Shown one piece after another: positions 1-64,000 of a DNA stretch of 64,000 bases; positions within the stretch are counted from its first letter, which is position 1, and each line of letters opens with the position of its first letter. The DNA is taken from contig NZ_ATUP01000001.1 in assembly GCF_000420265.1 (NCBI RefSeq), forward strand, positions 186,001 to 250,000. The letters are read 5' to 3'. The translations under genes were made by a program, and so were the position numbers. The DNA is from Oceanicaulis alexandrii DSM 11625 (lineage in GTDB: Bacteria > Pseudomonadota > Alphaproteobacteria > Caulobacterales > Maricaulaceae). A model generated the notes under the pieces. It was given only the letters and a program-made list of their open reading frames with translations, was not told the DNA's origin and made no database searches.

Positions 1-615
1 ATCTTCAAAGCCCGGGATGAACTGGCCGGAACCGATCACCAGCTCAGCGCCTTCAGCAGCGCCGCCCTGGAATTCTTCGCCGTCGATGGAGCCGACGAAG
101 TCGATCACGACCTTGTCGCCGTCCGCAGCCTTGCCGGACTTGTCTTCATAGGACACCGACTGCTTGGCCAGCTCTTCAAGCGCCTCGTCGACCTGTGCGT
201 CAGCCACTTTGGCGACGGGGCGGGTCAGCTTGAGGGTCTTGGGATCGACCGTCTCAAATTCCGGCATGATCTCGAGGCTGATCTCAAACGAGAAATCAGC
301 GCCGCTTTTCAGAACGTCTTCCGCATCGGATTTCACATCCACGGCCGGCTGGGAGGCCGGGCGGATCTTGCGCTCGTCCAGGGTTTCCTGGGTGGCTTGC
401 GGGACCAGCTCCTGAAGGATGTCGCCCATGATGGAGGCGCCGAACATCTTGCGGATGTGGTTGGCGGGCACCTTGCCGGGGCGGAAGCCCTTCAGGCGCA
501 CTTCAGGACGGATCTCTTCGATCTTGGCGGTCAGTTTCGCTTCGAGCTCCGACGCGGGCACGACAACCTCAAACGTGCGCGAGAGCCCTTCAGCGGATTT
601 TTCAACTACGTTCAT
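1..615 (-). CDS. tig: Trigger factor, N-terminal 205 residues (3' end beyond the window)
   Basis: Ribosome-associated chaperone and peptidyl-prolyl isomerase that meets nascent chains at the exit tunnel. The reading frame begins at the ATG at 615 (MNVVEKSAEGLSRTFEV) and stays open to base 1, so the C-terminal part lies off the left edge. Residues 43-50 read GFRPGKVP, the ribosome-docking signature of the family. The FKBP-like PPIase domain starts around residue 150 (VVIDFVGSIDGEEFQGG). The 216 bases between this start and the end of tamB must hold its promoter; TTGCGT and CATAAC spaced by 17 bases on the minus strand (about 715-745) are a weak candidate. The identification is secure. Confidence 0.95.
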   Translation of the reverse strand, partial: MNVVEKSAEGLSRTFEVVVPASELEAKLTAKIEEIRPEVRLKGFRPGKVPANHIRKMFGASIMGDILQELVPQATQETLDERKIRPASQPAVDVKSDAEDVLKSGADFSFEISLEIMPEFETVDPKTLKLTRPVAKVADAQVDEALEELAKQSVSYEDKSGKAADGDKVVIDFVGSIDGEEFQGGAAEGAELVIGSGQFIPGFED

Positions 616-831
616 CTTGGCGAGGCCTTGTTAGAATGCGGTCGCCGCCTTGCTCAAACGTGCAAATGCACGCGGGCGGCGGCCGGGAATGAGCGCGCGT
701 TATGTCACGCAGAATTTGCTGACGCAACGCCCAGCGGCGGTGAATGTGTGCAGCCCGGCCTCTCGCTCTGGAAAATCAAGGGCGTCAAACGGGTGCAGGC
801 AAGGATTAAACAGCATGCTCCCGCCGCGGAC

Positions 832-3800
832 TCAATCGAAACTTCTGCGCCAGCTGAGCGAGATCTCATTGCTGGAATCACCACTGACCTCGGACGCCAG
901 GACGAATGACGGGGACAGACGCCATTCGATACGGGCGGCCCCCAGCGCCTGCCCCACGCCAGTCTCGAGCTCCAGATAGACATCTTCGGTCAATTGCCGT
1001 CCGCCCAATACGCTCACGGCGCCATCGCCGTTCTGACGAACATCGAGCCGGTCCATGCCCAAAACAGCGCGAACCCCCGCCATGGCGTCAAGCCACCCCG
1101 CGCCAGACAACTGGGCGGCGAGCTGTGACGCCTGCAAAGGACTGAGATCAGAAACACCGGACCCAAACAGGAGCCGAGACAAGATCTCGTCTTCGGGCAG
1201 GCTGGGCGTGCTTTCAAAAGACACCTCCGGCGCCCGCACCGATCCCTCAACACGCCCGATCACAGTCAGATCGCTGGTTTCATGAAGAGCCTCGATCGCG
1301 ACGCGGCTTTGATTGACCGGACCGTCAAAGGTCACGCGTCCTGTCGTCAGGGTGAACGGCGCCGTCAGCAAGGACGCCTGCCCTGCAATCAAAGTCGCCT
1401 GGCCGGACAGATTCGGCCGGGTCGCCGTACCCGTCACATGCACGTCGGCGGACCATTCAGAGGTGAAGGCGCGGCTGGAGACGAACAACCTGTCATCCGC
1501 GCGCAGGTGATAATCGAGCTCGAGCCGGATCGGACGACGATAGGCGCGATCAAGACTGTCAGGCCGGTTCAGCTCCACTACTTCAATCTGGGGGATGGAC
1601 GGGCCGCCATTGCCGCCCGCGCTCGGACGCACATCCAGGCGCTGCACGTCTGCTTCGCCCGTCACCGTCAGAACCCGCTCGCTGAGGGTGAAGTCGGCAT
1701 AGCCGGACGCCCCGCCTGACAATTCCGGGCGGTCTACAAGATGGAGCCGGTTCAGCTCGATACGCCCTTCCCCTTCAAAACCGCCCTCGGTCATCCGAAA
1801 TTCGGCCTGCGCATTGGCGCCGCTCTTCGCATCCTCGCCGACACGCAGCGATTCAATGACCAGCGCGCCATTGCGCCAGCCCCCCTGAGCGTTGATCGGC
1901 TCAAAACTGCGGCCGGCGATCGCGGAAGAAAGCGCGCCGTCTGTAAAGCTGACGACGCCGGACGTCTCCATCCCTTCAATCGAAGCGTCGACGGACAAGA
2001 TGCCGCGCAAAATCTCGCCTTCTGGCAGATAGAGCCCCGCCAGCACGGCGACGTCTCCATTGACGTTTAAATCGCCCCGCCAGTCTGGCCGCGACAGATC
2101 ACTATATCCCGTCACGGCGCCCGGCAGCGTCAGATCCAGTCCGATATCAAGATCAGTGCCTGCAAATTGACCGTTCAGTCGGGACTGGTCGGGCGTGAGC
2201 TCCAGCTCGATAGCGCCGTTCAACGCGCCGAACTGATTGTCCGTCGCCGAGGACAAGTCCAACACCGCCAGACGCGATTGGCCTGTCCAGCGGCCGTCTG
2301 CGCGTGAGAAATCGCCAGCCAATTGCAAGTCGCCCTGCCCCTGGGGCAAGCTGAGCAAGCCCATGATCAGGTCAGCAGGAAGGGCGGTGAAATCATAGGT
2401 AATGGAGGCGGCTTGAGGCGCGCGTTCAGCTCGGAAGGTCAGGCTCGCCTGATCAAGCGCCAACCGGGCGGCCGCCGTCATGTCGCCGTTCTCATAGTCC
2501 AGAGAAAGCGGGCCGGGCGAGGCCAAGCGCCGCCCTGAAACCTCACCAGATACGTCTAGAACAGCTTCAGCGCGACCGTCTGCATAGGCCACAGGCCCGC
2601 TCACAGACACATTAAAGGGCTCTGCGACCGCCCCTTCAGCATTCAAGTCAAATGTCAGCGCGTCCAGCGGGCCCGACAACCGTACGTCCGCAGCATTCAC
2701 GGTGACGCCTGAAACCCGCACCCCTTCAAGCGCTGCGCTCAAATCCAGCCGTCCCGCCAGGATTTCCGTGCGAGAGGCCTGATAGGCAAGCGAGGCGGAC
2801 CATAGCTCAATGGCGCCGTCCTGCTCGGCGGTGAAATCAAGTTCCACGGCTTGTTCGAGCAATCGCGCTTCGCCCTGAACCACGACATCAGCATATTGAC
2901 CAGACCGCACGCCAATGCGGCCGGCCTGTCCTGACCAGTCCAGATCGCCTTGTAAGAGCACCTCGCTCTCGCCGCTCGCGGCGTCAAAGCGCCAATCACC
3001 CGCCACCCCTGTTTGAGACGGTGCAATCTCGATACGCAGCATCGGTCGGTCAAGCGCAACGCCGCCCAACGACAAGGCGTCCGCCTGCGCCTGGAGGCGC
3101 GCCGTCAGGCCGCGCCCGCTTTGGTCAAGCTCCGCGGCGCCCGCAATCACCCCGGAAAGGCTGGCGACGTCAAACGCCGCGGCGTCCACCGCATACTCGA
3201 CCGCGCCCTGCCAGCTGCTGGCGTCTGCAGTGCGTGCAATATCGCCGCTCAGCCGCAGATAGCGTCCCTCTACATGCAGATCTGTGAGGGCCAGCCCATC
3301 GGTCAGGCTCAGTCGTCCCTGTCCGCTCAATCCCGAGGCGAGAACGTAAGGCACGCCCTCTCCGGTCAGGCTATCAGCCTGAACCGTCAGCGACAGTCCT
3401 GCCTCATCGCCGACGCCCTCAAGCAAAACGGGCCCGGACAGGCCGTCCTGAATCCGGCCGGCATCATCAAGCGCGACAGAGACACGTCCTTGAAAAGCGC
3501 GCGTCATCAAGTCGAATGCGCCTGCCGCACTGGCGGCGACGCCCTCAGACTGGAGTTGGGCTGTTTCAAATCTGAGTGTCTGCTCGTTCCGATCATAAGC
3601 GCCATTGGCGATAAAGCTGATTTGGTCGCCCAGCGCCGCTCCAGCCCGCGCGTTTTCCCAACGCACGGTCTGCGCTTCTCCGTTCACGTCATATGAAAAT
3701 GTGCTGTCCTGACGCCCCACCACAAAGCGCGCACTGATGTGTTCCGCCTCGATCTGGGAATGCTCGACACCGCGCGCCTGCACATCGCCTGACAACCAGG

Positions 3801-4863
3801 CGTCACGATCAGCACGATTGAGCTGCGCCTGAACGCTCGCCTCTTGAATCGACAGGTCTTGAGGCAGAAACAGAGACAGGCCGTCCGATGACAGACGCCC
3901 TGTGAGGTCAATGAGCGGTGTTTCGGCCTTGCTCACGGAGAGCTCGCCGGCATCACTGGAGAAGGCCAGGCGGCCAGTTAGAGGATCAAGCGCGCCCTCG
4001 CCCGAAATCGTCCCGCCAGACAGAAGCGCCTGCACATTGGCCGGCAGCTCTGGCCAGGCGTCGGCGACCGTCAGACCTTCGAGCCGCCATGCGCCATCCT
4101 CCCACAGGCCGCGACCTTCAAGTCCTGCAATCTCGCCGACCACAAAGCTGTAATCGGCCTGTCCAGCCTGAGGCGTCCCGTTGATCGTCGCTTCCAGCTC
4201 AAATCCGCGCCCGCTCGCATAAACCAGATCAGCCAACGGGCTATCTGCTTCAGCATGAGCGGAGAGCTGCCCTGCAATCACCCCCTGAGCGTTGCGGGTC
4301 AGGTCCGCAACGAGGCGATCAGATGCGCCGTCAATACGCACGATTTCAGCCCTCAGACTTTGCCCCGCTTCAGGGCTGCTGGTCAGAGCCGCTTCAGCGC
4401 GCAAGGCTGCGCGTTCGCCCAGAACAGGCGCCTCAAGCACGAGCTCCGAAATCAGAAGCTGATTGAGCCTCACCCCCCGTGACGCCCCGCCTTGAGACGC
4501 GTCTGCGCGCTCAAGATCAGGACGGCGATGCATCACAATACGGTCCGCCTCGACAGCCTCGATAGCGACGGTTGGCCCCAACAAGGAGCGAGCGCGCCAC
4601 CCCACGCGCACATTGTCTGCTTCAAGCCAAACACCCTGCTCGTCTGACAACGTAAGCTGCTCGACGCTGAAGTCTGACAGCACGTCGCCTTGCAGGCCGG
4701 CCAGATGCACGACCCCGACCGCATCGACCCGGCGTCCATCCACCAAGTGGGAAACCAGAGCACGGCCCGGCGCCTGGCTGAGACTGACAAGGCCAGCCAG
4801 AACCAGGACCACCGCTATGACCAGTATGGCGAGGCCGGTCTTGAGAAGCGTTGAAGCGCGCAT
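832..4863 (-). CDS. tamB: Translocation and assembly module inner-membrane protein TamB
   Basis: 1343-residue AsmA-like protein that, with TamA, bridges the periplasm and helps insert outer-membrane proteins or move lipid. An N-terminal signal anchor (about residues 8-29, LAILVIAVVLVLAGLVSLS) is followed by a long beta-rich repetitive periplasmic region. The C-terminal 330 residues resemble the DUF490/TamB domain (DYHLRADDRLFVSSRAF, LSRLLFGSGVSDLSPLQASQ) and end in WRRSFD. The start lies 2 bases after the tamA stop, so the two genes are co-transcribed in the canonical tamA-tamB order. Length is typical for alphaproteobacterial TamB. Confidence 0.9.
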   Translation of the reverse strand: MRASTLLKTGLAILVIAVVLVLAGLVSLSQAPGRALVSHLVDGRRVDAVGVVHLAGLQGDVLSDFSVEQLTLSDEQGVWLEADNVRVGWRARSLLGPTVAIEAVEADRIVMHRRPDLERADASQGGASRGVRLNQLLISELVLEAPVLGERAALRAEAALTSSPEAGQSLRAEIVRIDGASDRLVADLTRNAQGVIAGQLSAHAEADSPLADLVYASGRGFELEATINGTPQAGQADYSFVVGEIAGLEGRGLWEDGAWRLEGLTVADAWPELPANVQALLSGGTISGEGALDPLTGRLAFSSDAGELSVSKAETPLIDLTGRLSSDGLSLFLPQDLSIQEASVQAQLNRADRDAWLSGDVQARGVEHSQIEAEHISARFVVGRQDSTFSYDVNGEAQTVRWENARAGAALGDQISFIANGAYDRNEQTLRFETAQLQSEGVAASAAGAFDLMTRAFQGRVSVALDDAGRIQDGLSGPVLLEGVGDEAGLSLTVQADSLTGEGVPYVLASGLSGQGRLSLTDGLALTDLHVEGRYLRLSGDIARTADASSWQGAVEYAVDAAAFDVASLSGVIAGAAELDQSGRGLTARLQAQADALSLGGVALDRPMLRIEIAPSQTGVAGDWRFDAASGESEVLLQGDLDWSGQAGRIGVRSGQYADVVVQGEARLLEQAVELDFTAEQDGAIELWSASLAYQASRTEILAGRLDLSAALEGVRVSGVTVNAADVRLSGPLDALTFDLNAEGAVAEPFNVSVSGPVAYADGRAEAVLDVSGEVSGRRLASPGPLSLDYENGDMTAAARLALDQASLTFRAERAPQAASITYDFTALPADLIMGLLSLPQGQGDLQLAGDFSRADGRWTGQSRLAVLDLSSATDNQFGALNGAIELELTPDQSRLNGQFAGTDLDIGLDLTLPGAVTGYSDLSRPDWRGDLNVNGDVAVLAGLYLPEGEILRGILSVDASIEGMETSGVVSFTDGALSSAIAGRSFEPINAQGGWRNGALVIESLRVGEDAKSGANAQAEFRMTEGGFEGEGRIELNRLHLVDRPELSGGASGYADFTLSERVLTVTGEADVQRLDVRPSAGGNGGPSIPQIEVVELNRPDSLDRAYRRPIRLELDYHLRADDRLFVSSRAFTSEWSADVHVTGTATRPNLSGQATLIAGQASLLTAPFTLTTGRVTFDGPVNQSRVAIEALHETSDLTVIGRVEGSVRAPEVSFESTPSLPEDEILSRLLFGSGVSDLSPLQASQLAAQLSGAGWLDAMAGVRAVLGMDRLDVRQNGDGAVSVLGGRQLTEDVYLELETGVGQALGAARIEWRLSPSFVLASEVSGDSSNEISLSWRRSFD

Positions 4864-4865
4864 GC

Positions 4866-6596
4866 TCAGAACGCCTCCCCAAGCCCGATATAAACCTGCA
4901 GTTCAGGATCGCCGGAAACAGGGTCCAGTGGCGTCGCCACGTCAAAGCGTACAGGCGCGAAATCGAGATAATAGCGCAGCCCGAACCCGACGGCGCTTCG
5001 CATCGCGCCGAAATCAGGGGTCTCATCGCGGCCAGCCGCTGCTGAATCCACAAAAACCACCCCGCCCCAGCGCCTTGATCGCCGCCAGCGCGCTTCAATG
5101 CTGGTTTCGATGATGGAGCGTCCGCCAATCAAGGCTCCAGCCTCGTTGCGAGGCGCGAGCGACTGATACTCATAGCCGCGCGCCGACCCGCCGCCCCCTG
5201 CGAAGAACCGCTGTTCGGGCGGCAGAGCGTATAAAGGCGCGCCGACGATGCTCCCCGCTCTCAAACGCCCTGCAATGATCAGCGATGAGGAGAGCCGTTG
5301 ATAGGTGCGCACCTCACCCACGGTTCTAAGATACTGCGTCTGCCCCACAGTTCTTGAGTCTTGCGTCGCCGTGTCCCCGGTCACCACTGCCGGAGAAACA
5401 TCCACCGAAAACAGATAGCCATCCGTGGGCGCGATCGCGCTGTCGCGATCATCCCAGACGGCGCCCAGCGAAATCGAACCTGTGTAAACATTCAGATCAA
5501 GCGTATCTGTTTCGCTGTGAGCGCTGGTGACATTCGCCCCAAGCGAAACAGTCAATGTCTCACTGAGAGGGCGTGACACACGCGCGCCGACGCCGGCTTC
5601 CAGCAGATCATAGGCGTCCGTCTCTTCACGTCCGGTATGCGCTTCCAGGGTCAGTTTCTGCCCCAGCCTGCGCCAGTGAGGAGCGCTGAGTTCAACGGTC
5701 AAACCGCTCAAGACGGTCGCCAGATTCAATGAGATGTCGAGGGTTTCATCGCCGCCGAACAGATTACGTCGTTTATAGGCGCCGCTGACCCCGCCCCCTT
5801 CGCTGGTGGACAGGCTGAACCCCGCTTCCGCCACATGGCGCGGGGCTGGTGTGGCGGATACAGTGACAGCGCGCCTTTGCGGTCCCGGCTGATCAACGGG
5901 GGCGGACAGCGTCACAGCTGCGCCCGAAATGCTCTCAAGCGCTTCGAGGCGACTTTCAAAGGTGCGGAGTTGGGCCCTGCTTACACGCTCGCCCGGTTCA
6001 AACGGGGCCTGCCGGCGAATGAACCCGGCGCGCCACCGGTCTGTATCCAGCGAAACATCACCATAAAGGCTTTCAGAGCCAGGCTCGTAAATGAAAACGG
6101 CGTCACCGCTGGCGTCTGCATGATCAACCGTGATCTCTCGGTGGTCCAGTCGCGCATCCGGCCAGCCTGAGTTGCGCAAGGCGCGCAGGCCGTCCGTCTC
6201 CGCGCTGAGCACGTCAGCAGCACGGACCGGATCGCCGGCTTGAAGCGCGATGGCGTTGCGCGCGACAGAGCGGGCGTCATCCTGTCCCTGCGCCGTCACA
6301 GCAATGCTGGCAAACCTGAACAGCTCGCCCTGGGTGACCTGAAAGCTTGGCGCATCATCGCTTTGGTCAACAATGACGCGGGCCGTGTAATACCCTTCAG
6401 ACCGAAGATAGCGCAAAAGACGGTCCGCGCTCGCCTGAGCATCAGTTGCGCCGCTCTTGCTCCGCTCGTCCAAGAGGGATTGCAAGGCATTTGACAACTC
6501 GACGTTCGCGTCTCCTGACAGAGCCACGCTCTGCCCGTGCGCCTGGGCGGACAAGGTGAGGCACGCCGAAATGGCGAGTGCGCGAAGCACGGTCAT
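4866..6596 (-). CDS. tamA: Outer-membrane assembly factor TamA (BamA/Omp85 family)
   Basis: Omp85-superfamily outer-membrane protein. From the ATG at 6596 it has a signal peptide (MTVLRALAISACLTLSAQAHG), POTRA domains to about residue 250, and a 16-strand-type beta-barrel ending in phenylalanine (YIGLGEAF), as expected for a BamA-recognised barrel. The barrel holds the FFAGGGGSARGY motif, which matches the conserved lid-loop VRGF/Y region of Omp85 proteins. The frame is open seven codons further to a TTG at 6617, but that start sits next to the upstream terminator and would put charge before the signal peptide, so I prefer 6596. It is followed directly by tamB. Confidence 0.9.
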   Translation of the reverse strand: MTVLRALAISACLTLSAQAHGQSVALSGDANVELSNALQSLLDERSKSGATDAQASADRLLRYLRSEGYYTARVIVDQSDDAPSFQVTQGELFRFASIAVTAQGQDDARSVARNAIALQAGDPVRAADVLSAETDGLRALRNSGWPDARLDHREITVDHADASGDAVFIYEPGSESLYGDVSLDTDRWRAGFIRRQAPFEPGERVSRAQLRTFESRLEALESISGAAVTLSAPVDQPGPQRRAVTVSATPAPRHVAEAGFSLSTSEGGGVSGAYKRRNLFGGDETLDISLNLATVLSGLTVELSAPHWRRLGQKLTLEAHTGREETDAYDLLEAGVGARVSRPLSETLTVSLGANVTSAHSETDTLDLNVYTGSISLGAVWDDRDSAIAPTDGYLFSVDVSPAVVTGDTATQDSRTVGQTQYLRTVGEVRTYQRLSSSLIIAGRLRAGSIVGAPLYALPPEQRFFAGGGGSARGYEYQSLAPRNEAGALIGGRSIIETSIEARWRRSRRWGGVVFVDSAAAGRDETPDFGAMRSAVGFGLRYYLDFAPVRFDVATPLDPVSGDPELQVYIGLGEAF

Positions 6597-6621
6597 CAGC
6601 TCTGGTCCCGCAGCCAACAGT

Positions 6622-6654
6622 CAAAAAGGACCGGCGGGGTCGCAACCCCGCCGG
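6622..6654 (-). terminator. Rho-independent terminator after the small membrane protein gene
   Basis: Perfect 10-bp stem CCGGCGGGGT / ACCCCGCCGG around a CGCA loop at 6631-6654. Read on the minus strand it is followed by TCCTTTTTGA. It would stop transcripts from the gene at 6712-6888 before tamA. Confidence 0.75.
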
Positions 6655-6711
6655 CTCTGCATCCTATGGGAAACAAGTATGGCCAAAAAGCAGCCTCTTA
6701 TGCCGGAAACA

Positions 6712-6888
6712 CTAATTCAGCGCACCGGTTTCAAAGCGGATATCCCCGTCCCCGAATTGGATTTCGACCGTGTTGTCTTGGGACTCCTGCCAGACAAGTG
6801 TCCCGAGCGTGCCCATCAGAACAAGAATGACAGCGGCACCGATGAGAACGACAGGGCTTGGTTTTTGATTTTTCATCGCCTGCTCCAT
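6712..6888 (-). CDS. Small single-pass membrane protein, GSR-controlled
   Basis: Unrecognised 58-residue protein, starting MEQAMKNQKPSPVVLIG. One hydrophobic helix (VVLIGAAVILVLMGTLGTLV) is followed by a polar, acidic tail (FGDGDIRFETGALN) that should face the periplasm. The frame is open to an ATG at 6912, but the EcfG-type promoter at 6904-6929 puts the -10 there. The usable starts are therefore 6888 (AGAGGGG upstream) or 6876 (GGAG upstream). A terminator follows at 6654-6622. It is divergent from the ATP-grasp gene, with the two promoters back to back. Function unknown. Confidence 0.65.
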   Translation of the reverse strand: MEQAMKNQKPSPVVLIGAAVILVLMGTLGTLVWQESQDNTVEIQFGDGDIRFETGALN

Positions 6889-6903
6889 GATGTCTGCCCC
6901 TCT

Positions 6904-6929
6904 AACGCGCATTCAAGGTGAAGGGTTCC
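6904..6929 (-). promoter_or_regulatory. EcfG-type promoter for the small membrane protein gene
   Basis: Minus strand GGAAC (6929-6925), 17-base spacer, CGTT (6907-6904). This matches the alphaproteobacterial sigma-EcfG consensus GGAAC-N16/17-CGTT. Predicted transcription start is near 6897, just ahead of the ATG at 6888. Confidence 0.7.
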
Positions 6930-6938
6930 GAGAAATCG

Positions 6939-6964
6939 GGAACGGACCGGTCTCATTGTGCGTT
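6939..6964 (+). promoter_or_regulatory. EcfG-type promoter for the ATP-grasp/peptidase C26 operon
   Basis: GGAAC (6939-6943), 17-base spacer, CGTT (6961-6964). Transcription would begin about 6971-6973, at or next to the ATG at 6973, implying a leaderless mRNA. Its -35 element lies 9 bases from the divergent one. Confidence 0.7.
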
Positions 6965-6972
6965 ACACCGTC

Positions 6973-8268
6973 ATGAAAACACATGCATTGATCACCTATG
7001 GCCGCAGCCTGATGGCGCTGACCATGGCGGAGTCGGTCCGGCCTTTGGTCGACCATGTCATCGGCCTGGATACGATCGGGATGACCGCCCTGTCGTTCTC
7101 CAAATACTGCGATGAGACGCGGACTGTCTGCGAGCCCTCTGACGAAGTCGCCTACACCAAGGACGTTGCAGCGATCTGCAAGGAGTTTGCGCCAGATACG
7201 GTGCTCATACTGCCAGGCTTTGAAGATATGGAAGGGCTGGCGCGTCACAGGTCGCTCTTGCCAGATAACGCGAAACTGGCGGCGCCCGATTGCGCCTCCA
7301 TCGAACAGGTGACCCCCAAGCATCATTTCGCGACTCTGATCCAGGACAACGCCATCAACGCGCCAAAGACGCAGGTCTTTGAGAGCGCAGAAGAGGCTCA
7401 AGGCGGGCCGGATATGCCGTTCCCGGTGCTGATGAAACCAAGTCGAGGCGCCGGGGGGCGCGGCATCTCAAAAGTCTCATCTGAGGATGAATACACGGCT
7501 TATCTGAAGGCGCATGAAGACCAGTATCCATTGCTGGCTCAGTCGCTGGCGGAGGGGGATGACTATTGCGTCAGCGCCTTGGCTCACAATGGCGAAGTCC
7601 TTGTGATGTCCGCCTACACCAACCTTGAGAACCAGCCTGTCGAGGCCGGCGCCGGGGTGGTGCGCGAAACAGTGAGCAGCGCCCCGTTTGAAGACGATGT
7701 GCGCAAGATCGCGAAAGCCACCAACTGGACCGGTGTCTTTGAAGCCGATTTCATGTGGACCGGCGATGAGGCGGACGCCCCTTCCGCCATTGAAGTCAAT
7801 GCACGGTTCTGGGCAGGCTTGCGTCATTCCACTCTCAGCGGCGTGGATTACGCCCGCTTGCTGGCTGAGCTGACCCTGCATGGCGGCTTGCAGTCTGATC
7901 CGGGTACGCCCGACATCGGTTTCCGCTCACAGGTTCCGCTCGCCTGGATCCCATCGGCCATCGACGGCGCGTTCAGCGAGAGCGACTACGCCAACCAGCT
8001 GTCCGATAGCTGGGACAGGCTCAAGAACTCCAAGGGATTCAGCTTGAAAAATTTCGGACGCCTGGTGGCGTCCTTGTCCGACGCCAAGGCCGCCAAGGAA
8101 GCGCTTGAGGATGTCACCCACCGCGTCATGGACCGCTCCCATCTGGACGTGGACCTTCTGGCGAAGGACGATCCAGCCGCGGCGCTCGGCGCATTGTTCA
8201 TTGTGTCTCACCTGGCCAAGTACGGAGAGCTTCCGCCAGAAGTCAGCTTTGACTCGGTCGGATCATGA
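6973..8268 (+). CDS. ATP-grasp domain protein (carboxylate-amine ligase-like)
   Basis: 431-residue protein with a preATP-grasp fold (residues 1-110) and an ATP-grasp domain. The nucleotide-binding loop reads MKPSRGAGGRGISKV (K155) and the metal-binding motif reads IEVNARFWAG (E273, N275, R277). Such enzymes join a carboxylate to an amine through an acyl phosphate; the substrate here is unknown. A GTG at 6958 would extend the frame by five codons, but it precedes the predicted transcription start, so I chose the ATG at 6973. The stop overlaps the next gene by 4 bases (ATGA), so a ligase and an amidotransferase/hydrolase-type protein are translationally coupled. Closest relatives are probably uncharacterised CarB/biotin-carboxylase-like ATP-grasp proteins. 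Confidence 0.8.
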   Translation: MKTHALITYGRSLMALTMAESVRPLVDHVIGLDTIGMTALSFSKYCDETRTVCEPSDEVAYTKDVAAICKEFAPDTVLILPGFEDMEGLARHRSLLPDNAKLAAPDCASIEQVTPKHHFATLIQDNAINAPKTQVFESAEEAQGGPDMPFPVLMKPSRGAGGRGISKVSSEDEYTAYLKAHEDQYPLLAQSLAEGDDYCVSALAHNGEVLVMSAYTNLENQPVEAGAGVVRETVSSAPFEDDVRKIAKATNWTGVFEADFMWTGDEADAPSAIEVNARFWAGLRHSTLSGVDYARLLAELTLHGGLQSDPGTPDIGFRSQVPLAWIPSAIDGAFSESDYANQLSDSWDRLKNSKGFSLKNFGRLVASLSDAKAAKEALEDVTHRVMDRSHLDVDLLAKDDPAAALGALFIVSHLAKYGELPPEVSFDSVGS

Positions 8269-8939
8269 CACGCCCCGTCATCGGTTACGTCACAGCCCCA
8301 AAAGGCGACACTCTGCTCTCTTTACTGGTCGGGGCCGTCATTCGTCTGTCCGGCGGCAAGCCCTTGCGGTTGAGACGCGAACCTGCGTCCGGCCAGAGAC
8401 AGTGTGACGGCCTTATTCTGATGGGCGGACTGGATATACATCCCAGCCGGTACGATGCCTCTATCGAGGTTGAAAGCCGGTTTGATCCGGAACGGGACGC
8501 CCTTGAAACTGATTGGCTTCAACATGCGCGCGATCATGACCTGCCGGTCATGGGCGTCTGCCGCGGGCTGCAGATGCTCAACGTCTTTTACGGGGGCGAT
8601 CTGCATCAAAAGCTCGACCCGGAGATGACGCGCGACTGGCCCAACGGTCCCATCGGCTACACCTTTTTCAGAAAGCGGATCTCCCTCACCGGAGAGAGTC
8701 TTCTCGCGGACGTTGTCGCGCCCCATGACAGCGTCTCGGTCAATAGTCTGCATCGCCGGGCGGTGCGTTCAATCGCGCCGGGTTTTCATGCTATCGCTTG
8801 CGGCGAGCGTGGCGGCGTCCAAGCCATTCAGTCCGATACGGCGCCTTTGCGCCTGGGCGTGCAGTTCCACCCTGAGCTTCTGGTTTACAGGCGCGATATG
8901 CGGCGTCTGTTCCGGACTTTTGTGAAGTCCTGCGCATAA
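8265..8939 (+). CDS. Peptidase C26 / class I glutamine amidotransferase-like protein
   Basis: 224-residue protein of the gamma-glutamyl hydrolase (PuuD-like) family. The nucleophile elbow is MGVCRGLQMLNVFYGG (C99), and the His-Glu pair lies in GVQFHPELLV (H202, E204), so the catalytic triad is complete. An oxyanion-loop motif LILMGGLDIHPSRY lies near residue 50. It overlaps the upstream ATP-grasp gene by 4 bases. PuuD-type enzymes cleave gamma-glutamyl amides, so the pair could make and break a gamma-glutamyl or similar isopeptide bond, or the C26 protein could feed ammonia to the ligase. Both are inference. A terminator follows immediately. Confidence 0.85.
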   Translation: MTRPVIGYVTAPKGDTLLSLLVGAVIRLSGGKPLRLRREPASGQRQCDGLILMGGLDIHPSRYDASIEVESRFDPERDALETDWLQHARDHDLPVMGVCRGLQMLNVFYGGDLHQKLDPEMTRDWPNGPIGYTFFRKRISLTGESLLADVVAPHDSVSVNSLHRRAVRSIAPGFHAIACGERGGVQAIQSDTAPLRLGVQFHPELLVYRRDMRRLFRTFVKSCA

Positions 8940-8940
8940 A

Positions 8941-8969
8941 AAAAGCCCCGTCCTGAGACGGGGCTTTTT
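8941..8969 (+). terminator. Bidirectional terminator
   Basis: Perfect 12-bp stem AAAAGCCCCGTC / GACGGGGCTTTT with a CTGA loop. It is flanked by A-runs on one side and T-runs on the other, so it serves both the C26 gene (+) and the entericidin gene (-). Confidence 0.9.
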
Positions 8970-8986
8970 CACGCCATAGCGGCGAT

Positions 8987-9124
8987 CTAGTTCCGGTTTT
9001 CTTCAGCCGTGTCTTCAATCGCGTCGCCAGCTTCTTCAATATCGCGACCAGCGCCAGCGATGGTGTTGCAACCGGTCAAAAGAAGAGTTGCGACGGCAAA
9101 AACACTAAGAACAACATACTTCAT
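8987..9124 (-). CDS. Entericidin A/B-type small lipoprotein
   Basis: 45-residue lipoprotein. Signal peptide MKYVVLSVFAVATLLLTGC has a lipobox LLTGC (Cys19). The mature part is about 27 residues (NTIAGAGRDIEEAGDAIEDT and a short tail), the short acidic amphipathic helix typical of the EcnA/EcnB family. The start at 9124 is fixed by a strong AGGAGG eight bases upstream and by an EcfG-type promoter at 9154-9178. Entericidins are recurrent members of stationary-phase or GSR regulons. It ends at the shared terminator 8941-8969. Confidence 0.85.
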   Translation of the reverse strand: MKYVVLSVFAVATLLLTGCNTIAGAGRDIEEAGDAIEDTAEENRN

Positions 9125-9153
9125 AAAAGCCTCCTGAGTTTGGACCTTTATAA

Positions 9154-9178
9154 AACGCGTCAGCTCAAGCCCCGTTCC
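9154..9178 (-). promoter_or_regulatory. EcfG-type promoter for the entericidin gene
   Basis: Minus strand GGAAC (9178-9174), 16-base spacer, CGTT (9157-9154). It lies between the kinase stop at 9186 and the lipoprotein start, leaving a leader of about 20 bases that contains the AGGAGG site. Confidence 0.8.
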
Positions 9179-9185
9179 CTTCAGT

Positions 9186-10886
9186 TCAATTCTTTTTCTC
9201 ACCCACTTGCAGGACAAAATCCATACCGCCGTCTGCATTGGGTTCTGACCAGGTCCGACCATCCAGCTGCATGGCGAACGCCTCCATCAAGGACGAGCCC
9301 GTGCCCTGTGAGGCGGTATCGGTCATGCCTTCGCCATCGTCAGAAATCCGTAAGGTCAACACTTCAGGAGAGTCCGCCTTCAGCGAGATCAGGATGCGCC
9401 CCTGAGTGCGGCTGGTGAACGCATGCTTGTAAGCATTCGTGACCGCTTCAGCCACGAACAGAGCCACCGGCACCGCCGTGTCAGGCTCGAACGACACGTC
9501 ATCGCACTCCGCCTGAACACTGACCGAACGCGATCCGTCATCACTGGCTTGCTGAAGATTTAGCGCCAGCTCATTCAGGAAACCGGGCATGTAGACCGCT
9601 CTGAGATCATCCGCCTCATAGAGGCTGCGATGCACAAGCGACAAGGCGTTGATCCGCCGACGCGCCTCCATCAGGGCTGTGCGCCCCTCGCCGTCTGTCA
9701 TGCGACCCGCCTGAAGATTGAGCAAGCTGACGATGATTTGAAGGTTGTTTTTGACTCGGTGGTGAATTTCCTTGAGCAAGGCGCCGCGCTGGTCGACCGC
9801 TGATTCCAGCTCGTTTTGCTGCTTTTCCAAAGACGCCGCCATCTCACCCATAGTGTTGGCCAGTTCACGAATCTCGCGCGGCGCATTTCGCGCGCGGACA
9901 GGCACAACATCCAAACGCCCGCCGCCATATACGGCCGCGATCCGGCGCAAATAGCCCAGCCAACGCAAAACATAATGGTCGACGGCCAGCCAGACGCTGG
10001 CGAGCGCCAAGGCGTACATCAAAAGCGGCACCAGAAAGGTTGCAGCGACCGAGACGAGCCCCCATTGCGTGGTCGGAGTCGGTGAGACCAACAGCAAGGC
10101 CAGCTGTCCCTCCACGAGCGGCGCAAGCACGGCGGGCCTGTCTACGCCTTCAAACCGAATGCGTGTCGGTTGCGGCTGGTCGATCTGCAGAACGCTTTCA
10201 AGCAAGTCGCTTTGAATATCGATGCTCGCCGGCTTGAGCATGCGGGAGCGGTCCACTTCCCGCGCCTCCGTCGGGGTGACAAGCAGGACCTGACTGCCAT
10301 CCGCCATAGCGTTGTCGATCAGAATTCTTGAGGCGCGAAGCACGTCAATGGCGGCCGCCGCCGTTCCTCTGAAGACTGATTCTTGTCCAAGCCGGTTGGC
10401 GACGACGAGAATAGGCGTTCTGGAAACCGGCCCCATCAAAACCCCGGAAACGGTTTGTTGCTCACCGCTGCTGAGCGCTGCGTGCCAATCCTCAGACGCC
10501 ATGTTCAGGTTTTGAGCCCCTTCAAGCCCCGAACAAATGATTTCGCCGTCCGCATCGGTCAGAGCGATGTTGGTCAACACGGTATCGCCACTGGCGATTT
10601 GCGCCATGGCGCGGCTGCACCCTCCCGGCGCGCTCATGAACGCGAAACCGCGCGTGGAGACCGCATCGACGACGCCTTGAGCCCGTGCGATGGATTCATT
10701 GAGTTCAGACGCAGCCAACGCGCCCAGAATGATCATGCGATCTCTCTGAACGCGTTGCTCTTCACGCGCTTCACTCCAGGTTTGCGCTACGGCGATCATC
10801 AGGAGTGGAAACAGCGCCACAGCGAGGACCAGGGCGAGTACGAACCGCAATCTCCCGGTCAGCTCGCCCCCAGGTTTGAAGGGCAT
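9186..10886 (-). CDS. HisKA_2/HWE-type sensor histidine kinase, likely PhyK of the general stress response
   Basis: 566 residues. TM1 is at about 12-34 and a second TM at about 280-303 encloses a roughly 240-residue periplasmic sensor. A HAMP-like linker follows, then a HisKA_2 domain with the phospho-acceptor box KEIHHRVKNNLQ (H375/H376), and an ATPase domain (VAEAVTNAYKHAF N-box, ISDDGEGM G-box). Kinases of this family phosphorylate PhyR in other alphaproteobacteria. The start lies 2 bases after the ecfG stop, so nepR-ecfG-kinase form one operon, which supports the PhyK assignment. The signal sensed is unknown. Confidence 0.85.
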   Translation of the reverse strand: MPFKPGGELTGRLRFVLALVLAVALFPLLMIAVAQTWSEAREEQRVQRDRMIILGALAASELNESIARAQGVVDAVSTRGFAFMSAPGGCSRAMAQIASGDTVLTNIALTDADGEIICSGLEGAQNLNMASEDWHAALSSGEQQTVSGVLMGPVSRTPILVVANRLGQESVFRGTAAAAIDVLRASRILIDNAMADGSQVLLVTPTEAREVDRSRMLKPASIDIQSDLLESVLQIDQPQPTRIRFEGVDRPAVLAPLVEGQLALLLVSPTPTTQWGLVSVAATFLVPLLMYALALASVWLAVDHYVLRWLGYLRRIAAVYGGGRLDVVPVRARNAPREIRELANTMGEMAASLEKQQNELESAVDQRGALLKEIHHRVKNNLQIIVSLLNLQAGRMTDGEGRTALMEARRRINALSLVHRSLYEADDLRAVYMPGFLNELALNLQQASDDGSRSVSVQAECDDVSFEPDTAVPVALFVAEAVTNAYKHAFTSRTQGRILISLKADSPEVLTLRISDDGEGMTDTASQGTGSSLMEAFAMQLDGRTWSEPNADGGMDFVLQVGEKKN

Positions 10887-10888
10887 TG

Positions 10889-11515
10889 TCAGCGTACCTG
10901 TTCCGCCAGGTCGCTGACTTGGCCAAGCAATGTATCGACAGCATCAGATGCAGCGATCCCATCCGTATTCGCCTTGGCGGCGGGACCCGCTTTCATAATA
11001 CCCTCAAGCGCCAGGCGAGCCCTGGAGACACGACTTTTCACGGTGCCGGTCGCGCAGCCGCAAATTGCTGCAGCTTCATCATAAGAGTATCCGCCCGCAC
11101 CGACGAGAATGAGCGCTTCACGCTGATCTTCGGGAAGCTCGGCAAGCCCTCGACGCAATTCATCCAGCGCCACAACCTGTTCCTGGTTGTCGACAGCCGG
11201 CAGCGTGCGTTCAGCCAACTCCTGATCCCAGTCAGCCTGTCGCCAGGACCGGCGCTTGTCTGAGTAAAACTGGTTGCGGACAATGGTGAGCACCCAGGCC
11301 CGAAAGTTCGTACCCGCTTTGAATTTAGCGCGCGCAGACCAGGCTTTCATCAGAGCGTCCTGGGCCAGGTCGTCAGCACTTGCAGCATCGCCTGTGAGGC
11401 TTCGCGCAAAGGCGCGCATGTGAGGAATGGCCTCAGTAAGCTCCAACCGGAAGTGACTTTGAGACATGATCTCTGAAGGTTTCAGGCCTGTATCGTCTGA
11501 GTCAGACTCACTCAT
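10889..11515 (-). CDS. ecfG: ECF sigma factor EcfG (general stress response)
   Basis: 208-residue group ECF15-like sigma factor. Region 2 has MRAFARSLTGDAASADDLAQ and FRAWVLTIVRNQFYSDKRR. Region 4 has LPEDQREALILVGAGGYSY and CATGTVKSRVSRAR. I chose the ATG at 11515 (MSESDSDDTGLKPSE), which overlaps the nepR stop by 8 bases with AAGGG upstream; an internal ATG at 11467 (MSQSHFRLEL) would also give a full sigma fold. It directs RNA polymerase to GGAAC-N16/17-CGTT promoters and is held by NepR until PhyR is phosphorylated. Its own operon carries such a promoter, so it is probably autoregulated. Confidence 0.93.
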   Translation of the reverse strand: MSESDSDDTGLKPSEIMSQSHFRLELTEAIPHMRAFARSLTGDAASADDLAQDALMKAWSARAKFKAGTNFRAWVLTIVRNQFYSDKRRSWRQADWDQELAERTLPAVDNQEQVVALDELRRGLAELPEDQREALILVGAGGYSYDEAAAICGCATGTVKSRVSRARLALEGIMKAGPAAKANTDGIAASDAVDTLLGQVSDLAEQVR

Positions 11516-11726
11516 GACCGTCACCCTTTTCGGTCGTTCGGTCCGACTCGCTTTGTTCCAGTCGGTCAAGAAGGTCTGCAAATGCGTCAGGCACCCCTTC
11601 ATCAACAACAGAATCAAACATATGTCGCAGCCCCGCGCCCAGAGTTTCCTGTTGCTTGCGGGTCCGCTGCACGAGCGCAGGGTCTGGCCTGCCGCCAGAT
11701 CTGTTTTTGTCCTCAGACATTGCCAT
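11508..11726 (-). CDS. nepR: Anti-sigma factor NepR
   Basis: 72-residue anti-sigma factor. The conserved two-helix core LGAGLRHMFDSVVDEGVPDA followed by FADLLDRLEQ is the diagnostic NepR motif that binds EcfG, and phosphorylated PhyR. The flanks are polar and disordered, as usual. M1 (11726) and M3 (11720) are both possible starts. It is the first gene of the nepR-ecfG-phyK operon, about 50 bases downstream of an EcfG-type promoter and divergent from phyR, which is the classical alphaproteobacterial arrangement. Confidence 0.93.
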   Translation of the reverse strand: MAMSEDKNRSGGRPDPALVQRTRKQQETLGAGLRHMFDSVVDEGVPDAFADLLDRLEQSESDRTTEKGDGHE

Positions 11727-11785
11727 TATTAATCGCCAATCTCACATGAAAACGATCATACCGAATGTATCGGCCTTAAGTGAGA

Positions 11786-11810
11786 AACGTGGAGATCGGG
11801 AATGAGTTCC
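11786..11810 (-). promoter_or_regulatory. EcfG-type promoter for nepR-ecfG-phyK
   Basis: Minus strand GGAAC (11810-11806), 16-base spacer, CGTT (11789-11786). It implies positive autoregulation of the sigma operon. Confidence 0.88.
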
Positions 11811-11829
11811 AAACAATCTGATTTTTTTT

Positions 11830-11854
11830 GGAACCCTTCTCATATTTGTTCGTT
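11830..11854 (+). promoter_or_regulatory. EcfG-type promoter for phyR
   Basis: GGAAC (11830-11834), 16-base spacer, CGTT (11851-11854), 34 bases before the phyR ATG. It is divergent from the nepR promoter, with the two -35 elements 19 bases apart. Confidence 0.88.
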
Positions 11855-11888
11855 TGTAGCGTGACACCTTTGTGGGGAGAGCCCAATT

Positions 11889-12662
11889 ATGAGTTTTGTT
11901 TCAGCGATACGCTCACACATTCCCTACCTGCGCAGATATGCGCGGATACTGACGGGATCACAGCAAAGCGGCGACGCCCATGTGCGCGCCTGCTTGGAGG
12001 CTGCTGTTGAAGGCAATGAAGAACTGGGACGGGATTTGCCGCCCCATGTAGCGCTTTTTCAATTGTTTCACGCCTGCTGGAACACCCAGCTGGACGTGAC
12101 GGAAGACGGGGAACGCCAGAATCCTCTGGCTTACGTCACCCCGAAGGCCCGGCAAGTCATGTTGCTGACGTCCGTGGAAGGATTTTCCATCGAAGACGTG
12201 GCCTCCATTCTGCGCATTGATGACAGTGAGGCTCAGGCTTTGCTGATTTCCGCGCAACAGGAGCTGAACGCCGGGCTCGCCACGCGAGTCATGATCATTG
12301 AAGACGAGCCCGTCATCGCCCTCGACCTGCGGGCCATCGTGGAAAATGCGGGGCACACGGTGACCGGCGTGGCCCGCACCCGGGACCAGGCGGTTGAGCT
12401 AGCCAAAAAATCACCGCCGGGATTGGTTCTCGCTGACATTCAGCTGGCTGACGACAGCTCAGGGATCGACGCCGTCAAAGATATTATGGGCGAGATGAAT
12501 TTGCCCGTGATCTTCATCACAGCCTACCCTGAGCGCTTGTTGACCGGCGAAAGGCCTGAACCGACTTATCTCATCACCAAGCCCTTCATGCCGGAAACCG
12601 TAACAGCCACCATGAGCCAGGCGCTGTTTTTCTTCGATAAGGACGCTGTTGCGGCAGAGTAA
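11889..12662 (+). CDS. phyR: General stress response regulator PhyR
   Basis: 257-residue anti-anti-sigma factor. The N-terminal sigma-like domain (residues 1-130, IRSHIPYLRRYARILTGSQQ) mimics EcfG. The C-terminal receiver domain (133-255) has acidic pocket E138/D139, phospho-acceptor D183 (LADIQL), T211 and K231. Phosphorylation opens the sigma-like domain to capture NepR. It starts with GGGGAG nine bases upstream and is followed by a strong terminator. It is the direct output of the kinase in the divergent operon. Confidence 0.96.
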   Translation: MSFVSAIRSHIPYLRRYARILTGSQQSGDAHVRACLEAAVEGNEELGRDLPPHVALFQLFHACWNTQLDVTEDGERQNPLAYVTPKARQVMLLTSVEGFSIEDVASILRIDDSEAQALLISAQQELNAGLATRVMIIEDEPVIALDLRAIVENAGHTVTGVARTRDQAVELAKKSPPGLVLADIQLADDSSGIDAVKDIMGEMNLPVIFITAYPERLLTGERPEPTYLITKPFMPETVTATMSQALFFFDKDAVAAE

Positions 12663-12683
12663 ATCTCGCTTCACTTCCAATCA

Positions 12684-12714
12684 AAACGCCGAGGCCCTGC
12701 CTCGGCGTTTTTTG
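12684..12714 (+). terminator. Terminator after phyR
   Basis: Perfect 13-bp stem AAAACGCCGAGGC / GCCTCGGCGTTTT with a CCT loop, followed by more T residues. Confidence 0.9.
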
Positions 12715-12790
12715 TGCGCCCAAGTTCCAATTGTGTCGAAACAAAGTCACTTGAACATAATAACTTCGCGAAATAGTCAAACTATATTTT

Positions 12791-12815
12791 GGAACACACT
12801 CAGCGCCTCAACGTT
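12791..12815 (+). promoter_or_regulatory. EcfG-type promoter for the PRC-barrel gene
   Basis: GGAAC (12791-12795), 16-base spacer, CGTT (12812-12815). The coding start at 12859 follows with a leader of about 35 bases carrying AAAAGGAAACG. Confidence 0.85.
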
Positions 12816-12858
12816 TACTTATTGCGTTCGAATTGATCGCTAGCAAAAAGGAAACGTT

Positions 12859-13584
12859 ATGTTGAACAAGCTGATGCTGACCACCTCGATCGCTCTGATT
12901 TCCACAACCGCTCTCGCAACGGCGCAAGCCCAGGACGCGATGGCGCATACGGAGACGGAGACTCACGCCGAAGCCGCCATGATGACGGAGACCGTTAAAG
13001 CGTCTGACGTTGTCGGAGCCGACCTGCAATACGCAAATGGCGCTTCCGCGATCACTGACATCCGCATGAGCGACGCCGGCGCTCCCGAAGCGCTGATCAT
13101 TTCCCGCGGCGGCTTTCTGGGCCTCTTCGATGAGGAAGTCGCGGTGTCCACCGTGGCCGCAAACCTGTCTCACAACTCAGAAGGCGAACTGGTTGTGACT
13201 GCATCCATCACGGATGCACAGCTGGATGACGCCGAAGTCATCAATGACAGCCCCTTCATGGTGTCTGTCGAGGACCAGCGTGAAGACGGGGATCTGTTTT
13301 ACAGCGACCTGACTGGCGCTGATATCCAGAACGGCGCCGGCGAGACCATCGCCCACCTTGAAGACCTGGAGTTCACGACTCAGGGCGTCACTGAATACGC
13401 CATTATTCGCGACGGCGGGTTTCTGGGTTTCGGCGGCGAAGTCGGGCGCGTTGATTTCCAGGCTCTCGAACTGGGCTACACCGCTGACGCCGGCTGGACC
13501 GTGTCAGCCGATCTGACCGCCGATGATGTCGAGATTCTGGAGGAAACCCCTGTGAATGCGGGGGCCTATCTCGACGGGCGCTAA
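12859..13584 (+). CDS. Secreted tandem PRC-barrel protein
   Basis: 241 residues with a Sec signal peptide (MLNKLMLTTSIALISTTALA, cleavage near AQA). Two related PRC-barrel units lie at about 49-110 (VVGADLQYANGASAITDIRM) and 150-210 (LTGADIQNGAGETIAHLEDL). Each has a matching GGFLGLFDEE/GGFLGFGGEV turn, so the protein is an internal duplication. PRC-barrels are known in photosynthetic reaction centre H subunit and RimM; secreted tandem versions are common but uncharacterised in alphaproteobacteria. It has its own EcfG promoter and terminator. A role in envelope stress is inferred from regulation only. Confidence 0.8.
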   Translation: MLNKLMLTTSIALISTTALATAQAQDAMAHTETETHAEAAMMTETVKASDVVGADLQYANGASAITDIRMSDAGAPEALIISRGGFLGLFDEEVAVSTVAANLSHNSEGELVVTASITDAQLDDAEVINDSPFMVSVEDQREDGDLFYSDLTGADIQNGAGETIAHLEDLEFTTQGVTEYAIIRDGGFLGFGGEVGRVDFQALELGYTADAGWTVSADLTADDVEILEETPVNAGAYLDGR

Positions 13585-13613
13585 ATGACCAAGGCCTGAC
13601 CAGCCTGAATACT

Positions 13614-13641
13614 GGGGCGCGCTACGGCGCGCCCCTTTTTT
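13614..13641 (+). terminator. Terminator after the PRC-barrel gene
   Basis: Perfect 9-bp stem GGGGCGCGC / GCGCGCCCC closed by a TACG tetraloop (UNCG type) and followed by six T residues. From here to 14016 I see no protein gene; the stretch holds the small RNA candidate and its promoter described below. Confidence 0.95.
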
Positions 13642-13855
13642 ATGAGAGCGACAGACAGGCGACAGATGCACGGCCAATCTTCGTCGACACCATCATCAGT
13701 GTCCGTCTCAGCCTCTAAAATGCGTTATAAATCCTGGCGGCCCACCGTCCCCGTCTGTCAGACAATTCCAGAGGCAGCGTCCAGGCAGGACGCACCACGA
13801 AGCGCGACGCGTCAGCCTTTAAAGCTCGAAAACTGTTGCGGCGCCGATCACCCGG

Positions 13856-13892
13856 AAACAAAAGAAGCCGCCCTCTGAAAGAGGACGGCTTC
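13856..13892 (-). terminator. Terminator of the small RNA candidate / FNT operon
   Basis: Minus-strand stem GAAGCCG-CCTCT type, with one internal mismatch, a three-base loop and TTTTGTTT after it. It would also stop read-through from the FNT operon. Confidence 0.8.
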
Positions 13893-13971
13893 GATTGACG
13901 CTGAAAGCGGTGGTCAGGGGGAGGATCGACCGTACAGCGCGATTTTCACATCCCGTCAGGGGCCGGGACAC
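13858..13971 (-). ncRNA. Candidate EcfG-dependent small RNA (GsrN-like), about 114 nt
   Basis: A perfect EcfG box at 14002-13978 on the minus strand drives no open frame. About 80 bases downstream is a rho-independent terminator (13892-13864, then TTTTGTTT). The transcript between them folds as a 5' hairpin with stem UCCCG/CGGGA and a C-rich loop GCCCCUGA (13968-13951), a small hairpin CGCU-UUC-AGCG (13909-13899), and the terminator. The motif CCCCUGAC occurs twice, in the 5' loop (13962-13955) and in the single-stranded part (13920-13913, preceded by CCUC). Caulobacter GsrN is a sigma-T-dependent small RNA with a C-rich target loop, so a GsrN-type role is plausible but not shown. It could instead be a processed 3' end of the FNT operon. 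Confidence 0.6.
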
Positions 13972-13977
13972 TTCATC

Positions 13978-14002
13978 AACGCCTGGCGCCCCACAAGGTT
14001 CC
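13978..14002 (-). promoter_or_regulatory. EcfG-type promoter of the small RNA candidate
   Basis: Minus strand GGAAC (14002-13998), 16-base spacer, CGTT (13981-13978). It lies just after the FNT stop (14017) and no reading frame with a start and RBS follows it. Confidence 0.75.
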
Positions 14003-14016
14003 AGACCGTCCTCTTC

Positions 14017-14820
14017 TTATTCGACTTCTTCGTGCACCTGACCGTACGCCAGACCCGCGAACAGAGCGGCCCCGCCAAGCGTATTGCCGATCAACACCGG
14101 AATAATGAAGCTGATCGCGTCTCCCACACCCCAAGTCCCGGCAACGATCAGAACCGTCGCCTCGACCGTACCTGCAACAATATGCGGAAAGCCCCCTGCT
14201 CCAACCAGATACGTGACGATGAAAACGGCCCCGAGCTTTTCATAGGGCAACCCGGGCAGCGACCAGGCCATGAGGCCGATCAGGAAACCGGCGGGCAGCG
14301 CAGCGATGAAATTGCCCACGATGTCGCGATGGGTGATATGCGATGACGCAGTGACCATGGCGTCAAACAGGTCCGGCTCGGTCACATGACTGAGCATGGC
14401 GCCGATAAAGACAGCTCCGACCAGATTGCCGAACAACACAATGGCCCAGAGCCTCATCAACAGGCGCACGGATCTCCACCGGCGATGCTTGGTCACCGGC
14501 AACACGGCTGTCAGCGTGTTTTCCGTAAACAATTGCATACGCGCCATGGCGATCAGAAGAAAGCCGGCCGGGTAGCCGACCGCGATGGCCAGATAGCTCC
14601 AGCTGGCATCGCCGACCGCCCGCTCGATCGCCCCCATCAGCAATACGGACGCGCCCATGGCGAGCCCCGCTGTGAGCGCGGAATACAGAAGCGAGCTGGA
14701 GGGGCGCAGAAGCTCCTCCTTACCCGTCTCGGCAATGATGGAATACAGGGTTTTAGACGCAATTTCGCTGCGCGCCGCAAATCGTTTGGCGCGCAGCTCC
14801 TGATCATTTTTTTTCGACAA
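14017..14820 (-). CDS. Formate/nitrite transporter (FNT) family channel
   Basis: 267-residue inner-membrane protein with about six hydrophobic helices. An N-terminal cytoplasmic segment (MSKKNDQELRAKRFAARSEI) precedes them, and the region after the third helix has LFGNLVGAVFIGAMLSH, the FNT-family GN(L/F)VGA signature. FNT channels pass small monocarboxylates, nitrite or hydrosulfide. It is the last gene of a five-gene minus-strand operon that starts at a GSR promoter (16052-16076), so here it probably belongs to stress-related envelope physiology rather than anaerobic formate metabolism. The substrate cannot be read from the sequence. Confidence 0.82.
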   Translation of the reverse strand: MSKKNDQELRAKRFAARSEIASKTLYSIIAETGKEELLRPSSSLLYSALTAGLAMGASVLLMGAIERAVGDASWSYLAIAVGYPAGFLLIAMARMQLFTENTLTAVLPVTKHRRWRSVRLLMRLWAIVLFGNLVGAVFIGAMLSHVTEPDLFDAMVTASSHITHRDIVGNFIAALPAGFLIGLMAWSLPGLPYEKLGAVFIVTYLVGAGGFPHIVAGTVEATVLIVAGTWGVGDAISFIIPVLIGNTLGGAALFAGLAYGQVHEEVE

Positions 14821-14831
14821 GGGAAGACCCT

Positions 14832-15194
14832 TTAACTGGAGGCCGCAAACTTTGAGAGGGCTGACAGGGCAAGCTTTGGCTTACGAGCCAGAAGCGCGCC
14901 CAGTCCCATCAAGGCTGCCGTTGTTTGCAGCGGCTTACGTTTCATTGCGGTCTCGACCAGCGCCAGAGGCGACGCTGAACTCGTAGGTGTCTGGGCTGGG
15001 GGCTTGCTCGCCTTGGCATTCCACAACAGTGTCGCCGCAGCGATTGAACCCAGGCACGCATAAAAGGCGCCGATCAGCGCGCTGGCCACCCATGGGGAGT
15101 ACTGGGTTGACGCCCAGCTCCATCCCGCATGAGTGGCGAACACTGCGCCGAGCACGGGCCCGATAAGCGCGATAGCTATCAGAAGCACGTTCAC
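14832..15194 (-). CDS. Hypothetical small membrane protein
   Basis: 120 residues, not recognised. Two to three hydrophobic helices (LLIAIALIGPVLGAVFATHA, WVASALIGAFYACLGSIAAA) lead to a Pro/Ser/Thr-rich linker. A C-terminal hydrophobic, basic segment follows (TTAALMGLGALLARKPKLAL). It sits 10 bases after the DUF883-like gene and 11 bases before the FNT gene. The layout, with a DUF883/ElaB-like neighbour, recalls YqjD-YqjE-YqjK type stress clusters in which a YqjE/holin-like protein follows a DUF883 protein. That comparison is an inference from order and size. Confidence 0.7.
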   Translation of the reverse strand: MNVLLIAIALIGPVLGAVFATHAGWSWASTQYSPWVASALIGAFYACLGSIAAATLLWNAKASKPPAQTPTSSASPLALVETAMKRKPLQTTAALMGLGALLARKPKLALSALSKFAASS

Positions 15195-15204
15195 AGCGCG
15201 TCTC

Positions 15205-15489
15205 CTAGCGACGCATCAGCAAGGCGCCAAGAAAGCCTGCGCCGATCGCGGCGCCACAGGCGCCAAGCGGGTTCTCGCGAATGAGTTCACGCAGTTGATC
15301 GGGAGCTTCTTCAGCGGCGTCCAGGCCGTCCTCAATTGCAGACCGCCCGGCTTTGACGCCAGATTCCCCGCTTTGCTGAACGATCTTGGACAGATCGCCC
15401 ACCAATTGATCCATATCCGCACGCAGCGAATCCAGATCGGCTTTGAGTTCTTCAGTCGTAACGTCGGAATTAGCAGTGGCGCGTGCCAT
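15205..15489 (-). CDS. DUF883/ElaB-YqjD-like membrane-anchored protein
   Basis: 94 residues. A long charged amphipathic helix (TEELKADLDSLRADMDQLVG) is followed by a C-terminal anchor preceded by LRELIRENPLGACGAAIGAG, the conserved ENP-type motif of DUF883 (ElaB/YqjD/YgaM). Such proteins are tail-anchored to the inner membrane and in E. coli bind stationary-phase ribosomes. It is the third gene of the GSR-driven operon, 47 bases after the acidic lipoprotein gene. Confidence 0.8.
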   Translation of the reverse strand: MARATANSDVTTEELKADLDSLRADMDQLVGDLSKIVQQSGESGVKAGRSAIEDGLDAAEEAPDQLRELIRENPLGACGAAIGAGFLGALLMRR

Positions 15490-15536
15490 GTCGCTCTCCT
15501 TTATTTCTGAAGGTTGTGATGGGCGAAAGAGACGAG

Positions 15537-15758
15537 TTAGCGAGACGGCTCGTCGGTCGCGTCTTCGATGGCGTCTTCGGCGTCATCGGCCGCGTCATCC
15601 ATGTTTTCGCCAGCTTCCTCGAACATATCCTGGTCCTCACCAGTCACGTCCTCGACCGCCTCGTCCATGTTTTCGCCAGCATTCTCAGCCGGGCCGTCAG
15701 AACAAGCCGCGGCGGCCATGAAGAACGGGGCGATGAACAGCGGGGCATACTTTTTCAT
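15537..15758 (-). CDS. Small acidic lipoprotein with internal repeat (entericidin-like)
   Basis: 73 residues. Signal peptide MKKYAPLFIAPFFMAAAACS has a lipobox-like AAAC (Cys19). The mature part is almost only acidic and Ala/Gly/Asn (SDGPAENAGENMDEAVEDV) with a repeated AGENMD unit, seen as a 17-bp direct DNA repeat at 15598-15614 and 15664-15680. Its tail AEDAIEDATDE resembles the entericidin tail AGDAIEDTAEE at 8987-9124, so the two may be divergent paralogues. The start at 15758 has AAGGA upstream. Second gene of the GSR operon. Confidence 0.75.
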   Translation of the reverse strand: MKKYAPLFIAPFFMAAAACSDGPAENAGENMDEAVEDVTGEDQDMFEEAGENMDDAADDAEDAIEDATDEPSR

Positions 15759-15839
15759 GATCAAATATCCTTGTTTGTTAAGCGGGTAAGGCAAAGTCCG
15801 GCGGCGATGACGCCGCCGAACTTGTTAGGGTCGCCTGGT

Positions 15840-16016
15840 TCAGGCTCGGGGAGATCGTCCGCGCAGCGCGCCAAACAGCAGTGACACGACGAACAGCACC
15901 AGGAACACGAAGAACAGGACTTGCGCGATCGAGGCCGCGCCAGCTGCAATGCCGCCAAAACCGAACAGGGCCGCGATCAGGGCGACGACGAAAAATCCAA
16001 GGGCCAGTCTCAGCAT
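15840..16016 (-). CDS. DUF1328/YtjA-family two-helix membrane protein
   Basis: 58 residues, [20 protein letters not shown] then a Gly/Ala turn and a second helix ([20 protein letters not shown]). This matches the size and hairpin topology of UPF0391/DUF1328. The start at 16016 has GGAG ten bases upstream and lies about 27 bases after the predicted start of the EcfG transcript. It is the first gene of the operon. DUF1328 genes are frequent GSR targets in alphaproteobacteria; molecular function is unknown. Confidence 0.85.
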
Positions 16017-16051
16017 GGGTAGCTCCTTCAATATCAAACAGTCCCCCAATC

Positions 16052-16076
16052 AACGCCCTCCGCTCAAACGAGTTCC
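16052..16076 (-). promoter_or_regulatory. EcfG-type promoter for the DUF1328-lipoprotein-DUF883-FNT operon
   Basis: Minus strand GGAAC (16076-16072), 16-base spacer, CGTT (16055-16052), 36 bases before the DUF1328 start. Confidence 0.85.
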
Positions 16077-16216
16077 CAAAATTTTTCAGAAAATACCACC
16101 TCATCTTCAGCCCTTATAATAAAGCATAGTTTTTCTCTGCATCCTCAACCCGCCGGCTTCCAATGGATTTGTTTTTGGATCCTGGAGCACGCACTTCAGA
16201 TTTACTGCTTCTTTTC

Positions 16217-16242
16217 GGAACCCATCCGCCCTGGCTCGCGTT
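16217..16242 (+). promoter_or_regulatory. EcfG-type promoter for dps
   Basis: GGAAC (16217-16221), 17-base spacer, CGTT (16239-16242). The leader to the ATG at 16273 is about 24 bases and holds ATGGAGAATTGAT. Confidence 0.75.
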
Positions 16243-16272
16243 GATACGGTCCGCAAATGATGGAGAATTGAT

Positions 16273-16782
16273 ATGAGCAGCGCCGCATTCGCGTCCAAAA
16301 CCGCCGCCTTCGCACCGAAAGCCGGTATCGAGCCAGGAGACCGCGCCGAAATTGCGGGTGCGCTCGGCAAAGTCCTCGCCGACAGCTACATGCTGTTCAT
16401 CAAGACCCAAGGCGTGCACTGGAATGTTGTCGGCCCGACCTTCTACAGCCTGCACAAGCTCACGGAAGAGCATTACGAGAACCTCTACCGCGCCATCGAC
16501 GAGCTTGCCGAGCGGATCCGCGCCCTGGGTGAGAAAGCCCCCGCCTCCTATCGAAAATATGGCGAATTGTCCGAGATCCGTGATTACGACCTGGAACAAT
16601 CCGCAGACGCGCATGTGCGCATGCTGGTGGAGGACCACCGCACAGCGGTGAAGTCCATGCGCGCCGCCATCGAATGGTGCGAAGACAAGAAAGACTTCGT
16701 CACCGCCGACATGCTGATTGAACGCATGAGCTGGCACGAAGAAGCGATCTGGATGCTCAACGCCATCATCGCCGAGCAATAG
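16273..16782 (+). CDS. dps: Dps-family DNA starvation/ferritin-like protein
   Basis: 169 residues. The four-helix Dps fold carries the inter-subunit ferroxidase motif FIKTQGVHWNVVGPTF (helix 1 His) and a second-helix Glu/Asp cluster LYRAIDELAERIRALG. Dps dodecamers oxidise and store iron with peroxide and coat DNA in stationary phase. The N-terminal 20 residues are Ala/Lys-rich (MSSAAFASKTAAFAPKAG), compatible with DNA binding. It has its own EcfG promoter and terminator, consistent with Dps as a recurrent GSR target. Confidence 0.93.
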   Translation: MSSAAFASKTAAFAPKAGIEPGDRAEIAGALGKVLADSYMLFIKTQGVHWNVVGPTFYSLHKLTEEHYENLYRAIDELAERIRALGEKAPASYRKYGELSEIRDYDLEQSADAHVRMLVEDHRTAVKSMRAAIEWCEDKKDFVTADMLIERMSWHEEAIWMLNAIIAEQ

Positions 16783-16798
16783 GCTCATCTTCTGTTGG

Positions 16799-16826
16799 AA
16801 AAGCGGGCCTGCGGGTCCGCTTTTTT
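16799..16826 (+). terminator. Terminator after dps
   Basis: Stem AAAAGCGG / CCGCTTTT, interrupted by one G-T step, with a small inner GCC/GGG pairing and six T residues. Confidence 0.75.
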
Positions 16827-16844
16827 CATGCGCGGGGACGGATC

Positions 16845-18029
16845 ATGACCCAACCTCAGAATTCATCAGCGTCAGAGGCCCTCAGTTCTGTTGAACAGAA
16901 CGTCCAAGGCGTCGTACAGCAAGGCCGCACGGCTTTTGTCGAACTTCTGGACTGGATCACCGAAGACACCCAATCGGTCACTCTGGCGCTTGCGATCACC
17001 CTAGCAGTGACAATCATCGCCCTGTTGATCAAATGGGGCGTGTCATTTGCGCGCCAGCGCACCGATCAGAGCAGTCTGGCTCATGTGTTTCTGGGCTCCG
17101 CTGATCGTATGTCAGCCATGACGTTCCTGGTTCTCGGCGCCAGTGTTGGACTAAGCGCGACCCCCTCGCCCGACAGTGTGCAGGACGCCGTCTGGTATGT
17201 GCTCGGACTTGTCCTCATCATACAGGTCGCAGCTATCGTGCGCGGCCTGGCCATCGATCTGGTGCAACGCCGCGCTCTCAAACGCGCCGACAGCCGCAGC
17301 GCGGTCTGGAACGGCATCGCCATTATCAAATGGGCGATCAGCACTTTCATCTGGTCCGCCGCACTGCTGGTTCTGCTCGATAACGCCGGCGTGGACATCA
17401 CCGCCCTGATCGCAGGCCTGGGGATTGGCGGCATTGCGATCGGTCTTGCCGCACAAGGCCTTTTCAGTGACTTGTTCGCCGGCATATCGATCCTGTTTGA
17501 TAAACCTTTTCAGCGCGATGACTTCATCGAGTTTGGCGACTTTCTAGGCACGGTCAGCAAGATCGGACTTAAGACCACACGCTTGCGCTCGTTGTCGGGC
17601 GAAGAGGTCGTCATCCGGAACACCAATCTGCTCGACGAGACGATCCGCAATTACCAACGGCTGGATGAGCGGCGCTGGTTGTTTCAGATTGGCGTCACCT
17701 ATCAGACCGGGGCGGATCAGCTTGAGCAGATCCCCGGATGGATCAAATCCATTATCGAGGAGACCGATCAGGCTCGCTTTGAGCGCGCCCATTTCGCCCG
17801 GTTCGCCGACAGCGCTCTGGAATTCGAGATCGTCTGTCACGCACAGAGCATGGACTACGCCGTCTTCATGGATGTGCGACACGCCGTGAATCTCGCGCTT
17901 GTCCGCAAGTTCGCCGAGGAAGGAGTCGAGTTCGCCTATCCCACGCGCACTTTGATGATCGCCCGCGAAGACGGCTCGGTGATCGACCCCGCCGCATCAA
18001 CACAGACCCAGGAAAGGGATGAGCAATGA
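16845..18029 (+). CDS. MscS-family mechanosensitive ion channel
   Basis: 394 residues. About four TM helices are followed by the conserved pore helix and beta-domain entry (GIGGIAIGLAAQGLFSDLFA, then ISILFDKPFQRDDFI). A soluble MscS C-terminal domain ends in the YPTRTL motif. These channels open on hypo-osmotic shock to release solutes. It overlaps the next gene by 4 bases (ATGA). I find no EcfG box in the 60-base gap after the dps terminator, so its own promoter is unclear; read-through from dps is possible. Confidence 0.92.
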   Translation: MTQPQNSSASEALSSVEQNVQGVVQQGRTAFVELLDWITEDTQSVTLALAITLAVTIIALLIKWGVSFARQRTDQSSLAHVFLGSADRMSAMTFLVLGASVGLSATPSPDSVQDAVWYVLGLVLIIQVAAIVRGLAIDLVQRRALKRADSRSAVWNGIAIIKWAISTFIWSAALLVLLDNAGVDITALIAGLGIGGIAIGLAAQGLFSDLFAGISILFDKPFQRDDFIEFGDFLGTVSKIGLKTTRLRSLSGEEVVIRNTNLLDETIRNYQRLDERRWLFQIGVTYQTGADQLEQIPGWIKSIIEETDQARFERAHFARFADSALEFEIVCHAQSMDYAVFMDVRHAVNLALVRKFAEEGVEFAYPTRTLMIAREDGSVIDPAASTQTQERDEQ

Positions 18030-18292
18030 CCAAGGACCATGGCCCGTCTGTGAAGGACGACGAAACCTATGAAGCCCTGCGCGAGGACGGCGCGTCGAAA
18101 TCCAAAGCCGCCCGTATCGCCAACGCCCAGGCGTCCGATGATGACGACGCGGCCGCGAAAGGCGGCGCACATAAACCCTATGAGGACTGGACGAAAGACG
18201 AGCTGTACGACCGCGCCCAGGAGATCGGCATTGAAGGGCGTTCGGATATGACCAAGGACGAACTGATCAAGGCGTTGCGCGACGGACAATAA
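18026..18292 (+). CDS. Small charged protein with Rho-N/SAP-like C-terminal motif
   Basis: 88 residues. The N-terminal half is charged and reads like the DUF7218 type (SKSKAARIANAQASDDDDAA). The C-terminal half has two short Rho_N/SAP-like motifs (WTKDELYDRAQEIGIEGRSD, then MTKDELIKALRD). Similar proteins are found beside stress genes in many alphaproteobacteria, and nucleic-acid binding is suggested by the SAP-like helices. It overlaps mscS by 4 bases, so the two are co-translated. Confidence 0.75.
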   Translation: MTKDHGPSVKDDETYEALREDGASKSKAARIANAQASDDDDAAAKGGAHKPYEDWTKDELYDRAQEIGIEGRSDMTKDELIKALRDGQ

Positions 18293-18323
18293 TCATCAAT
18301 CAAATTTCTGACGCAGGAGAAAT

Positions 18324-18348
18324 GGAACTGCTCCTACCGTTCGGCGTT
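18324..18348 (+). promoter_or_regulatory. EcfG-type promoter for the 18378 gene
   Basis: GGAAC (18324-18328), 16-base spacer, CGTT (18345-18348), 30 bases before the ATG at 18378. Confidence 0.82.
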
Positions 18349-18377
18349 ATTATTACAGACTGAATTGGGAGGACATC

Positions 18378-18932
18378 ATGCTCGTAGCAACCGCTGCTTT
18401 GCTTGTCTTGCAGACTGCATCCACTTCGAGCGTGCAGGCGTCCTCTGACGCGCATATTCCCGATCCTGTACTGCGTAATTTTACTCAGCAGTTGCAGGCG
18501 GAATTCGGCGAGACCAGCGACAGCGCCTGGTCCATTCCGCTCGGCGGCCACGAGCATGCGTCTCTGATCCCCACCCTCTCCGCGCAAAACGAAAGCCGCC
18601 AAGACAGCGACGAACTGTCAGCCTTCGGCGTGGGCCTTGAGCTGGAGACCAGCCCCCTCGCCTTCCGGTCGATCTCCCGGCTCAGCCTGATCGTCTCCTA
18701 TGACCAGGAGACGGTGATCATGCGTCCGGGTGGCGGCGGCGTCAGCGCTCTCACCCGCGTGGCCGGTGAAATCGGCGTGGCGGACGGCTTTGCCGGCGTG
18801 GGCATGTCGCTCAATGACCATGGCGCAGTGACCGCGGGCTATATCCGGCAAAAACGCGAAATCCGTTTTGGTGAGAACAGCTGGGACGCCCAATCGGATT
18901 TCGTCGGGCTGACTTATCGTCAGGCCTGGTGA
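18378..18932 (+). CDS. Hypothetical exported protein, GSR-controlled
   Basis: 184 residues, not recognised. A short signal peptide (MLVATAALLVLQTASTSSVQA) is followed by a soluble region. From about residue 85 the sequence alternates hydrophobic and polar residues with turns (FGVGLELETSPLAFRSISRL, VGMSLNDHGAVTAGYIRQKR) and ends DFVGLTYRQAW. The aromatic-terminated beta-strand pattern suggests a small outer-membrane beta-barrel, but this is inference. The start has GGGAGG seven bases upstream and an EcfG box 30 bases upstream. It ends 2 bases from the convergent DUF202 gene. Confidence 0.75.
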   Translation: MLVATAALLVLQTASTSSVQASSDAHIPDPVLRNFTQQLQAEFGETSDSAWSIPLGGHEHASLIPTLSAQNESRQDSDELSAFGVGLELETSPLAFRSISRLSLIVSYDQETVIMRPGGGGVSALTRVAGEIGVADGFAGVGMSLNDHGAVTAGYIRQKREIRFGENSWDAQSDFVGLTYRQAW

Positions 18933-18933
18933 G

Positions 18934-19299
18934 CTAGACCAGCCAGATAACGAGCACAGCGCCCATCGCGCCGAGCCCCAGGCCGGCCGACACGACCTCT
19001 CCCAACCAGACAGATCGCCCTTCCAGACAGTGTGCGCTGAGTGAGCGCGCAACCGCCCGGTCGCGCAATCGTCCCATCACGATCAATCCCACAGCCAGAA
19101 GCATGAACAGGCTGGAGATCAGCTTGGCGACCCATGTGGGTTCAAAGCTGTCGAACACGACCTGCATGCCCAGCCCCACGCCGATCGCCGCCAACGCCGT
19201 GCGAAGCCAGCTGGCGAAAGTGCGTTCACTCGCCATCAGAGTGCGGTCTTCGGCCCAGTTCGTACGATCTTCGGCAAGCTCTGTTTTCCTAACGGTCAT
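18934..19299 (-). CDS. YidH/DUF202 family inner-membrane protein
   Basis: 121 residues. It has the N-terminal conserved segment LMASERTFASWLRTALAAIG of DUF202, followed by three TM helices (the last is LGLGAMGAVLVIWLV). It is divergent from the secreted protein gene at 19386. No EcfG box is visible on its strand, unlike its neighbours. Function unknown; E. coli YidG/YidH are the nearest named relatives. Confidence 0.85.
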   Translation of the reverse strand: MTVRKTELAEDRTNWAEDRTLMASERTFASWLRTALAAIGVGLGMQVVFDSFEPTWVAKLISSLFMLLAVGLIVMGRLRDRAVARSLSAHCLEGRSVWLGEVVSAGLGLGAMGAVLVIWLV

Positions 19300-19320
19300 C
19301 CCGGCCCTCTGAGAAAACCG

Positions 19321-19345
19321 GGAACCGGTCGGCCGATGACACGTT
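19321..19345 (+). promoter_or_regulatory. EcfG-type promoter for the 19386-20310 gene pair
   Basis: GGAAC (19321-19325), 16-base spacer, CGTT (19342-19345). A leader of about 35 bases carries AAGGAGG before the ATG at 19386. Confidence 0.85.
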
Positions 19346-19385
19346 TCTATACCAAGCCCGAATAATCAAGAAGGAGGCCCTGCCG

Positions 19386-20093
19386 ATGAAGACCGCCATG
19401 ACACTGACCGCGATCGCGGCTCTGGCCGGACTTTCGGCGACCGCCTTCACCCAAAACATTGATGCACCTCAGAACACGCTGATCCACGAGACCGCTGACG
19501 GCAAGGCTTACTATCTGGCCTCGACCCTTCTGCAGTCGCGTCTGGCTTTCACGGATGGCGACGTCGCCATCAAGGATTTGCTGGTGGATGAGGCGGGCAA
19601 TCTGCACGCGGTCGTGGTCGACAACCCCAACTGGCTGGATGGTGACGCCGCGATCGCTGCGGACCTTGTTTATCTGGCGGGCGCTCCCGGAAACGAGACG
19701 CTGCGTGTCGACATCACTCGAGCAGAATTTGACATGCTGGCGCAAGGCGGCGGGTACGAGCCGATCGGCCTGAGCTGGGCTTCGGAATACGACGGCGCCC
19801 AGTCCGCGCGCGCCCTTATGGGCCAGGCGATTGATGTGAGCGCCTCTGCGCCCGGCATCGCGATTGATGATCTGGAGATCAGTCAGGCGGGCGCCGTGAT
19901 GGCGGTTCATTTTGAAAATACGGTCTGGCGCGCGGTAGGCGAACTGGATGGCCGCATCCCTGTGAATGCGCTGCAGTTTGACTATGAACAGCCCAGCGGG
20001 TGGACCGTGGCCACCACGGTTAACGACGCCCAGATCAACGCACTGGCGGGTCGCGATACGTCCCTGTTCCTCAGCGCGTCCAACGCGTCCTGA
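19386..20093 (+). CDS. Secreted PRC-barrel-like protein
   Basis: 235 residues. Signal peptide MKTAMTLTAIAALAGLSATA, then two PRC-barrel-like units at about 38-90 (GDVAIKDLLVDEAGNLHAVV) and 140-200 (GIAIDDLEISQAGAVMAVHF). The layout parallels the 12859-13584 protein although sequence identity looks low. It is followed after 28 bases by the PMP3-like gene and shares its EcfG promoter. A strong AAGGAGG ribosome site sets the start. Function unknown; an envelope stress role is inferred. Confidence 0.75.
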   Translation: MKTAMTLTAIAALAGLSATAFTQNIDAPQNTLIHETADGKAYYLASTLLQSRLAFTDGDVAIKDLLVDEAGNLHAVVVDNPNWLDGDAAIAADLVYLAGAPGNETLRVDITRAEFDMLAQGGGYEPIGLSWASEYDGAQSARALMGQAIDVSASAPGIAIDDLEISQAGAVMAVHFENTVWRAVGELDGRIPVNALQFDYEQPSGWTVATTVNDAQINALAGRDTSLFLSASNAS

Positions 20094-20121
20094 TCTTTAT
20101 TCATTTGTATAGGAGACCTTC

Positions 20122-20310
20122 ATGAGCACTCAATCCACAGCCACAGGCGGCGACATTCTGCGTTTGATCCTCGCCATTCTTCTGCCGCCGCTCGGCGTGT
20201 TCTTCCAGGTCGGCCTCAGCCTTCATTTCTGGCTGAACATCGTCCTGACCCTGTTTGGCTATATCCCCGGCATCATTCACGCCGTCTGGATCATCGCCAC
20301 ACGCCGCTAG
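20122..20310 (+). CDS. PMP3/YqaE (UPF0057) membrane peptide
   Basis: 62 residues with two TM helices. The motif LILAILLPPLGVFFQVGLS followed by HFWLNIVLTLFGYIPGIIHA is diagnostic for the PMP3/YqaE family, which is induced by salt, cold and envelope stress in bacteria, yeast and plants. It has AGGAG upstream and lies 28 bases after the PRC-like gene, so it should be part of the GSR transcript. Confidence 0.92.
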   Translation: MSTQSTATGGDILRLILAILLPPLGVFFQVGLSLHFWLNIVLTLFGYIPGIIHAVWIIATRR

Positions 20311-20402
20311 ACCGGTACATCGCCAACACGATCATCGGGCGCTGGAGCCTCCCCCTCCAGCGCCCGACGCATATCTGGATCAGGGCCAACTCCGTATAAA
20401 AC

Positions 20403-20460
20403 GGAAACCGAACCCAACGGGTTCGCAAAGGCCGAAGGCCGCCCGCAGCGAAGCGAGGAC
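20403..20460. repeat. 58-bp structured intergenic repeat, copy 1
   Basis: First of two direct 58-bp copies. It contains a 7-bp stem CGAACCC/GGGTTCG with loop AAC, a second hairpin GGCC-GAA-GGCC, and the shared end CGCCCGCAGCGAAGCGAGGA. Read on the minus strand the second loop is TTCG-like. It lies downstream of tRNA-Leu. The whole stretch 20311-20814 holds only this repeat pair and the tRNA; I see no protein gene in it. Confidence 0.85.
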
Positions 20461-20488
20461 CGAAAGCCCGACCGGCTTGAGCATCAGG

Positions 20489-20546
20489 GGAAACCGAACC
20501 CGAAGGGTTCGCAAGGGCGAACGCCCGCCCGCAGCGAAGCGAGGAT
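20489..20546. repeat. 58-bp structured intergenic repeat, copy 2
   Basis: Second copy, same orientation and length, 28 bases after copy 1. The first stem is identical with loop GAA; the second hairpin is changed in bases but still pairs (GGGC-GAAC-GCCC). The spacer between copies is CGAAAGCCCGACCGGCTTGA plus 8 bases. Confidence 0.85.
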
Positions 20547-20564
20547 GTCTTTGCAAAGAGGAAA

Positions 20565-20649
20565 TGGTGCGGGTGAGAAGACTCGAACTTCCACGTCATA
20601 AGACACTGGTACCTAAAACCAGCGCGTCTACCAATTCCGCCACACCCGC
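20565..20649 (-). tRNA. tRNA-Leu (anticodon TAG), CCA encoded
   Basis: The minus strand reads GCGGGTG (acceptor), GGCGGAATTGGTAGACGC (D arm), anticodon stem CTGGT/ACCAG around TTTAGGT (anticodon TAG), a long class II variable arm, T arm with GTTCGAGT, and CACCCGC-A-CCA. This closely resembles E. coli tRNA-Leu(UAG). It reads CUA/CUG-type leucine codons. Confidence 0.96.
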
Positions 20650-20814
20650 ACAGACAAGGCAGGCCGCAGGATTAGCGTCTGGTCCATGCCGCGGTCAATC
20701 TGCGTTTGCCGTCGCGACACAGATCAACACCCCGTACCTGACCTGCGTCTGCATCTGGACGTCACAGGTCAGCGCTTCATCATGTCTGCAGCTTTCACCA
20801 AGAGAGATCGCGCC

Positions 20815-21444
20815 ATGACCACTGACCGCCCCGCCGACGCTCCTCAATCAGAAGACCGCAGCGGCTTTGACTGGGAAGCGCGTTTTCAGGCCGATGACGC
20901 CCCCTGGGAGCGTCAGGGCGTCCACCCGGCCTTGATCGACTGGATTGATTCAGGCGTTCTGAAGCCTGGTCAGACTGTCCTGACCCCCGGATGCGGGCGC
21001 AGCGAAGAACCTGTCTTTCTGGCGCAACAGGGGCTGAGCGTCATCGCCACGGACATCGCGCCCAGCGCCATCGCCTGGCAAAAGGCGCGCTTTGAAAGCG
21101 CAAGCGTCAACGCGCAGGCGATAGAAACGGACGCCCTCGCCTGGCGCCCGGAAACGCAGGTTGATGTGCTGTACGAGCAGACCTTTCTGTGCGCCATCCA
21201 TCCCAAAAAGCGCGATGACTATGAAGCCATGGCCCATGCCAGTCTCAAACCGGGCGGGCTTTTGCTGGCGCTGTTCATGCAGAAGTCCGAGCTGGGCGGC
21301 CCACCCTATGGCTGCGGCCTTGACGCCATGCGCGCCCTGTTCACCGAAGACCGCTGGCGCTGGCCCGAGGCCGAACCGCGTCCCTACCCGCATGGCGGAC
21401 TGAACGGCAAGGCCGAACTGGGCACGGTTCTGACGCGGGTCTAA
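20815..21444 (+). CDS. Thiopurine S-methyltransferase (TPMT)-like SAM methyltransferase
   Basis: 209 residues from the ATG at 20815 (MTTDRPADAPQSEDRSGFDW). The N-terminal WEARFQADDAPWERQGVHP motif and SAM-binding LTPGCGRSEEPVFLAQQGLS mark the TPMT family. ATDIAPSAI gives the acidic residue for ribose binding. These enzymes methylate thiols, selenium/tellurium compounds or halides; the substrate is open. Upstream in-frame codons exist to 20686 but run into the tRNA flank and lack an RBS. Confidence 0.85.
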   Translation: MTTDRPADAPQSEDRSGFDWEARFQADDAPWERQGVHPALIDWIDSGVLKPGQTVLTPGCGRSEEPVFLAQQGLSVIATDIAPSAIAWQKARFESASVNAQAIETDALAWRPETQVDVLYEQTFLCAIHPKKRDDYEAMAHASLKPGGLLLALFMQKSELGGPPYGCGLDAMRALFTEDRWRWPEAEPRPYPHGGLNGKAELGTVLTRV

Positions 21445-21516
21445 ACCTGTCTGAAGCGTCAAAGCACTTTGTTAAAGTCTTAGCCCGAGAGTGGAATTCT
21501 GTATCAGGGCAAGCCA

Positions 21517-22404
21517 ATGATCACGACCGGACCCACATATTCAGCCGCAACGCTGCTTAAAGCCGGGATGGCGCGTGACGCGGACAAGCCTTCGCCCGCC
21601 CAGACCGGACCTTTGTTCAAAACCAGCGGCGACGAGCGCGATGAGAAGGCTTTGCGTACGCTGAAGTCTGTCGTGGAAACGCTGAGCCGCGCCCAGGACG
21701 AGCCCGCAAAAGCGGCCAAAGCCCAGGCGCGCGAGCGGGTCGAAGCCCTCAAAGAGCGCATCAAAATGCTCAAGCAGTTCTCTGGCATGGACCCCAAAGC
21801 GCTGGCTCGGGCGTTGAAGCAGATCGCGAACGAACTCAAAAGCGCGCTGAAGGATTACGCCAGCACGGGCGGAAGCCTGTCGGATCTTGGCGTCAGCGCC
21901 TCTTCAGTCACCGCCACGCCCGTCCCAAATTCCACGGCGTCCGCTGAGGCCGAAGCTGAAGCCGCCTCAAATGAGGCCCAGACCGCCGAGCGCGAAACGC
22001 AGAACGTTGCTGAAGACGCTGAAGCTGCAGCTGAAGCTGCACACTTGGATGCGCAAGCGCAGGACGAGTCTTCACAGGCGGGCTCCCCGGACGACCAACG
22101 GCGCATTGCGTTGGCCGAGCGCGAGGGTGAGCTGAAAGCGGATCAGCACTTCGCCAAAGAGGTTCGCGAGCTGACACGGCAGATCAAGGACCTGTTCGAA
22201 AAAGCCAAAAGCGACGCCGCGCGACAGCCTAACGAGGCCTCCGCCAAGCGCGTTCTGGATGAGACCAAGGACGACATCAAAGAGCTTGAAGACGAGCTTC
22301 AAGACTTTCAAACCGATGTCTCCACCGAGTTGAACAGCGTTCAGCTTCAGATGAGCTTTTCCCAAGACCTGCCGAGTCCGCCCACTCTGGCCATCACGGT
22401 CTAG
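21517..22404 (+). CDS. Hypothetical coiled-coil protein
   Basis: 295 residues, not recognised, with no signal peptide or TM. The region 40-115 is a charged helix (RERVEALKERIKMLKQFSGM). Residues 135-190 are an Ala/Glu-rich low-complexity helix (AEAEAEAASNEAQTAERETQ). Residues 195-275 form a second coiled coil (ELTRQIKDLFEKAKSDAARQ). The ends are Pro/Thr-rich. A cytosolic filament or scaffold is possible, but nothing indicates a specific job. It is convergent with the MATE gene, overlapping by 4 bases at the stops. Confidence 0.75.
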   Translation: MITTGPTYSAATLLKAGMARDADKPSPAQTGPLFKTSGDERDEKALRTLKSVVETLSRAQDEPAKAAKAQARERVEALKERIKMLKQFSGMDPKALARALKQIANELKSALKDYASTGGSLSDLGVSASSVTATPVPNSTASAEAEAEAASNEAQTAERETQNVAEDAEAAAEAAHLDAQAQDESSQAGSPDDQRRIALAEREGELKADQHFAKEVRELTRQIKDLFEKAKSDAARQPNEASAKRVLDETKDDIKELEDELQDFQTDVSTELNSVQLQMSFSQDLPSPPTLAITV

Positions 22405-23765
22405 CGCTTGCCGCCCTCTTTGGCGGTCAGGGGCGCATATCTGAGCACCAGAAACCCGATCAGCAGGCCGGCGATCAGATTGGCGGTGAACAAGCCCCAG
22501 ATGACGCCGTTGGCGCCGCCCAGAAACCCGCCAAGCCAGCTCAAGGGTATGATCAGGACCAGGCCGCGGAACGCATTGCACGCCACGCCCAGAAACGGAC
22601 GCCCGAGGCCGTTAAAGCCCGCCGCAGCGGCCATCGCCACGCCATAGCCGCCCATGGCGAACGGCGCGATCGCCCAATAGGCCACGGCCATGGCCTGCCC
22701 GTCTTCGGACGGCAGGAAGACCGGCGCCAGAAAACGCCCCGCCAGTAACAATAAGACCGCCATCGACGCGCCCCAGCCCCAGCAGAAGATGAAGGATTTC
22801 ACGAAGGCTTCTCGCACCCTGGCGTCAAGCCCGGCGCCGCCGTTCTGACCGGTGATGGGACCGATGGAGCCTGAGAGGGCGAACAGCGGGATCAGCGCCA
22901 GCGCCTCAACCCGCATGCCCACGCCCAGACCCGCCACGGCGGGCTCGCCATACGGAGCGATGGCCGCAAAGACGAGCGTGTTGGCCAGCGGCCCGATCAT
23001 GTTGGAGCCTGAAGCCGGCGCGCCGATCCGTGCGATCTCACGCCAGTTCCAGAACAGGGTGTCAAAGCCGGGCCAGCTGAAATCAATCAGTTTCTCCCGA
23101 AACACCAGAACGCCCATGGCGATGACGAAGACCGCCATGTTGGCGATCAGCGTCGCCAGCGCCGCGCCGGTGACTTCCATCGCCGGGATGGGGCCAAGGC
23201 CGAAGATCAGGATCGGATCCAGCACCATATTGATGAAGGCTGCGATGATCATGATCACGCTCGGCACGATGGCGTCGCCCATGGCGCGCAACAGATTGCT
23301 GGCCACCATGGGGCCGACCATGAAGACCGCGCCCGCAAACCAGATCGTCATGTATTCGTGCACGAAGGGCATCATCGCGTCCGTCGCGCCCATCGCCCGG
23401 AAGACCGGACCGATCAAAGGAATGCCCAGCACGCTGACCAGAAGCACGACGATGAAAGACAGAGTGATGGCGTCTGTCGCCACGCGGCGAGTGGACTCGC
23501 CGTCGCCACGTCCGGCCGCGCGCGCCACCACCGACACCGCCCCGGCCCCGAGACCGATGGAGATGCTCATCACCAGCATGGAGACGGGGAAGACGAACTG
23601 GACGGCGGCTTGCTGGTCCGTTCCAAGCTTGCCCACCCAATAGGCGTCGATCACCCCCACCAGCATCATGGCGAGGATGCCGAAGCTCATCGGAGCGACC
23701 AGGCGCAGGATATGACCGAAGACCGGCCCCTGCGTCAGATCATTGGAGGCGCGGGTGGAAGCCAT
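22401..23765 (-). CDS. MATE-family efflux transporter
   Basis: 454 residues with about twelve TM helices in two halves. The N-terminal part contains MSFGILAMMLVGVIDAYWVG, the MATE helix 1 pattern. Such transporters use Na+ or H+ to export drugs or metabolites. An internal half-repeat is visible (FGHILRLVAPMSFGI and NWREIARIGAPASGSN). It stands alone on its strand, with 134 bases upstream before a lipoprotein gene. Substrate unknown. Confidence 0.9.
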   Translation of the reverse strand: MASTRASNDLTQGPVFGHILRLVAPMSFGILAMMLVGVIDAYWVGKLGTDQQAAVQFVFPVSMLVMSISIGLGAGAVSVVARAAGRGDGESTRRVATDAITLSFIVVLLVSVLGIPLIGPVFRAMGATDAMMPFVHEYMTIWFAGAVFMVGPMVASNLLRAMGDAIVPSVIMIIAAFINMVLDPILIFGLGPIPAMEVTGAALATLIANMAVFVIAMGVLVFREKLIDFSWPGFDTLFWNWREIARIGAPASGSNMIGPLANTLVFAAIAPYGEPAVAGLGVGMRVEALALIPLFALSGSIGPITGQNGGAGLDARVREAFVKSFIFCWGWGASMAVLLLLAGRFLAPVFLPSEDGQAMAVAYWAIAPFAMGGYGVAMAAAAGFNGLGRPFLGVACNAFRGLVLIIPLSWLGGFLGGANGVIWGLFTANLIAGLLIGFLVLRYAPLTAKEGGKR

Positions 23766-23899
23766 GCGAACGCTTTCGGGAAGACCAAGGAATCAGATCA
23801 GCCCCATAGGTAGGACGCCCTATGGCGCTGATCCATGTCTTTCATGGAAAAGGTCTGTTCACATCTCTTGGCTTCCGGGCTGAAAGGCGCCCGTGAACC

Positions 23900-24397
23900 T
23901 TATTGCATCCGGGTGATCGAGCTGTAGCGCGGATGGGCGTAGTCCTGTTCGACCGTCAGCTCAGGCAGACCACAGAGCTCGGAGCGCGTTTCACCCACCT
24001 CCATCAGATCAAACCCGGCGCAATCGGCATCGCCTTGCGCATGGCCAGTCTCATGAATGGTGTTTGAGGAAAACCCAGCTTGCACAGCAAAGATGTAGGC
24101 GTATGGGAAGTCATAGCTGAAGGCGTAAGTGTAACCGTTTTCATCAGCCTCAGTCAGCGCAAATTGCGACCCGCAGTCTTCAAAGTCGAGATCCGCATCA
24201 GAGCTGCTCATCGCGATGCAATTGCCATCAAAACGAAGCTCAATGGTGAAATCCTCATGATAAACGGCCGCGTCTGAGGAGATCACTACCTCCCACACCT
24301 GGCCCTGCAGAGGATCGTCACCAGACAGTGCAGCCGCATGTCCGCAGCCAAGCAAGCCGAAGCCGAGCACGGTGAGTGTTCTGATGTGCGTACGCAT
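23900..24397 (-). CDS. Hypothetical lipoprotein
   Basis: 165 residues, not recognised. The ATG at 24397 has GGGAGGGG just upstream. The signal sequence MRTHIRTLTVLGFGLLGCGH has a lipobox LLGC (Cys18). The mature domain is beta-rich and acidic with several Cys (FDGNCIAMSSSDADLDFEDC, GDADCAGFDLM, SELCGLPEL) that could form disulfides, and IHETGH resembles part of a metal-binding motif but is not a complete HExxH. Probably periplasmic-facing. Confidence 0.7.
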   Translation of the reverse strand: MRTHIRTLTVLGFGLLGCGHAAALSGDDPLQGQVWEVVISSDAAVYHEDFTIELRFDGNCIAMSSSDADLDFEDCGSQFALTEADENGYTYAFSYDFPYAYIFAVQAGFSSNTIHETGHAQGDADCAGFDLMEVGETRSELCGLPELTVEQDYAHPRYSSITRMQ

Positions 24398-24468
24398 GAG
24401 CGCCCCTCCCTGAAAACAGAAGAGCACTCTAGCGCCAAGGCGTTAAAGCTCTGGGCTATAAGTTCAGT

Positions 24469-26739
24469 TTACGGCGTGTGATTGAGATCATAGGCGGCCA
24501 GCCCCGCCAGGTTGACGATGTCAGACACGTTTGAGCCGACCCGCGCCACCTGAACCGATTGCTCAAGCCCGATTAACAGCCCTTCAATCACCGTCGCGCC
24601 GCCTGCGGATTTCAACAGCCGCGCGGCGATCGAGGCGGAGTGCACCGCCGGCATCACCAGAACGTTTGCGGCGTCTGACAGGCGTGAGAACGGATAGCGC
24701 TCGCGATGATTGGGATCGAGCGCGATATCAACCGCCATCTCGCCTTCATACTCGAAATCAAGATCGAGCTTATCAAGCTTGCTGACCGCGCTTTGCACCT
24801 TGCTGGTCCGTTCGCCCGGCGGGTTGCCGAAGGTGGAATAGCTCATGAACGCCACCCGCGGATCGAGGCCCAGCCGGCGCGCGGCGTGAGCGGCGCCGAC
24901 GGCGATCTCGGCCAGGCCGTCAGAATCCGGGAATTCAGTGACGTTGGTGTCGGCAATGACCAGCATCTTGCCGCGCGCCAGCGCCACGGTCAGGCCGATC
25001 ACACGCCCCCCCGGCGCCGGATCCAGCACCAGGCGGATATCGCTCATCGTGTTGGTGAAATGGCGGGTGACGCCCGTCACCATGCCGTCGGCATCACCAA
25101 ATTTGAGCATGCAGGCGGAGAAGACGTTGCGGTCGTTATTGACCAGACGCTGCACATCGCGGCGCAGATAGCCCTGACGCTGAAGCCGCTTGTAGAGCCA
25201 GTCCGCATAGTCGGCGTTGCGATCTGACAGACGCGCATTCTGGATTTCCAGCACGTCGTCAGGCAGTCCAAGCGTGCGCATGTTGGCGCGGGCGATCTCT
25301 TCGCGCGCCACCAGCACCGCTTTGCCCAAACCTTGGGACTGGAAGGCGAAGGCGGCGCGGATCACGCTCGGCTCTTCGCCTTCGGCGAACACGATACGCT
25401 TGTCCGAGCCCGAAATCGCCTGGGTGACGCGCTGTTGCAGGGCGGCTGTCGGATCCAGGCGGCGCGCCAGCGACTGGCGGTATTTCTCTTCATCCTCGAT
25501 CGGAATGCGCGCAACCCCGGTTTCAATCGCGGCCCGCGCCACATAGGGCGGCACAAAGCTGATCAGGCGCGGATCAAACGGCGATGGGATGATGTAATCG
25601 CGGCCAAAGCGTAACCCGCTGTCAGACTTGTTGGCGGTCGACACCTCGTCCGGCACGTCCTGACGGGCGAGATCGGCCAGGGCGCGCGCGGCCGCGAGCT
25701 TCATTTCCTCATTGATCGTCCGGGCGCGCACGTCCAGCGCGCCGCGGAAAATATAAGGAAATCCGAGCACGTTATTGACCTGATTGGGAAAATCAGAGCG
25801 CCCAGTCGCCACGATCGCGTCCGAGCGCGCCGCGCGGACTTCGTCGGGCATGATTTCCGGCGTCGGGTTCGCCATGGCGAAAAGTATGGGATCGGCCGCC
25901 ATGGACTTCACCATGTCCTGGCTGACAATGCCGCCCGCCGAAAGGCCCAGGAACACGTCCGCGTCCACCATCGCCTCTTTAAGAGTGCGCAAGTCCGTTT
26001 CACGAGCATGTTGCGCCAGTCGGTCATGAAGATCGTTGCGGCCCGTATGAACCACGCCGTTCACATCCACCACGGTGACATTATCGTGCTGCACGCCCAG
26101 GGACTTCACCAGCTCCAGCACCGACAGGCCCGCCGCGCCGGCGCCGCAGAGCACCAGCTTGATGTCTTCAAACTTGCGGTTCGTCAGATGACAAGCGTTG
26201 ATCAGCCCGGCGGCTGCGATAATCGCGGTCCCATGCTGATCATCATGGAATACCGGAATATCGAGTTTTTCGCGCAAGCGCGCCTCGATCTCGAAGCATT
26301 CCGGGCTCTTGATGTCCTCAAGATTGATGCCGCCAAAGCTGTCGCCGAACCCGGCGACGCAATCGACGAACTTGTCGGGATCTGTGTAGTTGATCTCGAG
26401 ATCAAAGCCGTCAATGTCCGCAAAGCGTTTGAACAGGACCGCCTTGCCTTCCATCACGGGCTTTGACGCTGCGGGGCCCAGATTGCCCAACCCCAGGATC
26501 GCCGTGCCGTTGGAGACCACCGCCACGGTGTTGCCCTTGGACGTGTAATCATAGACCGCATCCGGGTTTTCCGCGATCGCTCGCACCGGCGCCGCCACGC
26601 CCGGCGAATAGGCCAGCGCCAGATCACGCTGGGTCGCCATCGGCTTTGTCGGAATCATCGCCACCTTGCCCGGCGGGCTCGCGCGGTGAAATTCCAGCGC
26701 GTCTGCGTCGGTCGAGGAAAGCTTTTCTGTGTCGGACAT
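24469..26739 (-). CDS. maeB: NADP-dependent malic enzyme with phosphotransacetylase-like domain
   Basis: 756 residues. The N-terminal malic domain (about 1-430) includes [20 protein letters not shown] and the catalytic region [20 protein letters not shown]. The NAD(P)-binding motif is [17 protein letters not shown]. The C-terminal 320 residues are a phosphate acetyl/butyryl transferase-like regulatory domain ([26 protein letters not shown]-like). It converts malate to pyruvate and CO2 with NADP; the PTA-like part is allosteric and not catalytic in E. coli MaeB. Length is exactly that expected. Confidence 0.95.
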
Positions 26740-26806
26740 GGCGATGATGGATCTATCTGCTCTGAAGGAGTCGTGTCAGAGCTATACGCGTCTGCGCGCT
26801 CGCTTG

Positions 26807-28339
26807 CTACACCATGTGTGGGTTCAATCGCTGCAGAGCCGCCTTGCGAATTTGCGCCTGTGAAACAGCGTCCAGCGCCTGCGGCAGACAAGTCAGAACC
26901 GTGTCCACCGTCCCGCCCGGCCCAAGGCGTCGTCCCGCATCGCCATGAATATAAACCGCCGCACAGGCCGCCTCATGCGTCGGCGCGCCTTGCGCCAGAA
27001 ATGCGCCGATCAGTCCGGCCAGCACATCGCCCGTCCCTGCCGTCGCCAGACGCGCGCTGGCGTGAACATTCACCCAAGCCTCGCCATCCGGCGTAGCGAT
27101 CACCGTATCCGCGCCCTTGAACACCACCACCGCCCCGCAACGCCGGGCGGCCTCTCGCGTGCGTTCGATCTTGTTGCCTGCATGCTTCGCCTCTGTGAGG
27201 TCTGGAAAGAGCCGCGCGAACTCTCCGCCATGCGGGGTCAGGACGCAGTCCGCATGCAGGCCTTCAAACAAGGCGTCCGGCGCGTCTTCGAACACGCTCA
27301 AGGCGTCAGCATCCAGCACCAGTGGAGCCTTGAACGCGCAGGCTGACCGCACTTGCGCCTTCAAACGCGCGCTGATCCCGGCACCAGGCCCCATCACGAC
27401 GGCGCTGGCGCGGTGCTGCTCGAGCACTTCGCCGAACGGCTGCTCAGCCTCGTACCGCCGCGCCACAAGACTGTCTGAAGCGGACGCGATCTCATTAAGC
27501 GCCCCCTGTCCGGAGAGGACCGTAACGAAACCCGCGCCGCCAATTTGCCCGGCCCGCGCCGCCAGTCGAGCCGCGCCCGTCGCGCCGCGCCCGCCCGCCA
27601 GCACGCACAAGCGTCCGCGGCTATGTTTGTGGGCGTCACGATCCAAGCGCGCGCCCGGAACTCGCCAGAGGTCAGGATGGTTCACTGTCGCGCACGGCGC
27701 GGCCGCTTCACTCCAGCCATCAGGAATGCCGATGCCGCTCACGATGAGCTCTCCACAGAGCGCTCGCCCCGGCGATAACAGATGCGCCGGCTTGTACCGA
27801 TGGAAGGTGACGGTCAGATCCGCGCGAAACACCGGTCCCTGTAAAGCCGCCATATCGCCGGACAAGCCGCTGGGCGTGTCGACAGCGACACAGACGCCGC
27901 CAAAGGACTGACTGTCTTGCGCCAGCCGCGCAGCATCTCCCTCAAGCGGCCGGTTCCGCCCCGCGCCGAACAGCGCATCCACAATCAGGGCGTAGTCATC
28001 AAGCTGGCAGGCGCCAAGCGGGCGGACAGGACCATTCCAGCCTTTTGCCGCCCAGGCCGCATCCCCTTTCAGGTCAGAGACATCAGCCAGCGTAAAGATG
28101 CTGACGGGCCACCCCGCTTTGGACAAACACTGCGCGATGACCCAGCCATCGCCGCCATTATTGCCAGGACCACATAGCACCGCCGCAGGGCGCGGCGACC
28201 AGTTCTGACGGATGGCCCGGGCGACAGCCTCCCCGGCGTTTTGCATCAAGACCGAGCCAGACACGCCTTGCGAGACCGCATGGGAATCCGCCCGTCCCAT
28301 GGCGGAGACGCTGAGGATGGCGTGGGGGTGATCAGACAT
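26807..28339 (-). CDS. nnr: Bifunctional NAD(P)HX epimerase/dehydratase
   Basis: 510 residues. The N-terminal YjeF_N epimerase domain (about 1-210) has VLCGPGNNGGDGWVIA. The C-terminal ADP-dependent ribokinase-like dehydratase domain (about 225-500) has VMGPGAGIS and the ATP/catalytic motif TAGTGDVLAGLIGAFLAQG. Together they repair hydrated NADH/NADPH. It lies just upstream of maeB on the same strand, 67 bases apart. The fusion is the common bacterial form. Confidence 0.94.
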   Translation of the reverse strand: MSDHPHAILSVSAMGRADSHAVSQGVSGSVLMQNAGEAVARAIRQNWSPRPAAVLCGPGNNGGDGWVIAQCLSKAGWPVSIFTLADVSDLKGDAAWAAKGWNGPVRPLGACQLDDYALIVDALFGAGRNRPLEGDAARLAQDSQSFGGVCVAVDTPSGLSGDMAALQGPVFRADLTVTFHRYKPAHLLSPGRALCGELIVSGIGIPDGWSEAAAPCATVNHPDLWRVPGARLDRDAHKHSRGRLCVLAGGRGATGAARLAARAGQIGGAGFVTVLSGQGALNEIASASDSLVARRYEAEQPFGEVLEQHRASAVVMGPGAGISARLKAQVRSACAFKAPLVLDADALSVFEDAPDALFEGLHADCVLTPHGGEFARLFPDLTEAKHAGNKIERTREAARRCGAVVVFKGADTVIATPDGEAWVNVHASARLATAGTGDVLAGLIGAFLAQGAPTHEAACAAVYIHGDAGRRLGPGGTVDTVLTCLPQALDAVSQAQIRKAALQRLNPHMV

Positions 28340-28461
28340 TGTCAGAGCTATCCTTCAAATTCGCATTAGTATCGAGCATCGGCGCTGCAAAATCGAGCAA
28401 TGCGAGTTTTGCGCATGCCTGCGACCTTGCTCCGACTTGCGGCGTTCGGCGCGACAGTTAG

Positions 28462-28827
<366 letters not shown>

Positions 28828-28880
28828 CCCCCGCAAGACATCGCCCGCCAGCACCCACAGCCAGCCATAAGGACCCTACC

Positions 28881-30287
28881 ATGTCTGCTGACAAGATTCT
28901 CAAGCAAATCAAGGACGAAGACGTCGAATTCGTCGATCTGCGGTTCACTGACCCGCGCGGCAAGCTGCAACATGTCACCTTTGACGTGGACATGGTGGAT
29001 GAAGACTTCTTTGAAGAAGGCTCCATGTTCGACGGCTCGTCCATTGGCGGCTGGAAAGCCATCAACGAGTCCGACATGGTGCTGATGCCCGACACGAGCA
29101 CGGCTCATATCGACCCGTTCTTCCAGCAAACCACCCTGTCCGTGGTCTGTGACATTCTGGAGCCGGACTCTGGCGAGGCGTATAACCGCGACCCGCGCAC
29201 CACCGCGAAGAAAGCCGAGAATTTCCTCGCTGCCTCAGGGATTGGCGACAAGGCGTTCTTTGGCCCGGAAGCGGAATTCTTCATCTTTGATGATGTGCGC
29301 TGGTCCACCGCCCAGAACAACACCTTCTACGCGCTCGATTCCGATGAAGGCCCGTACAATTCCGGCGTGAAAATGGAGGGCGGCAACCTCGCCCACCGTC
29401 CTGGCCCGAAAGGCGGCTACTTCCCGGTTCCGCCGATTGATTCGCTTCAGGACATGCGTTCTGAAATGCTGTCGGTGATGAAAGAGCTGGGCCTGCAGCC
29501 AGAAAAGCATCACCACGAAGTCGCGCCGTCGCAGCATGAGCTGGGGATGAAATTCTCCACCCTCACCGAGATGGCCGACCGCATGCAGACCTATAAATAC
29601 ATCGTGCACAATGTCGCCGCCGCCTATGGCAAGACCGCGACGTTCATGCCCAAGCCGGTCCATGCAGACAACGGCTCCGGCATGCACGTGCACCAGTCGA
29701 TCTGGAAAGACGGAAACCCGCTATTCGCAGGCGACAAATACGCTGGCCTGTCCGACACTTGCCTGTATTACATCGGCGGAATCATCAAGCACGCTCGCGC
29801 AATCAATGCGTTCGCCAACGCGTCGACCAACTCCTACAAGCGTCTGGTGCCGGGCTTTGAAGCGCCGGTTCTGCTCGCCTATTCGGCGCGCAACCGCTCG
29901 GCCTCCATCCGCATCCCGCACGTGCCGTCCGCCAAGGGCAAGCGCCTCGAAACCCGCTTCCCTGATCCGGCCGGGAACCCGTACCTGACCTTCGCCTCGC
30001 TGCTGATGGCGGGCCTGGACGGCATTGAGAACCAGATCCATCCCGGCGACGCCATGGACAAGGATCTTTATGATCTGCCGGCTGAAGAGCTCAAGGACAT
30101 CCCGACCGTTTGCTCCTCGCTGCGCCAGGCCCTGGAATCACTCGACGCTGACCGCGACTTCCTCAAGAAGGGCGGCGTCATGGATGATGATCAGATCGAC
30201 GCCTATATTGATCTGAAGATGGAAGAAGTGACCCGCATCGAACACCACCCGCACCCGGTTGAGTTCGAGATGTATTACAAAGTCTAG
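28881..30287 (+). CDS. glnA: Glutamine synthetase type I
   Basis: 468 residues, the usual GSI length. It starts [20 protein letters not shown], has the metal/substrate motif [16 protein letters not shown], the ATP-binding [20 protein letters not shown], and the adenylylation-site region [18 protein letters not shown] with the modifiable Tyr. It makes glutamine from glutamate and ammonia; adenylylation by GlnE under PII control is expected. A strong hairpin follows. Confidence 0.98.
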
Positions 30288-30310
30288 GCTCAGGCCTGCC
30301 TTGGGTTTTA

Positions 30311-30344
30311 AGCGGCCGCCCTGGAGACTTCCAGGGCGGCCGCT
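30311..30344 (+). terminator. Terminator-like hairpin after glnA
   Basis: Perfect 14-bp stem AGCGGCCGCCCTGG / CCAGGGCGGCCGCT with a six-base loop. The following CCTGTTTGGG is only weakly T-rich. Confidence 0.7.
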
Positions 30345-30456
30345 CCTGTTTGGGGGCCAGTTTCGGAGCAAGCGTAAAAAATGGCTGCGGCGCGCGGGCT
30401 TGCAATGGTCGACGTGCGCAAAACCATGGGCTAGAAAGACGGGATGACGCACGTTT

Positions 30457-30475
30457 GGTTCACAAGCTGTGAACC
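30457..30475. promoter_or_regulatory. Perfect inverted repeat upstream of the autotransporter gene
   Basis: GGTTCACA-AGC-TGTGAACC, 8-bp perfect arms with a 3-base centre, 23 bases before the ATG at 30499. It may be a dimeric regulator's operator or a hairpin in the leader. No -35/-10 pair is obvious around it. Confidence 0.45.
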
Positions 30476-30498
30476 TGCGCCTGACCGGAGACTGACGC

Positions 30499-33400
30499 AT
30501 GCGCCGCAGCCTTTTCGCCGCCGTTTCCCTGACCGCCCTCATCGCTTCGCCGTCCTGGGCGGACGAGGAAATCAACGACGAACGCACCCAGCCAATCGAG
30601 ACGGCTGACGCTGACGGCGCTGGAAATGCCGACAATATCGTCATCGGCACGAACGGGCGGGTTACGCTGATCGGCGCTCCAGCCCCGGCCGTGCACGTCA
30701 ATTCCAATAACAATCTGACGACTGACAACGGTGCGATCATCCAGATCAATGACCGCGACGCCGACGGCAACGCCGTCAGTGTGGACGGCGCGGTCGGCGT
30801 TCAGATGGATCCGGGCGTCGAAGGCGATTTTGTGCACAATGGCCGTATCCTGCTTGATGACAGCGACGATGCGACCGATAGCGAAACAGACGACCTGATC
30901 GACACAGATGGCGACGGTCAGGCCGATGACCCGGATCAGGAATTCGACGGCCCCTTCGCGCAGGACCAGAACAAGACCGGCATTCTGATCGGCGCAGTCG
31001 ACTCCGACTTCAATCCCATCGCCAACCAGGATGCGGTGACGGGTAACGTCACAATCTCGGCTAGCGGCTCCGTGATTGTTCAAGGTCAGAACAGCTTTGG
31101 CGTCCGCGCGGTCACCAATCTGGACGGCGATTTCATCTCTCGAGGGTCCGTGGGCGTCACCGGTGAAGGCAGCCGCGCCATTTCTCTGGAAGGCGACGTC
31201 AGCGGTGATGTTCAAGTCAACTCGGTGACCGCCGTCACGCCCGGTGGAGAAGGCGTCGCCATTGAAGGTGACGTGGGAGGCGGCATCCGCGCGACCGGCC
31301 TTATCCAGACCTATGGTTACCGCACGTCGACGCGCTACAGCGAAAGCCTTATGGCGCTGTTTGAAAGCGAAGCGGAAGCCGCCGAGCGCGGCGACGTCGC
31401 AGACAATCTCGATTCAGGTTCCGCCTTCCTGATCGCTGGCTCCGTGGCTGATGGCGTGTTCATTTCGGCCGCTGGCAGCATTCAAGCCTACACCGGCGGC
31501 GGCGCCGCCGTTGAGTTCCGTCCCGATGAAGACGGCTCGGGCGACATGGTGATCGGCGAGGTCGCCCTGCCTGACGATTTCACAAGCAACCGGACGGATG
31601 ACGATGATGACGGAGACCTGCTCGGGTACGGCGTCGTCAATGAAGGCACGATCGGCAATAACGGCATCTTCGACGGCAAGGACGCCACCGCATTCCTGAT
31701 TGTCGGACGCAATGACAACGGCGTCCTGCGTTCAGTCATCCTCGGAGCTGGCGGCCTGTCCAATGTCGCTACGGTTTCCGCGACCGCCTATGACGGGCGC
31801 GCTGTGGCCATGCACTTCGGCGAAGGCGCCCAGCTGGACACGGTTCACAATGCCGGCACGATCCGCGCCGCGTCGTCCCTGGGCCATGCTGCAGACGGGT
31901 TCGCTGACGACTCCTATGGCGTCGGTGAGGCGATTGCGATTGATCTCGACGAGAATTCGCAGATCCGCTCCATCCTCAATGAGGCCGGCACGATTTCCGC
32001 CTCTCTGATCGGCGGCGGTCAGAGCGCAGTCGCCATCCGTTCCAATGACGACAGCCTCGAAGAAATTCGCAACACAGGCGTGATCACCACATTCGTCAGC
32101 AATATCGACGACGCATATTCCGCCGATGATATTGATCTGATCGCTGTCGATGCGCGCAATAATAATGGCGGCCTGAGCATTATTCAGGAGCAAGGCTTTG
32201 ATGCTGACGGCGAGGCGCTGAACGCGCCGGTCATCAATGGCCATATTCTGCTCGGCGATGGTGACGACCGCGTGGAAATCCTTGCTGGCGCCGTGAATGG
32301 CGACATTGCTTTCGGTTTGGGGGCGGATGTCCTGATCATCGACAACGCCACGCTCAATGGCGCTGTAAGCGATGCGGACGGTGATCTTGTTCTGGATGTC
32401 ACCAACGGTCAGATCGGTCTGACAGGCACCGACGCCCTGGCGCTTCGCGATGCGGTCTTCCGCAATGGCGGCGAGCTTCAGGTCACGATCGACACCGCAG
32501 ACCGCTCCGCCGCCTTCGTCAACGCCTCCGGATCAGTCACTTTTGAAGAAGGCTCGTCGCTGTCGGTCGGACTGGACAACATGATCGGCCAGGGCGGCGT
32601 TTTTGACATCGTTTCCGCCGGCGACCTGACCTTGGCGGATGAGGCCGGCACGCTGACCACGTCTGATTCGCCCTTCCTCTATAACGCCTCTATGGAACGC
32701 TCCAGCGAGGACGAGAACAAGATCATTCTCACGCTTCAACTCAAGACGGCGGACGAGCTGGGCATGCACGCCAACCAGGCCGCAGCCTATGACGAAGCCC
32801 TCGCCGCTTTCGAGACCGTCGAGAGCCTGGGAGCGGCCTTCGCCAGCCTGCGCAACGCAGAGCAGTTTTATGGCGCCTATGACCAGCTGCTGCCGGAATA
32901 CGCCGCCAGCGCCATCCAGTTCGCGCTCGCGTCAAATGACGCCGCGGCCGGCGCCCTTCAGGGACGTTTGCGCAATGCGCGCCTCGCGCCGGATGATCTG
33001 GCGGGCGTCTGGATCCAGGAATTCGGCTATTACGCGGACCGCTCCGGCTCAGCGCTGGCCGAAGGCTATCGGGGTCAGGGCGTCGGCATCGCCGTTGGCC
33101 TGGATCGCCCGGTGGGTCCGTTCTACGCCGTGGGCGTTCAGCTTGTCGGCGCCGCGAGTGAAATCGAAGAAACCAATGGCTTCGACCAGCCCATGGTGTC
33201 TCTGACCGGCCAGATCGGCGGCTATGCCGCGATGGATCTCGGCGGTTTTGATATCTCGGGCAATATCGGCATCGGCTACGATTATTTCGAAACTGATCGC
33301 GAGATCCGCATTGGTGATTTCAGCGCGCTGACCAGCGCCGACTGGAGCGGCTGGCACGCCACCGCCAGCCTGCAAGCCGGACGCGATTTCGCCTTTGGCT

Positions 33401-33846
33401 CATGGGTTTTGCGTCCCGAGGCGGCTGTGACGTATCTGTCGCTGTTTGAAAGCGGCTATACCGAAACCACGTCCGGCAGCAATGCTGACGCGATCAGCGG
33501 TCTCGCGCTGATCGTGGATGACCGCGATTCCTCGACGGTTCTGGGTTCGGGCACGTTGACCCTGGCGCGTCGCTTCGGCACGGATGTGTCCTGGTGGGCG
33601 CCCTCGCTGCGGGTCGGCTATCGCGGCGAATTCTCAAGCTCGGGCGGCGACACCACGGCCCAGTTCGGCCAGGACGGGAACCCGTTCACCCTGCGCTCTG
33701 AACAGCTTTCAAATTCCGGTGCGCTGGTCGGTTTCGGATTAAGCGCAGGCTCGGAGTATTCGACCTTCACCTTTGCGTATGACGCCGATATTCGGGACGA
33801 TTTCGTCCGCCATGTGGCCCGGTTGGTCATTCGCCTGACCTTCTAG
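30499..33846 (+). CDS. Autotransporter with C-terminal beta-barrel
   Basis: 1115 residues. Signal peptide MRRSLFAAVSLTALIASPSW is cut near WA-DEE. A long beta-helix-like passenger (about 22-740) is Asn/Gly/Asp-rich with recurring N-G-T and GD patterns. It includes aspartate ladders such as DLIDTDGDGQADDPDQEF (about 133-150) and TDDDDDGDLLGYG, typical of calcium-binding turns. A linker follows, then an autotransporter beta-domain (last about 270 residues, from VWIQEFGYYADRSGSA) ending in RLVIRLTF with the terminal Phe. It is probably a surface adhesin-like or S-layer-like protein of unknown binding target. Confidence 0.88.
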   Translation: MRRSLFAAVSLTALIASPSWADEEINDERTQPIETADADGAGNADNIVIGTNGRVTLIGAPAPAVHVNSNNNLTTDNGAIIQINDRDADGNAVSVDGAVGVQMDPGVEGDFVHNGRILLDDSDDATDSETDDLIDTDGDGQADDPDQEFDGPFAQDQNKTGILIGAVDSDFNPIANQDAVTGNVTISASGSVIVQGQNSFGVRAVTNLDGDFISRGSVGVTGEGSRAISLEGDVSGDVQVNSVTAVTPGGEGVAIEGDVGGGIRATGLIQTYGYRTSTRYSESLMALFESEAEAAERGDVADNLDSGSAFLIAGSVADGVFISAAGSIQAYTGGGAAVEFRPDEDGSGDMVIGEVALPDDFTSNRTDDDDDGDLLGYGVVNEGTIGNNGIFDGKDATAFLIVGRNDNGVLRSVILGAGGLSNVATVSATAYDGRAVAMHFGEGAQLDTVHNAGTIRAASSLGHAADGFADDSYGVGEAIAIDLDENSQIRSILNEAGTISASLIGGGQSAVAIRSNDDSLEEIRNTGVITTFVSNIDDAYSADDIDLIAVDARNNNGGLSIIQEQGFDADGEALNAPVINGHILLGDGDDRVEILAGAVNGDIAFGLGADVLIIDNATLNGAVSDADGDLVLDVTNGQIGLTGTDALALRDAVFRNGGELQVTIDTADRSAAFVNASGSVTFEEGSSLSVGLDNMIGQGGVFDIVSAGDLTLADEAGTLTTSDSPFLYNASMERSSEDENKIILTLQLKTADELGMHANQAAAYDEALAAFETVESLGAAFASLRNAEQFYGAYDQLLPEYAASAIQFALASNDAAAGALQGRLRNARLAPDDLAGVWIQEFGYYADRSGSALAEGYRGQGVGIAVGLDRPVGPFYAVGVQLVGAASEIEETNGFDQPMVSLTGQIGGYAAMDLGGFDISGNIGIGYDYFETDREIRIGDFSALTSADWSGWHATASLQAGRDFAFGSWVLRPEAAVTYLSLFESGYTETTSGSNADAISGLALIVDDRDSSTVLGSGTLTLARRFGTDVSWWAPSLRVGYRGEFSSSGGDTTAQFGQDGNPFTLRSEQLSNSGALVGFGLSAGSEYSTFTFAYDADIRDDFVRHVARLVIRLTF

Positions 33847-34073
33847 GCGACAACCGCACATAGGCCGTTTGCACGTGTCAGGGGAATCTGGTAAGGCTCA
33901 TTAGTCTTCCTGTCCTGACCCCATGCATTGACGGCGAAGACATGGGTCGGCGCGTGCGACGCAGGCGCGCCGACCCTTTTTTTGAAGCTCGCCATCGCTC
34001 CGCTCAGGAGCTCCTCACTGAAGCTGCGGCTGCGTTTCATCGCCGGTTAACCGTGTTCGGCGAGACTGACAGC

Positions 34074-34682
34074 ATGGTTTTCAGGTCAGTCATCATAGGC
34101 GTTCTTAGCCTCGTTCTGCTGTCTGGGTGCGCGTCAGGGCCGCCTGACCAGGTCCAGGACGCCTGCCTGATCCTTCAGGACAATCGCAGCTGGTGGCGCG
34201 ACCTGCAGCGCACCGAGCGGCGATGGGGCGTCTCTCCAGGCACCCAACTGGCGTTCCTGAAAAAGGAATCGAGTTTTAACCGCAATGCGCGTCCGGCGCG
34301 TCGGCGACTGCTGGGCGTTATTCCAGGCGCGCGCCCGTCCTCGGCATTTGGCTACGCCCAGGCTCTGGATGGAACCTGGGACTGGTATCGCGAAGACACA
34401 GGACGGCGCGGTGCGGACCGGAACGATTTTGGCGATGCGGTGGATTTCATCGGCTGGTACGCCAACAAATCCCAACGCCTGTCCGGCATTTCTCTGAATG
34501 ACCCGTATTCGCTCTATCTCGCCTATCATGAGGGGCATGGCGGGTATAACCGCCGCACCTATCGCAACAAGGATTGGCTCCTGCGCGCCGCCCGCACCGT
34601 CCGGACCGATGCGGAACGCTATGACGCCCAGATCAGCCGCTGCGAACGACGGCTCGGGCGCGGACTGATCCCGTTCTTCTAG
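34074..34682 (+). CDS. Lytic transglycosylase-like lipoprotein (SLT domain)
   Basis: 202 residues from the ATG at 34074. Signal MVFRSVIIGVLSLVLLSGCA has a lipobox LSGC (Cys19). The SLT core has QLAFLKKESSFNRNARPARR with the predicted catalytic Glu of the ES(S/G)F motif. Further along are SAFGYAQALDGTWDWYRE and YLAYHEGHGGYNRRTY, matching the GYxQ and AYNxG-like motifs. It likely cleaves peptidoglycan glycan strands at the outer membrane. The frame extends upstream to 33942 but without a signal peptide. It is convergent with the ACT gene, overlapping by 4 bases. Confidence 0.82.
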   Translation: MVFRSVIIGVLSLVLLSGCASGPPDQVQDACLILQDNRSWWRDLQRTERRWGVSPGTQLAFLKKESSFNRNARPARRRLLGVIPGARPSSAFGYAQALDGTWDWYREDTGRRGADRNDFGDAVDFIGWYANKSQRLSGISLNDPYSLYLAYHEGHGGYNRRTYRNKDWLLRAARTVRTDAERYDAQISRCERRLGRGLIPFF

Positions 34683-35083
34683 GCTCCGTTACGGTCTGAG
34701 AGCTGTTTCAGAACGCTCAGGGCGTCGCCTGCCTTGTCCTCTGGAACGAACACATGGTCATGGTGAAGCGCAGCGACGATGTTCGCGCTGACCCCCGCAC
34801 CCGCCAGCGCCTGGCTGACCGCCGCCGTCAATCCCACAGCCTCCAGCGCCGAGTTCACCTCAAGCGTGATGCGGCGACAAATGAAGACGGGTTCAATCCC
34901 TTGGTCTTCGAGCCGTGAGAGCGGGGCGATGACGGACAGTCCTTCCGCCTCTTCAAAGACTGCGATCGGCGAGAGCGCGTCCAGCGCCTGTGAACGTCGC
35001 GTCGCAGCGTAGGCATAACGCTCAGGGTCGAGCGCCGGGCTCAATTGACGCAACAAGATGTCGAGATCGGTGATAGGCTGCAT
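34679..35083 (-). CDS. ACT-domain regulatory protein
   Basis: 134 residues from the ATG at 35083 (MQPITDLDILLRQLSPALDP). The C-terminal half is ACT-like (LEVNSALEAVGLTAAVSQAL, then AGAGVSANIVAALHHDHVFV), and the N-terminal half may be a second degenerate ACT-like unit (YAYAATRRSQALDALSPIAV). ACT domains bind amino acids. This size and arrangement are found in a family of stand-alone proteins of unknown role. It is divergent from parE. Confidence 0.8.
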   Translation of the reverse strand: MQPITDLDILLRQLSPALDPERYAYAATRRSQALDALSPIAVFEEAEGLSVIAPLSRLEDQGIEPVFICRRITLEVNSALEAVGLTAAVSQALAGAGVSANIVAALHHDHVFVPEDKAGDALSVLKQLSDRNGA

Positions 35084-35169
35084 AACGATCAACTTTCCAC
35101 ATGGCATTGCGGCACGGGCTGCGTCCTCCCTCTACACCCTGGGCCGACGCTAGGGCAGATTACGATGTG

Positions 35170-37329
35170 ATGGCTGATGATTCGCAAGACGATCTGTTTT
35201 CCGCTCCACCGGCGCCCAAAGGGCCCGCTACACCGTCCGCGCCACGTGTGACGCCGCCTGAGCCTGCGCCCAAGTCAGGGCCGGCTGCAGAGGCTTCCAC
35301 GCCCACGCCAGAGCCCGCACCGGCAGCGCCGAAACCCGCGCCCAAGCCTGCCCCCAAACCCGCCAGCCCGCCGCCTGCGGCATCCGCTGAGAACAAGGGT
35401 TATGACGCATCCTCGATCGAGGTGCTGGAAGGATTGGAGCCGGTTCGCAAGCGCCCGGGCATGTATATCGGCGGCACAGACGAGCGCGCGCTCCATCACC
35501 TGTTCGCGGAAATCCTCGACAACTCCATGGACGAAGCGGTGGCCGGTCACGCCGACCGTATCGAAGTCATCATGGATGAGGACGGTTTTGTCTCCGTCAG
35601 CGATAATGGCCGCGGCATTCCAGTCGATCCGCACCCGAAATTCCCCGACAAGTCCGCGCTGGAAGTGGTGATGACCACCCTCCATGCCGGCGGCAAATTC
35701 TCTGACAAGGCGTACCAGACCGCCGGCGGCCTGCACGGCGTCGGCATTTCTGTCGTGAACGCCCTGTCCGAACTGGTCGAGGTGGAGGTTGCGCGCGACA
35801 AGACGCTCTGGCGTCAGACCTATGTGCGCGGGCTGCCGCAAGGTCCGGTGGAGAAAGTGGGCGCCGCGCCCAATCGCCGTGGCACCACAGTCCGGTTCAA
35901 ACCCGATGCTGAGATTTTCGGCCCGCGTGCGGTCCTGAAAGCGCCGCGCATTTTCAACATGGCGCGCGCCAAGGCCTTCCTGCGTCGTGGCGTCCAGATT
36001 CGCTGGAAATGCCCTGAAACTCTGGTCGAAGGCACCGACATTCCGGCCGAAACCACCCTCGCCTTCCCCGGCGGGCTGGCCGACCGACTGACCGAGCTGA
36101 CGCCCAATTCCTCGCTCGTCACCGAGCAGTTCTCAGGACGTGTGGAGCGTGACGGCCGCATGGGCGCCGTGGAATGGGCGGTCGCCTTCTCCGAAAACGG
36201 CTTCGGCCCCGATGACAGCTTCTGCCAGAGCTATTGCAACACGGTTCCCACCCCCATGGGCGGCACCCACGAACAGGGCTTGCGCGCCGCGCTGTCCAAG
36301 GGGCTGCGCGCCTATGGCGAACTGGCCAATGTAAAAAAAGCCGCCCAGATCACCGCCGATGACGTGATGGGCGGCGCGGGCATCCTGGTGTCAGTCTTTA
36401 TCAAGGATCCCGAGTTCCAGGGCCAAACCAAGGACCGCCTGTCCACCGCCGAGGCCGGGCGTCTGGTGGAGCAGGCCATTCGCGACCAGTTCGATCACTG
36501 GCTCGCCGGCCGCCCCAAGGATGCCGCCCGGTTGGTGGAGTGGGCGGTGGAACGCGCCGAGGACCGTCTCAAGCGCAAACGCGAAAAAGAAGTCAAACGC
36601 CAGTCTGCGACGCGCAAGCTGCGCCTGCCTGGCAAGCTGGCGGACTGTTCGCAGAACTCCGCCGAGGGCGCCGAGCTGTTCCTGGTGGAGGGCGATTCCG
36701 CAGGCGGGTCCGCCAAGCAGGCGCGCGACCGGAAAACACAAGCCATCCTGCCCCTGCGCGGCAAGATCCTGAACGTGGCTTCCGCCACGGCCGACAAGAT
36801 CGCGGCGAACCAGGAAATCTCGGACCTGCTGCTGGCTCTGGGCGTGCAACCGGGCAAGAAGTTTGATCTTGAGGATCTGCGCTATGAGCGTGTGATCATC
36901 ATGTGTGACGCCGACGTGGACGGCGCTCATATCGCGGCCCTGCTCGCGACCTTCTTCTATAAATTCCTGCCCGGTCTCATTGAATCAGGCCGCCTGTTCA
37001 TGGCCCAGCCGCCGCTCTATCGCCTGACCCAGGGCGGCAAGACGCTCTATGCCCAAGACGACGCGGAAAAAGATCATCTGCTCGAGACCGCCTTCAAGAA
37101 GGGCAAGGTCGAGGTGGGCCGCTTTAAAGGTCTGGGCGAGATGACGCCGCCCCAGCTCAAATCCACCACCATGTTGCGCGAAAGCCGCTCGCTGGCCCGT
37201 GTGGTGGTGACGCCGGAGATGCGCGAAAGCGCGGACGCTCTGGTGGAGACCTTGATGGGCAAGAAGCCGGAACTGCGCTTCCAGTTCATTCAGGACCACG
37301 CGCCGTTCGTGGAGGATGTGGACGTCTGA
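35170..37329 (+). CDS. parE: DNA topoisomerase IV subunit B
   Basis: 719 residues from the ATG at 35170. The first about 75 residues are a Pro/Ala/Lys low-complexity extension (APKPAPKPAPKPASPPPAAS). Then follow the GHKL ATPase (VLEGLEPVRKRPGMYIGG, HAGGKFSDKAYQTAGGLHGV), the transducer, and the TOPRIM domain (LFLVEGDSAGGSAKQARDRK, IIMCDADVDGAHI) and C-terminal GyrB-like tail. The short TOPRIM insert and overall length favour ParE over GyrB. It decatenates chromosomes with ParC. A 23-codon upstream extension to 35101 is possible but less likely. Confidence 0.93.
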   Translation: MADDSQDDLFSAPPAPKGPATPSAPRVTPPEPAPKSGPAAEASTPTPEPAPAAPKPAPKPAPKPASPPPAASAENKGYDASSIEVLEGLEPVRKRPGMYIGGTDERALHHLFAEILDNSMDEAVAGHADRIEVIMDEDGFVSVSDNGRGIPVDPHPKFPDKSALEVVMTTLHAGGKFSDKAYQTAGGLHGVGISVVNALSELVEVEVARDKTLWRQTYVRGLPQGPVEKVGAAPNRRGTTVRFKPDAEIFGPRAVLKAPRIFNMARAKAFLRRGVQIRWKCPETLVEGTDIPAETTLAFPGGLADRLTELTPNSSLVTEQFSGRVERDGRMGAVEWAVAFSENGFGPDDSFCQSYCNTVPTPMGGTHEQGLRAALSKGLRAYGELANVKKAAQITADDVMGGAGILVSVFIKDPEFQGQTKDRLSTAEAGRLVEQAIRDQFDHWLAGRPKDAARLVEWAVERAEDRLKRKREKEVKRQSATRKLRLPGKLADCSQNSAEGAELFLVEGDSAGGSAKQARDRKTQAILPLRGKILNVASATADKIAANQEISDLLLALGVQPGKKFDLEDLRYERVIIMCDADVDGAHIAALLATFFYKFLPGLIESGRLFMAQPPLYRLTQGGKTLYAQDDAEKDHLLETAFKKGKVEVGRFKGLGEMTPPQLKSTTMLRESRSLARVVVTPEMRESADALVETLMGKKPELRFQFIQDHAPFVEDVDV

Positions 37330-37359
37330 TCCCAGACGCCCGCACGCCATCCATCCAGC

Positions 37360-38196
37360 TTATTCGATCTGCGCCGTCACTTCGCTGAGCAGACGCTCGG
37401 CCATTTCGCGCCGGAAGGTGCGAATGCCGCTGAAGCTCGATGCTTCTGCATGCAGGGCGAAAACAATGGGCGCGCGATCTTCGCGGACCAGATAGCCCAC
37501 ATACCAGCCTTCAAACCGGCCATTCATGTCACCCAGCTCAACAGGGCCTGAACCTGTCTTGCCGTGCAGCGCACCGTCCGGACGGTCACCCGAAAGAGAA
37601 ACGTCATCGAGCGCCTGAAAGCTGATCTCGCTAACGCCCAACTCACGGCTCAAAAGGCGGTCGAGAAAGTCGACCTGCTCGCGTGGTGAAATCTCTAGCG
37701 TATGATCCAGCCAGAACAGGTCCGAGCCCTCCGCGACTTCAGCATCGCCATAAGCCCAGGCCGAAAGCCTATCACGATAGACGTCGCTCCCGACCTCTGC
37801 GGCCAGATCCCGAAAGGCCCAGGCGGCGGAGCGCTGAAACGCAGTCTGAAGCGTCTGGTCCTGTCGCCAGTCCTGCGGCCAATAGCCGGATGCAGGACGG
37901 CGCGCTGGATCCCAGGGCAAATCCGTTTGAAGGCTCTCGGCCGCGCCGGTCTCCAGAGCGATGATCAGATTAGGGATCTTGAATGTCGACCAGGGCGTGC
38001 GGCGCGCATCGACCGAACTCCCCTCCAGCACATAATTCGTTCCGGTTTCGAGATCGCGCGCCATGAAGCTGACCTGTCGATCGCCGATCTGCTCAGCATG
38101 GGGCGATCGGTCCAGTTCGACTGCAGACTGCGCCAACGCAGGTCCGCTGAAGCCAAGCGCGATGAGCACGCCCAGGCGGCATAGGAGTGACGTCAT
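37360..38196 (-). CDS. Class D (OXA-type) beta-lactamase
   Basis: 278 residues with a signal peptide (MTSLLCRLGVLIALGFSGPA, cut near ALA-QSA). Active-site motifs in order: S70-T-F-K73, S123-A-A (canonical SxV), Y149-G-D (canonical YGN), W162 within WLDHTLEISPREQVDFLDRL, and K213-T-G. The WxxxxLxISxxEQ stretch is diagnostic for class D. Serine-acyl hydrolysis of beta-lactams is expected; the altered second and third motifs make the spectrum uncertain. It is chromosomal, convergent with parE, with no mobile element nearby. Confidence 0.88.
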   Translation of the reverse strand: MTSLLCRLGVLIALGFSGPALAQSAVELDRSPHAEQIGDRQVSFMARDLETGTNYVLEGSSVDARRTPWSTFKIPNLIIALETGAAESLQTDLPWDPARRPASGYWPQDWRQDQTLQTAFQRSAAWAFRDLAAEVGSDVYRDRLSAWAYGDAEVAEGSDLFWLDHTLEISPREQVDFLDRLLSRELGVSEISFQALDDVSLSGDRPDGALHGKTGSGPVELGDMNGRFEGWYVGYLVREDRAPIVFALHAEASSFSGIRTFRREMAERLLSEVTAQIE

Positions 38197-38403
38197 CGGT
38201 GTATCCTCTTGCTCATTTCCATCCCGGATAAGGGGGCATCAAGGCGAAGACAGGGCCAAACTGGCGCTTTCACAAGGAGAATGCGCCTCCGCTGCCGCCA
38301 AACGTTATCAAGTAACCCCTTCCCTCACCCCTTGGAAATAAGCCAGTCTGCGACCTTCGCGATCCGCGTCTCGCAAATGACGCGACAATAAGGGGAGACT
38401 TCT

Positions 38404-39831
38404 GTGCACAGAACACTCAAAGCGCTTGGCGCGTCGATTGCGGCTCTGTCCGTATTCGGCCTCGCCGCGTGCTCGTCAGAAACCGGATCCAGTTCAGGAT
38501 CCAGCGGCGATGTCGATGTCGTCCGCTATGAGACCAATCCGTTTCCGAGCACATATGAGCCCATTCCGTCTGGCGTCACCCTGATCACCGGCGCGACCGT
38601 GTTTGACGGCGTCGGCGGCGAGCTGGAAAACACCGACATTCTGATCGAGAACGGTCGTATCGCCGCCATCGGCCAGGGATTGCAGGCGCCTGAAGGCGCG
38701 AGCGTGATCGACGCGGACGGCCGCTATATCACGCCAGGCGTGGTGGACATTCACTCGCATCTGGGCGTGTATCCTTCACCGGCCGTGAACGCGCACTCCG
38801 ACGGCAATGAAGTCACCAGCCCCGTCACCGCAGAAGTCTGGGCCGAGCACGGCGTCTGGCCGCAAGATCCCGGCTTTGACACCGCGCTGGCGGCGGGCGT
38901 GACCACGCTGCACGTCCTGCCAGGCTCCGCGAACCTGTTTGGCGGACGCGGCGTCACTTTGCGCAATGTGCCGTCACGTTCGGTGCAGGGCATGAAATTC
39001 CCCGACGCGCCCTACACGCTGAAAATGGCGTGCGGTGAAAATCCCAAGCGCGTTTACGGCAATCGCGGCCAGGCGCCGGGATCGCGCATGGGCAATGTGG
39101 CCGGATATCGTGAAGCCTGGCAGCGCGCCGCTGAGTATCGCCGCTCCTGGAACGAATACTGGGAAGCGGCTGAAAACGGCGAGGACGCCAATCCTCCCAC
39201 GCGCAATCTGGAGCTGGACACGCTGATGGGCGTGCTCGACGGCGAGATCCTGGTGCAGATGCACTGCTATCGCGCGGACGAGATGGTGCAGATCCTCGAT
39301 ATGGCCGATGAGTTCGGCTATCAGGTCACCACCTTCCACCACGCCGTCGAAGCCTACAAAATCCCGGACGTCCTGGCCGAGCACAACACCTGTGCGGCGG
39401 TATGGGCCGACTGGGGCGGCTTCAAGATGGAAGCCTATGACTCCATTCGCGAGAACCTTCCGCTCACTCATGCGGGCGGCGCATGCGCGATGATCCACTC
39501 CGATAGTGATCTGGGCATTCAGCGCCTCAATCACGAAGTGGCCAAGGCGCTCTCAGACGGACGCCGGATGGGTCTGGACATCTCCGATGCGGACGCGGTG
39601 AGCTGGTTCACCTCTGCGCCGGCCCGTGCGCTTGGCATTTTTGAAGAGACCGGCTCCATCGAGGAAGGCAAACGCGCCGACATCGTGCTGTGGTCGGGTC
39701 ATCCCTTCTCCAGCTACGCGCTGGCGGACAACGTCTATATCGACGGCGCCCTCATGTTTGATCGCGCTGATCCGGACCGCCGCACCATCCGCGACTTCAT
39801 GCTGGGTCAACCCGGTGAAGGAGACTATTAA
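38404..39831 (+). CDS. Amidohydrolase-family lipoprotein (metal ligands intact)
   Basis: 475 residues, GTG start preceded by AAGGGGAG. Lipobox FGLAACSS (Cys about 23) and a Ser/Gly tether. The amidohydrolase core has DIHSHLG (HxH), QMHCYRAD (His), TTFHHAVEAYK (His) and MIHSDSDLG (Asp), so the binuclear-metal ligand set appears complete. It resembles the imidazolonepropionase/prolidase-like branch. The likely substrate is a small N-acyl amino acid or dipeptide, an inference. It is coupled to the next gene by a TAATG overlap. Confidence 0.82.
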   Translation: MHRTLKALGASIAALSVFGLAACSSETGSSSGSSGDVDVVRYETNPFPSTYEPIPSGVTLITGATVFDGVGGELENTDILIENGRIAAIGQGLQAPEGASVIDADGRYITPGVVDIHSHLGVYPSPAVNAHSDGNEVTSPVTAEVWAEHGVWPQDPGFDTALAAGVTTLHVLPGSANLFGGRGVTLRNVPSRSVQGMKFPDAPYTLKMACGENPKRVYGNRGQAPGSRMGNVAGYREAWQRAAEYRRSWNEYWEAAENGEDANPPTRNLELDTLMGVLDGEILVQMHCYRADEMVQILDMADEFGYQVTTFHHAVEAYKIPDVLAEHNTCAAVWADWGGFKMEAYDSIRENLPLTHAGGACAMIHSDSDLGIQRLNHEVAKALSDGRRMGLDISDADAVSWFTSAPARALGIFEETGSIEEGKRADIVLWSGHPFSSYALADNVYIDGALMFDRADPDRRTIRDFMLGQPGEGDY

Positions 39832-41102
39832 TGAAAAAGCTCCTGACATCCCTAATGCTGGCCGCCGCCGTCATGGCGCCCGCCAGCGCTCAGACCATCG
39901 TCGTCAACAATGGCCGCGTGGTGACCAACACGGCGACCGGCGTCATCGAGAACGGCGGCGTGGTCATCCGTGACGGCGCTATCGTCGACGTTGGCTCCAG
40001 CGTCTCCATTCCTGATGGGGCCGAGGTCATCGACGCCCAGGGCGGCTGGATCACGCCGGGCCTGTTCCACCCGCACACCCAGCTGGGTCTGATCGAGGTG
40101 GGCGCAGAGCCTTCCACCCATGATGATGCGGCGGACGAGTCCAGCTTCACTGCGGCCATCGATGTGGCCGACGGCTTCAACCCGTCCGGCACGCATATCG
40201 ATTCCGCCAGGATTGAGGGCCTGACCCGGTTTGCGGTGCACCCCAATACGGGTTCGGCCATCCTGGCCGGTCGCGGCGCACTGGCGGACGCCAGCGGCGA
40301 GCCGGACAGCCTGTTCGCCACGCGCCAGTTCATGCTGGTGGACATGTCCCAGTCCGGCGCCCGCACGGCTGGCGGCTCTCGCACGGCGGCCTGGGCCTTC
40401 CTGCGCGCCGCCATCGAGGACGCCCGCTTCTACCCGGGACGCTTCATGTCTCACCATGAAGGCGACGCCATTGACCGCTATGACGCCGCAGCGCTCGTCG
40501 GCGCTGTGCGTGGGGAAATTCCGCTGGTGATGATCATGGACCGGGCAGCGGATATCCGTCGCGCCATCGCCTTCGCCGCGCAATATCCTGCCATCAGCAT
40601 CATCATCGCCGGCGGCGCGGAAGCGCATCTGGTGGCCGACGAGCTGGCGGCGGCGGACATCCCGGTCATCTATGACCCGATGCGCAACCTGCCCGACAGC
40701 TTTGACACCCTCGCCTCCACCAATGAAGGCGCGGCGATCATGCATGCCGCAGGCGTCCAGCTGGCCTACACCACGGTCGGCTCTGACCTGTACTTCAACC
40801 CGCGCCTTCTGGCCCAGCACGCCGGCATCGCCGTCGCGCACGGGGCGGATTGGGATGACGCCTTCCTGGCGATCACCCTGACGCCGGCTGAAATCTACGG
40901 CGTCGGCGACCAGTATGGCGCGCTAGCGACGGGATATGTCGCGGACGTAGTGGTCTGGGACGGCGATCCGCTCGAAGTGATGAGCGCGCCGACTCACGTG
41001 TTCATCAATGGCGAAACGCAGAGCCTTGAGACCCGGCAAACGCGTCTGCGGGACCGTTACGCCCAGGTGACTGACGATCATGCCTACGCCTATGAGCACT
41101 AA
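39831..41102 (+). CDS. Secreted amidohydrolase paralogue, apparently partly degenerate
   Basis: 423 residues. Signal peptide MKKLLTSLMLAAAVMAPASA. It shares the amidohydrolase beta-sandwich and barrel (NNGRVVTNTATGVIENGGVV) and the HPH of FHPHTQLGL. However, the region where the essential Asp is expected reads GVQLAYTTVGSDLYFNPR, with no TD(S) motif, and the mid-barrel His signals are weak. It may be a partner or a subunit with a single metal site. The one-base overlap with the upstream gene implies a tightly coupled heteromeric pair. Confidence 0.78.
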   Translation: MKKLLTSLMLAAAVMAPASAQTIVVNNGRVVTNTATGVIENGGVVIRDGAIVDVGSSVSIPDGAEVIDAQGGWITPGLFHPHTQLGLIEVGAEPSTHDDAADESSFTAAIDVADGFNPSGTHIDSARIEGLTRFAVHPNTGSAILAGRGALADASGEPDSLFATRQFMLVDMSQSGARTAGGSRTAAWAFLRAAIEDARFYPGRFMSHHEGDAIDRYDAAALVGAVRGEIPLVMIMDRAADIRRAIAFAAQYPAISIIIAGGAEAHLVADELAAADIPVIYDPMRNLPDSFDTLASTNEGAAIMHAAGVQLAYTTVGSDLYFNPRLLAQHAGIAVAHGADWDDAFLAITLTPAEIYGVGDQYGALATGYVADVVVWDGDPLEVMSAPTHVFINGETQSLETRQTRLRDRYAQVTDDHAYAYEH

Positions 41103-41144
41103 ATCGCGTCCCTAAAACGCCACACTAGGGCGATTTAGTCACAG

Positions 41145-41183
41145 AAAAGGGCCGGCCGCGTTGACAGCGCGCGCCGGCCTTTT
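41145..41183 (+). terminator. Terminator after the amidohydrolase pair
   Basis: Long stem AAAAGG(G)CCGGC / GCCGGCCTTTT with one bulged G. An upstream second hairpin begins at the stop codon (41100-41137, TAAATCG...CGATTTA with inner CCCTA/TAGGG). Confidence 0.8.
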
Positions 41184-41274
41184 ATGTTCGCGCCACGCAG
41201 ATGCGCCGGAAAAGTCGGCGCCGGTATGACGAGATCGACCCCGATCTTGGCCGATTTAGCGACTTCAGAGGCGC

Positions 41275-42780
41275 ATGACGTTTGAAGACCTCGGGCTGAG
41301 CCCCGCACTCCTTTCAGCTATTGCTGACGCTGGTTACGAAAAGCCCACCCCGATCCAGGAGGGCGCCATTCCGGTTGCGCTGACCGGACGGGACGTGCTG
41401 GGCATCGCCCAGACCGGCACCGGCAAGACCGCATCCTTCACCCTGCCCATGATCGAGCGCTTGTCGCGCGGCCGCGCCCGCGCCCGCATGCCGCGCTCTC
41501 TGGTGCTGGCGCCGACCCGCGAGCTGGCGGCGCAGGTGGCTGATAACGTCAAGCTCTACGCCAAGAACCACAAGCTCAACATGGCGCTCCTGATCGGCGG
41601 CGTCTCCTTTGAGCCGCAAAAGCGCATTCTCGATCAGGGCGCGGACATCCTGATCGCCACGCCGGGGCGGCTGCTGGACCATTTTGAACGCGGCGGCCTG
41701 TTGCTGACCGGCGTCGAAATCCTCGTCATCGACGAAGCCGACCGCATGCTGGATATGGGCTTCATTCCCGATATCGAACGCATCCTGAAACTGTTGCCGC
41801 CGCGGCGTCAGACGCTGTTCTTCTCGGCCACCATGCCGGGAGAGATCAAGCATCTGGTCGACAACTTCCTCAACGATCCCGTGCGGGTCGAAGTGGCGCG
41901 TCCGGCGCAAACCGCAGAGCTGATCACCCAGTACATTCTGCGCGTGTCCGACAACCAGGCGCGCACCAAGCGTGAAGCCCTACGCAACGCCATCAATCGC
42001 GACGGCGTGAAAAACGGCATCATCTTCTGCAATCGCAAGCGCGATGTGGATGTGGTCGCTCGCTCGCTGCAGCGTCACGGCTTTTCCGCAGCCCCGATCC
42101 ATGGCGACCTTGATCAGAGCCAGCGCACCAAAACCCTGGCGGACTTCAAGTCTGGCGAATTGCGCCTGCTGGTCGCCTCTGACGTGGCCGCGCGCGGTCT
42201 CGACATTCCCGCCGTGAGTCATGTGTTCAACGTGGACATTCCGCGGAACGCCGACGATTACGTCCACCGCATTGGCCGGACAGGTCGCGCGGGTCTGAAG
42301 GGCGAAGCGGTGACGCTGGTCTCCGCTGAAGACGCCAAGGCCCTCGCCAAGGTCGTCAAGCTGATCGGCAAGGAACCTGAAGAGCTCAAGCTCGACGGGT
42401 CTGCAACCGGTGCGCCTGCAGCTGAACCCGCGCCTGAACCGGCTCAGACCGGCTCCTCCGAGGAAAAACCAAAGTCTCGTCGCCGGTCGCGCTCGCGCAA
42501 CAAACCGGAGGCCAGCAAGGTCCAGGCGGACGCCTCTGAGGCCCCTGATCTGGCGGCTTCAGAAGACGCACCAGCGATGGCTGAGGCCCCTGTGGAAGCC
42601 CGTGACCATGAAGAGCCTAAATCCTCTGAGCGTGCTGCACCCAGAGAGCGCTCCTCGCGCTCACAACGCGGCTCGCGTCAGGACAGGCCGTCGCGTCACG
42701 ATCGCCATGAGCGCGATACGTCGCCGGTTGGATTTGGCGACCATGTGCCCGAATTTTTGCTTCGGCCCGCGTTTCCGTAG
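41275..42780 (+). CDS. rhlE: DEAD-box RNA helicase, RhlE-type
   Basis: 501 residues. Motifs in order: Q motif GYEKPTPIQ, I AQTGTGKTASF, Ia PTRELA, Ib TPGR, II DEAD (VIDEADRMLDMG), III SAT, IV-VI (IIFCNRKRDVD, VASDVAARGLDIP, HRIGRTGRAG). The C-terminal 120 residues are a Ser/Arg/Glu-rich low-complexity tail (KSRRRSRSRNKPEASK, SSRSQRGSRQDRPSRH). RhlE helicases act in ribosome assembly and cold adaptation. The gene-symbol assignment within DEAD-box helicases is by overall style. Confidence 0.88.
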   Translation: MTFEDLGLSPALLSAIADAGYEKPTPIQEGAIPVALTGRDVLGIAQTGTGKTASFTLPMIERLSRGRARARMPRSLVLAPTRELAAQVADNVKLYAKNHKLNMALLIGGVSFEPQKRILDQGADILIATPGRLLDHFERGGLLLTGVEILVIDEADRMLDMGFIPDIERILKLLPPRRQTLFFSATMPGEIKHLVDNFLNDPVRVEVARPAQTAELITQYILRVSDNQARTKREALRNAINRDGVKNGIIFCNRKRDVDVVARSLQRHGFSAAPIHGDLDQSQRTKTLADFKSGELRLLVASDVAARGLDIPAVSHVFNVDIPRNADDYVHRIGRTGRAGLKGEAVTLVSAEDAKALAKVVKLIGKEPEELKLDGSATGAPAAEPAPEPAQTGSSEEKPKSRRRSRSRNKPEASKVQADASEAPDLAASEDAPAMAEAPVEARDHEEPKSSERAAPRERSSRSQRGSRQDRPSRHDRHERDTSPVGFGDHVPEFLLRPAFP

Positions 42781-42875
42781 GCAAAAAATGGCCGGCGTTT
42801 ACCCGATCTTTTGATTCGGAGGGCATACTTCCTGCCAAGAACCGCAGAATAGCGGTCCAAGGTCAGGGGTATGCT

Positions 42876-43937
42876 TTGAACGGTCGTTTACACGCTGCTG
42901 AAGGGATCGAAATCGGGCGCAAAGCGCTGGATTTGATGGCGAGTCTCGGACTTGTTCCCACGCCTCATAACTATGCGGTCTTCACGGCATACGTGTCTGA
43001 CACCATTCCTGATTTATGCTCGGTCATTCAAAGACATATTGATCGGGACGAGCCCTTGTCCTCTGAGCTTCTCGAAGATCTTTACGACACGCATTTCAGC
43101 TTCAAACGCATCCAGAGCGCGGTTCTGGATGCAGGTGGGGCCATGAGCCGCGAGCTGGGCTCTGTCGTTCAAACCCTGCAGGCTGCTGAACGCGACACCG
43201 CCGCCTATGGCGCGGAACTCGCAGGCGCCACGGGCCGCCTGGACAAGGTCACAGACGCCAACGCAATCAAACAGATGGTGGAAGGCCTGGTCGCCGCCAC
43301 GGCACGGATGCAGCGCCGGTCACGTGATCTTGAGCGCCGCCTCCAGGAAACCAGTCAGGAAGTCAATCAGCTCCGCAGCAATCTCGAAAAAGTGCGCGAG
43401 GAAGCCATGACCGACGCCCTGACCGGCGTCGCCAATCGCAAGCGCTTTGATGAATCCATGCGCAAGTCGCGCCGGGACGCTGATCTGAACGGGTCGCCCT
43501 TCTCACTGGTCTTGTGTGACATCGACCACTTCAAACGCTTCAACGATACCTGGGGCCACCAGACCGGTGACCAGATCATCCGCTTCGTCTCCGCCTGTCT
43601 GGCGCGCTATGCGTCCGACCATCATGTGGTGGCGCGGTATGGCGGTGAAGAGTTCGGCATCGTCATGCCCAACACGTCTCTTGAAGACGCAAAGGCGATC
43701 GCAGAGAAAATCCGTCAGGTCGTTGAGAGCAAACGCCTGCTGCGCAAGTCCACGAATGAGGACCTGGGCAATATCACGATCTCCATGGGCGTCTCCCAGT
43801 TCAGGCCCTCTGAAGTGGTGGAGTGCCTGATCGAGCGCTGTGACGCCAATCTGTACAAATCCAAACAGCTAGGCCGCAATCGGGTCACTGTGGACGGCGA
43901 TCAACTGCCTAACCGACAAGGCATCGCCGCCGCCTGA
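42876..43937 (+). CDS. GGDEF diguanylate cyclase
   Basis: 353 residues with a TTG start (AGGGG six bases upstream). The N-terminal 165 residues are helical with no TM and end in a coiled coil (RRSRDLERRLQETSQEVNQL) feeding the GGDEF domain. The active site is RYGGEEFGIVMP, intact, so c-di-GMP synthesis is expected. I find no RxxD inhibitory site in the expected place five residues upstream. Flagellar/holdfast control is typical in such bacteria but is inference here. Confidence 0.88.
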   Translation: MNGRLHAAEGIEIGRKALDLMASLGLVPTPHNYAVFTAYVSDTIPDLCSVIQRHIDRDEPLSSELLEDLYDTHFSFKRIQSAVLDAGGAMSRELGSVVQTLQAAERDTAAYGAELAGATGRLDKVTDANAIKQMVEGLVAATARMQRRSRDLERRLQETSQEVNQLRSNLEKVREEAMTDALTGVANRKRFDESMRKSRRDADLNGSPFSLVLCDIDHFKRFNDTWGHQTGDQIIRFVSACLARYASDHHVVARYGGEEFGIVMPNTSLEDAKAIAEKIRQVVESKRLLRKSTNEDLGNITISMGVSQFRPSEVVECLIERCDANLYKSKQLGRNRVTVDGDQLPNRQGIAAA

Positions 43938-43961
43938 TGCCTCTGACGGTCGTATGAAGAC

Positions 43962-43996
43962 AAAACGCCCTCAAGCGAAAAGCTTGAGGGCGTTTT
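43962..43996. terminator. Bidirectional terminator between GGDEF and GST genes
   Basis: Perfect 15-bp stem AAAACGCCCTCAAGC / GCTTGAGGGCGTTTT with a GAAAA loop. It fits both convergent genes. Confidence 0.95.
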
Positions 43997-44011
43997 CATT
44001 TCGGAGGCCGC

Positions 44012-44617
44012 CTAGGCGCCAGACGGCGGGCGGGTCTGTTCAAAACTGGCGCGCTGGTCCCAACGCGCCGCAAACGTCGCGAGCTCGGGATAGTGCTCAC
44101 GCCAGTTCAGTTCAGCAAACCTCAGATCCAGATAATGAAGCGCGATGGCGACGCTCAGGGCGCCCAGATCCACCGAGCGCTCATATTGGGAACGGTCCTG
44201 GTTTAAGGCGTCCAGAGTACGCCGCACGCCGCGCTCCCAACGCTCTGACCAGAAATCCCACTGCTTGTCGGCGTCACGCTGCATCTCGATCCGGCGACCG
44301 ATGGTCAGGTCGATGAGCCCGTCCGCCAGCGCCTGCTGACGCATGACCAGAATCCGGCTCTCGCCGCGCCGCGGAATCCAGTTCTCTTCGTCCATACTGT
44401 CGATGAATTCGCAGATCAGAGGAGAGTCCATCAAGGCCGGGGCGCCGTCACGGTCAAGCGCTGGAACCTTGCCCAGCGGGTTGATGGCGAGGAGCGCTTC
44501 AGGATCACTGCGCGGATCGCATTCAATCACTTCGATCTTGCGCTCAAGGCTTTTCTCGATGATCAGCGCCCGGCATTTACGCGCATAGGGCGAAGTGGGA
44601 GAGACATAAAGTTTCAC
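44012..44617 (-). CDS. Glutathione S-transferase family protein
   Basis: 201 residues. The N-terminal thioredoxin-like domain MKLYVSPTSPYARKCRALII contains SPYARKC, with the Ser/Cys-type active-site loop. The cis-Pro region reads LGKVPALDRDG. The C-terminal helical domain has LSVAIALHYLDLRFAELNWR. It resembles YibF/SspA-like GSTs. It follows sufA on the same strand after 76 bases, but I see no clear link to Fe-S assembly. Confidence 0.86.
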   Translation of the reverse strand: MKLYVSPTSPYARKCRALIIEKSLERKIEVIECDPRSDPEALLAINPLGKVPALDRDGAPALMDSPLICEFIDSMDEENWIPRRGESRILVMRQQALADGLIDLTIGRRIEMQRDADKQWDFWSERWERGVRRTLDALNQDRSQYERSVDLGALSVAIALHYLDLRFAELNWREHYPELATFAARWDQRASFEQTRPPSGA

Positions 44618-44693
44618 AGCGCCAGTCCTCTGTTGGGAGCGGCATGTGGCCGCGCTGCCCGCTGAAAGGCAAGTGGAGGATGCAGGCGTCGGC

Positions 44694-45053
44694 TTAATCC
44701 GCCAGCTGTGCAGGCACCAGAGTCACACTCTCCCCACAACCACAGGCATCGGTTTCATTGGGGTTCCGGAAAACAAATTTGGCGTGCAAAGGCGTGATTT
44801 CATAATCAATCTGCGCCCCCAGCATGAAGAGCAGGGATTTGGAATCCACCACAATCTCCACGCCCTGATCCTGAACCCGCTCGTCCAGCGGATCAGGCTC
44901 GCTGACATAGTCCATGACATATTCCATGCCGGCGCAGCCGCCATTTTTGACGCCCACGCGCAGATAGCCGGCGTCACGGTCCGCCATCAGCTTTTTGACG
45001 CGCTCAGCGGCGGCTTCCGTCAGGGTGACGGCTTTGAGTCTTTGTCGGGCCAT
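44694..45053 (-). CDS. sufA: HesB/IscA-type Fe-S carrier
   Basis: 119 residues. A-type carrier signature: Cys in KNGGCAGMEYVM and the C-terminal pair DACGCGESVTL, the three conserved cysteines that hold a [2Fe-2S]/[4Fe-4S] cluster. It is the last gene of the suf operon, 10 bases after sufT. SufA or ErpA-like assignment rests on operon position. Confidence 0.9.
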   Translation of the reverse strand: MARQRLKAVTLTEAAAERVKKLMADRDAGYLRVGVKNGGCAGMEYVMDYVSEPDPLDERVQDQGVEIVVDSKSLLFMLGAQIDYEITPLHAKFVFRNPNETDACGCGESVTLVPAQLAD

Positions 45054-45063
45054 GATCGGCTCC

Positions 45064-45519
45064 TTAAAACATGTTCAGCGTCAGCTTGGCTTCGTCAGAC
45101 ATGCGATCCGGCGTCCAGGGCGGATCAAACGTCAGGGTGACATCGGCCCGTTCCACGCCTTTGACCGTTTCACACGCATCGCGCACCCAGCCCGGCATTT
45201 CACCGGCGACCGGGCAGCCCGGCGCCGTCAGCGTCATCTCGACCTTCAGACTGTGATCAGGCTCCAGATCAACCTGATAGATCAACCCCAGTTCGTAAAT
45301 GTCGACCGGGATTTCCGGGTCAAACACCGTTTTCAACGCCTCGATCACGTCATGGGTGATGCGCTCGATCTCTTCTTGCGGAATCTCGGACTCCGCCGCA
45401 GCATCATGCGCCGGTTTCGCATCAGCCGAAGTCGGCGCATCCAGGGTCATGGACGGGGCGGCGCCCAGATCCATCATGTCGCGCTCAGAGCTTTTGTTGT
45501 CAGTATCCATGCTCGTCAT
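45064..45519 (-). CDS. sufT: SufT-like DUF59/MIP18 Fe-S maturation protein
   Basis: 151 residues. A disordered N-terminal 45 residues precede the MIP18/DUF59 fold (DPEIPVDIYELGLIYQVDLE) with the conserved Cys in LTAPGCPVAGEM. The C-terminal end is DPPWTPDRMSDEAKLTLNMF. SufT supports Fe-S delivery in SUF-dependent bacteria. It lies 5 bases after sufS. No SufE/SufU is present in the cluster. Confidence 0.9.
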   Translation of the reverse strand: MTSMDTDNKSSERDMMDLGAAPSMTLDAPTSADAKPAHDAAAESEIPQEEIERITHDVIEALKTVFDPEIPVDIYELGLIYQVDLEPDHSLKVEMTLTAPGCPVAGEMPGWVRDACETVKGVERADVTLTFDPPWTPDRMSDEAKLTLNMF

Positions 45520-45524
45520 ACTCT

Positions 45525-46766
45525 CTAGATGAGAAAGCTCTTGGCTTTTCGCAACGCCTCAAGCGCCGCATCCACATCAGCTTCGGTGTTGTAGGCGGCG
45601 AAGCTGGCGCGCAGCGTGCCCGGGACGCCAAAGCGTTGCATCAGCGGGTGGGCGCAATGATGGCCCGCACGCACCGCAACGCCATACTTGTCCATGAGTT
45701 GCGCCAGGTCATGCGGATGCGCGCCCTCAAGACCGAACGAGGTGATGGCGCCCTTGTCTTGAGTGCGGCCGTAAATGGTCGCGCCCTCAAACTCGGCGAG
45801 CCCCGCTTCGAACCGGTCCATCAGCTGACGCTCATGCTCCATCAGCGCGATCCGGTCGAGGCCGCACATCCAGTCCAGCGCCGCGCCCAGACCGATGACC
45901 TCAGCGATCACCGGCGTGCCGGCTTCAAACTTGTGCGGCACGTCGGCGTAGACCACGCCGTCTTCGCGCACTTCAGCGATCATTTCACCGCCGCCCTGAT
46001 AGGGGCGCAACCGGTCCAGCCAGTCGCCCGCCGCATAAAGCGCGCCGGCGCCGTTGGGGCCATAGAGCTTGTGGCCGGTCACCACGTAGAAGTCACACCC
46101 GAGCGCCTTGACGTCGACCGGCATGTGAACCGCGCCCTGAGAGCCGTCCACCAGCACGGCGGCTCCGACGGCATGGGCTTTGCTCACAATCGCCTCGATG
46201 GGCGAAATGGTGCCCATCACATTGGACATATGGGTGATGGCGACCAGCTTGGTGCGCTCGGTCACAAGCGCATCGAACGCGTCCATATCCAGCGCGCCGT
46301 CATCGGTCACCGGCGCCCATTTGAGCACCACGCCCTTGCGTTCACGCAAGAAATGCCAGGGGACGATGTTGGAATGGTGCTCCATCTGGCTGAGGATGAT
46401 CTCGTCACCCTCGCCCAGCGTCGCGCCAAAACTGTCCGCGACCAGATTAATCGCTTCAGTGGCGCCGCGCGTGAAGACGATCTGGTCGGCATGATCCGCG
46501 CCCAGAAAACGCGCCATCTTGCCCCGGCTCGCTTCAAAGGCTTCGGTCGCCTCATTGGCCAGCGTATGAAGGCCGCGATGGACGTTGGCGTAGGAATGAC
46601 GCCACACATCCGCAACGGCCTCGATCACCGCCTCGGGCTTCTGTGCGGACGCGGCGCTGTCGAGATAGACCAGCGGCTTGCCGTTCACCTCGCGGCTGAG
46701 GATCGGGAACTGAGCGCGCACATGCGCCACGTCCAGACCGCTCACAGGTTTGCGTTCAGCTGACAT
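45525..46766 (-). CDS. sufS: SufS-type cysteine desulfurase (group II)
   Basis: 413 residues. The PLP lysine lies in YVVTGHKLYGPNGAGALYA. The catalytic Cys is in the group II context VRAGHHCAHPLMQRF. It delivers persulfide sulfur to SufBCD. The start overlaps the sufD stop by one base. A 375-residue frame on the opposite strand (45636-46763) is a shadow of this gene. Confidence 0.95.
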   Translation of the reverse strand: MSAERKPVSGLDVAHVRAQFPILSREVNGKPLVYLDSAASAQKPEAVIEAVADVWRHSYANVHRGLHTLANEATEAFEASRGKMARFLGADHADQIVFTRGATEAINLVADSFGATLGEGDEIILSQMEHHSNIVPWHFLRERKGVVLKWAPVTDDGALDMDAFDALVTERTKLVAITHMSNVMGTISPIEAIVSKAHAVGAAVLVDGSQGAVHMPVDVKALGCDFYVVTGHKLYGPNGAGALYAAGDWLDRLRPYQGGGEMIAEVREDGVVYADVPHKFEAGTPVIAEVIGLGAALDWMCGLDRIALMEHERQLMDRFEAGLAEFEGATIYGRTQDKGAITSFGLEGAHPHDLAQLMDKYGVAVRAGHHCAHPLMQRFGVPGTLRASFAAYNTEADVDAALEALRKAKSFLI

Positions 46767-47863
46767 CAGAGCGCCTCCAGAGCCGCCATCAAGCGCGTCA
46801 TCAGGCGCTCGCGGTCATCGTCATCACGGATGCGTTCGATCGGTTCCGCCAGAAAGCTTTGCGTCAGAAGCGCGCGGGCTTTCACGTCCGGCAGGCCGCG
46901 CTGGCGCATGTAGAACAACGCGTCCTCGTCCAGGGCGCCAAAGGCGTTGCCATGGGCGCAGACCACGTCGTCAGCATAGATTTCAAGCTCGGGCTTGGCG
47001 TCGATCTCGGCCTTGGCGTCCAGCAAGAGCCCCCGATGCTGCATTTGGGCGTCAGTCTTCTGCGCCGCCTGCTCCACATGGATCTTGCCCTGGAACACGC
47101 CCTTGCCGCCCTTGGCGGCCGCGCCCTTGAACAGCTCTGAGGTCGCGCCGTTCGGGCCCACATGGCGCACGACTGACGTCTGATCGAGATGCATCCCCTC
47201 GCCCAGCACATAAGCGCCGTTCAGTTGCAGCTCTGCGCCCTCGCCAGCATGATTCACATGGGTTTCAAGACGCGCCAGCTTGGCGCCAAACCCCAACGTC
47301 GTCTGGTTCAACGTCGCGCCCGGCGCCAGATCGATCAGGCTGGTGACCACAAGCGCCCCGTCCGGCGAGGCGTCCTGCTCGATGATCCGCTCCAGCTCCG
47401 CGCCGGGCATCACCACGATCACAAGCGTCAGGTTCGCAAACCCGTCCGCCTCCACGGCGTAGCTTTCAATCAGCTCCGCCTTCACGCCTTCTGGCACAAG
47501 CACCAGAACCTGTTGGTGAGCGAAACCCTTGGTGGCTTCGACGCCCAGCTCCAGCCGTTCGCCGTCTTCCAGCGTGTAGACCTGAATGTCCTCGCCTAAC
47601 GCTGAAGCGAGGCGAGGCATAAGGAGGCCCGGCTCTTCGTCCTGCTCGGCCCAGGCGTCAGGCTCGCGCGAGATGGTGAAGGTCAGAACGCCCGGCTCGG
47701 CGGGCAGTTTGCCCACCACCGTGCGCAGATCGGTCCATTTCCACTCTTCCACGCGGCGATTGGGCAGGCCCTGTTCGGAGAGGAGAGCGCGCAAGGGCGC
47801 GTCCTCGGGCAGCTGACCAATCAGCGCCGTCTCCATATCAGTCAGTTTGACAGCCGCACCCAT
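46766..47863 (-). CDS. sufD: Fe-S scaffold subunit SufD
   Basis: 365 residues. The N-terminal helical part (FTISREPDAWAEQDEEPG) is followed by the SufBD beta-helix, with the C-terminal motif CAHGNAFGALDEDALFYMRQRGL containing the conserved ALD.. FY.RQRG(L/I) signature. It pairs with SufB and SufC in the SufBC2D scaffold. It overlaps sufC and sufS by one base each. Confidence 0.93.
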   Translation of the reverse strand: MGAAVKLTDMETALIGQLPEDAPLRALLSEQGLPNRRVEEWKWTDLRTVVGKLPAEPGVLTFTISREPDAWAEQDEEPGLLMPRLASALGEDIQVYTLEDGERLELGVEATKGFAHQQVLVLVPEGVKAELIESYAVEADGFANLTLVIVVMPGAELERIIEQDASPDGALVVTSLIDLAPGATLNQTTLGFGAKLARLETHVNHAGEGAELQLNGAYVLGEGMHLDQTSVVRHVGPNGATSELFKGAAAKGGKGVFQGKIHVEQAAQKTDAQMQHRGLLLDAKAEIDAKPELEIYADDVVCAHGNAFGALDEDALFYMRQRGLPDVKARALLTQSFLAEPIERIRDDDDRERLMTRLMAALEAL

Positions 47864-48627
47864 TACGCCGCCTCGCCTGCGTATTTGTCATAGCCTTCTT
47901 TTTCGAGCTTGTGCGCCAGCTCCGGGCCGCCGGTCTCCTGGATCCGGCCCGCCGCCATCACATGCACCACGTCCGGTTTGAGGTAATCGAGAAGACGCTG
48001 ATAGTGGGTGATCACCAGCATGCCGCGCTCTTCATTGCGCAGAGCGTTCACGCCGTCAGCGACGACTTTCAGCGCGTCGATGTCGAGGCCGGAATCCGTC
48101 TCGTCGAGGATCAGGAATTTCGGCTGCAGCATCAGCGCCTGGAAAATCTCCATGCGCTTCTTCTCGCCGCCCGAAAAGCCCACATTCACCGGGCGCTTGA
48201 GCATGTCATTATTGATGCTCAGCTGAGCGGCGGCTTCGCGCGCCAGCTTCATGAAAGCCGGCGCCGGCACTTCATCCTCGCCGCGCAGACGTTTTTGCGC
48301 GTTCAGCGCTTCCTTCACGAAAGTCAGCGTCGGCACGCCGGGAATTTCGACCGGATACTGGAAGGACAGGAACACGCCCGCTGCGGCGCGCTCTTCCGGG
48401 GCCATCTCTGCAAGGTCCTGACCGTCAAAGCTCATCGAGCCGCCGGTGATCTCATACCCGTCACGGCCCGACAGCACGTAGGACAGAGTGGACTTGCCGC
48501 AGCCATTGGGGCCCATGATGGCGTGCACCTCGCCCGCCGGGACTTTCAGGCTGACGCCCTTGAGAATTTCACGGCCGTCGCCGTCTTCCGCATCCACACG
48601 CGCTTTGAGATCGTCAATCACCAACAT
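47863..48627 (-). CDS. sufC: Fe-S assembly ATPase SufC
   Basis: 254-residue ABC-type ATPase. Walker A GPNGCGKSTLSYVLSG, the signature GFSGGEKKRMEIFQ, and Walker B FLILDETDSGLDID. It powers cluster assembly on SufBD. It is separated from sufB by two unknown genes rather than following it directly. Confidence 0.97.
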   Translation of the reverse strand: MLVIDDLKARVDAEDGDGREILKGVSLKVPAGEVHAIMGPNGCGKSTLSYVLSGRDGYEITGGSMSFDGQDLAEMAPEERAAAGVFLSFQYPVEIPGVPTLTFVKEALNAQKRLRGEDEVPAPAFMKLAREAAAQLSINNDMLKRPVNVGFSGGEKKRMEIFQALMLQPKFLILDETDSGLDIDALKVVADGVNALRNEERGMLVITHYQRLLDYLKPDVVHVMAAGRIQETGGPELAHKLEKEGYDKYAGEAA

Positions 48628-48728
48628 GGTCGTCTTCCTTGTCGTCGCGCCGGCGCATGAGAGGGAGGCCGGCTCGAACCCTTATTCGTTTCGGCGCTCG
48701 CCCTGGGCGCGCGCCATCTCGTCTCGTC

Positions 48729-49385
48729 CTACAGCTCCGCCTCACAGGCGGTCAGCAGGGTGTTTGCATCCAGCCCCGCCGCGTCAAACGCCGGGCCGGG
48801 GGTCAAAACGCAGGCGCGATCCGCCAGATCGCTGTCCAGCGCATAAGCCAGAACCAGCCCGTCATCAGAGAGCACATAGGCGTGGTAGCCATATCGAACT
48901 GCAGAGCTGCGCGAGGTGATGCCCAGAAGGCCCGTATCCTCATCGCGCTCAAGCCCCAGACCGCTAACCTCGCCGGCGGGCTCGAAGCGCCCGTCAATCA
49001 GCTGCCGGATGCGGTACACCGTGTTCACATTGCCGGTGAAGTCCGGGATGATCAGCTCAGGATCGCCGTCCTGATCAAGATCTTCCAGAGACGGGGCCGA
49101 CATGGCGTCGCCATGCTCTTCGTCAAAGCTCTGCAGCTCCGCGCCGTCTTCCAGCGCCAGCAGACGGAAGTCATAACCGCCGTCAGTGGCCGTATAGATC
49201 AGGCCCATTGTGTCGCTGACGGACTGAACACAGCCTTCGGCAAGGCCCTCGCCGCACATGGCGAGGCGGGGGCTGGTTTGTTCCACAGACGGCGCCGGAG
49301 CTTCGGCTTCAGGCGAGCTGCAGGCCGTGATGAAGGCGGTGAACGCCAGGGTCGCGCCAGAGCAAATCAACTTACGCTTATCCAT
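48729..49385 (-). CDS. Hypothetical lipoprotein embedded in the suf operon
   Basis: 218 residues, not recognised. A lipobox-like FITACSS (Cys about 22) follows the signal MDKRKLICSGATLAFTAFIT. The soluble domain has an FG-GAP/VCBS-like segment (LEDLDQDGDPELIIPDFTGN) and conserved-looking Cys residues (LAMCGEGLAEGCVQS). It overlaps the preceding membrane gene by 8 bases and lies 101 bases ahead of sufC. A link to Fe-S assembly is unknown and not obvious for an exported lipoprotein. Confidence 0.7.
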   Translation of the reverse strand: MDKRKLICSGATLAFTAFITACSSPEAEAPAPSVEQTSPRLAMCGEGLAEGCVQSVSDTMGLIYTATDGGYDFRLLALEDGAELQSFDEEHGDAMSAPSLEDLDQDGDPELIIPDFTGNVNTVYRIRQLIDGRFEPAGEVSGLGLERDEDTGLLGITSRSSAVRYGYHAYVLSDDGLVLAYALDSDLADRACVLTPGPAFDAAGLDANTLLTACEAEL

Positions 49386-49695
49386 GCTCGCGCCCTCTTT
49401 CGACGTCGCCAGCCCGGTATTGCGCCACGGTGCGGTTCGGGTCGCCCTTGCTGACTGTCGCCAGCATAAGCGTGCCTACGCCAAACGCTGTCAGCATGAT
49501 GAACGGGATAAGGCTCATCACCAGGTCAGCCCCGAGCCGCGCGCTTTCAAACAACAAAAGCACGCCCAGAGCCATCGCCCCCAGAAACACGCCGACCACG
49601 GCCCAGCCCTGCCAGACAATGGGGTAGAACCGTCCCTTGAAGGCTGGCTTGCCGATATCTTCAGCGCGGCGACGTGCGAACCAATACTGGGTCAT
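49378..49695 (-). CDS. Hypothetical membrane protein embedded in the suf operon
   Basis: 105 residues, not recognised. Two TM helices (WAVVGVFLGAMALGVLLLFE, LVMSLIPFIMLTAFGVGTLM) lie between a basic N-terminus (MTQYWFARRRAEDIGKPAFK) and an Arg-rich tail. It starts 3 bases after the sufB stop and overlaps the lipoprotein gene, so the pair is co-translated. Reads as a small inner-membrane protein. Confidence 0.75.
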   Translation of the reverse strand: MTQYWFARRRAEDIGKPAFKGRFYPIVWQGWAVVGVFLGAMALGVLLLFESARLGADLVMSLIPFIMLTAFGVGTLMLATVSKGDPNRTVAQYRAGDVERGREHG

Positions 49696-49698
49696 CGT

Positions 49699-51210
<1,512 letters not shown>

Positions 51211-51230
51211 AAGCCGCTTCCTTTTTACTC

Positions 51231-52370
51231 TCAGACCGCCGCGCGGGGGCGCAGGCGGGTGTATTCACTCAGCCAGGCGTTCGCGAACGCCTCGATATCG
51301 TCTTGGGTCGTCGTCCAGCCCAACGAAATGCGCAGCGCGCTCTCCGCGTCTGCAGATGACGCCCCCATGGCTTCCAGCACCTTGGATTTGCGCACCTTGC
51401 CCGACGAGCAGGCCGATCCGGCGCTGACGGCGAAACCGTTCAGATCAAGCGCGATCACCTGGATCTCGCTGGGCCAGCCCGGCGCGGACAGACACAGCGT
51501 GTTGTCGAGCCGGTTCTCGCGTTCACCCCAGATCGTCAGCTCGGGAGCGCCCGCCTGAAGCCGCACTTGCAAAGCATCCCGCAAGCCCTTGATCCGGATA
51601 AGCTCTTCGTCGGAGCCCGCTGCAGCCACAGCTGCGCCGAAGCCGGCGATCCCGGCCACGTTTTCAGTGCCCGCCCGTCGGCCTTTTTCCTGGCCGCCGC
51701 CAATCATTTGCGCCGCGACACCGGCTTCACAGGCTACCGCCAGAGCGCCGACGCCTTGAGGACCGCCGATCTTGTGCGAGGACAGCGCAGCGAAGTGCGC
51801 CATGGAGCCGGCAAAATCAAAGCCCGCCTTGCCCAGCATCTGGACCGCGTCGATGTGATAAAGATGGCCCGCCTCGCGGATCATCCGCCCCGCCTGCTCA
51901 TAAGGCTGGATCACGCCGGTTTCGTTATTGGCCGCCATCAGCGCGAACAGGATCGGCGTTTCACCTTCTTGCTCAGCGCGTTGCAGGCGATTTTCAAGCC
52001 AATGGATGTCCGCTGTTCCGTCAGCCGTCACCGGCCAGACTTCACACGGAACACCAAGCTTTTGCGCAGCGGCGCCGACCGCTTCATGCTCGATCGCGGA
52101 CACGATCACACGCGTCGCGCCGGCCGCGATACCGGCCTTGAGACCGAGATTGTTCGCTTCGGTGCCGCCCGAGGTGAAGACAAGGTCTTCCGCCCGCGCG
52201 CAGATTGCCTTGGCGATCACGCTGCGCGCCGCCTCGACGCGCGCACGCGCCGTCCGCCCCGGTCCATGAACCGAAGACGGATTGCCGGCCGCGCCAAGCG
52301 CGTCCAGCACGCTGTCGCGCGCTTCTGGCCGGATCGGCGCCGTGGCGTTATGATCGAGATAGACCGTCAC
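51231..52370 (-). CDS. Cysteine desulfurase, IscS/NifS-like (group I)
   Basis: 379 residues. The PLP lysine is in [15 protein letters not shown] and the catalytic loop Cys in [20 protein letters not shown], a group I pattern. The cluster therefore has two desulfurases, this one and SufS. It overlaps the iscR gene by 4 bases (stop/start) and precedes sufB. It may feed sulfur to other acceptors or replace IscS. Confidence 0.92.
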
Positions 52371-52834
52371 TCCGCCGCCGCCTCCAGGGTCGCGTTAGCC
52401 GTGCGGCGCCCCATGGACAGGCCCATCACCCGGCGTTCCAGCACGTCTTCCAAGGTCACATCACTCAGGAAGAGATGGATATGCCGGCTCAGCTCATCCC
52501 ACAGGTCGTGAGTGACGCAGCGTCGTCCGCTTTCCAGGCAGCCGGCCGCCTTGCCCTGGCACCGGGTCACGTCCACCGGCTCTTCAACCGCCAGCATGAT
52601 GTCGGCGATACGGGTTTCATTGAGCGCTCGACCCAGCTTGTAGCCGCCGCCCGGGCCGCGCACGGATTTGACGACGCCGGCGCGGCGCAGCTTTGCGAAC
52701 AATTGTTCAAGATAGGAGAGCGAGATTTCCTGGCGCGAGGCGATGTCACCCAGCGGCACAGGACGCTCTAGGCTGGCCTGGGCGAGATCGACCATGGCCA
52801 TCACTGCATAACGCCCCTTGGTGCTCAGCTTCAT
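52367..52834 (-). CDS. iscR: Rrf2-family Fe-S regulator, IscR-like
   Basis: 155 residues from the ATG at 52834 (MKLSTKGRYAVMAMVDLAQA). The winged helix has ISLSYLEQLFAKLRRAGVVK and SVRGPGGGYKLGR. Predicted cluster ligands are C92, C99, C106 with H109 (CQGKAAGC, then LESGRRCVTHDLW). E. coli IscR has five-residue spacings; here both are six. It probably binds [2Fe-2S] and represses its own suf operon when clusters are plentiful. The start is supported by the family's conserved N-terminus; upstream codons to 52882 lack homology. Confidence 0.93.
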   Translation of the reverse strand: MKLSTKGRYAVMAMVDLAQASLERPVPLGDIASRQEISLSYLEQLFAKLRRAGVVKSVRGPGGGYKLGRALNETRIADIMLAVEEPVDVTRCQGKAAGCLESGRRCVTHDLWDELSRHIHLFLSDVTLEDVLERRVMGLSMGRRTANATLEAAAE

Positions 52835-52948
52835 GACATTATCCTTGGCTAACCCGTACAAATAAGCGCGGCGCGCTCGCATTGTGCGGCCCGGCCGTGT
52901 TATGAGGCCGATCCGATTGTCTAACAGCGCTCGCGTATCAGGGAGCTA

Positions 52949-52974
52949 GTATCCCCAGCGCGAGAGTCAAGTAT
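52949..52974 (-). promoter_or_regulatory. Possible IscR-type site in the suf operon promoter region
   Basis: The minus strand reads ATACTTGACT, then CTCG, then CGCTGGGGATAC. The left arm matches one half of the E. coli type I IscR site (ATA-YYGACT); the right arm matches poorly. It lies 115 bases upstream of iscR and 94 bases from the divergent alpha/beta hydrolase start. Confidence 0.3.
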
Positions 52975-53067
52975 TAGGACTTGGTTTTCGCATACCCCTT
53001 GCACCACCTGGAAATCAATTCCTGAGTGCAGAGCTAGGGAAATTGAAGCAGGACCCGTAAGCTTTCC

Positions 53068-53751
53068 ATGCCCGACGTTATCATTCCCGGCCCGGCCGGC
53101 CGCCTTGAAGGCAAATACAGCCCGTCCAAGACCCCTGGCGCTCCTGTCGCACTGATCCTGCACGCCCACCCGCGCGGCGGCGGTCATATGGACACGCCGG
53201 TCAGCACCATGATGTATGACGAGTTCAAGGAACGCGGCTTCTCTGTGCTGCGGTTCAATTTCCGCGGCGTCGGCCGCAGCCAGGGCACGTATGACCAGGG
53301 CCTGGGCGAACTGTCAGACGCCGCCACGGCGCTCGACTGGGCGCAGGCGCACAATCCCAACGCGTCGTATTGCTGGGTGGCCGGGCATTCCTTCGGCGCA
53401 TGGATCGCCATGCAGCTTCTGATGCGCCGTCCGGAAATCGCCGGCTTCATCTCGGTGTCTCCGCCCACCAACATGTATGATTTCAGCTTCCTGGCGCCCT
53501 GCCCGGCGTCCGGCCTGATCGCGCATGGGGAATCAGACGCCATCGTCCCGCATGACGAGATGGAGCGCGCCATGAGCAAGGTGCGCACCCAGAAGGGCAT
53601 CATCATCACCCATGACATCATCAAGGGCGCCGGCCATTTGTTCACCGACCATCTGGAACCGCTGGAAGCGTCTGTGAAGACCTATCTCGACAAGCGGCTG
53701 CCTGAAGTGGATATCGAACGCGCCGAGATGGCGAACACCGGCAAGCGCTAG
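53068..53751 (+). CDS. Alpha/beta hydrolase
   Basis: 227 residues, no signal peptide. Nucleophile elbow WVAGHSFGAWIAMQ (Ser), Asp in AHGESDAIVPHDEM and His in KGAGHLFTDHLE make a complete triad. It begins MPDVIIPGPAGRLEGKYSPS, typical of a small family of cytosolic alpha/beta hydrolases. Divergent from iscR. Substrate unknown. Confidence 0.88.
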   Translation: MPDVIIPGPAGRLEGKYSPSKTPGAPVALILHAHPRGGGHMDTPVSTMMYDEFKERGFSVLRFNFRGVGRSQGTYDQGLGELSDAATALDWAQAHNPNASYCWVAGHSFGAWIAMQLLMRRPEIAGFISVSPPTNMYDFSFLAPCPASGLIAHGESDAIVPHDEMERAMSKVRTQKGIIITHDIIKGAGHLFTDHLEPLEASVKTYLDKRLPEVDIERAEMANTGKR

Positions 53752-53779
53752 GCCGCCAGTCGACTCGCCTGCACATTTC

Positions 53780-53812
53780 AAAAGCCCCGGCCCGTCAGGC
53801 CGGGGCTTTTTG
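53780..53812 (+). terminator. Terminator after the alpha/beta hydrolase
   Basis: Perfect 13-bp stem AAAAGCCCCGGCC / GGCCGGGGCTTTT with a CGTCA loop and more T residues. The reverse orientation also works for anmK. Confidence 0.95.
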
Positions 53813-53834
53813 TTTGCGCTCAGAGGTCAAACGC

Positions 53835-54941
53835 TCAAGGGCGCGCGATCCGGCCCCCGGTGAGCGGCTGCGCAATCCCCGTGGTGCCCGGAAAGCTGAT
53901 CGGCAAGCCGCGCAGCGTTCGCGCCGCCAGCACCGCAAAGGCTTCCGCCTCGATCAGATCGCCGCGCCAGCCGATCGCTTCCGCGCTGCAGACCGACATC
54001 CCTGTGACTTCGCTGATACGGCGCAAAAGATCCGCATTCTTCCGACCACCACCGCAGACGATCAGCCGCTCGGGACGTTCAAGACAAGCCGCCAGCCCCT
54101 GGCCAATGGCTTCAGCGGTGAACTGGCTCAGCGTCGCCGCGCCGTCTTCCACCCTCAGATTGCGCGCCGCATCGAGGGAAAAATCCCAACGGTCGAGCGA
54201 TTTGGGGCCTTCCAGCGCGAAATGCGGGTGCGCCAGCAAGTCCTCGAGCCCCGCCTCATGCACGCGTCCTTCAGCCGCCAAAGCGCCATCCCGATCCATA
54301 GGCTGCCCCGTGCGTTCCTCCACCCAGGCGTCGATCAGTCCGTTGCCGGGCCCGGTGTCGAAGGCGTCCAGCGATCCGTCCGCGCGGATCAGGGTCAGAT
54401 TGGCGACGCCGCCAATGTTCAGAACGCCCAAAGGCCGTTCAAGACCCGACCCTTGCGCCAGCACGGCGTGATAAATCGGCGCCAGCGGCGCGCCCTGCCC
54501 GCCAGCGTCCATGTCAGCGGTGCGAAAGTCATACGCCACCGGCACGCCCAGACGCTGCGCCAGCGCGGCGCCGTCACCCAGCTGACAGGTCCGGCCGGAG
54601 CGGTCCCGCTGTGGCGGTATATGGATCACCGTCTGGCCATGAAAGCCGACCAGATCAATCTCGGCCAATGTCAGCCCGGCGCGTTCGGCCACAGCCTCCA
54701 CAGCGCGGGCATGGGTCTGGGTGAGCACGTCTTCGGCCTGCTTGAAAATCTCAGGCTCGGCGCCCTCAAAACGCCAGTCGAGCGCAGCATCGACCGCCGC
54801 TTTCAACACCGCGCGCTCTTGCGGCGAGAACGCGGTTTCCGCTCCCGGCCCGAACCGCGTGATGGTCTCGCCGTCCGTCTCAAGCAAAGCGGCGTCCACG
54901 CCATCCAGCGAAGTGCCGCTCATCAAACCGATGCAGATCAT
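53835..54941 (-). CDS. anmK: Anhydro-N-acetylmuramic acid kinase
   Basis: 368 residues. The ATP-binding N-terminus MSGTSLDGVDAALLE, the inner motif GFHGQTVIHIPPQ and the C-terminal CGGGRKNADLLRRISEV are family hallmarks. It phosphorylates and opens anhydroMurNAc for cell-wall recycling. Its start overlaps the upstream DUF3971 gene by 4 bases. A long shadow frame on the plus strand covers it. Confidence 0.95.
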   Translation of the reverse strand: MICIGLMSGTSLDGVDAALLETDGETITRFGPGAETAFSPQERAVLKAAVDAALDWRFEGAEPEIFKQAEDVLTQTHARAVEAVAERAGLTLAEIDLVGFHGQTVIHIPPQRDRSGRTCQLGDGAALAQRLGVPVAYDFRTADMDAGGQGAPLAPIYHAVLAQGSGLERPLGVLNIGGVANLTLIRADGSLDAFDTGPGNGLIDAWVEERTGQPMDRDGALAAEGRVHEAGLEDLLAHPHFALEGPKSLDRWDFSLDAARNLRVEDGAATLSQFTAEAIGQGLAACLERPERLIVCGGGRKNADLLRRISEVTGMSVCSAEAIGWRGDLIEAEAFAVLAARTLRGLPISFPGTTGIAQPLTGGRIARP

Positions 54942-57900
54942 GGCGTATCCTGTTGAGGCTCATCTGGAGCTGTGTCGGCAGGGTCTTCAGCGGCCACCGC
55001 CGGTTCGTCTGCAGCCGCCTCTTCGCGATCTTCGCGCGCTTGCTCCTGTTCAGCGCGGCGGTCCGCCTCCAGCGCCTCAAGCTCACGCTCCGCAGACGTA
55101 CCTTCGAAGATGCGGCGAAACACGCCCGGTGCGAGCGCGGACAGCGGATTGGCGCTGACGCGCGTTTCACTGAACGGTCCGCTGACCGAAAACGTCACGC
55201 CAATCACGCCCTCACCGCGGCGCGAGGTCAGAAGCTCGCCCAGAACCGGAACCGAACCCAGAACCGAATTGACGCCGTATGAGGGCAAGAGCGTGCCGTT
55301 CACCGACATGCGTTCATCGCTGAAATCCACAAGCCCGTTCCAGGTCGCGCCGAGAGACGCCCCGGCGACGCGCGCTTCACGCATTTCAATGATGCCGTCC
55401 TGCCAGACAAACTCGCTCTCCAGTCGCTCAAAGCCGATGCCCTGACCGCTGAGCAAACCGCCCAGCCCTTCCAGCGAGCCGGCCGCCAGAATGCGCGCCA
55501 GCAAAGGCATGCGGTTGAGTGTGAACTCCGCCACTTCAATGTCGCCGCTCACACCGCCCGGCTGTCCCAGAGGGGGCGCTTGCCCGTTCAGTCTCAAGGC
55601 GCCGCCGTAAATATTGTCAAACCCGGCGAAAGCGGAGAGCAGAAGGCCCGCGTCAGGGCCCAACGCGCTCAACCGACGCACGCCGGTGTCCGCTTCAGGT
55701 TCGAAACGCACGATGACCGGGCCCTGCGCCGCATCGGCCTCGAGAACAAACCGTTCAACACCTTCCGGCCGCACATTCAGCACCAGCCCCACATCCGTGA
55801 AACGCTGATCACGCACCAGAACCCGATCCAGAACGCCCTCAAAATTCACCGATGCGCCCAGGGTCGCGCCGCCGCCAGACGGCGCCGCGATCCCGAACAG
55901 GTCTTCAGCGTCCATGAAAGGGCCCTGAACCACGATCTGCAGCAATCCTTCCGGGCCGTCAGGACGGGAAATCTCTGCACTGAGATCCAGCCTGTCGCGA
56001 ACGAACACCCGAGACGCCTGCGCGGCCAGCAATCGCCCGTCCGGCGCCAGTTCAGCACTGGTCTCGAGCGCCACGTCTTCGCCGGTCAGCCGCAGACGGT
56101 CGAGCTGCACCGCGCCGTCTTCCGTGACCCCCGCTTGCAGGGAGGCGGCGGCCGGCTCGCCGGCGGGTTTGTCCCACAACCCCGCAGGCAGGGCGATGGC
56201 CGCGTCCTGTAGATCGAGCTCCAGCGCCATTTGCGAGAAGGCGAGGCCTCGACCTTCGATCGTTGCGTCAACGCCCACCGCGCCATCCATGAAACGCCGC
56301 AAGGGCAAGCCGATCTGGTCCAGCTCCCGCGCGGTCATGACAGAGTTTACACGCACTTGCGTCGAGTTGACCTCCGGGTCGAGGCCGAACGTCTCCGTCC
56401 ATACAAGATGAGCATCCGCCGACGCGATCTGTGCATCCCCTTCCGCGCGCAATCCTTCAGGATTGATCGTCAGGGTCACTGCGCCCTCAGAGAGCGCAAT
56501 GCCGGGCGGCCCAGCCGGGCCAGAGACATCCTCAAACCGGCCCGTAATGTCAAAACCCAGATCCTCGGCCGGGACGGTGCGCAACATCGGACGGCGGATT
56601 TCAAACTCCAGCTCGCCCTGCCCCCCAAAGGCTGCAGGATCAAACCCGTACTCCGTCGAAAGATTGAGCGGCGGCTCACTGACGAGCGCCAGGAAGTCAG
56701 AGACGCCGCCCAGCCCCGTGCCGCCAAAGCGGGCCAACGCGCCTTTAGGGTTCAGCCGCGGGATGTCCACATAGATCCGCGTCGCTTCCAGCTCACCGAT
56801 GGCGCCGCCCGCGCCTTCGAGGCTGAGCGAATTGCCCCGCAGCACCGCTTCCCCAGACAGCCCCAGCAGCGGCGTCATCGTGCTCATATAGCGCACATCC
56901 GCATCGGAGAACTGGAAGCTGAGCGTCAGGTCCTCATCCGCAATCGTTTGTGCGGCCAGCGCCTGAGCCGTGAGATTGAGGTCCAGCGTCGCACTGGTCA
57001 CCCGACCGTCCAGAATGCTGTCTCGCACCCAGTCCCGGGCGCCGAGCGCAAAATCGACAGGCCAGTGATTAAGCACGTCTGTCTTGGTCAGCTCGCCTTC
57101 AACCGGGCCGCTGAGTTTGACGGTCGGAAGCAGCCCCGCAATCGTCTGCTCCATCGCCAGGGAGCCCGTCATTGATGCTCGGGCGGCTGGCAGCACCGCG
57201 TCCAGCGTTTCAAAGCTGATCAGGCTTTCTTCAAGGTCCAGCGTTCCCGCCAGTTCGGCTGACCGCCACTGCAAGGGCTCGGGAAAGGCGCCGTTGAGAT
57301 CAAGACGCCCTGCGCCAGAGCTCAACTCGTAGCGTGCGCGCGCTGGAATCGCATCGTCATAGTCGGAAAAGTCATAAAGCGCGCCGCTGAGCGACAAGGA
57401 CAGAAGATCGGAATCCACATCCAGCGTCCGCAGATCAAGACGCCCCGCATCGACATCCAGCGCTGCGTCAATCAAGGCCTGGCGTATCTCCGTCTGCCCC
57501 CCGGCCAGGCGGACAACGCCGGACTGCGCCTCCATCTGCAGGCTGGCCTGGCGCAGGCCCTCCTCTCGCGAAGCGTCAAATACAAGGTGCATGTCAAACG
57601 GCGCGTCCAGCGCGGAGACGCCCGCGAACGGGCCCTGCAAAGGCGCAGAAGCCGCAGGCACCAGATTGGACAGCCGCGCCTCGACGAACACGCTCTCCAG
57701 CGAACGGCCTGTCTGCACATTCAGGGTGATCGGCGCCATGCCGGCTGAGGTGACCAACCCGCCCTCAGCCCGAAGCGACACCACGCCCTCCGACAGGTTC
57801 ATCGCGCCGCCCATGCCCGTGAACAGCCCCGTCCAGTCATGATATTCTTCACGCACCTGCAAGGTCACGTCAGAGACGTCAACCATCAGCAAACGTGAAA

Positions 57901-58405
57901 ACACCCGACTGGCCTGATCCATGTCGAAATCCGGCGAGACGCTGTCGGTGTCCTGAGCGGCGCCAAACCGGTCTTCCAGCGCGCCCAATCCCCCCGTCAG
58001 ACGACCAAGCTCGTCGCGATACAGCCAGAGCGTGCCGCCGCGCGCTTCAAGGCTCACCGGCGCAATCCGACCTGTCATCAAAAGGTCCAGCGCCAGCCCC
58101 GCCTCGATCAGGTCTGAGGAAATGACAACTTCGCCGCCCTCACGCGTGATGCTGACATCACGCGCGGTGACAACCAGCGCGGCGAGCGCAGGATCAAAGC
58201 TCAGTTCAAGATCACCGATCGCAGCCGCATCCCCCTGCACTGCTTCCAGAAGCACTTCCGTGACCACTGGGCGCATCATCTCGGCGTTGACCGGGCCTTC
58301 GGCGAGGCGCCACAGCGCTGCGCCAAACGCCACCACAGCCAGCGCCAGAAGCGCAGCGATGGCTTCAAGCACATACACAAGGGACAGGCGGGCGATACGG
58401 CGCAT
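54938..58405 (-). CDS. Giant AsmA-like/DUF3971 (YhdP-type) envelope protein
   Basis: 1155 residues. An N-terminal membrane anchor (about residues 8-34) precedes a long beta-rich repetitive periplasmic region with AsmA/TamB-like patterns. The late part fits the AsmA_2/DUF3971 C-terminal domain (FTLNRMPLLARILAAGSLEG, IGVTFSVSGPFSETRVSANP). A charged, Ala/Glu-rich tail follows (RRAEQEQAREDREEAAADEP). YhdP-type proteins help move phospholipid to the outer membrane. It is the second AsmA-fold giant in this window beside TamB. Co-transcribed with anmK. Confidence 0.82.
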   Translation of the reverse strand: MRRIARLSLVYVLEAIAALLALAVVAFGAALWRLAEGPVNAEMMRPVVTEVLLEAVQGDAAAIGDLELSFDPALAALVVTARDVSITREGGEVVISSDLIEAGLALDLLMTGRIAPVSLEARGGTLWLYRDELGRLTGGLGALEDRFGAAQDTDSVSPDFDMDQASRVFSRLLMVDVSDVTLQVREEYHDWTGLFTGMGGAMNLSEGVVSLRAEGGLVTSAGMAPITLNVQTGRSLESVFVEARLSNLVPAASAPLQGPFAGVSALDAPFDMHLVFDASREEGLRQASLQMEAQSGVVRLAGGQTEIRQALIDAALDVDAGRLDLRTLDVDSDLLSLSLSGALYDFSDYDDAIPARARYELSSGAGRLDLNGAFPEPLQWRSAELAGTLDLEESLISFETLDAVLPAARASMTGSLAMEQTIAGLLPTVKLSGPVEGELTKTDVLNHWPVDFALGARDWVRDSILDGRVTSATLDLNLTAQALAAQTIADEDLTLSFQFSDADVRYMSTMTPLLGLSGEAVLRGNSLSLEGAGGAIGELEATRIYVDIPRLNPKGALARFGGTGLGGVSDFLALVSEPPLNLSTEYGFDPAAFGGQGELEFEIRRPMLRTVPAEDLGFDITGRFEDVSGPAGPPGIALSEGAVTLTINPEGLRAEGDAQIASADAHLVWTETFGLDPEVNSTQVRVNSVMTARELDQIGLPLRRFMDGAVGVDATIEGRGLAFSQMALELDLQDAAIALPAGLWDKPAGEPAAASLQAGVTEDGAVQLDRLRLTGEDVALETSAELAPDGRLLAAQASRVFVRDRLDLSAEISRPDGPEGLLQIVVQGPFMDAEDLFGIAAPSGGGATLGASVNFEGVLDRVLVRDQRFTDVGLVLNVRPEGVERFVLEADAAQGPVIVRFEPEADTGVRRLSALGPDAGLLLSAFAGFDNIYGGALRLNGQAPPLGQPGGVSGDIEVAEFTLNRMPLLARILAAGSLEGLGGLLSGQGIGFERLESEFVWQDGIIEMREARVAGASLGATWNGLVDFSDERMSVNGTLLPSYGVNSVLGSVPVLGELLTSRRGEGVIGVTFSVSGPFSETRVSANPLSALAPGVFRRIFEGTSAERELEALEADRRAEQEQAREDREEAAADEPAVAAEDPADTAPDEPQQDTP

Positions 58406-58499
58406 GTGAACTCAAAGTCGGGTCGCGACTGGACGTGGCGGGGCGAATTGACAATCTTCCGGGCCAGAGCTTCGGAAATCATCATCAAGGACGACACTC

Positions 58500-58967
58500 A
58501 TGAGCGAGCTTAAGCCCGGCGACAAGGCCCCAGACTTCACGCTTCCTGCAGATGGCGGCCGACAGGTGTCATTACGTGAGCTGAAGGGCAAATCCGTCGT
58601 CCTGTATTTTTATCCCAAGGATGACACGCCTGGCTGCACGAAGGAGGCCATCGGCTTTTCCGAGCATATTGACGCATTCGAAGCCGAAAACACGGTGGTC
58701 ATCGGCCTGTCCAAGGACACCGTAGCCAAGCATGACAAGTTTCGCGACAAGCATGAGCTGAAAGTCATGCTGGCGTCTGACGAAGACGGCGTCGTCACCG
58801 AAGCCTACGGCGCCTGGGTGGAGAAGAACATGTATGGACGCAAATACATGGGCATTGAACGCTGCACCTACCTGATCGGACCTGACGGCGTGATCCAAAA
58901 GGTCTGGCGCAAGGTGAAGGTCAAAGGTCATGTGGAGGCGGTTCTGGACGCGGTGAAGTCTGCGTGA
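58500..58967 (+). CDS. bcp: Bcp/PrxQ-type peroxiredoxin without the usual resolving Cys
   Basis: 155 residues. The peroxidatic Cys lies in YPKDDTPGCTKEAIGFSE (C46). The position that in many Bcp proteins holds the resolving Cys (PGCTxxxC, +5) is I51. Another Cys is C122 (IERCTYLIGPDG). It reduces peroxides; here it is either a 1-Cys enzyme or uses C122 or an external thiol. The stop overlaps the start of the DUF455 gene by 4 bases (GTGA). Confidence 0.92.
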   Translation: MSELKPGDKAPDFTLPADGGRQVSLRELKGKSVVLYFYPKDDTPGCTKEAIGFSEHIDAFEAENTVVIGLSKDTVAKHDKFRDKHELKVMLASDEDGVVTEAYGAWVEKNMYGRKYMGIERCTYLIGPDGVIQKVWRKVKVKGHVEAVLDAVKSA

Positions 58968-59806
58968 CGGAACAACACTCCAAACCGTGCGTGATGGAGG
59001 CGGCGGCGCGCGTGGTCGCCACCCCCGCCCCTGACGACAAGACCCGACTGGCGCGGGAGACTGCCGCCGCTTGGCGGGCGGGCGCCCTCGCATTGCCGGA
59101 CAGGGACGCCCCCTGCCGAGCGCCGGATGCTCCGGGCCGGCCCCCGCACCCGGAGCTGAAACCGCCCGGTCAGACGCCGCGGCGGCGATTGGGCAGTCTT
59201 GAAGGCCGCTTCGCCCTGATGCATGCGGTGGCGCATATCGAGTTCAACGCCATTGATCTGCATTTTGACATGGTGGCGCGGTTTGCAGGCGATCCCAGGA
59301 TCGCTGACGACCAACGCGCCAGCTTTGTGTCAGACTGGATCAGCGTCGGCGATGACGAAGCGCGTCATTTCACCTTGGTGCGTGACCGTCTTCAGCAGAT
59401 GGGCGGCGATTATGGCGACCTGGCTGCCCATGACGGCCTGTGGGAGGCGGCGCAGAACACTGCGCATGATCTGGCGGCGCGGCTTGCTGTCGCCCCTCTG
59501 GTGCTGGAAGCGCGCGGGCTGGACGTCACGCCGCAGATGATCGAGAAGCTGTCGAGTGTCGGCGATGCTGACAGCGTCGCCATCCTGAGCGTGATCTACG
59601 AAGAAGAAGTGGGCCATGTCGCCGCAGGCGCGCGCTGGTTTGACCATGTGTGCCGTGATGAGACCGACACGCCCGAACACTGCTTTCATCGGCTGGTCTC
59701 GACCTATTTCAGCGGCGCGTTGAAGCGCCCCTTCAACGATGACGCCAGGGCTGCTGCGGGCTTGCCGGGCTGTTTCTACGAACCTCTGGCTGAACAGCTT
59801 TCCTGA
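58964..59806 (+). CDS. DUF455 ferritin-like protein
   Basis: 280 residues. It starts with GTG overlapping the bcp stop (GTGA). A ferritin-like helical fold is marked by three carboxylate/His motifs: HAVAHIEFNAIDLHFDM, SVGDDEARHFTLV and SVIYEEEVGHVAAGARW. This fits the DUF455 family of predicted di-metal oxidases or hydroxylases. An Ala/Pro-rich N-terminal stretch of about 70 residues precedes the core. Its coupling to a peroxiredoxin suggests a shared oxidative-stress function, an inference. Confidence 0.85.
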   Translation: MTEQHSKPCVMEAAARVVATPAPDDKTRLARETAAAWRAGALALPDRDAPCRAPDAPGRPPHPELKPPGQTPRRRLGSLEGRFALMHAVAHIEFNAIDLHFDMVARFAGDPRIADDQRASFVSDWISVGDDEARHFTLVRDRLQQMGGDYGDLAAHDGLWEAAQNTAHDLAARLAVAPLVLEARGLDVTPQMIEKLSSVGDADSVAILSVIYEEEVGHVAAGARWFDHVCRDETDTPEHCFHRLVSTYFSGALKRPFNDDARAAAGLPGCFYEPLAEQLS

Positions 59807-59961
59807 AACCAGGGCTTGCATCTGATGCCGACGCACCGGACATTTTCCAATGCGTCCCATAGGGACCGGAACAAGGCTTGCAACGGACCAGTTGATAAAC
59901 GATGCGTTATCATGCGAGATAGCGCATCGAGGGGCGAGGATAGCGAGGCGAACGCAGTCGG

Positions 59962-61200
59962 ATGGTGAAACGACTACTGGCCGGGCCGTGGGAGCAGATC
60001 AAGCAACGCTTCCCTGATCGGCAGATCTATCATCGGACCGAGGGTCAGGTGAGATACTTCGCTATCACGACCGAGATGCAACTCTCGGCTATCGGCGGCG
60101 TGTGTCTGCTGGCGGTGTGGTTATCCCTGACAACTGTGGGCATGTTGCTGGACGGCCGAGCCGATCAGCGCGCCAAGCAGCAATTCGCCCAGATCGAAGC
60201 CGAATATCAAAACGAGGTAGATGAAGCGCGCGCCGCCGAGGCCGCCGCCATCGCCTATATGGAATCGCGCACGGACGCCTTTGACCGCACGGCGGGCGAA
60301 TTCCAGATGCGCCATGATACGCTACGCCGTCTTCTCGACTTCGCCGACGATCTGTCTGTGGGCGAAGAACGCGAAAGCCCCAGCCTGGATGAGGGCCGGA
60401 TTCTGATGGCCGCCTCACCCGCCGATCCCGATCCGCGCCAGGCCCTGGTTGACCCCGTCGGTGAAGAAGCCTTCGACGGCCTGGCTGAAGAGCGCGTCGC
60501 TGCGCTTCTGGCCGATCAGGAAGCGGCTCTCGCCGAAGCCGAGAACGCCGCAGAACGCCGCCTTGAGAATTTGCGCGCGGTTCTGCGCCTGACCGGCATG
60601 CGCGTGGATGAAGCCATGCAAGAAGGCCCGCTGGAAGATGAAGATGGCGGAACCGGCGGCCCTCTGATCAGTCTGGACCAGGCGCCGCTGTTCAGTGACG
60701 CGCTCAATCTGGACGACCCGTTCAATGCGCGCGTCGCCCGCATCGCAAACCGGATTGTGGAGAGCGAACAGGTGGAAAGCCTGCTCAACGCCACGCCTCT
60801 GGGTCTGCCGATTGAAGGCCCGTTCCGCGAAACCTCGCGCTATGGCGCTCGCATCGACCCGTTCACCCGCCGGCTGGCCATGCATGCCGGCAAGGATTTC
60901 GCCGCCTTCAGAAACGCACCTATTGTGGCGCCTGCGCCCGGTGAAGTCGTTTACGCAGGCTGGCGGGCCGGGTATGGTCGCACCGTCGAAGTGGATCACG
61001 GATACGGGTTCCGCACACGATATGGCCATCTTCACGCGATCGACGTTCGCCGCGGCGATGAGGTGGAGCTGGGCCAAAGACTGGGGGGGATGGGATCGAC
61101 CGGACGTTCCACCGGCACGCATCTCCATTATGAAATCTGGTTCCGCGGCGAACACATTGACCCCGAAGATTACATAAGAGCCGGACGCTATGTTCACTAA
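59962..61200 (+). CDS. M23 metallopeptidase with DUF5930-type N-terminal region
   Basis: 412 residues. A TM helix at about 36-58 follows a basic cytoplasmic start, then comes a coiled coil (KQQFAQIEAEYQNEVDEARA) and a long Ala/Glu helical region. The C-terminal peptidase has zinc ligands H308 and D312 (HAGKDFAAF), the YGHLHAID region, and the HLHYE pair H387/H389. LytM-type enzymes cut peptidoglycan cross-links. It overlaps the bactofilin gene by 11 bases. In Caulobacter and Helicobacter, bactofilins act with M23 peptidases in cell shape. Confidence 0.92.
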   Translation: MVKRLLAGPWEQIKQRFPDRQIYHRTEGQVRYFAITTEMQLSAIGGVCLLAVWLSLTTVGMLLDGRADQRAKQQFAQIEAEYQNEVDEARAAEAAAIAYMESRTDAFDRTAGEFQMRHDTLRRLLDFADDLSVGEERESPSLDEGRILMAASPADPDPRQALVDPVGEEAFDGLAEERVAALLADQEAALAEAENAAERRLENLRAVLRLTGMRVDEAMQEGPLEDEDGGTGGPLISLDQAPLFSDALNLDDPFNARVARIANRIVESEQVESLLNATPLGLPIEGPFRETSRYGARIDPFTRRLAMHAGKDFAAFRNAPIVAPAPGEVVYAGWRAGYGRTVEVDHGYGFRTRYGHLHAIDVRRGDEVELGQRLGGMGSTGRSTGTHLHYEIWFRGEHIDPEDYIRAGRYVH

Positions 61201-61744
61201 AAAAGATACGCCCCCCAGCGACAACCAAGCCGCCGCCGTTCCTGCTCCGACCAAGAGGTCCGCCATGAAAGCCAAAGCCCCATCCATCCTGAGCGCTGAT
61301 CTGAAAATCACCGGCTCCATCGTGTCCGACGGCGAAGTTCAGCTCGACGGCTCTGTGGAAGGCGATGTGCGCGCGACGGATCTCACCATCGGCGAGGAAG
61401 CCTCCATCAAGGGTGAAGTGGTCGCCGAGAACGTGGTCATTCGCGGCCGCGTCGTCGGCTCCGTGCGCGCCCGCCAGGTGCAGCTTTCCGCAACCGCCCG
61501 TGTGGAAGGCGATGTGATCCACGCCACGCTGGCCATTGAAAGCGGCGCCTTCTTTGACGGCCTGTGCAAGCGCTCTTCCGATCCGCTGTCGGACGCCAAA
61601 TCCTCATCGGCGTCGTCCAGCAAGCCGGCCTCCCAGAGCAGCAGCGCCTCTACGCCGACCAGCGCCGCCTCCAACACCCCGCCGCGGGCCGCCGCCAGCG
61701 CGGACAAGGCTGTCGCCAACGATCCTTTCACCTCGAAATCCTAG
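61190..61744 (+). CDS. Bactofilin
   Basis: 184 residues. The central right-handed beta-helix core is SILSADLKITGSIVSDGEVQ, followed by regular GxV/EG repeats (SVEGDVRATDLTIGEEASIK, VAENVVIRGRVVGSVRARQV). Its ends are disordered, with a Ser/Ala-rich C-tail. Bactofilins polymerise without nucleotide and scaffold peptidoglycan enzymes. The 11-base overlap with the M23 gene supports a functional pair controlling cell morphology. A strong terminator follows. Confidence 0.95.
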   Translation: MFTKKDTPPSDNQAAAVPAPTKRSAMKAKAPSILSADLKITGSIVSDGEVQLDGSVEGDVRATDLTIGEEASIKGEVVAENVVIRGRVVGSVRARQVQLSATARVEGDVIHATLAIESGAFFDGLCKRSSDPLSDAKSSSASSSKPASQSSSASTPTSAASNTPPRAAASADKAVANDPFTSKS

Positions 61745-61764
61745 GGTTTCAGGGACAGACACAG

Positions 61765-61798
61765 AAAAAGGGCCGGCGTTTCGCCGGCCCTTTTTTTT
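61765..61798 (+). terminator. Terminator after bactofilin
   Basis: Perfect 14-bp stem AAAAAGGGCCGGCG / CGCCGGCCCTTTTT with loop TTT and eight T residues. It also works in reverse for prfB. Confidence 0.95.
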
Positions 61799-61819
61799 AA
61801 TTCCCGTACACAGCGTGCT

Positions 61820-62933
61820 TTAATCCTCGTCAGATTTGCCCACACGCTGAGCCAGCGCCGCCCCCATGAAATCGTCCAGATCGCCGTCCAGCACCCCTTG
61901 GGTGTCTGAGGTTTCGACCTGGGTGCGCAGGTCCTTGACCATCTGATAGGGCTGCAGCACGTAAGAGCGGATCTGGTGCCCCCAGCCGATATCGGTCTTG
62001 GATTCCGCATCCGCCTGGGCCGCCTCCTCGCGCTTTTGAAGCTCCAGCTCGTAAAGCCGGGCGCGCAGCATCGTCCACGCGTTCGACCGGTTCTTGTGCT
62101 GCGAGCGATCGGTCTGACACGCGACGACGATGCCAGTGGGCTCGTGGGTCAGACGCACGGCGGAATCGGTCTTGTTGATGTGCTGACCGCCCGCGCCGGA
62201 GGCGCGATAGGTGTCCACGCGCACATCCTTGTCCTCGATCTCGATCTCGATGGTGTCGTCCACCAGCGGATAGGTCCAGACCGACGCGAAACTGGTATGA
62301 CGGCGACCGGAGCTGTCATAGGGCGAGATGCGCACCAGGCGGTGCACGCCCGCTTCGGTTTTCAGCCAGCCATAGGCGTTCTCGCCCTTGATCAGAAGGG
62401 TAATGGATTTCAGCCCGGCTTCTTCACCGGCCTGGGCCTCAATCACCTCAACCTTGTAGCCGGACTTCTCCGCCCAACGCGTGTACATGCGCGCCAGCAT
62501 GGAGGCCCAGTCCTGCGCCTCGGTGCCGCCGGCTCCGGGATGGATTTCCAGATAGCTGTCATTGCTGTCCGCTTCGCCAGACAACAAGGCTTGCAGTTCA
62601 GCCTTGCCGGCGCGCGCTTTAAGCCCACGCAGCGCGGTCGCCGCCTCCTCATAGAGCGCGTCATCGCTGTCCAGCTCAGCCATCTCGGCCAGCTCAAGCG
62701 TATCGGCGAGGTCGGTGTCGATCTCGCGCACTTCGGTCATGGACTGGTCCAGCCGGTTGCGCTCACGCATGAGCGCCTGCGCCTCTGAGGGCCGATCCCA
62801 CAAGCCGGGGTCTTCGGCCTTGGCGTTCAGTTCATCGAGTCGTTTCTCAGCCGTAGGCCAGTCAAAGACGCCTCCGTAGCAAGGCGGTGGACTGTTCGAT
62901 GGCGTCTTTAAGTTCAGCGATCTCGGCGCGCAT
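61820..62933 (-). CDS. prfB: Peptide chain release factor 2 with programmed +1 frameshift
   Basis: The protein is about 370 residues after recoding. Frame 0 starts at the ATG 62933 and encodes [20 protein letters not shown] then RRL before an in-frame TGA at 62864-62862. Translation resumes one base later as [14 protein letters not shown] and continues to 61820. The GGQ motif ([16 protein letters not shown]) and the SPF-like anticodon tripeptide region are present in the main frame. RF2 releases at UGA/UAA, so the internal UGA autoregulates its synthesis. An uninterrupted frame to 63022 is an artefact of the wrong N-terminal frame. Confidence 0.96.
62861..62876 (-). promoter_or_regulatory. 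prfB +1 programmed frameshift site
   Basis: On the minus strand CGGAGG (62876-62871), an internal Shine-Dalgarno, lies three bases before CTT-TGA-C (62867-62861). This is the classical RF2 recoding element, with slippery CTT, in-frame UGA and following C. The resulting frame matches RF2 homologues ([16 protein letters not shown]). Confidence 0.95.
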
Positions 62934-63046
62934 GGCGGATCTCCTGATAGTCTGGGAAAAGGGTCGGATCGGGTCGATAAACGAGGCGCAGCCCCCGGAC
63001 AAGGGACTGCGCCTGTTGTCATCGTGTGAAACGGCGAGGCTGAGCG

Positions 63047-64000
63047 CTAGTAAAGCCCGCCCAGTGCGTCCTCGTCATCATCATCATCGTCGTCTGCATC
63101 GTCTTGCGCGCCCGAAGAGAAGTCCACGCCCAACGCATTGGCGCCAAAGCTCAGCGTTTCCTCCGCATCGGTCTGACCGCGCTGAGGCTCGGTGCCGGGC
63201 TTGAACGCTTCCAGGATCACACCAGGACGTCCGATGACGGATGGCTCGCCGGTCTCGCGATCAATCGGCGCCAGGCTCACCCCGTCGGGCACGCGGAACG
63301 GCGCCACGGAATAGGTCTCAAGCGCCGCGCCCAGGAAATCGGCCGCCACCGGCGCGGCGACACGGCCGCCCGCCTCGCCCGAACCCAACGGCCTGGGCGT
63401 GTCAAAGCCGACATAGACGCCGACCACCAGATCAGGACTGAACCCCACAAACCAGGCGTCGTGGAAGTCATTGGTGGTGCCGGTCTTGCCGCCCAGCGGG
63501 CGGCCCAGCGAGCGCAGCGCCGTGGCGGTGCCGCGCTGAACCGCGCCTTCGAGCATATGCACGATCTGATAGGAAGTGACCGGGTCGATCACCTGCTCGC
63601 CCAACTCGGGCAATTGCGGCTCCTGAAGAGAGGGGTCATAGCCGCCGGGCACGTCACAGCCGACGCATTCGCGCTGGTCGTGAATATAAATCGTCTCGCC
63701 TGAGCGGGCCTGAACCCGGTCGATCAGCGCCGGCTCGATCAGGCGGCCGCCATTGACCAGAGCGCCATAGGCGCCGATCAGCCGCATCAGCGTGGTCTCG
63801 CCCGCGCCCAGCGACATGGCGAGCGTGGGTTGAAGGTCGTCATAAATGCCGGTCCGCTCGCCGATATCCACGATCGGCGCCATGCCCATATCCTGCGCCA
63901 GGCGCACCGTCATCACGTTCCGGGACAGCTCCAGCCCCCGCCGCAGCGTGGAGGGTCCGTAAAACACCTCCGAATAGTTCTGCGGGCGATAAAAGCGCAT
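63047..64000 (-). CDS. mrcA: Penicillin-binding protein 1A, C-terminal part (5' part beyond the window)
   Basis: 317 residues of a class A PBP remain, starting within the transpeptidase domain (RFYRPQNYSEVFYGPSTLRR). The KTG box is GKTGTTNDFHDAWFVGFSPD and the C-terminus is an acidic tail (DDADDDDDDDEDALGGLY). The SxxK and SxN motifs lie upstream, beyond the edge or near it. Class A PBPs polymerise and cross-link peptidoglycan. It sits directly upstream of prfB on the same strand; a 113-base gap separates them. Confidence 0.92.
   Translation of the reverse strand: MRFYRPQNYSEVFYGPSTLRRGLELSRNVMTVRLAQDMGMAPIVDIGERTGIYDDLQPTLAMSLGAGETTLMRLIGAYGALVNGGRLIEPALIDRVQARSGETIYIHDQRECVGCDVPGGYDPSLQEPQLPELGEQVIDPVTSYQIVHMLEGAVQRGTATALRSLGRPLGGKTGTTNDFHDAWFVGFSPDLVVGVYVGFDTPRPLGSGEAGGRVAAPVAADFLGAALETYSVAPFRVPDGVSLAPIDRETGEPSVIGRPGVILEAFKPGTEPQRGQTDAEETLSFGANALGVDFSSGAQDDADDDDDDDEDALGGLY

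Follow-up and report, generated by a model that had tools for sequence, protein, structure and literature searches.

Only one small RNA of the alphaproteobacterial general stress response (GSR), GsrN, was found characterised in the literature searched (PMC5869019). GsrN of Caulobacter crescentus (ccna_R0081) is transcribed from an EcfG-type (sigma-T) promoter, is about 100 nt long and presents an exposed C-rich loop; its gene usually lies near the GSR genes, although in C. crescentus itself it does not (PMC5869019). BLASTN searches by the authors of that study confined GsrN to the Caulobacteraceae, and more candidate sRNAs of the GSR have been named from their position, a promoter box and, for some, expression (PMC5869019). 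Two further systems bear on the locus described here. SisA of Caulobacter represses the messages of TonB receptors via an anti-Shine-Dalgarno-type motif (PMC12559287), and the rhizobial RNAs SmelA075 and SmelA099 carry CCUCCUCCC in each hairpin loop on variable stems (PMC3927594). Our comparisons refer to the accessible portions of these three reports. A description of an sRNA from Oceanicaulis, or of the RNA treated here, was not found in the literature searched.

The DNA under study, hereafter the window, is a 64-kb stretch of the Oceanicaulis alexandrii DSM 11625 genome. A sequence-only reading of it had proposed a perfect EcfG box past a gene for a formate/nitrite transporter (FNT), followed by a strong terminator, with no reading frame behind the box and a transcript of roughly 114 nt; these elements were all recovered (Table 1). 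On the minus strand, the box begins 14 nt past the FNT stop. We placed the 5′ end of the RNA 6–7 nt past CGTT and its 3′ end at the T tail of the terminator, which is T-rich. The resulting 112-nt RNA (13972–13861) folds with −46.8 kcal/mol and a z-score of −4.6, a value equalled by none of 200 shuffled sequences. In the whole window, a relaxed EcfG box with a terminator no more than 170 nt downstream occurs at this site only, and a rule combining a box, a C-tract and a terminator (set after the first 20 loci had been seen) likewise returned this gene as its single match. The reading had also pointed to two identical C-rich motifs. Both copies of CCCCUGAC are present (13962–13955 and 13920–13913), with CCUC directly before the second, but the latter forms the loop of hairpin 2 and is not a plain linker.

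Table 1. Features of the predicted sRNA gene and of its neighbourhood in the window.
Feature	Position	Strand	Basis
EcfG (sigma-EcfG) promoter box, GGAAC-N16-CGTT	13978..14002	-	motif; 9/9 box positions invariant in three Oceanicaulis genomes
Predicted small RNA, about 110–115 nt	13858..13972	-	fold z −4.6; conserved in L033 and L034; model R1
Hairpin 1, UCCCG-GCCCCUGA-CGGGA	13951..13968	-	fold and alignment
Hairpin 2, C-rich motif in loop	13898..13940	-	fold and alignment
Conserved seed CCUCCCCC, anti-Shine-Dalgarno-like	13917..13924	-	8/8 invariant; mean unpaired probability 0.89
Intrinsic terminator, 13-bp stem, loop of 3, tail TTTTGTTT	13864..13892	-	23/29 invariant
FNT (formate/nitrite transporter) gene, upstream neighbour	14017..14820	-	PF01226; tblastn: same neighbour in G007, G014
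phyR (GSR anti-anti-sigma factor)	11889..12662	+	PhyR family models; own EcfG box at 11830
nepR-ecfG genes of the general stress response	10889..11726	-	EcfG box at 11810(-); NepR PF18557, ECF-type sigma domains

Two relatives carry the RNA, Oceanicaulis sp. HTCC2633 (G007) and MMSF_3324 (G014); the genome of the window is referred to as G000. When the region was compared by BLASTN with 99 genomes, G007 gave the one convincing match beside the window itself (E 5e-6), and the copy of the box-RNA-terminator unit in G014 was found by inspecting phyR loci. In all three genomes the RNA gene lies behind FNT and opposite phyR. The two halves of the promoter are invariant (GGAAC 5/5, CGTT 4/4), while only 3 of the 16 spacer positions are, and the gap from the FNT stop to the box diverges. 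In hairpin 1, five of five and three of five arm positions are unchanged, and the loop keeps 2/8 positions and at least CCC in each genome. The linker between the hairpins retains one position in ten. All eight bases of the seed CCUCCCCC are invariant and none of the next five. Promoter and terminator are thus kept in both close relatives that retain the GSR. RNAalifold recovers the same three helices (hairpin 1, hairpin 2 and the terminator) from the three sequences, and 3 of the 29 base pairs have both partners changed in one or more of these closely related sequences; in hairpin 2, three pairs differ on both sides. A conserved reading frame was not seen in the alignment, and the sequence changes within the RNA gene sit in loops and linkers. 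The seed is not duplicated as had been supposed: the relatives have CCCCGCC or UCCCACG in place of the first copy, CCCCUGA. The promoter, the second C-motif and the terminator are, judged by this alignment, under constraint, and the first copy of CCCCUGA is not.

The sRNA gene lies 1–3 kb from phyR, nepR and ecfG, the last of which owes its name to position and homology; the end of phyR is 1.2 kb from the sRNA terminator, on the opposite strand and with one gene between. Sites of the form GGAAC-N16–18-CGTT number 12 in the window against 1.45 expected. EcfG boxes are clustered at 6904–19345, where they precede phyR, nepR, a PRC-barrel gene (12859), a ferritin/Dps-like gene (16273) and others and include a divergent pair at 6904/6939, and this region has the look of a general-stress regulon neighbourhood.

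PhyR (E ≤ 1e-45) is found in 5 of the 15 genomes of the genus, that of the window included, with 86–100% identity in G000, G007 and G014, 70% in G010 and 49% in G013. The ten genomes that yielded no such match (G001–G006, G008, G009, G011 and G012) include two single-contig genomes of 100% completeness, G011 and G012, and weaker EcfG-like matches (E 1e-32 to 1e-37) occur in the PhyR-less G006, G011 and G012. From these searches, the GSR seems to have been lost or replaced across much of the genus. We built a covariance model, R1, from the three Oceanicaulis RNAs. Over 99 genomes, its three training sequences scored 113–131 bits and the next best site 31.8 bits, among at most 37 first-look candidates scored per genome. 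No candidate scored in the ten PhyR-less genomes of the genus exceeded 23.9 bits, and in the PhyR-bearing G010 and G013 no such RNA was found among the up to 37 candidates scored per genome. A GGAAC-N16/17-CGTT promoter kept together with the GSR, as expected of a member of the EcfG regulon, is therefore what this RNA gene shows.

The sequence-only reading had likened the RNA to GsrN in design and had named a covariance-model search as a check. The likeness extends to the promoter type with its EcfG box upstream, the size, a terminator (seen in GsrN homologues), the proximity to GSR core genes and an exposed C-rich loop; family membership was not borne out by the models. A second covariance model, R2, built from 14 GsrN genes, detects GsrN at all nine phyR loci of family f3 (87–126 bits), five of which are in its training set. 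The Rfam family RF01529 (‘CC3552’) matches f3-type RNAs, namely those of Caulobacter sp. AP07, of a Brevundimonas and of two f3 loci. We infer from the RF01529 matches that f3 corresponds to the Caulobacteraceae. RF01529 itself we equate with GsrN on the strength of these matches, of the citation of Landt et al. (2008) for the RNA in the accessible text of the GsrN paper, and of the fit between the complement of the C-tract and several of the target motifs in Table 1 of that paper (PMC5869019). For the window RNA, RF01529 gave no match at E up to 5, the other Rfam families gave none at threshold, and R2 returned 14.3 bits over the terminator part only. The two RNAs also differ in build. The window RNA presents CCUCCCCC, with a U followed by five consecutive C, in an apical loop, whereas GsrN, for which six or so tandem C are the criterion, holds its seed GCCCCCCCGAC in a multiloop; unlike GsrN, the window RNA possesses an extra 5′ hairpin and lies opposite phyR. 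Further marks of the GsrN family are processing to a stable 5′ isoform, stabilisation by Hfq and activation of katG through pairing with its leader. On sequence grounds, the window RNA would resemble GsrN in its working without demonstrable descent from it, and the models do not place it in the family.

The alpha-r8 RNAs (SisA-D and MmgR) share with the window RNA a single-stranded anti-Shine-Dalgarno stretch and a terminator (PMC12559287). As far as the available text of that report describes the group, membership does not extend to the window RNA: the core UUUCCUCCCU is missing, the neighbouring gene is FNT and not that for an N-formylglutamate amidohydrolase (FGase), the promoter is of the EcfG type and the motif sits inside a closed loop. 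Like the window RNA, SmelA075 and SmelA099 display their anti-Shine-Dalgarno motif in hairpin loops (PMC3927594). They do so in three or four loops, in contrast to the one conserved loop with CCUCCCCC here, and the accessible text of PMC3927594 does not mention an EcfG box.

The core of the anti-Shine-Dalgarno sequence is CCUCC. In the three Oceanicaulis RNAs the seed is unpaired with a probability of 0.89–0.97, compared with 0.33–0.36 for the remainder of the molecule. Perfect AGGGGGAGG sites are genome-wide no commoner than those of the reversed control (18, 22 and 19 versus 16, 24 and 17 in the three genomes). Such a site forms the Shine-Dalgarno sequence of a TonB-dependent receptor gene (Plug domain) in G000, where in our reading it is preceded by a putative Fur-like palindrome, and that of a DctP protein gene (PF03480) in G007 and G014; the orthologues not picked in this way have a shorter site (GGGGGAG for the receptor in G007 and G014, GGGGAGGA for DctP in G000). 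Two further AGGGGGAGG sites align in all three genomes, one within a coding sequence and one unexplained.

Seed pairing was computed against leaders from −40 to +15, with gene starts taken from a crude in-house call. At its Shine-Dalgarno site the receptor leader pairs with −26.6, −25.4 and −21.8 kcal/mol in G000, G007 and G014, respectively, values equalled or bettered by 0/183, 2/134 and 3/118 background leaders and by 0, 5 and 14 of 300 shuffled seeds. For the DctP leader, the energies are −19.3, −28.6 and −20.8 kcal/mol, with 8/183, 0/134 and 3/118 background leaders and 33, 0 and 19 of 300 shuffled seeds doing as well. These ranks, 0–4.4%, would still let in dozens of genes per genome; moreover, the choice of both genes came from lists of perfect matches in one genome or two, and the leaders of orthologues do not count as independent cases. 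No close orthologue of the receptor turned up in a search of 15 further genomes, 12 of them from the genus, where the top matches were 38–40% identical. As a further candidate target katG-2 was set aside: its perfect AGGGGGAGG site, some 550 nt ahead of the gene in G000 and G007, falls inside a tRNA-Ser gene.

The box, C-tract and terminator rule was also applied outside the genus. In 53 phyR loci it matched 11, once each, while 20 shuffled sets together gave three matches and the controls with a G-tract or with reversed sequence gave none; the 32 loci fetched later contributed three finds, all of the GsrN type. With a looser box, 17 of 80 named loci matched (G-control 0): ten of these have a GsrN core, two are the Oceanicaulis pair and one, from Bosea, looks coding. 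The rule misses the RNAs of G026 and G092, which were found otherwise. The f1 RNAs from outside the genus (G017, G034 and G023, and by eye G026) hold CCCUCCCCC or CCCCCC in a loop. Candidates of the same composition turned up in other orders in Sphingomonas lenta (L120, 7947, minus strand) and Denitrobaculum (L132, 7332, minus strand).

Across the order, 56 of 398 genomes contained a box plus CCUCCCCC pattern and 37 contained the reversed control, a modest excess; the pattern misses G007, G023 and G026, and only recurrent matches at one place were accepted. In genus g31 of family f4 it occurs in 14 of 30 genomes (reversed control 0/30), and 12 of the 14 matches represent one RNA at one place (L290–L302 except L296; box at about position 1501 or the mirror position; CCCUCCCCC loop). 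This RNA adjoins the same histidine kinase gene in 12/12 cases, and in 11 of them a LysR gene runs divergently from it, the twelfth locus being cut by the end of its contig; for the LysR protein the best NCBIfam model is OxyR, with 199.7 bits, below the cut-off of 329 bits. All 12 genomes have PhyR, as do five of seven further f4 genomes (absent in G085 and G109), and in G138, G148 and G168 of g31 PhyR is present, yet the pattern gave no match. In the RNAalifold structure of the f4 alignment the C-tract pairs with a downstream G-tract, whereas 11 of 12 folds of single sequences show it unpaired. A 5′ CCCCGC and the C-tract compete for this one G-tract, a competition that, in the folding models, could be a switch. 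In genus g15, G028 (L317, about 1529) and G042 (L318) share a homologous EcfG-box RNA with a long closing stem and a ACCCUCCCCC loop; it lies away from the phyR locus and has no Rfam match, and a TPP riboswitch is located on the same short stretch. Among the 12 further sites, these two look like one RNA, nine others look coding, repetitive or unclear, and a C-rich hairpin without a terminator occurs at a site in G010. A small gene resembling that of a lipoprotein, with a product that begins MKTLPLK, follows an EcfG-like box in seven f3 genomes (L305–L307, L309, L311–L313); this match to the pattern is coding and not an sRNA. On the f4 and g15 RNAs R1 scored a non-significant 9.5–11.5 bits, three of four matches falling on the RNA, and R2 found none. 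The motif is unpaired with a probability of at least 0.89 in 20 of 21 RNAs from outside the Caulobacteraceae (0.27 in G105 of f4) and of at least 0.87 in 13/13 GsrN RNAs; for the g31 and g15 RNAs, the pattern had selected for the presence of CCUCCCCC but not for its exposure. Predicted RNAs of this design recur in other Caulobacterales lineages and may be one drifting family or repeated inventions.

Several other explanations of the Oceanicaulis locus were weighed. The RNA might be a GsrN orthologue whose sequence has drifted while its promoter, C-rich loop and terminator stayed in place at the GSR locus, and it might activate certain messages in the way GsrN activates katG. This has a genuine chance of being right, although we lean against it. 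Promoter type, size, exposed C-tract and a position downstream of phyR, where 9/9 f3 loci carry GsrN, all fit, and the G023 RNA forms a weak bridge, scoring 21.7 bits with R1 (E 0.03) at a site found by the rule, in a list that holds chance sites of 22–23 bits. Orthology sits poorly, however, with the R2 score confined to the terminator and the silence of RF01529, with the differences in shape, orientation and seed, and with katG-1 leaders that offer the seed only a Shine-Dalgarno match of 6–7 nt. We think it unlikely that the box is EcfG-like by chance and that the region is the 3′ untranslated region and terminator of FNT, any RNA being a processed FNT tail. The FNT stop is close, and on that strand the terminator is the sole such site found from FNT to 13864; yet the box halves are invariant where spacer and gap diverge, the seed is invariant and open, and the rule found no such unit in twenty 20-kb stretches (400 kb) of other DNA from the three Oceanicaulis genomes. 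Origins from the sRNA promoter and from an FNT tail could coexist.

Feedback on the GSR genes themselves, which the sequence-only reading had suggested from a pairing of CUCCCC with GGGGAG at the ribosome site of phyR, did not survive and is very unlikely. All three genomes keep the GGGGAG, which matches a stretch of 6 nt in the seed, but the phyR leader pairs with just −12.6 kcal/mol in G000, and 73/183, 50/134 and 46/118 leaders do as well or better (28/56, 5/22 and 6/21 in the first, smaller sets). That the locus encodes a short peptide is hardly credible: an ATG stands just behind the box in the window and opens a six-codon frame, ATGAAGTGTCCCGGCCCCTGA, which is missing from the G007 and G014 sequences in the alignment, and the changes fall in loops and linkers.

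We consider it probable that the locus is a real sRNA gene of the Oceanicaulis GSR, whose EcfG-driven RNA of about 110 nt pairs through the CCUCCCCC loop of hairpin 2 with G-rich Shine-Dalgarno leaders. Its anatomy, its conservation alongside the GSR and the exposure of its motif are computed observations, and the conserved gene is, by its sequence, very probably stress-switched. Under stress, sigma-EcfG would transcribe it from the box to an end at about 13860, hairpin 2 would keep the motif open, and CCUCCCCC would pair chiefly with Shine-Dalgarno sites of the GGGGGAGG type, possibly with a contribution of Hfq. Such pairing would most likely block ribosome entry, and the best candidate targets are outer-membrane and substrate-uptake genes (the TonB-dependent receptor and the DctP solute-binding protein). 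By analogy, we favour repression at the ribosome site over GsrN-like activation because SisA, according to the accessible text, represses a TonB receptor via such a motif (PMC12559287) and because of the pairing computed for the receptor and DctP leaders.

The Oceanicaulis RNA would be a second type of GSR sRNA, distinct in sequence, sharply delimited in its footprint and with a short seed amenable to testing. It suggests that the general stress response of alphaproteobacteria includes a C-rich sRNA as a permanent component. Two named strains that carry the RNA, Oceanicaulis sp. HTCC2633 and MMSF_3324, are open to deletion and target work. More tentatively, and with some doubt, EcfG-driven sRNAs may be an order-wide, fast-evolving class in which only a CCCUCCCCC-like loop is constant and of which GsrN is the Caulobacteraceae branch. 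If true, these RNAs would move around the genome or have repeated origins, lying beside FNT in Oceanicaulis and next to an oxyR-like gene, in divergent orientation, in f4, and stress-induced anti-Shine-Dalgarno RNAs would give the alphaproteobacterial GSR an arm of translational repression comparable to that provided by RybB and MicA for sigma-E.
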